Assembly: GCA_024655825.1 (NCBI GenBank)
Contig: JANLFJ010000033.1
Span: 1 to 39,831, forward strand
Origin: Peptococcaceae bacterium
GTDB taxonomy: Bacteria; Bacillota; Peptococcia; DRI-13; PHAD01
Length of the DNA stretch: 39,831 nt
Direction: 5' to 3'
Shown here: positions 1 to 39,831 of the stretch, in pieces
How the letters are laid out: every line of letters begins with the position of its first letter
Numbering within the stretch: the first letter of the stretch is position 1
Notes under the pieces: generated by a model
Databases searched by the model: none
Told to the model about the DNA's origin: nothing
The model's input: the letters and a program-made list of their open reading frames with translations, nothing else
Position numbers and translations under genes: made by a program

Positions 1-1
1 T

Positions 2-169
2 ACTCGAGGGGGTTTTCATCCTTCCGATGGTGCCGCAGGCGGCATGATGGTCTATGAGGAAATCGCCGGGGTTTTTGGGCAAACAGTGAACTGGGTCCGG
101 GTCACCTTTTTTCGGGCCAAGCGGCAGTTAGGTCAGGTTTATCGGGAACTGGAGGGTGATAACAGATGA
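2..169 (+). CDS. ECF-type RNA polymerase sigma factor, C-terminal end only
   Basis: The reading frame is open from base 2 to the TGA at 167-169, and the gene begins outside the window. The visible 55 residues contain a helix-turn-helix like sigma-70 region 4: YEEIAGVFGQTVNWVRVT followed by the basic stretch FFRAKRQL. Region 4 contacts the -35 element and usually forms the end of ECF sigma factors. The stop overlaps the start of the next gene (ATGA), which encodes a membrane protein with an anti-sigma zinc motif. This sigma/anti-sigma pairing is the classic arrangement and supports the call. Regions 2 and 3 cannot be seen, so the subgroup is unknown. Confidence 0.75.
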   Translation, partial: TRGGFHPSDGAAGGMMVYEEIAGVFGQTVNWVRVTFFRAKRQLGQVYRELEGDNR

Positions 170-1668
170 TGCCGAAAGAATGTAGACTTATCCGCGAGTT
201 GTTACCCTTATACGCGGAGAACCTGGTTAGTGAAGAAACAGTTGAATATATTAAAGAGCATTTGACCGAGTGTGACCATTGTACCCAGGAATGGGAGTTG
301 TTTATCCGGCCCCTGCCGGACCCTCTACCAATGGAGAAATTATCTCCTCACAAAAACTTTGAAAACAGGTTATTCGGCAGGCTGAAGAAAACGATTACAG
401 TTATAGTACTACTGCTGGTCATCGGCGGGGCGGGGCTGGCCTACGCTTCCTACATTGTAGGGAAACACATCGTGATGGATGATCCTGCCTACCGCTTTGC
501 CGAGGAATTGAACCTTTTCACGGAAATTAAGCAGACCAAAACAGTAGATGGCCTCCAGGTTACTGTAGATAAAGGGCTTTTTGACAGTACGCGTAGCGTC
601 CTCTTTATCCGGTTTTCCAACCCGGGGAAAACAATGCCCCAGGTCAGCCTGGCTGATGAAGAAGGACATCAATACGAGCAGAAAAGCGGCAAGAGCTGGC
701 AGAACAAGTACTTTATGCTGGAGTTTGAGCCTTTGCGATTGGAAACCCAGAAGGTAAACGTATCTCTGGCCCTAGGGGATCAGGAAAAAGAACAGGCAGA
801 ATTTACTTTCCCCGTGGATGTGGTTAAAACTGCGCAATACACAAAGATTATCTATCCCAATCAAGAGAAAAAGTTGCCGAATCTTAAGATTATCCTGGAA
901 AAGGCCGTACTGGGTGTGAGTGAAGCGGAGTTTAAGGTACGGTTTGACTGGCCGGTGGATGGTTCGGTGGCCGGTATTGCCCTGGGCAGGGGTACGGTCT
1001 ATTTTCCCACCTCTGTGACCAAAGCTCCCGATACACCACCGCCTGCGGGGATGGGTGCTCCACCTCCAGGCGGGTTGATGTCCAGTTATGCGGCCACTTA
1101 CGGAGTAAATTACCGTCCTCAAGACCCACCCGAAAACCGTCCTGCCCTCTATGATTTGACGGGGCGCCAAGAAGTAGCCGCCCAAAAAGGCGAATATAGA
1201 ACAACCCAGTTCCCCTGCCAGGTTGTGGCCACCCTAAAATTTGCTCCGGTGAAACAGGAAACGGAACAGATGGAGTTGCTCTTGCCGCCGGTATATCTTT
1301 ATAAAAAGGTAGAAGATTCGCCTAAACTTTATCTCAATTTCGAGGACAAAAATGAGCTTAACCTGGAGAGAAGTGTTTCCTTCCCTCAAGGGAAGGTGAT
1401 TATAGAAAAAGCCTGGTTGGAAAAGAATACTGTTTACCTTAGTTATCGCTTAGAATCCTCCGCGAAACCTGAGACCATTTTACCTCATTTTGTACTCACC
1501 GATACCCAGGGTATGAAACAGGGGGAACTTCGCTTTGAGAGGGAAAAGCCGCAGGTAATCATGTTTTCTCTGCACAATGAGGAGGCCCAAGAATTCTACT
1601 TAAGCCTTGACAGTATGGGGCAGTTGCTGTCCAGGGAGAAATTCGCCCTGGACCTGCGGAAGAAGTAA
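166..1668 (+). CDS. Membrane-anchored zinc-finger anti-sigma factor, large extracytoplasmic domain
   Basis: This is a 500-residue protein. The N-terminus carries a ZAS-type zinc motif: C6, then H32-x3-C36-x2-C39, as in zf-HC2 anti-sigma factors that hold an ECF sigma factor at the membrane. One membrane segment follows at about residues 76-96, so residues ~97-500 would lie outside the cell. The outer part looks mostly beta-rich, has a proline/glycine-rich stretch (PDTPPPAGMGAPPPGG) around residues 288-303, and resembles the DUF4179-like ectodomains of Firmicutes anti-sigma factors; that resemblance is from memory. The start overlaps the stop of the sigma-factor gene, so both are translated together. 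A second ATG follows immediately at 169 and could be used instead. Confidence 0.8.
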   Translation: MMPKECRLIRELLPLYAENLVSEETVEYIKEHLTECDHCTQEWELFIRPLPDPLPMEKLSPHKNFENRLFGRLKKTITVIVLLLVIGGAGLAYASYIVGKHIVMDDPAYRFAEELNLFTEIKQTKTVDGLQVTVDKGLFDSTRSVLFIRFSNPGKTMPQVSLADEEGHQYEQKSGKSWQNKYFMLEFEPLRLETQKVNVSLALGDQEKEQAEFTFPVDVVKTAQYTKIIYPNQEKKLPNLKIILEKAVLGVSEAEFKVRFDWPVDGSVAGIALGRGTVYFPTSVTKAPDTPPPAGMGAPPPGGLMSSYAATYGVNYRPQDPPENRPALYDLTGRQEVAAQKGEYRTTQFPCQVVATLKFAPVKQETEQMELLLPPVYLYKKVEDSPKLYLNFEDKNELNLERSVSFPQGKVIIEKAWLEKNTVYLSYRLESSAKPETILPHFVLTDTQGMKQGELRFEREKPQVIMFSLHNEEAQEFYLSLDSMGQLLSREKFALDLRKK

Positions 1669-1883
1669 CTGCTTTATCTGATTGCTTTAGAGTTTTAATT
1701 CGTAATAAGTACTGTAGATTCAATTACAGGGGTTAGTCTTATGCCAAAACGTTTATTTATTGTGGGTGCCTGGTTGGAATTGGTCACTTGTTAAACGGGA
1801 GTTCGCTTTTAGTAATTTCGTCCCTTTAACCACAATCTTGCAATTTAGTTGTTCGATAATCTCAATGCGAGATACTGGCAACA
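1669..1883. other. Intergenic stretch without a supportable gene
   Basis: These 215 AT-rich bases lie between the anti-sigma gene and the DUF817 remnant. A 17-residue open frame (MPKRLFIVGAWLELVTC, start 1741) ends quickly and has no support. There is no clear terminator hairpin after the anti-sigma gene. The stretch may include decayed upstream parts of the DUF817 gene, but I could not match them. Confidence 0.4.
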
Positions 1884-2114
1884 TTGAAAGGTAAGAAATT
1901 CAAGAACAGGAAAGCACCTCTAATAGTGACTTTTACTGGACTGGGAATATTCGTCTGGATTGCCGAAAACATTACAACATATTTAGGTGCCTGGGCTTAT
2001 CCTTATCAACTGAATAAATGGCAAATGGTTCACTTAAGTAAGATAAATTCTTGGTTCCTTTTAGGTATTGTATGTTTTATATTGGTTGCACAGTCGGTGA
2101 GAAACTCCACCTAA
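1884..2114 (+). pseudogene. C-terminal remnant of a DUF817 (YoaT-like) membrane protein
   Basis: The 76-residue frame reads like the last quarter of DUF817 integral membrane proteins. It has a membrane helix with the characteristic WIAENITTYLGAW, then WQMVHLSKINSWFLLGIV and a final hydrophobic helix. Family members are normally about 260-270 residues with several membrane helices, so roughly two thirds is missing. The frame closes upstream at a TAA (1857-1859). The only available start is a TTG without a ribosome binding site. I read this as a decayed gene fragment, not a working small protein. The family match is from recalled conservation. Confidence 0.6.
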
Positions 2115-2120
2115 GCAAAT

Positions 2121-2207
2121 GGCTTCCCGTCTGGTGCGGGCCAAAGACTGCTGTTTAAGCCAGCTAAGGCTTTGTCTCGCCTTAGCGCCGGGCGACGTCG
2201 GGAAGCC
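2121..2207. repeat. Nested inverted repeat (possible structured leader RNA)
   Basis: A 9-bp outer arm GGCTTCCCG (2121-2129) pairs exactly with CGGGAAGCC (2199-2207). Inside it an 8-bp hairpin GCTAAGGC (2163-2170) pairs with GCCTTAGC (2179-2186) across an 8-base loop. The structure sits 40 bases ahead of the chosen start of the DUF4846 lipoprotein gene and is much more GC-rich than its surroundings. It could be a cis-regulatory RNA or a small mobile repeat. It matches no riboswitch class I can recall, and the paralogue at 8499 lacks it. Confidence 0.5.
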
Positions 2208-2247
2208 GGACAGTCCTATGAAAGGTCGAAAGGTCGTTGGTGTATCG

Positions 2248-3099
2248 ATGAAACGTATTTATGCCTTGCTGTTAATACTTATTCTGGCTTTCTGTGGCTG
2301 CTCGGCCAAACCTGGACAAACCGAGCCAGTTCCCACGGGGAAGCCGGTTGCGGTTAATCCTGAAGCCAGCACCCTGGGGGAGCGGTTCTCAGTACCTGCA
2401 GGGTATGAGAGGGTTGCCGCCGGGGAGCATTCTTTTGGGGAATATCTGCGGACCTTGCCCCTGAAACCTCATGGAGCCAGGGTTAAGTATTACAACGGCA
2501 AAACTAAAAGCAGAGATGTGTATGAAGCGGTGGTGGACCTGGATATTGGCAACCGTGACTTGCAGCAATGCGCTGATGCCGTCATTAGACTGCGGGCAGA
2601 ATATTTGTTTAAAGAGAAAAAATATGGCGATATTCATTTCAACTTTACCAGCGGGTTTACTGCCGAATACTCCAAATGGAGAGACGGGTACAGGGTAGCT
2701 GTACAGGGGAACTACGCCAGTTGGGTGAAAACTGCCGCTTACTCCACCGAGTATAAGGACTTCAGAAAATACCTGGATACTGTTTTTGCTTATGCCGGAA
2801 CGCTCTCCCTGGCCAAGGAGCTGGTCACCATAAAGCCGGAAGATATGCAAATCGGCGATGTCTTTATCCAGGGGGGCAGCCCCGGTCATTGCGTCATCGT
2901 GGTGGATATGGCTCAGAACCCGAAGACCGGGGAGAAAATCTTCATGCTGGCCCAGAGCTATATGCCAGCCCAGGATATTCAAATCCTGAAAAATCCTGAT
3001 AATGCAGCCATTAGCCCCTGGTATTCCGTTAATTTCGGGGACGTGCTGAACACACCGGAATGGACCTTCAATAAGGGAGATTTAAAGAGGTTTGGATAG
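2248..3099 (+). CDS. DUF4846 family lipoprotein, full-length copy
   Basis: The start at 2248 gives a proper lipoprotein signal peptide (MKRIYALLLILILAFCGCSAK, lipidated Cys in the CGC box) and a 283-residue protein. An in-frame ATG at 2218 is possible but puts ten polar residues ahead of the signal. The mature part carries the hallmarks I associate with DUF4846: RFSVPAGYERVAAGEHSFGEYLR, the central DLDIGNRDLQQCADAVIRLRAEY block, then IQGGSPGHCVIVVDMAQN and LAQSYMPAQDIQILKNP near the end. The Gly-His-Cys motif recalls papain/NlpC-like folds, but no catalytic activity is established for the family. A shorter paralogue lies at 8499-9215. The site of action should be the outer face of the cytoplasmic membrane. 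Confidence 0.75.
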   Translation: MKRIYALLLILILAFCGCSAKPGQTEPVPTGKPVAVNPEASTLGERFSVPAGYERVAAGEHSFGEYLRTLPLKPHGARVKYYNGKTKSRDVYEAVVDLDIGNRDLQQCADAVIRLRAEYLFKEKKYGDIHFNFTSGFTAEYSKWRDGYRVAVQGNYASWVKTAAYSTEYKDFRKYLDTVFAYAGTLSLAKELVTIKPEDMQIGDVFIQGGSPGHCVIVVDMAQNPKTGEKIFMLAQSYMPAQDIQILKNPDNAAISPWYSVNFGDVLNTPEWTFNKGDLKRFG

Positions 3100-3139
3100 A
3101 TGGGCGATGCCCTATTTAAAATAAAGTAGGTGTTCTTCT

Positions 3140-4906
3140 ATGAAGATTAAAAAAGTTATCATCCTTGCCGTGGCTGTTCTTTTGCTGGCCCTTATGGCCG
3201 GGTGTAAAAACCGCCCTCAGGATTCGCCTGTGCAGGCTCCTGAAAACACCAAGCAGGAGGCAGCCCTGAAATACGGTGACATCACCGATCCGGTTGAACT
3301 GGAGAAGCTCTGGCAGGAATATTTTTATGATTCAATTGCTAACGTAGGAAATACCCGTGAGTTTAACTCCGCCCAGGAAATAGATCCTCTCAATGTGGCG
3401 CGGTTCTGTGGTTTGAAGTATGTGGCGGAGCACGGCGAGGAAAACCTGGCGCCGACAGCCAAGGGAAGTCCCTTTCGACTGCTGCCTCTTGATATTGTTC
3501 TGGAATATGCCGAGCGCTATTTTAATCTGACCAGCCTTGATGTATCTAAAATTGAGGCACACTCCTATGATCCGCAAAAACGCGCCTTCATTTTTGATTT
3601 TAGCACCGGACAAACCCGACCTTCTTATAATTCTTTTTATACTTTGCGGGATGAGCACCTGGAGAAGGTCACAAGAAACAGTGACGGCACAGTAACAGCC
3701 GTGCTGGTGCGACCCGATGCCCCCATATATGACCGAATTGAGTTGACCAAGACTTACACCTTAAAGCAGCGTGAGGATGGAAGCCTGTATTTTGTAAGCG
3801 GCAGGTGGGATTATGTCAATAATCATCTTGTTAGTCTGACCGGTGATTATCAACGCTTTGATCAAATTACAGGCTTTGCAGGAAACATGGAAGAACTTTC
3901 AATGTTAGGTGAGGTTGACGATAGGTTGATCCTGGCCTATACGCCCTATGAAAAAGGGAAAAATGCTGCCCTGATGCTGGTCAATCTTAATACCATGATA
4001 GTAGAGAAGGAACTGGAAGTTAGCGAGAACTTTGCGTCTACCGATGTGAGTCTGACAGGAGAATGCATTAAAATCAGGCTTAAAGATAGGTTAATAGCTG
4101 TTGATAAAACCCTTGCCCAGTCGGATAGTGTTTCGTTGCCAACAACAATCACGGAGAAAATAAACAGGGAACCCAAATACAATGCCAAAGGCAATCCTGA
4201 TGTTTTCTTTGGGGGTTACGACGTATCGAGTGACAGGAAAAGATATGTTTATGCCGATGAAACAGGTGTCAAGTTGTTTAACACTACTGATAACAGTGAA
4301 AAACTGCTTTCCAAAACAGTACCAATTATCGGCAGCGAATTGCTGGATAATTCCTATCACAAGAATCCCCGGTTTGTGGCCGACGAGCAAAAGGTGATAA
4401 CCACCATGACAGGCTATGAAGGCGCCATGGGTTATACTTTGTGCGACCTGGAAAGCGGGACGGCGAAAACTCACAGTATCACTTCGGAATGTTCTTCAAC
4501 CGGCCTTATCAGGTATGATACCGGGCTGCTGGAGGTAAACACCCATCTCTATAATAGAGAAAAACAAACAGGCGAGCGTAAAACAATGTATTTGGATTTT
4601 AGGACAGGAGGGGTTAAAGAGATTATTCTAAAAGATCCCGGCGAAACAGGGGATATCAGGATGCCTGACCTTTGTTTTGTCGGTCAAAACTATGCCGCCT
4701 ATATAACCTATAAACCGGATCGCAGCGACAATGCTAACAATATGTTTTACCTTAATCGCCTGAACCTGAAAACATTACAGATTGAGCCTGAAATCATCTC
4801 GGTCAAAGCGGCCGGAACCCATATCCTCGGCGTTTTGGCCGACGGACGCATTGTCTTTTGGTATAATCTTAATCCCAGCGAAAACGGGGTATGCATAACG
4901 AAGTGA
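3140..4906 (+). CDS. Large lipoprotein of unknown function, probably beta-propeller-like
   Basis: This 588-residue protein begins with a lipoprotein signal (MKIKKVIILAVAVLLLALMAGCK), the Cys at residue 22 being the likely lipidation site. A TATG start lies 8-10 bases after a moderate GTAGGTG ribosome binding site. I do not recognise the family. The first ~240 residues look like a mixed alpha/beta domain. The remainder has short repeated strands with Asp/Gly turns (YDVSSDRKRYVYADE, YNREKQTGERKTMYLDF, DGRIVFWYN) typical of TolB/WD-type propellers. It follows the DUF4846 gene by 40 bases and may be co-transcribed with it. The propeller reading is inference. Confidence 0.7.
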   Translation: MKIKKVIILAVAVLLLALMAGCKNRPQDSPVQAPENTKQEAALKYGDITDPVELEKLWQEYFYDSIANVGNTREFNSAQEIDPLNVARFCGLKYVAEHGEENLAPTAKGSPFRLLPLDIVLEYAERYFNLTSLDVSKIEAHSYDPQKRAFIFDFSTGQTRPSYNSFYTLRDEHLEKVTRNSDGTVTAVLVRPDAPIYDRIELTKTYTLKQREDGSLYFVSGRWDYVNNHLVSLTGDYQRFDQITGFAGNMEELSMLGEVDDRLILAYTPYEKGKNAALMLVNLNTMIVEKELEVSENFASTDVSLTGECIKIRLKDRLIAVDKTLAQSDSVSLPTTITEKINREPKYNAKGNPDVFFGGYDVSSDRKRYVYADETGVKLFNTTDNSEKLLSKTVPIIGSELLDNSYHKNPRFVADEQKVITTMTGYEGAMGYTLCDLESGTAKTHSITSECSSTGLIRYDTGLLEVNTHLYNREKQTGERKTMYLDFRTGGVKEIILKDPGETGDIRMPDLCFVGQNYAAYITYKPDRSDNANNMFYLNRLNLKTLQIEPEIISVKAAGTHILGVLADGRIVFWYNLNPSENGVCITK

Positions 4907-5031
4907 GGTGAGCCTTGATTAGACATATAAGTACAATTCATCCTGTCTTATGCTTCCTGGTTGTATGGATTAGGTGTTACTGACAATACATAATGTCCAA
5001 TAACTGACGGTTAGATTAAAAAAATCTTACG

Positions 5032-5040
5032 TGGTATAAT
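5032..5040 (+). promoter_or_regulatory. Putative extended -10 promoter
   Basis: The sequence TGGTATAAT combines a perfect TATAAT hexamer (5035-5040) with the TGn extension (5032-5034). No good -35 box is present, which is common for extended -10 promoters. It would give a leader of about 320 bases for the gene at 5369, which is long, so the assignment is tentative. Confidence 0.35.
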
Positions 5041-5301
5041 CATATTAAGATATAAACAACAGTGAAGGGATTTATTATATTTTCTGGATTAAAACTGTAG
5101 AAAAACATAAAACTATGGAAATCGGAGAAGAAATCATGAAGGTAGTATCTATCATTCGCACTATCCCGCATCAATGAATTAAAAATTTTACACAATATAT
5201 TCGGCACCATCATGATACGTAATGCCGTATACGATACCCGTTTTATGCCCAACAATCCGTCAATGCCCCCCTACTTACGGAAAAACACCGTTGAAGTGAG
5301 G

Positions 5302-5326
5302 AAGGTTCATGAAGCGTTTGAACCTT
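5302..5326. repeat. Inverted repeat ahead of the DUF6557-like gene
   Basis: The arms AAGGTTCA (5302-5309) and TGAACCTT (5319-5326) are perfect reverse complements, 9 bases apart. There is no T-run after the second arm, so it is not an intrinsic terminator. It lies 42 bases before the start codon and could be an operator or an RNA hairpin. Confidence 0.45.
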
Positions 5327-5368
5327 AATACGAAGATAATATAACAATTCACTATATGGGGTGATTTT

Positions 5369-5965
5369 ATGACCTTTAAGGAACTATTGAAAACAGTTGT
5401 ATTTGATGATGTTTGGACAGAGCTTGAAAAAGAATATGGTATGAAAAATGAAGCATTTGAAGCATATTTTAAGGTTTTTAATCAACTAAAGGGATTAACA
5501 CCTGAGCCAAATCATGACGGTTTTCGCTTGGTTGTAGCAAGGGTTGAAGACTGGTTAGAACCCGGTACTTTTATGTATGATGTATTTGGAATTAAGCCTG
5601 GCGATAATGATCATTATGCATTAGAGCTATTGCCCTGGAGCGAATTGCTATCCTATGAGGTTGTAGAAAAATGCGTTGAAGCATATAGTGCGGCGGCTGT
5701 TGTGGCACATTCCTTATACGAGGTTACTTTTTTTGGTTATGATGCTACTGATGTCGAGACAAATATTAAAAAGGAAATTGAAATATTAAAGGAACGCCTC
5801 GATGAAATCGAAAATGGAACAGCGGAGCTTGTTTCTTGGGATAAGGTGTGTAAAGATATTGGATATTTTGATGACCGTACAGAGGAAGAGAAAGAGCTGC
5901 AACATAAACAATTTGAACGTATAAACGCTGAAAATAAAAGGGTTTATGAGATGCTGTTATCATAG
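5369..5965 (+). CDS. DUF6557-like small acidic cytoplasmic protein
   Basis: This 198-residue protein has no signal peptide or membrane segment. The start follows a good GGGGTGA ribosome binding site. The pattern MTFKELLKTVVFDDVWTELEKEY at the start (broken here: KELLKTVVFDDVW), the central FDVFGIKPG-like block (MYDVFGIKPGDNDHYALELLPW) and the aromatic FFGYDATDVETNIKKEIE segment remind me of DUF6557, a Firmicutes family of unknown function. The C-terminal third is a charged helix. Base composition is much lower in GC than the neighbours (about 30 percent in bases 5401-5460, counted by hand), pointing to recent acquisition. It stands alone, between an AT-rich spacer and a degraded coding stretch. 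Confidence 0.65.
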   Translation: MTFKELLKTVVFDDVWTELEKEYGMKNEAFEAYFKVFNQLKGLTPEPNHDGFRLVVARVEDWLEPGTFMYDVFGIKPGDNDHYALELLPWSELLSYEVVEKCVEAYSAAAVVAHSLYEVTFFGYDATDVETNIKKEIEILKERLDEIENGTAELVSWDKVCKDIGYFDDRTEEEKELQHKQFERINAENKRVYEMLLS

Positions 5966-6013
5966 ATAGGCAATGGATTAAATGAATATATGCGGTTGAT
6001 GCAAGGTTAATGG

Positions 6014-6211
6014 ATGCAGCCGGAAATAAAGGATTTATTATATGAACTTGCCGGAAAAGCCGCCACCAGTGATGAAGTGCGTATTGTCAGCCCTGTCATA
6101 GTTGCAGTGGAGCCAAAGGATGAGGCCGAGGAGGGGCCTAACCTAGAGATAGCCGTATCGGCGTTATCTTTGATAGACCTATGGGTATTTCTTCCCTTGC
6201 CCAGCTTATAA
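6014..6211 (+). pseudogene. Short degenerate coding stretch, possibly a broken gene
   Basis: An ATG with a weak AAGG site opens a 65-residue frame that begins plausibly (helical MQPEIKDLLYELAGKAATSDE, then a strand-like RIVSPVIVAVEP) but ends in an unconvincing hydrophobic tail. Immediately downstream, in another frame, bases ~6240-6340 encode a protein-like VPEDGNLVCIQPVVDSKKW and continue into the next gene's signal peptide region. This switch of good-looking coding between frames suggests a frameshifted or decayed gene. I cannot name a family. Confidence 0.3.
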
Positions 6212-6308
6212 TTATAGACTCTCCTGCAGCAGGTCCCTGTGCCGGAGGATGGCAATCTGGTATGCATTCAGCCCGTGGTCGATAGTAAGAAGTGGGAGGA
6301 TGTGTTTA

Positions 6309-8447
6309 ATGAAATTGTCCAGGTATACCCTGTTTTTGAGCCTCATGGTACTACTGAGCTTTCCCGGAGTTGTACTTGCCAAAACATATGTTGATGACCA
6401 ATACCTCAAATGGGATGTTTTGGAACGGCAGTGTGCGGAGGAAATCAGCGGGGACGATGAATCCTATTTATATCTTAGGCTTAGCGGTTCACCGGTAAGA
6501 ATAAATAAAGATTTGAAAAGCGGTCCGGAAAAGCTCCGCCCAGGAGAGGTAGACATTTCCGGTAATTCTGAGGAAAGCAAAGTCAAGGAGGTTGACAAGA
6601 ACCTCCTCCAGCTTAAGGATAAGACCCTCTACTACCATGACATTCCGGTGATGGACATGGGCAAGTACCTAGAGGAAAATGACTGTTTTTACCGGGAAAA
6701 TCCGTATTATACCCGGACAGATATCTCCTTCTATGCTTACGAGTACAACCTGGAAGGGGGCGGCAAGGTCTTCCAGGTAATCACATTTATTGATTGCTAC
6801 ATCCCTGCTCCCTATACCCCCAGCTATAGCGATACCTTTTTTATCTCTGGTCCGGATGTTCACCGGCTGGTCGTTGATCAAGATTTCAGGCTCACGGGAA
6901 CATGGGAGAACAGTGATGGTTCTTTTTGGCTGGAAGGCTGGCTTAAAAAAGGGAAGGCCAGCAAGGAAAACTCTCTCTACTTGATCGGTAGTGGCCTAAA
7001 GGTATTCTCATTCAATGAAGTATTGCAAAAAAATGATATCCAGGTTTTGGGCCAAGTCGAGAACAGCCTGATTGTCAGGGCGGAAACCCGAACCCTTAAC
7101 CCGTATTTCCCGCTGGATCAAAAGAAGTATGAAGTTGCGGGAAGCGGGGTCTATGCCGTTTGCTCGGACGGCAGTTATACGCGCCGTAAAGAGAGTATAG
7201 AGGATTATAAAAGTATTTACCTTGATCGGGAAGGCAATATCTACGCTATAAGCTCTGATGGCAAGAAAATCAAAAACCTGACTACGGGAATAGAATATCA
7301 TTTAGAAGAAGCAGTAACCCCCTTCGATCGGGAAGTACAAACCTTGAGAGGTCTTGATTTTAATTACGGGACAAGTCAAACCCGCCTGGGTCAGGATGGC
7401 TCTAAGTGGTATGTTCAGGATTGCCGAATTATCCGTGAGGAAAAGGGCAAAAAATCCGTTTTTAGTAAAGGTTTGCCCGTGCTGATGTATCCTGTGGAAA
7501 ACCTGTTCATTGATTACGAAGGAGGCAAATGGCTTTTGGGTCCTGCCGGCATTGCCTATTATCGAGAAGATTTAATGGAAGAAGCTCTCAACATGAATCC
7601 TTTTTTGGATGGGGGGATTTATCCGGGAGGGTACAAAAATATTTACGTAGATGGATACAAAAGGATCTGGTTTTTTGACCACGATATCAAGTGCGTTCCC
7701 TTCAAGGAGAGCGCAATGATAGTCCTGGAATCCGGTTTAATCCAGGGTTTTGAACAGGTAATCCACGAATATAGCGAGAATAAAGATCTAGGTGTTTTTG
7801 TTTACCAAAAAGAAAATCCCGACGGTTCATACACAATCCGAGCTCTGACCATTAACCGGGAGGGTAAGATAAACCACCAGGACTATACCCTGGATAAAAA
7901 GCTCCTGCGCTATTTCGTTTATGACGGGAAACTTCACATGGTCCTGCCGGATGGACTAATGATCCTGAAAGACAATAAAAAACTCACCGTCAGAAATGCT
8001 TCCCTGCTGGAAGGATTAGATTTTCGTTACAGAGACAATGATCGCCTGGTCTTTGCCGGTGAATACCGCCTGGTGATGGTTTCTATCCCCAAACCGGGAG
8101 AAGCGGTGGACACATTTGTCAAAACGCCAACCGCTGTGACTGTCAACGGGAAAATTTTACCCACATACCGGGTGCAGGGCCATCTGGCTATTTGTGTTGA
8201 GGACCTCCGGCATTGCGGCTATGACATGATTTGGGACCCGGTTCAGCGTACCACATCACTCATGTACCAGAAAGACAAATTGCCCGATATGAAAGCCCCG
8301 TCAGAACTTCAGGCCAGCCAAGGCATGATTTATTACAGCGACATAGATGTCTACATAAATGGAGTCTGGCACAGAACTTATAATACCGGGGGTTACTCCC
8401 TTGTTGCCCTGGAAAGCCTGTCACTATGCAATTTGTGTAATTCATGA
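6309..8447 (+). CDS. Secreted protein with propeller-like body and C-terminal copper-amine-oxidase-N-type stalk domain
   Basis: The start at 6309 is fixed by a GGGAGGA site (6294-6300) and gives a clean signal peptide (MKLSRYTLFLSLMVLLSFPG, cleavage after VLA). The product has 712 residues. The middle has repeated short strands of two-component-regulator/propeller style (DREGNIYAISSDGKKIKNL, DYEGGKWLLGPAG, DGYKRIWFFD). Near the end, TAVTVNGKILPTYRVQGHLA with ICVEDLRHCGYDMIWDP matches the stalk-domain (Cu_amine_oxidN1-like) repeats common in surface proteins of Clostridia. A second such repeat starts (YYSDIDVYINGVWHRTYN) but ends abruptly in SLCNLCNS. The +1 frame from 8422 continues HYAICVIHDLSE and stops at 8458-8460, so the natural C-terminus is probably frameshifted. 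The role is presumably at the cell surface; the substrate is unknown. Confidence 0.7.
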   Translation: MKLSRYTLFLSLMVLLSFPGVVLAKTYVDDQYLKWDVLERQCAEEISGDDESYLYLRLSGSPVRINKDLKSGPEKLRPGEVDISGNSEESKVKEVDKNLLQLKDKTLYYHDIPVMDMGKYLEENDCFYRENPYYTRTDISFYAYEYNLEGGGKVFQVITFIDCYIPAPYTPSYSDTFFISGPDVHRLVVDQDFRLTGTWENSDGSFWLEGWLKKGKASKENSLYLIGSGLKVFSFNEVLQKNDIQVLGQVENSLIVRAETRTLNPYFPLDQKKYEVAGSGVYAVCSDGSYTRRKESIEDYKSIYLDREGNIYAISSDGKKIKNLTTGIEYHLEEAVTPFDREVQTLRGLDFNYGTSQTRLGQDGSKWYVQDCRIIREEKGKKSVFSKGLPVLMYPVENLFIDYEGGKWLLGPAGIAYYREDLMEEALNMNPFLDGGIYPGGYKNIYVDGYKRIWFFDHDIKCVPFKESAMIVLESGLIQGFEQVIHEYSENKDLGVFVYQKENPDGSYTIRALTINREGKINHQDYTLDKKLLRYFVYDGKLHMVLPDGLMILKDNKKLTVRNASLLEGLDFRYRDNDRLVFAGEYRLVMVSIPKPGEAVDTFVKTPTAVTVNGKILPTYRVQGHLAICVEDLRHCGYDMIWDPVQRTTSLMYQKDKLPDMKAPSELQASQGMIYYSDIDVYINGVWHRTYNTGGYSLVALESLSLCNLCNS

Positions 8448-8498
8448 TTTGAGTGAATAAATACTTGACCGTTTTTATGAAAGGCCGTGAGCAGGTCG

Positions 8499-9215
8499 AT
8501 GCAACGAGTTTGCGTCTTGCCGCTAATAATTGTTCTGGTTTTATGCGGCTGTTCGTTCAGCGCCGGGAAAACAGAGACAGGCACGGCGGAGCCGGTTAAA
8601 GTTGAGCCCGTAGCCAACACCCTGGAGCGGCGGTTCGCGGTTCCCGCGGGGTATGAGAGGGTTGCCGCCGGGAAGCATTCGTTTGGGGAGTACCTGCGCA
8701 CCTTGCTCCTGAAACACCATGGAGCCAGGGTTAAATATTACAACGGTGAAACCAAAAGCAGGGACGTTTATGAAGCAGTTGAATATTCCAAATGGCGTGA
8801 CGGGTACAGGATTGTTGTCCGGGGGAATGACGCCTGGTGGGTGAAAACTGCCGTCTACTCTACCGAGCACAAGGATTTCAGAAAGTACCTGGATACGGTC
8901 TTTGCTTATGCCGGCACTGCTTCCCTGGCCAGGGAGATGGTTTCCGTGAGGCTGGCCGATATGCAAATCGGAGATGTTTTTATCCAGGGGGGCAGCCCGG
9001 GCCACTGCGTCATTGTGGTAGATATGGCTCAGAACCCGGAGACGGGCGAGAAGATATTCATGCTTGCCCAGAGCTATATGCCCGCCCAAGACATTCATAT
9101 CCTGAAAAATCCCGGCAATGCAGCCTTAAGCCCATGGTATTCCGTTGATTTCGGGGAAGTGTTGAACACACCGGAGTGGACGTTCCAAAAGGGAGACTTA
9201 AAGAGGTTCAAATAA
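8499..9215 (+). CDS. DUF4846 family lipoprotein, internally deleted paralogue
   Basis: This is a close paralogue of the protein at 2248-3099: signal peptide with CGC lipobox, RFAVPAGYERVAAGKHSFGEYLR, QIGDVFIQGGSPGHCVIVV, LAQSYMPAQDIHILKNP. It has 238 residues against 283. The difference is essentially one in-frame gap: YEAV is followed directly by EYSKWRDGYR, so the 44 residues containing the conserved GNRDLQQCADAVIRLRAEY block are missing. The start at ATG 8499 is preferred over GTG 8487. The short ATGAAAGG motif before the start is also found before the first copy, so the duplication included upstream sequence. Whether the deleted copy is functional is open. Confidence 0.75.
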   Translation: MQRVCVLPLIIVLVLCGCSFSAGKTETGTAEPVKVEPVANTLERRFAVPAGYERVAAGKHSFGEYLRTLLLKHHGARVKYYNGETKSRDVYEAVEYSKWRDGYRIVVRGNDAWWVKTAVYSTEHKDFRKYLDTVFAYAGTASLAREMVSVRLADMQIGDVFIQGGSPGHCVIVVDMAQNPETGEKIFMLAQSYMPAQDIHILKNPGNAALSPWYSVDFGEVLNTPEWTFQKGDLKRFK

Positions 9216-9286
9216 ACTTTAGACCAGGCATACCCAATTAAAAAGCCGGAAGGGTATGATTTGTTTTGGTGTTTTGAAGAATTTGT

Positions 9287-9302
9287 TATAACACATGTTA
9301 TA
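9287..9302. promoter_or_regulatory. Near-palindromic operator ahead of the defence operon
   Basis: TATAACACATGTTATA has 7-bp arms (TATAACA / TGTTATA) around a CA centre and ends three bases before the TTGACA box. Its core TAACACATGTTA (9289-9300) recurs as an exact reverse complement at 24692-24703, ahead of the chaperone operon. The size and symmetry fit a dimeric XRE-type regulator, and the first gene of the operon carries an XRE domain at its N-terminus. Binding is inferred. Confidence 0.6.
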
Positions 9303-9305
9303 GCC

Positions 9306-9334
9306 TTGACATGAGGCGCGCGATGGTATAAACT
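9306..9334 (+). promoter_or_regulatory. Sigma-A-type promoter of the defence operon
   Basis: A perfect TTGACA (9306-9311) is followed by TGGTATAAAC. The -10 is either TATAAA (9327-9332, 15-bp spacing, with TGn extension) or TAAACT (9329-9334, 17-bp spacing). The start codon of the helicase gene lies about 43 bases downstream. Confidence 0.55.
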
Positions 9335-9376
9335 ACCAGATAGCAGGAACAAAATCCGGGATGGAAGGTTATCCTG

Positions 9377-12300
9377 ATGATTTATCTTCCCAAAGATTAT
9401 CCGGACCGCATACGGCGGCTGCGCGCCAAACTTGGGTTGAGCCAGGCGGGTTTGGCCGAGTTGCTCGGCGTCTCTTATGCCTCTGTCAACCGGTGGGAGA
9501 ATAACCAGTCGCGTCCTAATCGGCTTGCCTGGGGACAGATTTTACGGGCGGAGCAGGAGAGTCTGAGCGGTTTCGGCAAGCATGGCGGCATCCCCGGCGG
9601 CCACAAAATCAAGAATATTCAAAAGACGGCTGAATTTCAGCCGTCTTATCAAATTGCCGCAGAACCGGCTCCCGGTATCGATTTCACCGCCCCGTCCGAG
9701 GCGGTGCGGACGGTGGTGGAGGCTGTACGGCTGGCATATGGACACCTTTTCAATCCTGTATTCGCCACGGAAACATCGTTGATTGATGCCTTGCCGCACC
9801 AAAGGATCGCCGTCTATGAACACATGCTGCCCCAGCCGCGGCTACGTTTCCTGCTGGCGGACGACGCCGGCGCAGGCAAAACGATTATGGCCGGGCTTTA
9901 TATCCGCGAAATGCTGAGCCGCAGGCTCATCCGGCGCGTTCTGGTCGTCCCGCCGGCCGGATTGGTCGGCAACTGGGAGAGGGAAATGCGCAGTCTCTTC
10001 AGCCTGCCGTTCAGAATAATAACCGGAGCAGATGCCCGCGCCGGCAACCCCTTTGCAGGGTCTGGCGGCGACTTGGCAATTGTCAGCATTGATACCTTGA
10101 CCAGCGAGCGAACGTTCCAACGTTTGCGCGATCCGGAAACCGAGCCCTATGACCTGGTGATCTTCGATGAAGCGCACAAGCTGGCAGCCGACCGGAATCC
10201 GGACCTGACAGTGCGCAAAACCGACCGCTACCGTTTGGCCGAGGCTGTTGCGGGAGCGCCTTGCGACCCTGACTGGGCACTGCCCTGGCATTGCCATCAT
10301 CTGCTTTTGCTCACGGCCACGCCGCATATGGGCAAGGATTACCCTTACTTCTCCCTATGGCGGCTGCTGGAGCCTGAAACCTTCTCCACCTTCGACGCTT
10401 TCAACGCCTGCCCCTTCCAAGCGCGGCAGCGCTATTTTATCCGGCGTACTAAGGAAGAGATGGTCCGTTTCGATGGTACACCTATTTACCCGATGCGGGA
10501 GTCCAGCACCTTGAACTACGACCTGGGGGAAGCGGAGCAGCGCCTGTATGACGAAACCACCGGATACATCCGGACCTATTATAACCGGGCCAGAATTCTG
10601 AACCGTTCGGCTGCAAGGCTAGCCATGAGCATCTTCCAGCGCCGGCTGGCCAGCTCGACCTATGCCCTTCTGTGTTCCTTCGAGCGCCGCCTGGCGAAAT
10701 TGGACGGTCTCATCAAAGATATCCTGGGAGGCCAGCTAACCGAAGAGCAATTGAACGCATCCCAGCGGAAGCTGGAAAACATCCCCGACATTTTCGACCA
10801 GATGACCGGTGATGAGGAAGGAATGGAAGGTAACCTGGAGCAAAACGAGGCAATAGAACACCAGGTCCTGGGGGGTGTCGTGGCCACCTCCCTCACTGAA
10901 TTGCAGGCGGAGCGGTTACAGGTAGAAGGGCTACTTGATCTTGCGCGCCAGGTCTATGAGGCCGGCGAGGAATCCAAATTCGACAAGCTGCGGGAAGTGC
11001 TCCTTGATGCACGGTTCAAGGACGAAAAAATCCTCATCTTTACCGAGCACCGTGACACCGTGGAATTTCTTGTCCGCCGGCTGGAGGGGCTGGGGTATGC
11101 GGGCAAGGTGGCCCAAATCCACGGCGGGATGCCCTACCAGGAACGTGAAGAACAGGTGGAATTCTTCAAGCGACCGTCTGCAGCAGGGGGAGCGAATTGC
11201 ATGGTGGCCACCGACGCGGCCGGAGAGGGCATCAACTTGCAGTTTTGTTGGCTAATGGTCAACTACGACATTCCCTGGAACCCTGCCCGCCTGGAGCAAC
11301 GCATGGGTCGCATCCATCGCTATAAACAAAGGCACGACCCGGTGCTTTTGTTCAACCTGGTAGCGGGCAAAACCCGGGAAGGACGCGTCCTGAAAACCCT
11401 GCTGGAAAAGTTGGAGCGCATCCGCAAAGAACTGGGTTCGGACAAAGTCTTCGATATCATTGGACGCCAGTTTGAAGGGATCTCCCTGAAAGACCTGCTC
11501 TTGCAGGCCGTGGTTGATAACCAGGCTGAGGAAGTCGTCAATAAGCTCGAAGGCCTTTTCACCCCGGAGCAGACCAGGGCGCATTTGGAAAGGGAAAAGC
11601 TCCTGGCAACTGGCGGCGGGATAAAAAGCCGCCTCCCTGAACAGCGGGAAAGACTGGAACGCGAGGCACTGCGCCGCTTGATGCCGGGCTATATCCGCCG
11701 TTTTTTGGAAGTATCCGCGCCGCTTTTGCATATCGGCTTGGAGGGCGACCTGGAGGGCTTCTTTTTCTTTAAACCCCTCCGGCCGGGTGCTTTGGACTCC
11801 TTATGGCCGGTGCTGGACTCTTATGAACCAGAACGCCAGGAACGGTTAACGGTTTACAAACCTAAAGAGGGCGACAAAGCCGTTTTCCTGCACTCCGGTG
11901 AGCCGCTGTTCGACCGCTACTGCGCGCTGGTCCTGGGCAAGTTTTCCCGGCTGGCCCTGCAAGGCGGGGTTTTTGTCGACCCGTACGCCGACCATCCGTA
12001 TTTCTTTCATCTGGCCCTGGTGAAGGTCGTGCGCCGGCCTGACCCGGAAATGCCCGAGGCATTTGGTAGGAAGGAATTGTTGGAACTGCGCCTGGCGGGC
12101 CTGCGCCAGGATGAAACGGGCCAAATCACCGAGTGCCCGGTGGAGCAGTTGATGTTGTTGCGCGGTCACCAAGGTGTGCCGGCGGACAGCATTTCCTTTG
12201 CTGCTACAGCGGCTGCAGCTTGCGAACAGGCCAAAACCTTTGCTGCGGAAAGGATTGCCCGCCCGCTTGCCGCAGCCCGGATACAAGAACTTTTAAATAC

Positions 12301-13030
12301 CCTGGCGGAACGAGAAGAGTTTATTTCCCGAGGCTATCATTACCAGGATGCGGAACTGGCCATTTCCCGCTCCAGGCTGGCCGAGCGCATCCGGGCGGGG
12401 GATGCTAGGGCTAAAGGCGAGCTAACCAGGATTAAGGAGCGCCAGAAGAAACTGGCTGAGCGCAAAGCGCGCGCCCTGGCTGTCTTGCGGCGGGAGCCGG
12501 AACTGGTTGCCGCCGGCGAAGTCGCCTTCCTGGCCCATGCCCTGGTGGTCCCTTCTCAAGACCCGGAAGACAAAAAGCGCCACGATCAGGAGGTGGAGCG
12601 GATCGCCGTCCGGGTGGCGTGGGGTCATGAAGAAAGCCGGGGCTGCACGGTCAAAGACGTTTCTATGCCGGAAAGGGCCCTCCTGGCCGGCCTGGAAGCC
12701 AGGCCCGGCTTTGACCTGCTTTCCCGTCATCCCGGTGGGGAAGAGCGGGCTATCGAGGTCAAGGGCCGCGCCGGCGCCGGTGACGTGGAACTCACTGAAA
12801 ACGAATGGGCCAAAGCCTGCAACCTCCGCGGCCGTTACTGGCTTTACGTGGTCTTTGACTGCGTCACCGCCCACCCGCGCCTCCTGCGCGTCCAGGACCC
12901 CTTCGGAAAACTGCTGGTAAAGAACAAGGGCGGGGTGGTTATAGCCGAAGACGAAATTCTCGCATTTGCGGAAACTGCCGGTGAAGCCGATTGGCTGACG
13001 GGCAAATCTAAACCCAACGGAGGTCCATGA
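9377..13030 (+). CDS. XRE-HTH / SNF2-family helicase / DUF3883 fusion (Hma-type defence helicase)
   Basis: This is a 1217-residue fusion. Residues ~8-55 form an XRE helix-turn-helix (RIRRLRAKLGLSQAGLAELL, then SYASVNRWENNQSRPNRLAW). The SNF2/DEAD ATPase core follows, with DDAGAGKT (162-169) as Walker A, FDEAH (D264-H267) and LTATP (312-316). The second RecA lobe has TDAAGEGINLQ near 610 and QRMGRIHRYKQ near 640. After a charged helical region, residues ~1108-1185 look like DUF3883, a PD-(D/E)xK-related domain (AIEVKGRAGAGDVELTENEW) seen at the end of many defence helicases. It heads a seven-gene operon with a DUF1156 methylase and a DUF499 ATPase, which is the Hma combination. Start: GGAAGG site 8 bases upstream. 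The fused XRE domain could make the helicase an autorepressor acting on the palindrome at 9287. Confidence 0.85.
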   Translation: MIYLPKDYPDRIRRLRAKLGLSQAGLAELLGVSYASVNRWENNQSRPNRLAWGQILRAEQESLSGFGKHGGIPGGHKIKNIQKTAEFQPSYQIAAEPAPGIDFTAPSEAVRTVVEAVRLAYGHLFNPVFATETSLIDALPHQRIAVYEHMLPQPRLRFLLADDAGAGKTIMAGLYIREMLSRRLIRRVLVVPPAGLVGNWEREMRSLFSLPFRIITGADARAGNPFAGSGGDLAIVSIDTLTSERTFQRLRDPETEPYDLVIFDEAHKLAADRNPDLTVRKTDRYRLAEAVAGAPCDPDWALPWHCHHLLLLTATPHMGKDYPYFSLWRLLEPETFSTFDAFNACPFQARQRYFIRRTKEEMVRFDGTPIYPMRESSTLNYDLGEAEQRLYDETTGYIRTYYNRARILNRSAARLAMSIFQRRLASSTYALLCSFERRLAKLDGLIKDILGGQLTEEQLNASQRKLENIPDIFDQMTGDEEGMEGNLEQNEAIEHQVLGGVVATSLTELQAERLQVEGLLDLARQVYEAGEESKFDKLREVLLDARFKDEKILIFTEHRDTVEFLVRRLEGLGYAGKVAQIHGGMPYQEREEQVEFFKRPSAAGGANCMVATDAAGEGINLQFCWLMVNYDIPWNPARLEQRMGRIHRYKQRHDPVLLFNLVAGKTREGRVLKTLLEKLERIRKELGSDKVFDIIGRQFEGISLKDLLLQAVVDNQAEEVVNKLEGLFTPEQTRAHLEREKLLATGGGIKSRLPEQRERLEREALRRLMPGYIRRFLEVSAPLLHIGLEGDLEGFFFFKPLRPGALDSLWPVLDSYEPERQERLTVYKPKEGDKAVFLHSGEPLFDRYCALVLGKFSRLALQGGVFVDPYADHPYFFHLALVKVVRRPDPEMPEAFGRKELLELRLAGLRQDETGQITECPVEQLMLLRGHQGVPADSISFAATAAAACEQAKTFAAERIARPLAAARIQELLNTLAEREEFISRGYHYQDAELAISRSRLAERIRAGDARAKGELTRIKERQKKLAERKARALAVLRREPELVAAGEVAFLAHALVVPSQDPEDKKRHDQEVERIAVRVAWGHEESRGCTVKDVSMPERALLAGLEARPGFDLLSRHPGGEERAIEVKGRAGAGDVELTENEWAKACNLRGRYWLYVVFDCVTAHPRLLRVQDPFGKLLVKNKGGVVIAEDEILAFAETAGEADWLTGKSKPNGGP

Positions 13031-13821
13031 TGGCGGCACGCAAAATATGCGGAAATCTTGCTTACAACGTTGGCTGTGTTCCTGTTGAGGCGTATGGGTT
13101 GCTCATACCGTCAAATGAAGCCATGTCGGCATTGTCCAAGCGCGTAGCTGAGCGGCTCCGGGACACTGACGGGAAAAGCGCCGTTGCCGCCCCAATAGCC
13201 GGACTACAATTGACAAAATTCCAGCAGGCTAATCTTGAGCGCATATTAAAGGAGACAAATGTACCAGAATGGCGCATAGGAGAGGCGTTAGCCGAATGTT
13301 ATCTGGAGGATAATTATGACTGCCTGTTTCCTTGGCAGAGCGGACGCGACATGAGAAACCCGAACGCCAGTTTGTCCGGGGCTGACCTTGTCGGCTTTCA
13401 AGGGAAGTCCGGCCAAGCCCGCTTTGCCTTTGGAGAGGTCAAGACATCTGAGGATAAGCGTACACCACCAAAAGTCATGTCTGGACGAAACGGAATGGTG
13501 TGTCAGCTTGAAACGCTGTGCGATGACCTTACCCGCATAAACACACTGGTGAGGTATCTTGGCATCCGACACATAGGACAGCCTTGGTCGGAAATGTATA
13601 AAACGGCCTTTATCGCTTATTTGAATAATACGAGCGATATTGTGCTGTTGGGAGTTCTGGTGAGAACAACGACTGCTGACGCGGCTGACCTGCAAAAACG
13701 CGTGAAAAATTTGGCTGCCAAGAATCCCAAACGGGCGGTTCTCTTGGCATTGTACATCCCACTTCCATTAAGGGATTGGAAGAATATCGTGTTTTCGAAG
13801 GAAGGAGGGGGGGCATCATGA
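13027..13821 (+). CDS. HamA-like (DUF1837-type) PD-(D/E)xK nuclease effector
   Basis: This 264-residue protein has no signal or membrane segment. Residues 84-139 carry a restriction-nuclease-like active-site pattern: GEALAE (E86/E90), GAD (D120) and GEVK (E137, K139). This fits the PD-(D/E)xK fold of HamA, the Hachiman effector that is released by its helicase partner to degrade DNA. The gene overlaps the helicase gene before it (ATGATG/TGA) and the Ski2-like helicase gene after it (ATGA), so all three are coupled. Pairing with a large helicase immediately downstream is the HamA-HamB layout. Overall identity to known HamA cannot be judged by eye; AbpA-like nucleases are the main alternative. 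No chemistry is proven here. Confidence 0.65.
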   Translation: MMAARKICGNLAYNVGCVPVEAYGLLIPSNEAMSALSKRVAERLRDTDGKSAVAAPIAGLQLTKFQQANLERILKETNVPEWRIGEALAECYLEDNYDCLFPWQSGRDMRNPNASLSGADLVGFQGKSGQARFAFGEVKTSEDKRTPPKVMSGRNGMVCQLETLCDDLTRINTLVRYLGIRHIGQPWSEMYKTAFIAYLNNTSDIVLLGVLVRTTTADAADLQKRVKNLAAKNPKRAVLLALYIPLPLRDWKNIVFSKEGGGAS

Positions 13822-16800
13822 ACATTTCTTCGCATTGGGCGCTTGAGGCCTTTGGGCCGGAACGGCTGTTGCAGGCGGAAGAACTTGCCGAGCGCATACT
13901 TGTGTCAGATTCGGTCGGAAGCCTTTTAAATTATCAAGTTAACCTTACGACCGAGGAAAACCGCTTGCTGGAGAAAGCTGTTCAGGCGCTTGAGATGGCT
14001 GCCATCGAATACTGGCCGCAGCTTATTCGGCCATCTCAGGAGAACGCCGAACAACGACGCGCCGCTGAAGCCTGCTGTTCCGCGGCTTTCGCCATCAAGC
14101 GAGCCCTGCCTTTGCCGGAGAAAACCGAGCCGCGGCTGTTTCACATACTTCATCTTGTCGCTTTGGCCTATGTTGGTCAAAGGTGGGCAGACGCCCGCCG
14201 GTGGGTTGCTGAACATCCCGTATCAATTAAGACACCTTCAGTGGAAGACGTGACTTGGGAGCAGCGTGTTCTTTACCGCTTGTTTGAAGGATGGATGTGT
14301 CTCATTCGAAAAAATGGCTGGGATGATGTACACCGGGCAGCCCAAATAATAACCGGTCTTCGCCGGGAACAGCTGGCGTATGAGGAGCGGTTTCTGTACA
14401 GTTTGCCGGCTGAGCAGCGCCCTTTAGCCGGATGGACGCTAGTGGCGCTTTACCACTGGGCGGCGGCCACCGAACTTTTGTCTACTTACTTATTGCAGGG
14501 CGTGCCCGGGGGAATAGAAACCCAACTTGATTCGCATTTCGAGAAGGCTTGCGATGCTGCCAGGTCGGCCCGCGATGCTGAATTGGAGATTATTTTGCGC
14601 TGGCTTCACGCCGCATCGCGGCAGATGGTTGACGGATCATTATGGAGAGTCGCCCAGAGGGTTAATTCCCGGGTCAGCCAGTATGTGCAGTTTGCAGCCC
14701 GACATGCGAATATGTTCGAAATGCTCCCCCCTCAACGGGCGGCCATTCTGGAAGAAGGTTTGCTGGATATGGCCAAGACATCGATTGTCATCAATCTCCC
14801 GACTTCCGGAGGGAAAACTGCCCTGGCCATCTTTCGCATACTCCAGGCCTTGAACCAGTTCGCCCAGGATAGGGGGTGGGTGGCTTACACCGCCCCGACG
14901 CGCGCTTTGGCAGCTCAAATCATGCGCCGTTTGCGCCAGGAACTTGGAGCAGTCGGTATCCGTATTGAACAGCTCAGCGGGGCTGTTGAAATAGACGCTT
15001 TCGAAGAAGACCTTCTAGAAAAAAACACATCTTTTGATGTTTTGGTTACCACACCGGAAAAGCTAGACCTGGTTATCCGCAACGAAAAAGTGAAGCGGCC
15101 GCTTGTTTTAGTCGTCGTCGATGAAGCGCATAACCTTGAAGACCCGGAACGGGGGCTCAAACTGGAAATGCTGCTGGCAACCGTTAAACAGGATTGCGAA
15201 AAAGCCAGTTTCCTGTTATTGACGCCATATATTCCCAACGGCGCAGAAATTGCGGACTGGCTAGCCCGCGGCACAAACGAGGCCAAACATATCAGCCTGG
15301 CAATAGGTCCATGGCAACCTAACGAGCGGGTGGTAGGCCGTTTTTACGCTGAAAAGGGGCCGAAACCGCGCGAATGGCGCCTGAAGTTTCGAACGCTTCA
15401 AACCACTCCCGGCACCATTCATTTTGGCGGTGAATTTGCGGTGGGTGAGCCTGGCCCGATAAATGCCGCTTTTAGTACAGTCTCAAAATGCCTTTACCGG
15501 CAAACCGCGGCCATGGCCAAGATATTTGCCAACCGGCCCAAATCGTTGACGGTGGCGGTTGCCACGGACATAAACGATGTCTGGGAAATGGCGCGCGTTC
15601 TGGCAGCAGAAATGCCCCCGCTTTCTCCGGTGCCGGATGCCGTTCGCCTTGTCCAACGCTTTCTTCAGACGGAAATAAGTCCCCGCTTTGAGCTGGTTGA
15701 GATGCTGGAACGAGGGATCGCCGTGCACCATGCCGGCCTCTCCGAAGAAACACGCTCGCTGGTGGAAAGACTGGCCGAAGACGGCGCTTTGCGGGTTCTT
15801 TGCGCTACCACCACTATCGCCCAAGGCATCAACTTTCCCGTGTCGTCGGTTTTCCTGGCTTCCACACGCTATCGTCGTCGCGAGATGCCGCCCAAGGACT
15901 TTTGGAACCTTGCGGGGCGGGCCGGGCGCATCTTCCAGGAGAGTGTCGGCGTGGTTGGCATCGCTTCCCGGCATGATGACTTAGGCAGTCATATTCGAAT
16001 TGAAAGATTTGTCCGTTTGCAGGCCGAGGCTTTATGTTCCACGCTCGAAGGTCTGGTCGAAGAAGCAATAAAAATAGGCAGATCCCTCAGCCTCGAAGTG
16101 GTGATTCACCTGCCCCAATGGCGGGCGTTTTGGGGTTATCTGGCCCACATCTACAATCGGACCAGGTCGCCAGAAGCTATGGCCGCCAGGGCAGAACAAG
16201 TCCTCAGGAGCACCTTGGGCTATCGCAGTCTGGAGAAGAAGTCCCAGACAAAAGCCAGGTTGCTACTGGAGTTTACCAAAGAATATGCCCGGAGGCTCTC
16301 CAAAGACAACCGCCTCGCCCCGCTGGCGGACGCAACGGGATTCGCCCCGGAGAGCGTTCGGGAAGCAATCAGGCAGCTGGACGGGAAAGTGGTCTCTTCC
16401 GATTGGTTGCCGACGGGGCTGTTCGGGGGGAACCGCAGGGCGTTGCGAACCCTCATGGGGATCATGTTAAATCTGCCGGAGACAAGTTCTCAGCTCAACG
16501 AAATCCCGTCCCGCGGGGGTAAGCACAGTTACTTGGCCGATCTCACGGCGGAATGGGTAGGCGGGCAACCCATCGAAACCCTTGCCTACCGGTATTTTAT
16601 CGATCCTCAAGAAGAAAACCCCGATTTGACGGACGGACTGTCCAAGGCCTGCCGCGCGATATACGGCCGTCTTTCCCAGGCTGCCACCTGGGGGCTCTCC
16701 GCCATGTCGAAGCTGCCGACCGCCGGTATCGATTTCGACGGCCTGTCGGAGGATGAAAGGCGCACAATCAATTTGCTCCCGGCGATGGTTTATTACGGCG

Positions 16801-17063
16801 TCTCGACGGAAGAGGCGGTCTTGATGCGGATGAATGGAGTGCCGCGTACCGTGGCCCAGACGTTAGGCGAGATGTTTAAGCAAAGAGAACGCCGCCTTGG
16901 CCGCGACAGCGTAACTCGGGCTGTGGAATTCGTGCGTGGCCTTTCGCCGGCAGACTGGCAGGCTGCCGTATCCAAGGATGCTCCCATGACGGGACATGAC
17001 TACCGCAAAGTGTGGAGCATCCTGACCGGCCACGATCATCCCACGGAAGGAGAAAAGGCATGA
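13818..17063 (+). CDS. HamB-like DEAD/Ski2-type superfamily 2 helicase
   Basis: The start at 13818 follows GGAGGGGG and overlaps the nuclease stop, giving 1081 residues. Helicase motifs: PTSGGKT (328-334) as Walker A, VVDEAH (D435-H438) as motif II, LLLTPYIPN as motif III, CATTTIAQGINFPV as motif V and NLAGRAGR as motif VI. The last is the form found in Ski2/Brr2-like helicases. The N-terminal ~320 residues are a helical region without recognisable domains, and the C-terminal ~300 residues look like the winged-helix/ratchet part of Ski2-like enzymes. In Hachiman, HamB scans DNA and restrains HamA; the coupled upstream nuclease suggests the same here. The gene lies inside an otherwise Hma-type operon. 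Confidence 0.8.
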   Translation: MNISSHWALEAFGPERLLQAEELAERILVSDSVGSLLNYQVNLTTEENRLLEKAVQALEMAAIEYWPQLIRPSQENAEQRRAAEACCSAAFAIKRALPLPEKTEPRLFHILHLVALAYVGQRWADARRWVAEHPVSIKTPSVEDVTWEQRVLYRLFEGWMCLIRKNGWDDVHRAAQIITGLRREQLAYEERFLYSLPAEQRPLAGWTLVALYHWAAATELLSTYLLQGVPGGIETQLDSHFEKACDAARSARDAELEIILRWLHAASRQMVDGSLWRVAQRVNSRVSQYVQFAARHANMFEMLPPQRAAILEEGLLDMAKTSIVINLPTSGGKTALAIFRILQALNQFAQDRGWVAYTAPTRALAAQIMRRLRQELGAVGIRIEQLSGAVEIDAFEEDLLEKNTSFDVLVTTPEKLDLVIRNEKVKRPLVLVVVDEAHNLEDPERGLKLEMLLATVKQDCEKASFLLLTPYIPNGAEIADWLARGTNEAKHISLAIGPWQPNERVVGRFYAEKGPKPREWRLKFRTLQTTPGTIHFGGEFAVGEPGPINAAFSTVSKCLYRQTAAMAKIFANRPKSLTVAVATDINDVWEMARVLAAEMPPLSPVPDAVRLVQRFLQTEISPRFELVEMLERGIAVHHAGLSEETRSLVERLAEDGALRVLCATTTIAQGINFPVSSVFLASTRYRRREMPPKDFWNLAGRAGRIFQESVGVVGIASRHDDLGSHIRIERFVRLQAEALCSTLEGLVEEAIKIGRSLSLEVVIHLPQWRAFWGYLAHIYNRTRSPEAMAARAEQVLRSTLGYRSLEKKSQTKARLLLEFTKEYARRLSKDNRLAPLADATGFAPESVREAIRQLDGKVVSSDWLPTGLFGGNRRALRTLMGIMLNLPETSSQLNEIPSRGGKHSYLADLTAEWVGGQPIETLAYRYFIDPQEENPDLTDGLSKACRAIYGRLSQAATWGLSAMSKLPTAGIDFDGLSEDERRTINLLPAMVYYGVSTEEAVLMRMNGVPRTVAQTLGEMFKQRERRLGRDSVTRAVEFVRGLSPADWQAAVSKDAPMTGHDYRKVWSILTGHDHPTEGEKA

Positions 17064-20000
17064 CTGAGCGTTCCCGCCTGATAGAGCAATGTTTTCCTGT
17101 GAAGCAAACCTCTTTGGACTCTGTGCACGAAAAGAACGTGCGGCACGGGCATATATCCACGCTGCACATCTGGCCGGCGCGGAGGCCGCTGGCGGCCTGC
17201 CGGGCGGCTTTGATTGCCACCCTCCTGCCAGATCCGGGGACGCCCGAGGAGCGGCACGAGGTCCTGGAGCGGCTGGGCGGAAGGGTAGTTCAAAAGATAG
17301 AGAAAAAAAAGCTGCCTGGCGGCAGGGTTGTGGAGCAGGTCAGGGAAGAGACTGCCGGCGGCATTCTCCACTGGGGGCGGGAGAACGGGCCGGATCTGGA
17401 GTGGTTCCGCCAGGAGATCAAAAAGGCTTATGGCGGGCAACCTCCGCGGGTGCTGGATCCCTTCGCCGGCGGCGGGGCCATCCCGCTGGAGGCCATGCGC
17501 CTGGGTTGCGAAGTGACGGCCGCAGACATCAACCCGGTGGCCTGGTTTATCCTCAAGTGCACCCTGGAATACCCGCAGAGGCTGGCCGGGCAAAAGCGCC
17601 CCCTGCCGGAGTTTGTTCTGAAAGATGAAGCGTTCATGGAGCAGTTCTGCAAGGCCAACCCCTGGGCTGGCGGCAGGGGACGCTCCCAAAAAGCGCAGTT
17701 GGAATTCGCTTTTGAATCTGATCCTTCCGGCGAAGGTCTGCTCCCCGAGGCTGACCTGGCCTGGCATGTGCGGGCCTGGGGCCGGTGGGTGCTGGAACGA
17801 GCCCGCCGGGAGTTGGCCCGCTTCTACCCAACCTACGCCGATTATCAACCGCTGAAACCTGGCGGTGGTGTATATGAGCAGCGCGCGTCCCAACAGGTTC
17901 CTCTCCGCGACGACGGAACGCCCGACCTTGAGGCGCTGAACGCCGAGTTCAGCCGGGACCACCTGGCGGACGGGCGCAACCCGCGCTGGGTACCCAAGCC
18001 CACGGTGGCTTACCTGTGGGCGCGGACCGTGACTTGTAAAAACTGCCGCGCCACCGTGCCGCTGCTGAAAACGCGCTGGCTGTGCAAGAAGGATCAGAAG
18101 CGCGTGCTGCTGACCATGGAGCCGGATGCCAGCAAAACCGGCGTGGTTTTTGGCGTGCAGGCGGAGGCGCCGCAGGCCGCGGGCAACGCTGCGCAAAGGC
18201 GCGAGCGCGACAAAAAGATCGGCGCCGGAACCATGTCCCGCTCCGGCGCGACATGTCCCTGCTGCGGCGCCATCATGACCATGGAGGATATCCGGATGGA
18301 AGGGCAGGCCGGGCGGCTGGGGGACGTGATGACCGCCGTGGTGGTGGATGGGCCGGATGGCAAGGAATATCGCCTGCCGACAGCCGGTGAAATAAGGTTT
18401 GCCATTGAGGCGGAGCAAGAGATAGACAGGCTCTGGGAAGAGATTCCTTTTGGTTTGCCCAAAGAATTGATTGTTGAAGACGCCAAACGAAATACCTGGT
18501 GTGTTCAATACGGGCTTGATGAGTTTCACAAACTATATACCACCCGCCAGCTACTAGCTCTAGGCACCTTCGTCAAGCATACCCGCCGAGCCAGGGAAGC
18601 TATGCGCTTAGAGGGTTACCCGCTTGAGTGGGTGGAGACTGTGGGAGGATATTTGGCAGTCTGCCTTGACCGGTTAGCTGATTATAATAGTAACATTTGT
18701 AACTGGGATCCTAATGGCGAGTACATAACGCATACATTTCAACGTTTTGCACTTCCAGTCAAATGGGATTTCAGTGAAATTAATCCATTCTCAGGGGCCA
18801 CAGGTGATTATGCAGGAGGACTAGAATGGATTGTTCGATTCGTAAGTTACGCAACATTAGCTTCTGGGGCGATTTATGCACCAAAGATTCTAGAGCAATC
18901 TGCCGTACAAGCTAAGGATAATGGGATTGATTTAATCATCACCGATCCGCCATATTATGATGCTATTGGCTACTCTGTCCTGATGGACTTCTTTTACGTC
19001 TGGCTGCGCCGGACGTTGCACGGGCTTTCCCCAGAAATCGACGAGGCTTTCCGCGAACCCTTGTCTCCCAAGTGGGACCGCGATAAGAACGACGGCGAGC
19101 TGATCGACGACGCCAGCCGCCACGGCGGCGACAGGCAAAAATCCAAAGCCGCCTACGAAGAAGGAATGTTCCGGGCCTTTCAGGCTTGCCACCGGGCGTT
19201 GAAGCAAGAAGGCAGGATGGTGATCGTTTTCGCCCACAAGCACCCGGACGCTTGGGAAACGCTGGTCTCAGCCATTATCCGCGCCGGGTTCGTGGTCAAC
19301 GCCAGCTGGCCTATCCAAACGGAGATGGGCAACCGCACCCGGGCCCTGTCTTCGGCGGCCCTGTCCTCTTCCGTATGGCTTGTTTGCAGGAAACGCGCCG
19401 AAACGGCCCGCCCAGGGTGGGACAACAGGGTGCTGGAAGAGATGCGGCAAAACATTTACACCCGGCTGCGGGAGTATTGGGACGCGGGCATCCGGGGGCC
19501 TGACTTCGTCTGGGCGGCCACCGGTCCTGCGCTGGAGGCATACAGCAAGTATCCCGCGGTCAAGAAGGCCAATGAGCCAGGCAAGCTGATGGACGTGCCG
19601 GAGTTCCTGCGGGCGGTGCGGCGGCTGGTGGTGGATTTCGTGGTCGGGCGCGTGCTTACCCACAACGGCGCCGATACGGTGAGCGGCCTGGATGACGTTA
19701 CCACGTACTATCTTCTCCATCGCCACGACTTCGGCCTGGAAGACGCTCCCGCCGGGGCATGCATCCTTTACGCCGTGTCCTGCGGCCTCTCCGACCGGGA
19801 ACTGGCTGACCGGCACGACATCCTTATACGGGCCGGCGGACCGGAAACGGATGGGCAAGGGGACGAGCAAGAGGATGCGGACGAAGAAGAGGCTGAGATT
19901 GCTGAAGGCACCGGCAGCAGAGTCAGGCTCAAGCCCTGGCAGCAGCGCAAGCACAGCGGTTTGGGCTTAGACGCCGAAGACCGGCCTGCCCCTTTGATCG

Positions 20001-20242
20001 ACCAGGTTCACCGCCTGATGCGTCTCTGGAAGGCCGGAGATGTGACAAAGGTGGACGACTACCTGGACCAGCGGGGTCTGCGCCGCAGCCAGCTCTTCCC
20101 CCGGGTGCTCCAGGCCTTGATCGAACTGGCCGCGGCCGGCAGCGAAGAGCGCTCGCTCCTGGAAAGCATCAGCAACCATGTTTCTGTTCGAGGTTTAGCC
20201 CCGGCTAAGGAGCCGGAATTGTTTAATATGCAAAACCCTTAG
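17060..20242 (+). CDS. DUF1156 anti-phage-associated adenine-specific DNA methyltransferase
   Basis: This is a 1060-residue protein. The first ~60 residues are the DUF1156 signature (RLIEQCFPVKQTSL, HEKNVRHGHISTLHIWPARR). The S-adenosylmethionine site is DPFAGGGA (133-140) and the catalytic motif IV is TDPPYYD (D629-Y632), typical of N6-adenine methylation. Two Cys pairs (CKNC near residue 329, CPCC near 398) probably form zinc ribbons. In the Hma context it would mark host DNA against the nuclease/helicase partners. The start overlaps the preceding stop (ATGA). Oddity: a central segment of ~0.5 kb (about 18440-18985) has clearly lower GC than the rest, including the bases that encode motif IV, which suggests mosaic recombination. 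A possible internal promoter (TGGTATGAT, 20244-20252) follows the stop. Confidence 0.88.
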   Translation: MTERSRLIEQCFPVKQTSLDSVHEKNVRHGHISTLHIWPARRPLAACRAALIATLLPDPGTPEERHEVLERLGGRVVQKIEKKKLPGGRVVEQVREETAGGILHWGRENGPDLEWFRQEIKKAYGGQPPRVLDPFAGGGAIPLEAMRLGCEVTAADINPVAWFILKCTLEYPQRLAGQKRPLPEFVLKDEAFMEQFCKANPWAGGRGRSQKAQLEFAFESDPSGEGLLPEADLAWHVRAWGRWVLERARRELARFYPTYADYQPLKPGGGVYEQRASQQVPLRDDGTPDLEALNAEFSRDHLADGRNPRWVPKPTVAYLWARTVTCKNCRATVPLLKTRWLCKKDQKRVLLTMEPDASKTGVVFGVQAEAPQAAGNAAQRRERDKKIGAGTMSRSGATCPCCGAIMTMEDIRMEGQAGRLGDVMTAVVVDGPDGKEYRLPTAGEIRFAIEAEQEIDRLWEEIPFGLPKELIVEDAKRNTWCVQYGLDEFHKLYTTRQLLALGTFVKHTRRAREAMRLEGYPLEWVETVGGYLAVCLDRLADYNSNICNWDPNGEYITHTFQRFALPVKWDFSEINPFSGATGDYAGGLEWIVRFVSYATLASGAIYAPKILEQSAVQAKDNGIDLIITDPPYYDAIGYSVLMDFFYVWLRRTLHGLSPEIDEAFREPLSPKWDRDKNDGELIDDASRHGGDRQKSKAAYEEGMFRAFQACHRALKQEGRMVIVFAHKHPDAWETLVSAIIRAGFVVNASWPIQTEMGNRTRALSSAALSSSVWLVCRKRAETARPGWDNRVLEEMRQNIYTRLREYWDAGIRGPDFVWAATGPALEAYSKYPAVKKANEPGKLMDVPEFLRAVRRLVVDFVVGRVLTHNGADTVSGLDDVTTYYLLHRHDFGLEDAPAGACILYAVSCGLSDRELADRHDILIRAGGPETDGQGDEQEDADEEEAEIAEGTGSRVRLKPWQQRKHSGLGLDAEDRPAPLIDQVHRLMRLWKAGDVTKVDDYLDQRGLRRSQLFPRVLQALIELAAAGSEERSLLESISNHVSVRGLAPAKEPELFNMQNP

Positions 20243-20295
20243 GTGGTATGATATGGGGAGCATAGAACTGCAAACCATTTTGGGAGGCGAGGCAT

Positions 20296-21141
20296 ATGAT
20301 TAGGAGTATTGAAGCCCTGAATTTTCGCTGCTTGCGCCATGTCCGGCAGCAACTCGAAACCTTTCACGTCCTGATCGGTCCCAATGCCAGCGGAAAGACC
20401 ACGTTTCTGGACAGCGTTGCCTTTTTAGGGGATTTGCTGTCAGAGGGCCTGGAAGCTGCCATCGGAGAACGCACCCAGGATCTGCGGGATATGGTCTGGC
20501 AGCGCAGGGAGCAACCGTTTGAGCTTGCTGTGGAGCTGCAGATACCGGAAGACCGTCGCAAACTGATCAAAAATCCGGACTTCGACAGGGTCCGGTACGA
20601 AGTATCCGTGGGTATGGACCGCGATACAGGTGAGACTTCTATTCTATCCGAGAAAGTGGTTCTCATGACGTCAAAGCCTTGTCTTCCAGTTCAGCGAGTA
20701 CTCTTTCCCTCTCTGGCGCCGGGGCCGGAAACCATTCTTACCCCTAAGGCTTTAAAGGGAGCTAAGGTTGTGGTCAACAAGGTGCGGGGTGGCAACGACA
20801 ATTTTTACGACGAAACCGGCAAGGGTTGGGATCATTCGTTTAAATTGGGTGCCAGGAAGTCAGCCCTGGCCAACCTGCCAGAGGATGAATCCAGGTTCCC
20901 GGTATCGACATGGCTGAAGAGCATGTTAATGGACGGGGTTCAACGGCTGGTGCTGAACAGCGTGTTGATGCGCAAACCCAGCCCGCCTGGGCAACCCAAA
21001 GGTTTCCGCCCGGATGGGTCCAATCTGCCCTGGGTGGTGGATATGCTGGCTAAAAAGGACCCTGCGCGCTTCCGGGATTGGATACGACATCTCCAAACAG
21101 CTCTGCCGGACATTAAGGTTATTGGGCGGATAACAGTATGA
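20296..21141 (+). CDS. RecF/AAA_21-type ATPase, apparently C-terminally truncated
   Basis: This 281-residue protein starts MIRSIEALNFRCLRHV and has Walker A GPNASGKTT (28-36), the standard opening of SMC/RecF-like ABC-ATPases used in many defence systems. Such proteins are usually 380-450 residues, with a signature loop and a Walker B (EEPENGLHP-like) in the last third. None of these is present: the protein stops after LPDIKVIGRITV, where full-length relatives would continue. It may be a naturally short form completed by another subunit, or a truncated gene. A GGGAGGCGAGG site precedes the ATG. The stop overlaps the start of a 56-residue ORF. Confidence 0.7.
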   Translation: MIRSIEALNFRCLRHVRQQLETFHVLIGPNASGKTTFLDSVAFLGDLLSEGLEAAIGERTQDLRDMVWQRREQPFELAVELQIPEDRRKLIKNPDFDRVRYEVSVGMDRDTGETSILSEKVVLMTSKPCLPVQRVLFPSLAPGPETILTPKALKGAKVVVNKVRGGNDNFYDETGKGWDHSFKLGARKSALANLPEDESRFPVSTWLKSMLMDGVQRLVLNSVLMRKPSPPGQPKGFRPDGSNLPWVVDMLAKKDPARFRDWIRHLQTALPDIKVIGRITV

Positions 21142-21308
21142 AGCCTTTTGACCCGAAACTTGCTGTTGAACAGGTCCTGCGCCAGGCTGGGAAACCGCGC
21201 TCGTCAGCTATCTATGAGCAGCTTGCCCGGCGAGTCAGTTTGCAGCGTTGCACGGATCCTGCTTTTGTGAAGTTCACAACAGTGCTCCAGAAATGGTTCG
21301 GGAGGTGA
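21138..21308 (+). CDS. Small 56-residue protein coupled to the AAA ATPase gene
   Basis: An ATG overlapping the TGA of the ATPase gene opens a 57-codon frame ending TGA at 21306-21308, five bases before the DUF499 ATG. It begins MKPFDPKLAVEQVLRQAGKP, is basic and helix-rich, and ends KFTTVLQKWFGR. Its codon use resembles the flanking genes. I recognise no family. The tight overlaps on the 5' side and exact fit into the gap argue for real translation. It could be a small partner of the short ATPase, an antitoxin-like component, or the remnant of a larger gene. Confidence 0.5.
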   Translation: MKPFDPKLAVEQVLRQAGKPRSSAIYEQLARRVSLQRCTDPAFVKFTTVLQKWFGR

Positions 21309-21313
21309 CATTT

Positions 21314-24300
21314 ATGTTAACGCAAACCCCGTGGAAACCCTGGCATGAAGTGGTGCAAATTCGAGACGACTTGAAGTCGGGAGAGCTCTCCCTGGCCATT
21401 TTCGCGGCCGACCTTTACGACGTGGCGATGGGGAGCGCCAAGCCGGTCTACCAGCACCCGGCCGAGTTCTTTAGCCTGACCTACCCCACTTTCAACCTGC
21501 GCGAGCTGGCCAAGGATGTGCTCCTGCGCCTGGCCGGCAAGAACGATAAGGCCGTCCGCCAGTTGGAACTGACTTACGGGGGCGGGAAGACCCACACCCT
21601 GATCACCTTGTTCCACCTGGTTTCCGACCCGGAGAACTTGCCGGCGTTGCCCGCCGTCCAGGAGTTTATTGAACACACCGGCATCGCCCCGCCGCGCGCT
21701 AGGGCAGCGGTATTGGCCTTTGATAAGCTGGATGTGGAGAAGGGCATGGCGGTGAAGGACCCCCGGGGCAATACTCGCTGGCTGAAACAGCCCTGGAGCA
21801 TCCTGGCCTGGCAGCTTGCCGGTGCTGAAGGGTTGAAACTGCTTCACGCCGAAGGGGAGGACTGCGAAAGGGAAAGCGCCCCGGCCGAGAATCTTTTGGT
21901 GGACTTGCTCTCTTTGCCCGGACGCGAGGGCTTGGCCACGCTGGTCCTTTTGGACGAGGTGCTGATGTATGCCCGCGAAAAGGTCAGCCTTGACCCAGTC
22001 TGGCGCGGGCGGCTGCAGAACTTTTTCCAGTACCTGACCCAGGCGGCGACCAAGGTGGAACGTTGCGCTGTGGTTGTATCACTGCTGGCCAGCGATCCCA
22101 GGAAAAGCGATGCTTTGGGCAAGGAGATCGCCAAGGAGTTGTACGACACCTTCCGGCGCGAGCAGGAAGAGGGCATCCAGCCGGTGGTCAAGGAAGACGT
22201 GGCGGAGGTGTTGCGCCGGCGCTTTTTCATCGCCGGCTCCATCAGGGACCGCGAAGCCTTTCGGCCGCATGTGGTGGCCGCCTTAAAAGGCATCGCCGAT
22301 CTGGACGACCAGACCGCCAGGGACGGCAAATCTGCTGAAGAACGCCTTTTGCGCAGCTACCCGTTCCATCCCGACCTGACGGAAATCTTTTATACCAAAT
22401 GGACGCAATTGGAGGGGTTCCAGCGTACCAGGGGGGTGCTGCGGACCTTTGCCATGGCCTTGCGCGAGGCCGCCAGATGGGACCGGTGCCCGCTGATCGC
22501 GGCCAACGTGTTCTTGAACGCCCCGGACCGGGAGGAGTTGTCGGAAGCGGCCCGCGAACTGGCCAACATTGCGGCCACGGAGGAGTATGAGGGCAAGCGC
22601 CAGGAGTGGGCCGGCATCTTGGAAGGCGAACTGGCCAAGGCCCGGGCCATCCAGGCGGAAGCGGCGGGCCTCAAGTTCCGGGAAACAGAGCAGGCCGTAC
22701 TGGCCACCTTTGTTCATTCCCAGCCCATCGGCCAGAAGGCGTTGACCCGCGAGCTACTGGCGCTGTTGGGGCATACGCGGCCGGACAGGATCGAGTTGGA
22801 GAAGGCTCTGCGCCGTTGGACAGAAGTTTCCTGGTTCCTGGATGAGGCGGCCGTCAACGACGCCAGGACAGGACCGGACGGCCGCAAGGAGTTGCCCAAG
22901 TCCTGGCGGCTAGGTTCCAAACCAAACCTGCGGCAGATGCATAACGATGCTTGCCTGCGGGTATCGTCTTCGCCCAGCCTGATCGAAGCAAAACTGGTTG
23001 AGGCCATCAGGGGGCTGAAAAGCCTGACCGCCGGCGCCGCAGCCGCCGGGGCCAAGGTGCATAACCTGCCTGACCGGCCAAGGGAAATTGAGGACGACGG
23101 GGAATTCCATTACGCCGTGCTGGGGCCCAAAGCGGCTTCCACAGCGGGCAATCCCAGCGTTGAAGCCAAACGCTTCATTGAGGAGACCTCCGGACCGGAC
23201 AAGCCGCGGGTCTGCCGCAACGCCGTGGTCCTGGCCGTTCCTTCCCGGGACGGGCTGGAGATGGCCCGCCACCGGGTGCTTGACTACCTGGGGTGGGAAG
23301 AGGTGCGCAGCCTCTTGAAAGGGCAAGAAATCGATCCTTTGCGCGCGGAGCTGCTGAACGGCTACACGGAAGAAGCCCGGAAAAAAATATCCGAGGCTGT
23401 CCAGCAGGCCTACTGCCTGGCGGTGACGGTATCGGAGAAGAATGAGATTCAGGCCTACAAACTGACCGTCGGGTCAGAACCGCTTTTTAACGTGATCAAA
23501 GCAGACCCGCGCACGCGCATCCAGGAAACGGCCGTCAGCGCGGAGGCCCTGCTGCCCGACGGGCCTTACAACCTCTGGCGCGAGGGGGAAACAGCGCGCC
23601 GGGCAAGGGATCTAATCGGCGCCTTCGCCCAGTTCCCGCATTTGCCTAAAATGCTGCGCCGCAAGGAGATCGTGGAGACTTTGGCCTTGGGGGTGCGGGA
23701 AGGCGTTTTTGTCCTGCGAACGGTTCGACCGGACCGGTCCGTGCGTACCGTTTGGCGACAGGAACCGCTGGATTCCGACCTGAGCGATCCGGGGTTGGAA
23801 GTCATTCTGCCCGCAACGGCCACCTTGTCCGAAATATCCCCGCACCTCTTGCTGCCTGGTCAGCTGCCCGGCCTTTGGCCCGCACCGCCGGAAATAAAGG
23901 TGAAAGACGTGGCGGAATATTTCCGGGGCGGCCACGTCGTGAACGTGGACAAGGGCGGCTTTCAGGAACCGCTGGCCATACCCAGGGCCGGAAGGGCCGT
24001 GGTGGAAGCGGCCATAGCCGAGGCTGTACGGATGGGGAAGCTGTGGTTGACGAACGGGCCGGCCAGCATCCTGGCGGAACCCATACCAACCGGAATACTC
24101 ACTGACGAGGCTATACTGCGGCCGCCCCCGGCGCCGCTCTCCGCTACCGCCGTGCTTCCGAACAACCTTCCTGAGGCCTGGCCGTCCCCGGAAACGACTG
24201 CTCTGGCCATTTTGGTTGCACTGTCCGGCAAGGCAGGCCAGAACCTGCCCTGGGCGACGGTCCGGGAAGCAATTGCAGGTGCCCTGCGCGCCCGGATGTT

Positions 24301-24628
24301 GGAAAGAACCGTCGACTCCGGTGATTGGCCGTGCGACTTTAGCGGTGCCCGGAATGTCAAGATGCGAGTGCCGGAAGTGGTGTCGCCTTCGACCCCGCCT
24401 CCACCCCCGCCCAAACCCGGGGTGAAGGTGGCCGAAGCTGAGCTGCGTCCCAATGAAATTCAGGATCTGGCTGACGTAATTGGCGAATTGGTTGCCGCGA
24501 CCGTTGGCCTGGAACTGACTTTCAAACTGCGGGTGGAACTGGCCGGAACACCAGAGTTACCGGATGAAGTCGTGGCAAGGGTTAACGAGTTGCTTGCTGG
24601 AGTTGCCGATACTCTTAAACTTGGGTAG
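21314..24628 (+). CDS. DUF499 anti-phage-associated AAA+ ATPase
   Basis: The start at 21314 is set by GGGAGGTGA just upstream; the longer open frame from 21248 would overlap the small ORF. The product has 1104 residues. The N-terminus (TPWKPWHEVVQIRDDLKSGE) and Walker A TYGGGKTH (87-94), with Walker B LVLLDEV (D214/E215), fit DUF499, the large ATPase that accompanies DUF1156 methylases. A proline linker (STPPPPPPKPG, about residue 1026) separates a C-terminal ~70-residue domain from the rest. It is the last gene of the defence operon; after it come 117 non-coding bases with the second palindrome. The biochemical role is not known; it may load or translocate on DNA. Confidence 0.85.
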   Translation: MLTQTPWKPWHEVVQIRDDLKSGELSLAIFAADLYDVAMGSAKPVYQHPAEFFSLTYPTFNLRELAKDVLLRLAGKNDKAVRQLELTYGGGKTHTLITLFHLVSDPENLPALPAVQEFIEHTGIAPPRARAAVLAFDKLDVEKGMAVKDPRGNTRWLKQPWSILAWQLAGAEGLKLLHAEGEDCERESAPAENLLVDLLSLPGREGLATLVLLDEVLMYAREKVSLDPVWRGRLQNFFQYLTQAATKVERCAVVVSLLASDPRKSDALGKEIAKELYDTFRREQEEGIQPVVKEDVAEVLRRRFFIAGSIRDREAFRPHVVAALKGIADLDDQTARDGKSAEERLLRSYPFHPDLTEIFYTKWTQLEGFQRTRGVLRTFAMALREAARWDRCPLIAANVFLNAPDREELSEAARELANIAATEEYEGKRQEWAGILEGELAKARAIQAEAAGLKFRETEQAVLATFVHSQPIGQKALTRELLALLGHTRPDRIELEKALRRWTEVSWFLDEAAVNDARTGPDGRKELPKSWRLGSKPNLRQMHNDACLRVSSSPSLIEAKLVEAIRGLKSLTAGAAAAGAKVHNLPDRPREIEDDGEFHYAVLGPKAASTAGNPSVEAKRFIEETSGPDKPRVCRNAVVLAVPSRDGLEMARHRVLDYLGWEEVRSLLKGQEIDPLRAELLNGYTEEARKKISEAVQQAYCLAVTVSEKNEIQAYKLTVGSEPLFNVIKADPRTRIQETAVSAEALLPDGPYNLWREGETARRARDLIGAFAQFPHLPKMLRRKEIVETLALGVREGVFVLRTVRPDRSVRTVWRQEPLDSDLSDPGLEVILPATATLSEISPHLLLPGQLPGLWPAPPEIKVKDVAEYFRGGHVVNVDKGGFQEPLAIPRAGRAVVEAAIAEAVRMGKLWLTNGPASILAEPIPTGILTDEAILRPPPAPLSATAVLPNNLPEAWPSPETTALAILVALSGKAGQNLPWATVREAIAGALRARMLERTVDSGDWPCDFSGARNVKMRVPEVVSPSTPPPPPPKPGVKVAEAELRPNEIQDLADVIGELVAATVGLELTFKLRVELAGTPELPDEVVARVNELLAGVADTLKLG

Positions 24629-24674
24629 GGTAGGGCCCAGGTGTGACTTAACGAAATGAAAAATCAAGCGGTTC

Positions 24675-24703
24675 CATGTTAGCATTAACTCTAACATGTG
24701 TTA
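24675..24703. promoter_or_regulatory. Compound operator ahead of the chaperone operon
   Basis: Perfect arms CATGTTAG (24675-24682) and CTAACATG (24691-24698) form one inverted repeat. Overlapping it, TAACATGTGTTA (24692-24703) is the exact reverse complement of the core palindrome at 9289-9300. There are thus three half-sites in 29 bases. The GrpE-like gene starts 43 bases downstream. The promoter itself is not clear; AT-rich bases follow at once (24701-24720), so a bound protein would probably cover the -35/-10 region. Confidence 0.6.
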
Positions 24704-24745
24704 AAATATACACGATAAATTTTGGGACGGGAGAAACAAAGCAGG

Positions 24746-25330
24746 ATGATCGATTTTAGAAAAGAGCTGGCAAAATTCGATTTTTTTGCCATAGATGCTG
24801 AATTTACCGGGTATTATTACGAGACAGCACAGGTTATCGAGGCTTTTAATTCAACCCTCAAGCGCATTGGCAAGGAACTGAACAATGCCAACATGCAACT
24901 TGAGGAAGTTTTGTCGCAGCACCTGGAAGAAAAGGAGAAGGACAAGCATATAGCCGAGCAGCAAAGGGCGATAGCCGCCTGCGAGGACGAAAAGCGTTCA
25001 CTTGTCCAGGGATTGGTGGAAGTGCTTGACCAGCTAGAAGACATCTACCGGTATTCCTTGCAACATGAACGCGGCACCTGGTCCGAACAAATGCAGCTTT
25101 TGTGGAAAAATACATCGGCAAAACTGCTGCTGCATGGAATAATCCGTATCGAGGGTGAAAACACTCCCTTTGATCCCCGGTTCCATTCCGCGGTAGAGGT
25201 AAAAGAGAACAATAATCTCCCCAGCGGGACGATTCTTGAGGTGTTGCGCTGCGGGTACATGTATCAATCGCATTTGTTAAGAAAGGCACAGGTTATTGTG
25301 AATAAACTGACGGAGGCATATGAGCAATGA
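24746..25330 (+). CDS. GrpE-like nucleotide exchange factor, divergent
   Basis: ATG at 24746 is preferred over the upstream TTG, giving 194 residues. The first half is a long charged coiled coil (roughly residues 30-90, LEEKEKDKHIAEQQRAIAAC), as in GrpE dimers. The second half has the GrpE beta-domain pattern: LLLHGIIRIEGENTPFDPRF, HSAVEV, a Gly-Thr turn (SGTILEVLRCGY) and the final HLLRKAQVIVNK. GrpE releases ADP from DnaK, and the next gene, overlapping by ATGA, encodes a DnaK. It differs enough from housekeeping GrpE that it is probably a dedicated partner of this DnaK. Confidence 0.75.
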   Translation: MIDFRKELAKFDFFAIDAEFTGYYYETAQVIEAFNSTLKRIGKELNNANMQLEEVLSQHLEEKEKDKHIAEQQRAIAACEDEKRSLVQGLVEVLDQLEDIYRYSLQHERGTWSEQMQLLWKNTSAKLLLHGIIRIEGENTPFDPRFHSAVEVKENNNLPSGTILEVLRCGYMYQSHLLRKAQVIVNKLTEAYEQ

Positions 25331-27045
25331 GCATCATCGTGGGCATTGATCTAGGCACATCGACATCGGAAATTGCAGTCCTAAAAGAAGGAAAACCGCT
25401 TGTCATTTCCAACCACCTGGGAGAATACATCACCCCATCGGTCGTCGGTCTGTCTTCTGACGGAAGGATTATCGTCGGAAAAGAGGCCCGGGACCAACTT
25501 TTGTTGAAACCGGAAGATACGGTGATTGAGGTTAAGCGATTAATGGGCAGCGGTGCGACGGTTTCCATGGGGGGCAAAGAGTACACTCCGCAGCAAATTT
25601 CCTCTTACATTTTGTCCTATCTCATTGAGTGCGCACGCAAGTATTTGGGTGAAGACGTTGACAGAGCGGTTATAACTGTACCCGCCTATTTTTCCGATAC
25701 GCAAAGACGCGCTACCGTGGAAGCGGGAAAACTGGCCGGAATCCAAGTGGAGCGCATCATCAACGAACCCACTGCCGCGGCGCTTGACTTCGGACTCGAA
25801 CATATGAAGGAATGCCAGAACATCCTGGTCTATGATCTGGGCGGCGGAACGCTTGATGTGACAGTCCTGGAAATGTTTGAAGGCGTTCTTGACGTTAAGG
25901 CTAGCAGCGGCAACAACCAGCTCGGCGGGAAAGACTTCGACCAGCGGCTCATGGATTACCTCCTGGAAAGGTTTACCGCTCAATACGGCGTGGATGTTTC
26001 CGAGGACAAACGAGCGCTGATGCGCTTGAAAGAAGCGGTGGAAAAATGCAAGATAGACCTGAGTGAATACCAGGAACACCACCTGCTAATTCCATTCTTT
26101 GCCAACGCGAAGGGAAATCCGGTTTCCCTTGAGGAGACGGTAAGCAGGGAGACATTTGAAGGCCTGATCAAAGAGATGATCGATTCCACGGCCAAACAGA
26201 TCTATACGGCCTTGGCGGATGCGCGCCTCAGCGCTGCGGATATTGACCTTATCCTGCTTGTCGGCGGCTCAACCCGCATCCCGTATGTGCGGTGTTTCAT
26301 TGAGAATACTTTGGGAAAATCGCCGCAGCCGCTGATTGATCCGGACCTGGCAGTGGTCAGAGGCGCGGCTGTTCAGGCGGGCCTTCTCAACAACCAATTG
26401 TCCGCGGAGAAGGACATATTAATCACCGATGTTTGCCCATACACGCTCGGCACATCCATACTCAGCTATGTCGGCGGTTTTCCGGTTACCGACGTCTATG
26501 ACGTCATTATCCCGAGAAATGTCACGATACCGGTGGTCAAGGAGAAGATATACGGGACGGTTGCCGACAACCAAACCGCGGTGGAGATCAATGTCTACCA
26601 GGGAGAATATAAAAAAGCATCTTACAATAATTTCTTGGGGAAGTTCCTGTTAAAAGGCATTCCGCCGGCTCCCGCCTTACAGGAAAAGATCAGTGTCACC
26701 TTTTCATATGATGTCAACGGTATCCTCCAGGTGGAAGGAAAAATAGTAAGCACGGGGAAAAAAGCCAACCTGGTGATTGAGACAACCGGCGTGGAAATGG
26801 TCCAAGAGATTGAACCGGAAGGATGGGAAAAAGCGCCTAATGCCAAAAAATACAGGGCGATTATTAAGAAAGCCGGCCGGCTGGTGGAAAATGGACAAGC
26901 ACAGTTCTATGCCCCGGAAATAGAAAGCCTGATCAGGAAGATAAAGACAGGGTTAGTGCAGGGTGAGAAGCCGGAAAAGCTTGATGCGTACAAAGAAGAG
27001 CTTCATGAGATCATTTATGAACTGACGGAGGAAATGAATGTTTGA
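25327..27045 (+). CDS. DnaK/Hsp70-type chaperone, short form
   Basis: This is a 572-residue Hsp70. ATPase signatures are intact: GIDLGTSTSEIAVL (6-19), VYDLGGGTLDVTVLE (around 169-183), NEPTAAALDFGLE and LLVGGSTRIPYV. The linker and substrate domain follow from about residue 365 (DILITDVCPYTLG where housekeeping DnaK has DVLLLDVTPLSLG). Housekeeping DnaK proteins are about 610-640 residues; the missing part is mostly the helical lid and tail. It lies in a four-gene overlapping operon with a GrpE-like gene, a TPR gene and a J-domain gene, without HrcA or a canonical DnaJ. This points to a specialised Hsp70 acting on a particular client, possibly proteins of the adjacent defence operon. Confidence 0.85.
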   Translation: MSIIVGIDLGTSTSEIAVLKEGKPLVISNHLGEYITPSVVGLSSDGRIIVGKEARDQLLLKPEDTVIEVKRLMGSGATVSMGGKEYTPQQISSYILSYLIECARKYLGEDVDRAVITVPAYFSDTQRRATVEAGKLAGIQVERIINEPTAAALDFGLEHMKECQNILVYDLGGGTLDVTVLEMFEGVLDVKASSGNNQLGGKDFDQRLMDYLLERFTAQYGVDVSEDKRALMRLKEAVEKCKIDLSEYQEHHLLIPFFANAKGNPVSLEETVSRETFEGLIKEMIDSTAKQIYTALADARLSAADIDLILLVGGSTRIPYVRCFIENTLGKSPQPLIDPDLAVVRGAAVQAGLLNNQLSAEKDILITDVCPYTLGTSILSYVGGFPVTDVYDVIIPRNVTIPVVKEKIYGTVADNQTAVEINVYQGEYKKASYNNFLGKFLLKGIPPAPALQEKISVTFSYDVNGILQVEGKIVSTGKKANLVIETTGVEMVQEIEPEGWEKAPNAKKYRAIIKKAGRLVENGQAQFYAPEIESLIRKIKTGLVQGEKPEKLDAYKEELHEIIYELTEEMNV

Positions 27046-27616
27046 AAGTCTGTCGCGCTTTTATTATAACCAGGGGCTGCGGCTGGCGAGAAAAGATCGG
27101 GTTGGCGCAGCTGTACAAAACCTGGCCAAAGCTGTAAGTTGTGACAGCGAAAATCTTGAGGCCTGGAACCTGGTGGGCCTTTGTTATTACCGGCTGGGGA
27201 AGTACAAAATGGCAGAATACTGCTGGACGCGGAGTGTGGATATACGCCGGGAGGGAAACGCGGCCGGCGATTACCTGGCGGATCTAAGAAATGCCCTGGA
27301 AGAAACCGAACCGCATTTTTCCGAGATTGCCTTCCTCTGCCGGAACGAAAAATACCGACAGGCCGCCGGGACCTTGAGCAAAGAAATCTGCAGCCGGTTT
27401 GATTTATCCGTCGGCCTCCTTAATTGTCTGGGTGTTTTGTGGGCGCTTGGCGGTAGGACAAACGCGGCAGTCAAATGTTGGACAACCGTTTTGTCCCTTG
27501 ACAAATCCAATACCGACGCCCGGCTATACTTAGCCGAAATGGAAAATCGCCTGAGCTATAAATTTCTCAAGTGGAAAGAAAGACTATTCAAAAGAAATGA
27601 GATGAAAGATAAATGA
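27038..27616 (+). CDS. TPR-repeat protein of the chaperone operon
   Basis: This 192-residue protein consists of helix pairs resembling tetratricopeptide repeats: a clear unit at about residues 13-57 ([20 protein letters not shown], then [20 protein letters not shown]) and weaker ones around 95-165. The C-terminus is basic and amphipathic ([16 protein letters not shown]). The start overlaps the DnaK stop by 8 bases and its stop overlaps the J-protein start by 4, so it is translated with both. TPR proteins often act as adaptors binding Hsp70 tails or clients; that role is inferred. Confidence 0.7.
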
Positions 27617-28965
27617 AGGACTATTACCGGACGCTTGACATCGCCAAAAACGCCACGGCAGCCGAGATAAAAAAGGCCTATTTTTCGCTTGTCAGGGTCT
27701 TCCCGCCCGACCGGCATCCCGAAGAGTTCATGAAAATCCGGGAGGCATACGAGGTCCTGATTGACGAGAATACGCGCCGCCAGTACGACATGGTTGATTC
27801 CATGCCCGACGTGGTTAAGTTGTATTTCCGGGAAGGGCAAAAAGCGCTGGCCGGCGGGAGGGCTGAAGAAGCCATCCGCCTGCTAGAGAGGGTTGTCAAA
27901 GTGTACCGGGATTTCTCCGTGGTGAACAGTCTTTTGGGCGAGGCATATTTGCGGAATGAAAACAGCGGCAAGGCCATCCGTATTTTTGAGGAGCTTACGG
28001 ACAAGGAAAGAAACAACGCCGGCTTTGCGCGCCAGCTTGCCCATGCCTATGCCATGCGCGGGTGGTATAAAAAAGCGGTGGAACAGTACCGCCGGGCTTT
28101 GACGCTTGACGAGGACAACCTTTCGCTTTGGCTGGGACTAATTGATTGTTACCTGGCGACCAAAGATTACGACAGCGCCATTGAAGTAGTGCGGGAAGGG
28201 CTTGAAGTCAGCAACAGGAGAGGCTGGGACAACCTTGAGCTGTATTATCATATAATCCAGATCGATATTTACTCCCATGATCTTACCAGCATGAAGAAGC
28301 ACCTTGAGGAGATGAAGAACAAGGCGATTGAAAAGGAAGAAGAAAGAGCCAACGTCGCCTGGTTCTTAGCTACTCTGGCGAAAACGATCCACAGCAAAGG
28401 ATTATATGAAGAGTCGGCGGCCACAATTGACGCTGCCTTTGCCTTGCTGCCGGGCGACGAGGAACTTAACAAGATTAAAAAGAGCATCGACGCCCAGTAT
28501 GTTATTTCGGCGGAGATTAAAAAGCTTCAAGATGACCCATCCATCGATGACAGTTTGGCAGAAATGCTCAATTTTGAGCTGCACAAGTGTAACAACAAGT
28601 ACTGCCTTGACTGTGCAATCACGCAATTTTTCTATGAGCTGGAAATCGTGACTGATATTGAGTATTACAGAAAGGACGTCTTGCGGCTGAAAAGCTCCTA
28701 CCCGGAGCTATACAACATGAAAAAGGAATTTTTTGACAAAGTACTCAATCCCAGAAAGCAAGATTACCTGTTTGAAACTTACACAAAGAGGTATAAAAAA
28801 TACCAAAGGCTGTTGCCCGATAGATTCGAATCAGACAATGATGAGAAAGGTTACGAGATGTTCCCGCAACCATACCGGCGTCCCGAGCCCAAGATAGGAC
28901 GCAATGATCCGTGCCCCTGCGGAAGCGGGAAAAAATACAAAAAATGCTGCGGTGCAAAAGCCTGA
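27613..28965 (+). CDS. J-domain / TPR / SEC-C zinc-motif co-chaperone with altered HPD motif
   Basis: This 450-residue protein has three parts. Residues 1-60 form a J domain ([37 protein letters not shown]), but the invariant HPD loop reads PPD (31-33). Residues ~70-310 are TPR-like repeats ([20 protein letters not shown]-type units, e.g. [18 protein letters not shown]). The C-terminus is a SEC-C zinc motif, [19 protein letters not shown], with C434, C436, C445 and C446; this motif lets SecA and other proteins contact ribosomes or SecB-like partners. J proteins normally use His of HPD to stimulate Hsp70 ATPase, so its loss suggests tethering rather than activation, or a diverged pairing with this DnaK. 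It is the last gene of the chaperone operon. Confidence 0.8.
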
Positions 28966-29168
28966 TTGGCTACGGACTTAAACCTTTGTTCCAGGTGGCG
29001 CCGTGAAGCCGGGGCAGTTGTGCGCCAATCCCCGAGCGGTTCTGGGATCAGACATCGCCTTAAGGCCGCTGGACGTCGCTCTCTGCAGCATGGAATTCCA
29101 CTCATTGTTAGAGCGGGAATATGGTATATTAAAAATAAATAGTGTTGTTCTGAAAGGGGTTGATGTCT
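28966..29168. other. Intergenic spacer with a possible extended -10 promoter
   Basis: There is no terminator hairpin after the J-protein gene. TGGTATATT (29122-29130) is a plausible extended -10 for the nucleotidyltransferase gene downstream; no good -35 is visible. The rest (28966-29100) is GC-rich non-coding sequence with no recognisable content. Confidence 0.35.
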
Positions 29169-29465
29169 ATGCTTAATAAAGAGATTATAAATGAAAAACT
29201 TAAGAAGAATAAAGCAGTATTGAAAGAGAAGTATCATGTTGAGCGAATCGGTGTATTTGGTTCTTTTGCCCGGAATGAGCAAACCGATGATAGTGATATT
29301 GACATTCTGGTAGAATTCTCAAAGCCTGTTGGGTTTGAGTTTATTGATCTGAAGTTCTATCTTGAAGAATTGTTCAATAAGAAGGTCGATTTAACAACAG
29401 TTACAGCTTTAAAGCCAAGGATTAAAGACAAAATTTTAAACCGTACTTTCTTTTCAATAAACTGA
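29169..29465 (+). CDS. MNT-type minimal nucleotidyltransferase, without adjacent HEPN partner
   Basis: The AAAGGGG site (29153-29159) is best placed for ATG 29169, giving 98 residues. The nucleotidyltransferase signature is intact: GSFAR (G31, S32), then SDIDILVEF with D43 and D45, and a third acidic residue D74 in KKVDLTT. These small proteins (MntA/MJ0435-like, COG1669) usually act as antitoxins that AMPylate a neighbouring HEPN RNase toxin. No HEPN/DUF86 gene is present on either side, so it is an orphan or has lost its partner. It is AT-richer than its neighbours. Confidence 0.82.
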   Translation: MLNKEIINEKLKKNKAVLKEKYHVERIGVFGSFARNEQTDDSDIDILVEFSKPVGFEFIDLKFYLEELFNKKVDLTTVTALKPRIKDKILNRTFFSIN

Positions 29466-29707
29466 TTCTCGCTTCACTACTGGTTCGAAATCGTTGCAGG
29501 TGCTTGAACAAAAGCTAGTCTTCATGTTGCGTTTGATTCTTATTCTTTTTACCTTATCACCGGAATACTGACATTCTCGACCATATTTTTTATTGCTTTT
29601 TCATTTATCTTGCTCCCAAAACCACGGTATGTAGCAACGGCTTTACGAGGATAACCGGTGAGGCTGGAACATTGGCCAATTCGAGGCGAAAACGGGGGAA
29701 AACGCTG

Positions 29708-30391
29708 ATGTTCGAAGGTTTTTCACAAGCAACCATAGATTACCTCAAGGATCTTGCGGCCAACAACAACAAGGAATGGTTCGAAGCACACCGCGCAGAT
29801 TATGAAAAGCACCTGCTGCTGCCGTTTCGGGAACTGGCAGCGGAGCTTGGACCGTTTATGCTGACCATTGACCCCTATTTTGAAAGCAATCCCCGCAAAT
29901 GCGTTTCGCGAATACACAGAGACATAAGATTTTCACGGGACAAAACGCCCTACAGGACAAACATGTGGCTGGCCTTCAAGAGGGTGTATAAGGATTGGAA
30001 GGCCGAACCGACATATTTCTTTGAGGTGTTTCCGGACTACTATCGCTACGGCATGGGGTTTTACGAAATCCCGAAGGAGACGCTGGAAAGATTAAGAGAA
30101 CTGATTCTTAAAAGGGACAAAGGGTTTGAGATGATCAACTCCATTTATAAAAACCAGCGCGAATTTGTTCTGGAAGGTGAAAAATATAAAAGGGTATTGA
30201 ACCCTGAGCTGCCGGATGATCTGCAAGAATGGCACCAGCGAAGGGAGATATACTTCGTCTGCAACAAAAAAGCGGACGAGCGCCTGTTCAGCTCCCGGCT
30301 GGCGGAGGATATTGCCGGCGGGTTCAAGGCATTGGAACCGGCATATAATTTCTTTTTGCAGCTGAGAGGCAAGGCGCTGGCAAGCAACTGA
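29708..30391 (+). CDS. DUF2461 (TIGR02453) family protein
   Basis: The start at 29708 (GGGGG at 29694-29698) is preferred over the upstream TTG and gives 227 residues, the usual length of the family. Characteristic blocks: FSQATIDYLKDLAANNNKEW with FEAHRADYEK, then RIHRDIRFSRDKTPYRTNMW, and the central YYRYGMGFYEIPKETLERLR. The function of the family is unknown; it is cytoplasmic with no signal peptide. It appears monocistronic: the spacers on both sides exceed 200 bases. Confidence 0.88.
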   Translation: MFEGFSQATIDYLKDLAANNNKEWFEAHRADYEKHLLLPFRELAAELGPFMLTIDPYFESNPRKCVSRIHRDIRFSRDKTPYRTNMWLAFKRVYKDWKAEPTYFFEVFPDYYRYGMGFYEIPKETLERLRELILKRDKGFEMINSIYKNQREFVLEGEKYKRVLNPELPDDLQEWHQRREIYFVCNKKADERLFSSRLAEDIAGGFKALEPAYNFFLQLRGKALASN

Positions 30392-30486
30392 CGGCCGCCG
30401 GCGCGACTCCTCGGCTCGATAGCCGCAAAGAGCTAAAATGCCGCCAAAGCGAAAAAAAGCCCGTGGATTTTTGGGGTCCGCTGGTG

Positions 30487-30492
30487 TATAAT
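30487..30492 (+). promoter_or_regulatory. Putative -10 box for the fmdE/ABC operon
   Basis: A perfect TATAAT follows GGTG. The hexamer 17 bases upstream (TGGATT, 30464-30469) is a weak -35. Transcription would start near 30499, just ahead of the first hairpin of the leader. Confidence 0.45.
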
Positions 30493-30504
30493 ATTCCCCA
30501 AACG

Positions 30505-30629
30505 GCGAACTAAGAAAGTTCGCGGGACGTTGGATCTAATAAAAGATTAAGCGACAAAATGACGGTTAGCCATGAAGGTTGAACGGACCGCAGGAGCGGT
30601 CGGTACAGCTTAAATGGCTATATTTTTTT
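30505..30629 (+). promoter_or_regulatory. Structured leader with terminator-like second stem (possible riboswitch or attenuator)
   Basis: The first hairpin is GCGAACT (30505-30511) with AGTTCGC (30517-30523). After a 43-base linker comes a long branched stem: TAGCCAT (30567-30573) pairs with ATGGCTA (30614-30620), enclosing a strong hairpin GACCGC/GCGGTC (30586-30591, 30596-30601). A seven-T run (30623-30629) follows directly, then the ribosome binding site. An intrinsic-terminator shape this close to the start codon suggests transcription attenuation. Because the operon encodes an FmdE-like protein and a metal-type importer, a molybdate/tungstate- or cofactor-sensing RNA is a guess; I cannot match a known consensus. 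Confidence 0.5.
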
Positions 30630-30646
30630 GAAGGGGGAAGGGGATA

Positions 30647-31177
30647 ATGTCTCGGCAAACGACTGCCTGGGGAAAAGCGGTAGAATTTCACGGCCATGAA
30701 TGCCCAGGTCTGGCTATCGGCGTCAGGGCGGTGGAAGCGGCCAAGGCCAAAATGGGGATCACTTTTTCTCAAGACGAAGAAATTGTTTGCGTCACCGAAA
30801 ACGACGCCTGCGGCGTCGACGCCGTCCAGGTCCTGACAGGCTGCAGCCTGGGGAAAGGCAACCTGATTTACAGGGGGACCGGCAAGCAGGCCTTTACCTT
30901 TTTTAAGCGCAAGACTGGCGAGGGGCTGAGGATTGTCTTGAAACCTTTTCAAGAAGAAATGGACAGGGAGAAACGCCAGGAGTACATCCTGCAGGCAAAA
31001 CTTGAAGACCTGTTTGAATTCAAAAGGCCGCATTTCAGCCTGCCGCAGACGGCCAGGTTGTTTGCCACGCAAGTCTGCGAAAAATGCGGGGAAGGCATTC
31101 CTGAACATAAAACGAGGATTCAGGACGGAAAAAAGGTTTGCCTGGACTGTTTTCACGATTACAGCCGGGGCTGGTAA
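30647..31177 (+). CDS. FmdE family metal-binding protein with C-terminal zinc ribbon
   Basis: This 176-residue protein opens with the FmdE core (EFHGHECPGLAIGVRA, with His and Cys metal ligands; then TENDACGVDAVQVLTGCSLGKG). FmdE is named after formylmethanofuran dehydrogenase subunit E, but bacterial members occur beside molybdate/tungstate or iron-type importers and probably handle the metal or its cofactor. The C-terminus is a four-Cys ribbon (CEKCG ... VCLDCF, about residues 145-171). A strong AAGGGGGAAGGGG site precedes the ATG. It heads an operon with permease, ATPase and binding-protein genes. Confidence 0.87.
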   Translation: MSRQTTAWGKAVEFHGHECPGLAIGVRAVEAAKAKMGITFSQDEEIVCVTENDACGVDAVQVLTGCSLGKGNLIYRGTGKQAFTFFKRKTGEGLRIVLKPFQEEMDREKRQEYILQAKLEDLFEFKRPHFSLPQTARLFATQVCEKCGEGIPEHKTRIQDGKKVCLDCFHDYSRGW

Positions 31178-31223
31178 ATTGGGAAGAATGAGCTTCGATA
31201 TTCGATAAAGGAATTGGGAAACC

Positions 31224-32301
31224 GTGAAAAACGAATTGTACGTCTCAGGAGAACCGTGCCGGATAGATGTTTACCAGCAGTATACCGGGAGAAAAAGAAC
31301 CGTTATATTTCTTCTGGTCCTGTTGAACGTAGTATTGGCGGTGCTTGCCATTCAAGCCGGGTCCGCCAACCTGACTCCCTACCAGGTTCTAATGGCTGTT
31401 CTTGGCCGTGGGAGCGGCATTGGTTATTTGGAATATCCGCTTGCCCAGGGTTCTGGCAGGGATTATTGCCGGCGCCGGGTTGTCGGCAGCCGGCTGCGTG
31501 ATGCAGAACAACCTTAAAAACCCCCTGGCTTCCCCTTTCACTTTAGGCATATCCAATGCCGCGGCCTTCGGAGCAAATATTGCCATTATTGGTTTCGGAG
31601 CCGGCAGCATCCAGAGCACGAGCACTGATGCGGTAATCATCAACAATCCTTACCTGGTAACGATATCGGCCTTTGCCTGGTCGATGGCGGCTGCCCTGAC
31701 CATCCTCCTGCTGGCCAGGTTCCGCGGGTTTTCCCCGGAATCAATGATCCTGGCCGGCGTAGCAATCGGTTCGCTCTTTTCGGCCGCGACCATCCTGATC
31801 CAGTATTTTGCTCAGGATATGCAAATAGCAGCCGTGGTTTTTTGGACCTTCGGCGACTTGGGTAGGGCTTCCTGGAAGGAAGTAATCATCATGGCCGTTG
31901 CGGTTGGCCTGGCGGTTATTTATTTCATGCTCAAAAGGTGGGACTACAATGCCCTGGGCAGCGGGGAGGAGACCGCCAAAGGGTTGGGCGTCAACGTGGA
32001 GCGGGTGCGCCTGGGAGGCATGTTTGTCTCCTCCCTGATCACCGCCGTTGCGGTGTCCTTTCTGGGGATTATCGGTTTCATTGGCCTTGTCGGTCCCCAG
32101 ATTATGAGGAGAATAATCGGCGGGGATCACCGTTTTCTTGTTCCGGCTTCGGTGTTGATGGGGTCGTTGCTGCTCCTGGTTTCCGATACCGTGGCCCGGA
32201 CAATTATTTCACCAGTGGTCTTGCCGGTTGGAGCAATCACTTCCTTCCTGGGAGCGCCGCTGTTCCTTTACCTGTTGGCAAGGGGGTATCAGCAGAGATG
32301 A
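31224..32301 (+). pseudogene. FecCD/BtuC-type permease gene with a frameshift
   Basis: The gene is read in two frames. From GTG 31224 the first frame encodes the N-terminal tail and first membrane helix (VIFLLVLLNVVLAVLAIQAG, LTPYQVLMAVLGRGSGIG). Around 31422-31428 the coherent family sequence jumps to the next frame, which continues VIWNIRLPRVLAGIIAGAGL, NPLASPFTLGISNAAAFGA and on to the end at 32301. The two parts join exactly where FecCD proteins read GRG-x-GI-x-VIWNIRLPR. The 3' frame alone (from TTG 31402) would lack the first helix. Everything else is intact and the downstream ATPase overlaps by ATGA, so this could be a sequencing error, a recent mutation or programmed frameshifting. 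Confidence 0.8.
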
Positions 32302-33050
32302 TCCTTTCCGTTAATGGCTTGAAGTTCAGGTATCCGGGGCGTTCCGTGTTTCAGGACATTGATTTTTCCGTGACGAAAGGCGAATGCCTTGCCGTTTTGG
32401 GTACAAACGGGGTTGGGAAGTCCACTTTGCTTAAGTGCCTTAACCGTATTTTGAAACCGCAGTCGGGTGTCGTGTATATCTGTGAAAATGAGGTCTTGAA
32501 ACTAAGCAGGATGGAACTGGCCCGGAGAATGGGGTATGTACCTCAGAGGCACGAGTGCGCCAGGACCACTGTTTTTGACGCGGTGCTGCTGGGCAGGAGG
32601 CCGTATATTAAATGGGATGTCTGCCCAAAGGACCTGGAAATCACGAACCGCGTTCTGCAGCTGCTGGAACTGGAAGATTATTCTCTGAGGCACCTGGATG
32701 AATTAAGCGGCGGGGAATTGCAGAAAGTGGTGCTTGCTCGGGCACTGGCCCAGGAACCGGAGGTGCTTTTGCTCGACGAACCGACCAGCAACCTGGACCT
32801 GAAAAACCAGCTCGAAGTGATCGGCATTATCAAAAGGGTGGTTAAAAGCCAGCAGATAGCCGCCATTGTGACCATGCACGACCTTAACCTTGCTCTCCGC
32901 TTTGCCGACAAGTTCCTGCTTCTTAAAAAGGGGAACATTTATGCGGCTGGCGGAATCGAGGTGATGACCCCGGAGAATATAGAGAGCGTTTATTCTGTTC
33001 CGGTAACGATCGAAAAATACCGGGATGTCCCGGTGGTTGTTCCCCTGTAA
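32298..33050 (+). CDS. ABC transporter ATPase, FepC/BtuD type
   Basis: The ATG at 32298 overlaps the permease stop. The 250-residue product carries Walker A GTNGVGKST (35-43), the signature LSGGELQKVVLARAL (about 136) and Walker B VLLLDEPTSNLD (about 156-167), followed by the His switch (TMHDLNLAL). It energises uptake of a metal chelate, siderophore or oxyanion by the neighbouring permease. The position after the permease and before the binding protein is standard for this transporter class. Confidence 0.93.
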   Translation: MILSVNGLKFRYPGRSVFQDIDFSVTKGECLAVLGTNGVGKSTLLKCLNRILKPQSGVVYICENEVLKLSRMELARRMGYVPQRHECARTTVFDAVLLGRRPYIKWDVCPKDLEITNRVLQLLELEDYSLRHLDELSGGELQKVVLARALAQEPEVLLLDEPTSNLDLKNQLEVIGIIKRVVKSQQIAAIVTMHDLNLALRFADKFLLLKKGNIYAAGGIEVMTPENIESVYSVPVTIEKYRDVPVVVPL

Positions 33051-33140
33051 AGCAGACAGGTTGGATTTCGCTAACCGGTCGAATAACAGCCGGATATTGA
33101 ATGTCGAATATAATAAGATAATTACGAGGAGGATAGAACA

Positions 33141-34247
33141 ATGCGTGGAAGAAGCGCCTGTTTATTATTGGCAGCCCTGCTGCTGGCATCCTTTGTCCTC
33201 GGCGGCTGCGGCTCCCAAACCGCCCAAAAAGCCGCTGGCGGGTCAAAAACAACAGTAACGGACATGCTTGGAAGGCAGGTTTCGCTGGCCGTCCCGGCGG
33301 AACGCGTGGTGGCCATCGGCCCTGGAGCGCTCAGGCTGTATTGCTATGTCAACGGTGTGAACAAGGTGGTGGGGGTGGAGCAGATTGAAAAGGATAATCC
33401 CACCGGGAGGCCGTACCTTCTCGCCAACCCTTCACTGACGAACCTCCCAGTTATTGGACCGGGCGGCCCCAACAACGCTCCCGATCCGGAGAAGATACTT
33501 GCCGTCAAGCCTGACGTAATATTTACCGCCTACAACTCGGATAAGGCCGCTGTTGAGGAACTGCAGGCCAAAACCGGCGTGCCCGTGGTAGCCCTGAGCT
33601 ACGGGAAAGTATCTACCTTTGATCTCGCCGTTTACAGTTCGCTGAAGCTTATCGGCAAAATTGTAGGCCAGGAAAAGAAGGCCCAGGATTTGGTTGATTT
33701 TATGGAGAAATGCAAGCAGGACCTGGCTAAACGCACCAAAAATATTCCCGATAACAAGAAGCCGAGCGTGTATGTAGGCGCTTTAGGGGCTCGGGGGACA
33801 CACGGCATCGAGAGCACACAAGGCAAGTATTCTTTGTTTGAGGCGATAAACGCCAGGAATGTAGTGGATGAAACCGGCAAAACCGGTTCTTTGATGATTG
33901 AAAAGGAAAAACTGCTCCAGTGGAACCCCGATATAATTTTTATCGATCTGGCCGGTTACCCGATGGTCCAGCAGGACTATCAGAAAAACCCGCAGTTTTA
34001 CAAAGCATTGTCGGCAGTGAAGAAGGGCGAACTATATTCCCAGCTGCCGTACAATTACTACACCACGAATATTGGTACCGCTGTAGCCGATGCCTATTAC
34101 CTGGGGAAAGTGATTTATCCCGAGCAATTTAAAGATGTTGAGCCGGAGAAAAAGGCCGATGAGATTTATCAAGCCCTGCTCGGCAAACAGCTTTACGCGC
34201 AAATGGCCAAGGACTTTGGGGGGTTTAAAAAGTTGACCCTGCCTTAA
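33141..34247 (+). CDS. Metal-chelate-type ABC transporter substrate-binding lipoprotein
   Basis: This 368-residue lipoprotein has the signal CLLLAALLLASFVLGGCGS, with LGGC as lipobox. The mature part is a periplasmic-binding-protein fold of the FepB/BtuF class (PF01497): VTDMLGRQVSLAVPAERVVA, DPEKILAVKPDVIFT, and a long central helix. It contains the IGPGALRLYCYVNGVNKVVGVE block that I associate with the subgroup found near FmdE genes rather than with classical ferric-siderophore binders. A GAGGAGG site precedes the ATG. The ligand is not known; molybdate/tungstate or an iron chelate are candidates. Confidence 0.9.
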   Translation: MRGRSACLLLAALLLASFVLGGCGSQTAQKAAGGSKTTVTDMLGRQVSLAVPAERVVAIGPGALRLYCYVNGVNKVVGVEQIEKDNPTGRPYLLANPSLTNLPVIGPGGPNNAPDPEKILAVKPDVIFTAYNSDKAAVEELQAKTGVPVVALSYGKVSTFDLAVYSSLKLIGKIVGQEKKAQDLVDFMEKCKQDLAKRTKNIPDNKKPSVYVGALGARGTHGIESTQGKYSLFEAINARNVVDETGKTGSLMIEKEKLLQWNPDIIFIDLAGYPMVQQDYQKNPQFYKALSAVKKGELYSQLPYNYYTTNIGTAVADAYYLGKVIYPEQFKDVEPEKKADEIYQALLGKQLYAQMAKDFGGFKKLTLP

Positions 34248-34322
34248 AGAGAGGTAACACACTGCGCAACCAGCTACCGCTTGTTTTCTATGCTACGAAT
34301 AAAAAGTAAAAAATAATGATGC

Positions 34323-34351
34323 TTGAATTTTAATTGCATATGGTTTATATT
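34323..34351 (+). promoter_or_regulatory. Promoter of the riboflavin operon
   Basis: TTGAAT (34323-34328) and TATATT (34346-34351) are separated by 17 bases. Transcription would begin around 34358, a few bases ahead of the FMN riboswitch. Confidence 0.65.
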
Positions 34352-34373
34352 TTATAAGAAACAAGTTCATATT

Positions 34374-34501
34374 TCCTTCGGGAACAGGTGGAATTCCATA
34401 CCGGCGGTAATCCGCACCGAAAAGTGCGGCAGCCCGCGAGCCTTAAGGCAGACTCTGGTGAGATCCCGGGGCCGACAGTTAAAGTCTGGATGGGAGAAGG
34501 A
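34374..34501 (+). promoter_or_regulatory. FMN riboswitch (RFN element)
   Basis: All conserved blocks of the RFN element are in order: the closing stem TCCTTC (34374-34379) with GAAGGA (34496-34501), then GGAATTCCATACCGGCGGTA, AGCCCGCGAGC, GGTGAGATCCCGGGGCCGAC, and AGTTAAAGTCTGGATGGGAG. It senses flavin mononucleotide and controls transcription of the riboflavin genes that follow, by way of the terminator at 34548. Confidence 0.97.
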
Positions 34502-34547
34502 TTGAAATGGCCGCATAAAAGGTGCTTTTTCTCGCGTGCCGGATTGT

Positions 34548-34582
34548 TCCCGGGGGAAGTTCTGTTCCCGGGATTTGTTTTT
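34548..34582 (+). terminator. Riboswitch-controlled intrinsic terminator
   Basis: TCCCGGG (34548-34554) pairs with CCCGGGA (34567-34573) across a 12-base loop and is followed by TTTGTTTTT. It sits between the FMN riboswitch and ribD, in the position of the expression-platform terminator. Confidence 0.8.
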
Positions 34583-34603
34583 GCTGCTGCGCGGAGGTTC
34601 ATT

Positions 34604-35725
34604 ATGAATATTGACTACATGAAAATGGCGCTGGAACTGGCTAAAAAGGCGTGCGGGCGCACCAGCCCCAACCCGCTGGTAGGGGCGGTGGTGGTGAAGG
34701 GGGATGCCGTGGTGGGAAAAGGATACCACCAGAAGGCAGGCACACCCCATGCCGAGGTACATGCCTTAAACGAGGCGGGCGCTGAAGCCGCCGGGGCCGA
34801 CCTCTATGTGAACCTGGAACCGTGTAACCATTATGGACGAACCCCGCCCTGCACGGAAGCGATCATCAGGGCGGGCATCAAACGTGTTTTTGTCGCCATG
34901 CGCGACCCCAATCCCCTGGTCGGCGGAAAGGGAATCGCCAGGTTGCGTGAACATGGGATTGAAGTTACCGAAGGTTTGCTGGAGGAAGAAGCGCGTAAAA
35001 CCAATGAGGTGTATTTGAAGTATATCCAGACCGGAATCCCCTTTGTGGCTTTGAAAACGGCGATTTCCCTGGACGGTAAAATTGCGACGGAAACAGGCGA
35101 ATCCCGCTGGATCACTGGAGAGGAAGCCAGGCGGCACGGGCACACGCTGCGCGACGCCTATGACGCCATACTGGTCGGCATAGGCACCATCACGGCCGAC
35201 GACCCGAGTTTAACCTGCCGCTTGCCCGGGCGGGAAGGGCGAGACCCTGCCCGGGTCATCGTGGACAGCAGGCTTTCCATCGATGAGAAAGCGCGGGTCC
35301 TGAACTTGCAGTCACCGGCTCCGACCATCATCGCCACAACTTCGCAGTCTCCGGCGGGCAAAAGAAGCCTGCTTGAACAGAAAGCGAGCGTTCTGGTGAT
35401 TAATGAGGGACCGCGGGTCGAACTGCCTTTACTGCTGAAAACCCTGGGAGAGATGGGGATAACCAGCGTTCTGGTAGAGGGCGGGGGACGCATTAACGGC
35501 AGTTTCTTGCGGGAAAACCTGGTGGATAAGTATTACTTTTACCTCGCTCCCAGGATAATCGGCGGGACAAAGGCCCCGGTTCCTTTTGCCGGAGAAGGGT
35601 TTCCCTCCCTGGCCGGTGCGGTCCGGCTTGAGGGTCTGTCCGTAGAACGCCTGGGAACAGATTATTTGATAACCGGTTATCCTCAAACGAAGGGAGTGAT
35701 TAATCCTGTTTACGGGAATCATTGA
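34604..35725 (+). CDS. ribD: Bifunctional pyrimidine deaminase / reductase RibD
   Basis: The ATG at 34604 follows GGAGG (34593-34597) and the product has 373 residues. The N-terminal deaminase domain binds zinc through H49, C74 and C83 with catalytic E51 (HAEVHAL and PCNHYGRTPPC). The C-terminal reductase domain begins around residue 146 (FVALKTAISLDGKIATETGE) and includes the VEGGGRINGSF motif. The enzyme carries out the second and third steps of riboflavin synthesis, from the GTP cyclohydrolase product to the aminopyrimidine. Its last 20 bases overlap the start of ribE. Confidence 0.96.
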   Translation: MNIDYMKMALELAKKACGRTSPNPLVGAVVVKGDAVVGKGYHQKAGTPHAEVHALNEAGAEAAGADLYVNLEPCNHYGRTPPCTEAIIRAGIKRVFVAMRDPNPLVGGKGIARLREHGIEVTEGLLEEEARKTNEVYLKYIQTGIPFVALKTAISLDGKIATETGESRWITGEEARRHGHTLRDAYDAILVGIGTITADDPSLTCRLPGREGRDPARVIVDSRLSIDEKARVLNLQSPAPTIIATTSQSPAGKRSLLEQKASVLVINEGPRVELPLLLKTLGEMGITSVLVEGGGRINGSFLRENLVDKYYFYLAPRIIGGTKAPVPFAGEGFPSLAGAVRLEGLSVERLGTDYLITGYPQTKGVINPVYGNH

Positions 35726-36377
35726 AGAGCTGGGCGTGCTCCAGTCCATCGTCAAGGGAGCCAGTTCGGCCAGGCTCCGTGTCTCGGCGCCGTTAATCGT
35801 GACCGATGTTAAACCCGGAGACAGCATAGCCGTTAATGGGGTCTGTCTCACGGTAACGGCATTCGACTCCTTGGGTTTTACCGCCGAGGCGATGGCCGAA
35901 ACCTTGAGCAAAACCAACCTGGGCGACCTAAGACCCGGTGAGAAAGTAAACCTGGAAAGGGCGCTGCGTTTAAGCGACCGCCTGGGCGGGCACCTGGTCA
36001 GCGGTCATGTGGATGGAGTGGGGACCATCATACGGCAAACCAGTCATGATATTGCCTTAATAACGGAAATCAGCTATCCCCCGCTCCTGGAGAAGTACCT
36101 GGTTCCCAGGGGTTCCGTGGCGGTCGACGGGATCAGTTTAACCATTACCGGGGTGAACTCCGGAAGCTTTACCGTGTCCCTGATCCCGCACACGCGTGGT
36201 ATGACGACTCTGGGGTTTAAAAAGGCGGGGGACAAGGTGAACATCGAGGCTGATTTGATCGCCAGGTATCTTGGAAAACTTTCCGGGGGAGCAAATAAAG
36301 GACAGGATGATGCTCTGAAGAACAGCGAAGCAGGAGGTCTGAGCCTCTCCTTCCTGGCTGAACACGGGTTCGTATAA
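35706..36377 (+). CDS. ribE: Riboflavin synthase alpha subunit RibE, apparent CTG start
   Basis: Family members start almost invariably with MFTGIIEE. Here this sequence is encoded from CTG 35706 (CTG TTT ACG GGA ATC). No ATG, GTG or TTG lies between that codon and the in-frame TGA at 35697-35699. An AGGGAG site ends 9 bases upstream. The first standard start, GTG 35736, would delete ten conserved residues. From CTG the protein has 223 residues, with two lumazine-binding repeats (around 1-95 and 96-195; GVCLTVTA and GISLTITG). It dismutates two lumazine molecules to riboflavin. The gene overlaps ribD by 20 bases. Confidence 0.93.
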
Positions 36378-36405
36378 TAAAGAAGCAAAAAGTCGAGGTG
36401 AAAAC

Positions 36406-37632
36406 ATGGACGGGGAGTTTGTTTTTAACACGATTGAAGAGGCCCTTGAGGATATAAAGAAGGGTAAAATAATCATTGTCGTTGACGACGAGGACAGGGA
36501 AAACGAAGGGGACCTGGTCATGGCGGCCCAGTGGGTCACTCCGGAGGCCATAAATTTCATGGCCACCCACGGGCGTGGTTTAATCTGCCTGCCTGTTACC
36601 GGCGAGAGACTGGACCAGCTGGAGATCGGGCCGATGGTCGCCAGCAACAGCGACAACCTGGGGACGGCTTTTACCGTTTCTATTGACGACGCGACGACCA
36701 CCACGGGCATTTCCGCCTTTGAGAGGGCCCAGACCATCAAGCGGGTGCTTGACCCCTCGTGCAGGCCGCAAGACCTGCGCAGGCCCGGGCATGTCTTTCC
36801 CCTGCGCTGCAGGGAAGGGGGCGTGCTGAAGAGGGCCGGGCACACTGAGGCTTCCGTCGACCTGGCCAAACTGGCCGGCCTTTACCCGGCGGGTGTTATC
36901 TGCGAGATTATGAATGAAGACGGAACCATGGCCCGCGTGCCGCAGTTGATAAATTTCGCCCGCCTTCACAATTTGAAGGTCATTACCATTGCCGACCTGA
37001 TCCGTTACCGGAGACAGAAGGAAAAGCTGATCGAAAAAATAACCGCGGTGAACATGCCGACGAGGCACGGCAGCTTTACAGCCCATGCCTATAAGGACAT
37101 CCTGGAAGGGGAGGTGCACCTGGCCCTGGTTAAAGGCGAGGTTGCGGGCGAAGAACCTGTCCTGGCGCGGGTCCACTCCGAATGCCTGACCGGAGATACC
37201 CTGGGGTCCCTGCGCTGCGACTGCGGCGACCAGCTGAGGCAGGCCCTGCTGACCATCGAAAAGGCCGGGCGCGGCGTGTTCTTATACATGCGCCAGGAAG
37301 GGCGCGGCATAGGGTTGCTCAATAAACTCAAAGCGTACCGCCTGCAGGATGAGGGAATGGATACCGTTCAGGCCAATGAGCACCTGGGATTCCCCGCCGA
37401 TCTCAGGGACTACGGCATAGGAGCCCAAATCCTGGCCGATCTGGGCATTAAAAAAATCAGGCTGCTGACCAACAACCCCCGCAAAATAGCCGGCCTGGAG
37501 GGTTACGGATTGAAGGTTGTGGAACGCGTGCCCCTGGAGGTGGCGCCCAACCCCTGCAATCTCAAGTACCTTTCCACCAAAAGGGAACGCCTGGGGCACC
37601 TGTTGAACATTAAACAGAACAAAAACATGTAA
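36406..37632 (+). CDS. ribBA: DHBP synthase / GTP cyclohydrolase II fusion RibBA
   Basis: This is a 408-residue bifunctional enzyme. Residues 1-200 form 3,4-dihydroxy-2-butanone-4-phosphate synthase ([45 protein letters not shown]). Residues ~205-400 form GTP cyclohydrolase II, with the zinc ligands C260, C271 and C273 in [19 protein letters not shown] and the RQEGRGIGL motif. It supplies both precursors of the pathway, from ribulose 5-phosphate and from GTP. All key residues are present. Confidence 0.97.
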
Positions 37633-37673
37633 ACTTCGGTTTAAACCATTATTGTTAGGAGGTTATCGGCAAG

Positions 37674-38147
37674 ATGAAAATGTATGAAGGAAAACTCATC
37701 GGCGAAAATCTGAAAATAGGCATAGTGGCGAGCCGCTTCAACGAATTTATCACCAGCAAACTCCTGGACGGCGCCCTGGACGCCCTGGTCCGGCACGGGG
37801 TTAGCGAAGCCGATATAGAAGTGGCCTGGGTTCCCGGCGCTTTTGAAATACCTTTGGCCGCAAAACACATGGCGGCCAGGGGGTATGACGCGGTTATATG
37901 TTTGGGGACCGTGATCCGCGGGGCTACGCCGCACTACGAGTATATAGCCGCTGAAACGACCAAAGGGATAGCCCAGGTCGGTCTGTCCAGCGGCATTCCC
38001 GTAATTTTTGGCGTGCTGACCACCGAGAACATCGAGCAGGCGATTGAAAGAGCGGGCAGCAAGGCGGGCAACAAGGGCTTTGAAGCCGCGGTTTCCGCCA
38101 TAGAAATGGCCGACCTGTTGAAAAAGATCAGGCCTGCCAGACCTTAA
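37674..38147 (+). CDS. ribH: 6,7-dimethyl-8-ribityllumazine synthase RibH
   Basis: This 157-residue protein has the family blocks [51 protein letters not shown] with the catalytic H87, and [20 protein letters not shown]. It condenses the RibD and RibBA products to lumazine and normally forms 60-subunit or pentameric shells. An AGGAGG-like site (TTAGGAGG) precedes the ATG. It is the last riboflavin gene. Confidence 0.97.
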
Positions 38148-38180
38148 AAGCATGAAGAAAAAGGGGGACCGGCAGGGAAA

Positions 38181-39038
38181 ATGAGTTATCCCGCAGAAGT
38201 CCAGGTGGTCGAGGTGGGGCCGAGGGACGGTTTTCAGAACGTCGAAGCCTGGATCCCAACCGAGAAAAAATTGAAGGTTATTGCGGCGCTGCTGGAAGCG
38301 AACCTAAAAAGGATCGAAGTGACCTCTTTCGTTAACCCCCGGTCGGTACCGCAGATGCGCGATGCGGCGCTGGTGGCGAAAGGAATACGGGAGTTCGGGG
38401 CGGCGGAGTTTATTGCTCTCGTGCCTAACCTGGCGGGGGCCAGGGCGGCGTTCGAGGCGGGCATCAAGGAGGTAACCTTTGTCATTTCGGCCAGCGAGCG
38501 CCACAACATGCAGAACGTCCGGAGGACGATCGCCGGTTCGTTCGAGGAATTGCAAGCGCTAAAAAACGAACTGCCGGAACTGCGGATAAAATTAGGCATA
38601 GCCACCGCCTTCGGCTGTCCATTCCAGGGAGATGTTCCCGTCGGACAGGTCATCGAGATGATGGAGAGGGGCCTTTCCCTGCCGGTTGACGAGATATGCC
38701 TGTGCGATACGACCGGGATGGCCAACCCGCGGCAGGTGGAGGACGTTTTGAGCAAGATCAACAGCCACTTCGGCGGCCTGAAATACGGCCTGCACCTGCA
38801 CGACACCGGCGGGATGGGTTTAGCCAACGTGGTGGCGGCCTTGCAGCAGGGGGTCACCGTTTTTGACTCGTCGGTAGGCGGCCTGGGCGGCTGCCCTTTT
38901 TCACCCGGCGCGTCGGGCAACATTGCCACGGAAGACCTGGTGAATATGCTGCACCGGATGGGCATCAGGACGAACGTCGATTTGCCCCGGCTCTTCGAGG
39001 CGGCGAGAATGGTAAGGACGCAGACAGGGGCCGTGTAA
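38181..39038 (+). CDS. Hydroxymethylglutaryl-CoA lyase family enzyme
   Basis: This 285-residue TIM-barrel protein is of the DRE-TIM/HMGL class: VEVGPRDGFQNV at residues 10-21 (Arg and Asp at the metal site), EVTSFVNPRSVPQM, metal-binding HLHDTGGMGLAN, and GGLGGCPFSPGASGN with the loop Cys near residue 238. It probably cleaves HMG-CoA to acetoacetate and acetyl-CoA in leucine or acyl-CoA breakdown; related lyases with other acyl-CoA substrates cannot be excluded. It follows ribH by 33 bases without a terminator and may be read through from the riboflavin operon. Confidence 0.88.
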   Translation: MSYPAEVQVVEVGPRDGFQNVEAWIPTEKKLKVIAALLEANLKRIEVTSFVNPRSVPQMRDAALVAKGIREFGAAEFIALVPNLAGARAAFEAGIKEVTFVISASERHNMQNVRRTIAGSFEELQALKNELPELRIKLGIATAFGCPFQGDVPVGQVIEMMERGLSLPVDEICLCDTTGMANPRQVEDVLSKINSHFGGLKYGLHLHDTGGMGLANVVAALQQGVTVFDSSVGGLGGCPFSPGASGNIATEDLVNMLHRMGIRTNVDLPRLFEAARMVRTQTGAV

Positions 39039-39110
39039 ACAAAAATAGAGGTTTTTTGAAAAAATTGAAGAAATAAGTAAATACAGGTGTCAATTTCAGG
39101 GGGGCGAAAA

Positions 39111-39764
39111 ATGCGGTTCGTGAACAAATGGGCTTACGGCTGTGCCGTCCAACTGGCCGGTATCATGAACGAAAGCCACCAGCAAAGGGCGGTGTATTAT
39201 TACGGTTTTCAAATAATAATCGGCGCCCTGGTCAAAGGTGCTGTGCTGGCGGCCGTATCGCTGCTGCTGGGCATACTCCTGCCGTCGGTGTTGATCGCCT
39301 TTACCTTCGGGACCCTGAGGCTGCTTGCCGGCGGCTATCACATGGACACATACGGGAAATGCCTGCTCGTGTCCCTCGCGTTGTTTACGGCAGCCGGGCT
39401 TACGGCGCAGCACACGGGTTATTACTGGAGCGCGGCCCAACTCGGCGTGCTGGCAGCTGTCACCTTCGCCTTTGGTCTTTATGCGGTTCTCAGGTACGCT
39501 CCCAGCGATACGCCCAACAAAAGGATTACGGAAGAGGCGAAGAGGAAAAAGTTAAAGATGCTGTCGGCGGCCTGGCTGGGCATATGGCTTTTGACGGTGA
39601 CGCTGCTGGTCTTTCTTGGCGCCGGGATGGCGGTGCTGGCCCTGTGCTTTGCGGTGCTGCTGGAGACGTTCACGGTGACGCCCGCCGGCCATGTGTTCTT
39701 TGAATCGATTAAGAACGGTTTAGGCAAAAGGAAGGCGGCTTACGAAAAAAAGACGGAAACTTAA
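39111..39764 (+). CDS. agrB: AgrB-like peptide-processing membrane protease
   Basis: The ATG at 39111 follows AGGGGGG (39098-39104) and the product has 217 residues. The catalytic pair lies in RLLAGGYHMDTYGKC at H77 and C84, the same numbers as in Staphylococcus AgrB. Four to six membrane helices follow. AgrB cleaves the AgrD precursor and forms a cyclic thiolactone or lactone signal peptide. Neither an AgrD gene nor an AgrC/AgrA pair is inside the window; the AgrD gene is expected just downstream of the right edge. Confidence 0.92.
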   Translation: MRFVNKWAYGCAVQLAGIMNESHQQRAVYYYGFQIIIGALVKGAVLAAVSLLLGILLPSVLIAFTFGTLRLLAGGYHMDTYGKCLLVSLALFTAAGLTAQHTGYYWSAAQLGVLAAVTFAFGLYAVLRYAPSDTPNKRITEEAKRKKLKMLSAAWLGIWLLTVTLLVFLGAGMAVLALCFAVLLETFTVTPAGHVFFESIKNGLGKRKAAYEKKTET

Positions 39765-39831
39765 TAAATTAATGATAAAGAGCTAATTGCTATGTTCAGG
39801 GGGCCAAACAGCACAAGCGTTGAAAGGAACG
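39765..39831. other. Right-edge sequence with a possible ribosome binding site for an AgrD gene
   Basis: These 67 bases have no complete ORF. GAAAGGAA near 39819-39828 looks like a ribosome binding site, so a short peptide gene may begin a few bases beyond the window. This is positional inference from the AgrB-AgrD pairing. Confidence 0.3.

Follow-up and report, generated by a model that had tools for sequence, protein, structure and literature searches.

A conserved tandem-hairpin leader of an fmdE operon as a candidate transcription attenuator of nickel/cobalt genes in Bacillota

Paired RNA hairpins are recognized by several types of bacterial regulators. CsrA/RsmE proteins recognize two hairpin loops that are bridged by one dimer and whose spacing is flexible. 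The targets of the ANTAR-domain antiterminators consist of two tandem hexaloop hairpins, both with A as the first and G as the fourth nucleotide of the loop; the linker of the eut targets spans 5-12 nt, and its extension by 20 nt abolishes the action of EutV (PMC3369931, PMC8934654). Leader RNAs are also tied to nickel/cobalt or B12 genes in the form of the NiCo and cobalamin riboswitches, and the Moco/Tuco motif is found in leaders of metal-transport and cofactor genes. At the DNA level, nickel supply (nikABCDE, nikMNQO, nickel enzymes) is the domain of the repressor NikR, a protein that a published survey found in less than half of the organisms with NikABCDE, from which NikR-independent regulation was inferred (PMC2667541).

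In the window analyzed here, a stretch of 39,831 nucleotides from a Peptococcaceae bacterium, a leader of comparable design precedes an operon for an FmdE homologue and a FecCD-type ABC transporter (Table 1). Like the ANTAR (EutV/NasR/AmiR) elements, it contains tandem like-looped hairpins (P1 and P2), the second of which overlaps the 5' arm of a terminator, and several copies per genome precede operons that they would control. Unlike them, it carries ANGAA pentaloops (in P1 also NGRA tetraloops) instead of A1/G4 hexaloops, is not restricted to short linkers, is connected with nickel/cobalt instead of nitrogen genes, and also occurs in genomes without an ANTAR protein (PF03861). It shares two hairpin loops at flexible spacing with the CsrA/RsmE sites, but its loops are mostly GAA and not GGA. 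As a mechanism, the element is a variant of dual-hairpin antitermination, while as an RNA family it appears to be new.

The preliminary description had considered the leader to be new or poorly known, and a search of Rfam 15 agrees with this view: no family, the NiCo, Moco and cobalamin families included, describes the leader at or above its gathering score. At a permissive threshold (E = 10) the window leader had no match, and a single chance match fell outside of it; eleven related loci yielded nothing relevant at the strict threshold, and a copy at one related locus (L004) yielded only chance-level sRNA and miRNA matches in a permissive search. In contrast to the NiCo and cobalamin riboswitches, for which the window and the leaders searched gave no covariance-model match, the element has no multi-helix junction. 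Our survey of open-access papers found no nickel attenuator, FmdE riboswitch or tandem-hairpin nickel element, although other papers may describe one. The window leader belongs to a conserved leader family that has apparently not been described.

Table 1. Features of the fmdE leader and operon in the window.
Feature	Position (strand)	Details	Basis
Sigma-A type promoter	30464..30492 (+)	-35 TGGATT 30464-30469, 17-bp spacer, -10 TATAAT 30487-30492	
P1 hairpin	30505..30523 (+)	GCGAACT-[AAGAA]-AGTTCGC, 7 bp	Fold
Linker hairpin between P1 and P2	30528..30553 (+)	CGTT.GATCT/AGATT.AGCG	Fold
P2 antiterminator hairpin	30566..30582 (+)	TTAGCC-[ATGAA]-GGTTGA	Nascent-RNA fold, pair conservation, covariation
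Intrinsic terminator	30567..30629 (+)	TAGCCAT...ATGGCTA 30567-30620 + T7 30623-30629	Fold, covariation
Ribosome binding site region	30630..30646 (+)	GAAGGGGGAAGGGGATA, directly 3' of the T run	Sequence
fmdE homologue, 176 aa	30647..31177 (+)	PF02663 core and C-terminal zf-dskA_traR zinc finger	Pfam, E 9.5e-38 (core), E 4.1e-12 (zinc finger)
FecCD/BtuC-type ABC permease	31224..32301 (+)	Two overlapping frames, 31224-31517 and 31402-32301	
ABC transporter ATPase, FecE/BtuD type	32292..33050 (+)	PF00005	Pfam, E 1.5e-30
Substrate-binding lipoprotein, Peripla_BP_2 (FecB/BtuF type)	33141..34247 (+)	PF01497	Pfam, E 4.8e-24

All sequence features named in the preliminary description (TATAAT, the 7-bp hairpin, TAGCCAT/ATGGCTA around GACCGC/GCGGTC, the run of seven T residues and the ribosome binding site) were recovered. 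The promoter is the best match in a sequence scan, with a weak -35 region, and is positioned 12 nt 5' of P1; the transcript probably begins with P1 or a short distance before it. The 130-nt leader, taken from the position where transcription probably begins up to the T run, has a folding energy of -50.9 kcal/mol, compared with -26.4 +/- 3.1 for dinucleotide shuffles (z -7.8; none of 200 shuffles was as stable). Its terminator-like stem is borne out (z -6.1 for the terminator hairpin alone), but the structure is a single long hairpin interrupted by small internal loops rather than a branched stem; in this hairpin, TAGCCAT (30567-30573) pairs with ATGGCTA (30614-30620). The ribosome binding site is of the GGGGGAAGGGG type and the start codon of fmdE is ATG. 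The hairpin located in the linker is not kept in relatives of the leader.

The key feature overlooked in the preliminary description is that the 5' arm of the terminator can also form P2, a hairpin looped like P1; the loops of the two (AAGAA and ATGAA) fit a single motif, ANGAA. Because P2 uses the 5' arm of the terminator, the two structures are mutually exclusive. The leader thereby has two attributes of a transcription attenuator: a terminator between the promoter and the first gene, and a conserved alternative fold that excludes it. When folding of the nascent RNA was followed, P2 was the minimum-energy form at 3' ends 30585, 30600, 30605 and 30608, a competitor that keeps only the inner P2 pairs was the best fold at 30595, and the terminator took over from 30612 to 30620. 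The full-length leader folds at -40.8 kcal/mol with P2 forced and at -50.9 with the terminator; hence, about 10 kcal/mol must be paid to keep P2, or the action must take place during transcription.

Two observations on the surroundings of the leader may be added. The frame of the FecCD permease is broken near 31400-31420 (its part at 31402-32301 matches PF01032 with an E value of 1.7e-83), while the homologue at L004 is intact with 361 aa; the split might reflect a frameshift or pseudogene, or a sequencing or assembly error. Downstream of the operon, a canonical FMN riboswitch (RF00050, 92.9 bits; 34370-34505, plus strand) precedes a riboflavin operon of the ribD type.

Homologous operons were reached via the FmdE protein, and their leaders carry the pattern CCAYGAAGG...YRTGG followed by a T run. 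Among 16 relatives, both alternative helices covary, as the preliminary description had proposed to check on the leaders of related fmdE operons: the terminator helix is paired in 92.6% of cells and attains a covariation score of 0.298, and P2 attains 0.330, values reached by 0 of 500 shuffles in either case, counts that are not probabilities as the sequences are akin. Slid controls, which retain this relatedness, also score well below the real covariation. The proposal that a metal-uptake operon is attenuated through its leader, which is conserved, is thus supported.

A covariance model (R1) built on the element found it at E <= 0.01 in 117 of the 398 genomes sampled from the phylum (about 29%), many of them with clustered copies. 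Since terminator palindromes score on both strands, some of the weak matches may be ordinary terminators, and the best-scoring regions were therefore fetched for close reading. Leaders were chosen there by the pattern CCANGAAGG, followed downstream by a terminator arm that matches it and by a T run, which left 84 after antisense and overlapping duplicates had been dropped; this selection included the loop type and the innermost pairs, but neither the outer P2 pairs nor P1. All 84 leaders have the ANGAA pentaloop in P2, a loop type that was selected for. Pair 3 of P2 is formed in 82 of them (98%) and pair 4 in 72 (86%), while P2-type outer pairs are formed at 43% of 216 other CCNNGAAGG sites; none of 2000 shuffles reached the level of the leaders. 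A strong P1 hairpin with the loop (N)NGRA lies upstream of P2 in 55 of the 84, compared with 2.5 on average and at most 6 when the leaders were shuffled, and at a stricter energy cut in 41 versus 0.5. In about a third of the leaders, the larE leader of the window's own genome included, P1 was not found by these search criteria. The P1-P2 linker measures 7-107 nt, with only four cases below 27 nt, and has no common sequence. Many of the related leaders have a sigma-A type promoter directly 5' of P1, as in the window.

The genome from which the window derives contains two further P2-terminator leaders, one before larE(BC) (L115; contig C11, ~76237-76289) and one before a cbiM/nikM gene (L114; contig C2, ~85087-85145). 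A DNA similarity search with the leader within the same family returned only the window itself and chance matches. Many copies elsewhere are clustered (L094-L096 in G344, L097-L099 in G162, L100-L101 in G071, L103 in G361) among fmdE-like, nikABC-like, cobN-like, DUF3842 and methyltransferase genes, and these clusters look like metallophore or corrinoid-metal clusters. At L009 (~5870-5960; Acetivibrio), both hairpins have the AAGAA loop, and the overlap between the terminator and P2 is confined to the 3' part of the latter; this is an alternative wiring of the same element.

The genes behind the element were read from the loci, and representatives were checked with Pfam and NCBIfam. They are genes connected with nickel or cobalt: fmdE with a FecCD ABC transporter, cbiMNQO, nikABC, larE, cooS-cooC, cobN and hydrogenases. 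The representatives comprise CbiM/PDGLE proteins, LarE (TIGR00268, 315 bits) together with LarC in one operon of the window's own genome, and, behind a cbiM-type gene, the catalytic subunit of an anaerobic CO dehydrogenase (TIGR01702, 694 bits) accompanied by a CooC-like ATPase. Also found were a NikA-like SBP_bac_5 lipoprotein, DUF4198, a component of an ECF transporter, CobN, an FeFe hydrogenase and DUF3842 (PF12953); NicO was a name given by eye, for which neither Pfam nor NCBIfam gave a match. When a strict list is applied, a nickel/cobalt-type gene lies within 3.5 kb of 61 of the 84 leaders, compared with 81 of 263 gene starts (31%) that lie on the same fetched stretches but >6 kb away from every site, a control that is inflated because the stretches consist of nickel clusters themselves. 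Hydrogenase or other genes follow some of the leaders, and a role in nickel metabolism is not proven for the FmdE, FecCD, SAM methyltransferase and DUF3842 families. The solved FmdE-family protein B8FYU2_DESHY has a mixed zinc/nickel site, and genes of this family mostly adjoin those of metal-ion transporters; the nickel is weak evidence because a nickel resin was used in that work (PMC2954224).

The relation to Moco/Tuco and to molybdenum or tungsten raised in the preliminary description is not supported: the leader has no Rfam match of this kind, its relatives precede nickel/cobalt genes, and no supporting Mo/W gene was seen in the leaders read. The same attenuator might respond to a corrinoid, a general shortage of metals, or a redox/hydrogen signal, given that cobN-like, FeFe-hydrogenase and FecCD/BtuC-type genes stand behind some copies. 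We consider this unlikely, since larE, CO dehydrogenase with cooC, cbiM/nikM and nikABC-type genes have nickel as their simplest common denominator.

With a probability of roughly 0.68, we read the leader as a transcription attenuator of a nickel (nickel/cobalt) regulon in which a putative trans-acting factor holds P2 when the metal is scarce, a reading derived from sequence comparison. RNA polymerase would start just 5' of P1 and would produce P1 and subsequently P2. Left unstabilized, P2 would yield within about 30-40 nt to pairing with the terminator's 3' arm, and the polymerase would then stop at the T run before fmdE. Under metal scarcity, the putative factor, most likely an RNA-binding protein and perhaps a dimer, would recognize the ANGAA loops and bind P1 and P2, and with P2 held during transcription, the polymerase would read into fmdE and the genes of the FecCD-type ABC transporter. 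The duplicated loop, the variable distance between its copies and the competition of one hairpin with the terminator together suggest a factor that acts in trans, binds RNA and is probably dimeric. We infer that this factor is a protein, that it contacts both hairpins and that nickel is its signal; the direction of the response, with the genes turned on by nickel shortage, is suggested by the uptake genes lying downstream.

The preliminary description had envisioned attenuation controlled by a ligand. The attenuation part of this claim is supported, but a riboswitch in the strict sense is doubtful. In such a scenario, P1, the linker and P2 would together create a pocket for the direct binding of Ni2+, Co2+ or a nickel/corrinoid cofactor, and no protein would be needed; the very stable leader, the control via a terminator and the coherent metal regulon would fit, as would the fact that none of the candidate proteins follows the distribution of the element across the tested genomes. 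However, conservation is limited to a 4-5-nt loop, present twice, and the pairs that close it, the linker varies widely without a common sequence, and the NiCo and cobalamin families of Rfam do not match. A small loop motif that occurs twice, with an unconserved linker in between, looks like the site of a trans-acting dimeric protein rather than an aptamer, and direct ligand sensing, judged from the sequences at hand, is in our view the less likely of the two and rather improbable.

In the search for the trans-acting factor, ANTAR proteins suggested themselves, given that the RNAs they target share the dual-hairpin layout, with P2 inside the terminator (PMC3369931, PMC8934654), and an ANTAR gene is present in 29 of the 30 element-bearing genomes first tested. 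Yet such a gene is missing from seven element-bearing genomes (G177, G299, G342, G382, G147, G151 and G097), of which G299, G342 and G151 are single-contig genomes, and ANTAR was rejected as the common regulator. The ANTAR genes inspected lie mostly beside genes of the glutamine synthetase or glutamate synthase type, i.e., those of nitrogen metabolism. Instead of the expected hexaloops with A1 and G4, the leaders form the next pair of the hexaloop register in just 2% of the 84 cases, and linkers reach 107 nt, a length difficult to reconcile with the effect of 20 additional nt on EutV. A divergent ANTAR target is therefore largely refuted already and very improbable. A terminator that is simply constitutive and shields fmdE from the DUF2461 gene before it, with likenesses elsewhere due to chance, would make sense for a same-strand gene ending at 30391 but is just as hard to defend, since the promoter lies between that gene and the terminator and thus places the latter inside the leader, P1 and P2 are conserved apart from the terminator, and the element recurs before related genes in many genomes.

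Further candidates for the factor proposed to hold P2 were rejected as common regulators by their absence from element-bearing single-contig genomes: CsoR (missing from G301), DUF3842 (G182), FmdE (G342 and G151) and CsrA (G301 and G391). A gene-cluster analysis of the fetched neighborhoods revealed no candidate regulator gene. At one locus (L087, 7757-8059, minus strand), a copy of the element is directly followed by a gene of the CsoR/RcnR family whose product has a His-rich start.

NikR has the same kind of targets as the genes found here, but it acts on DNA, and a convincing NikR_C domain was present in only one of the 42 element-bearing genomes tested (G151), with marginal matches in two more. 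NikR being nearly always absent, it offers no explanation at the DNA level. The element-free genomes tested mostly lack NikR too; the usual repressor is thus absent, and its replacement by the element is not proven. We hold at about even odds the wider proposal that the element stands for nickel-responsive antitermination of an undescribed class, with a putative RNA-binding regulator that recognizes paired ANGAA-loop hairpins and, in many Bacillota, runs the nickel regulon in place of NikR.

The conserved leader bears on the control of nickel supply in anaerobic Bacillota without NikR, many of which carry genes for Ni-CODH, hydrogenase, LarE or Ni-ABC systems. It provides a definition of the regulon and a bait RNA for the regulator, and the leader common to these genes gives functional leads for FmdE, DUF3842, DUF4198 and ECF components. 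If the proposed mechanism is true, the dual-hairpin antitermination design of the ANTAR type would be used by a second, unrelated factor.
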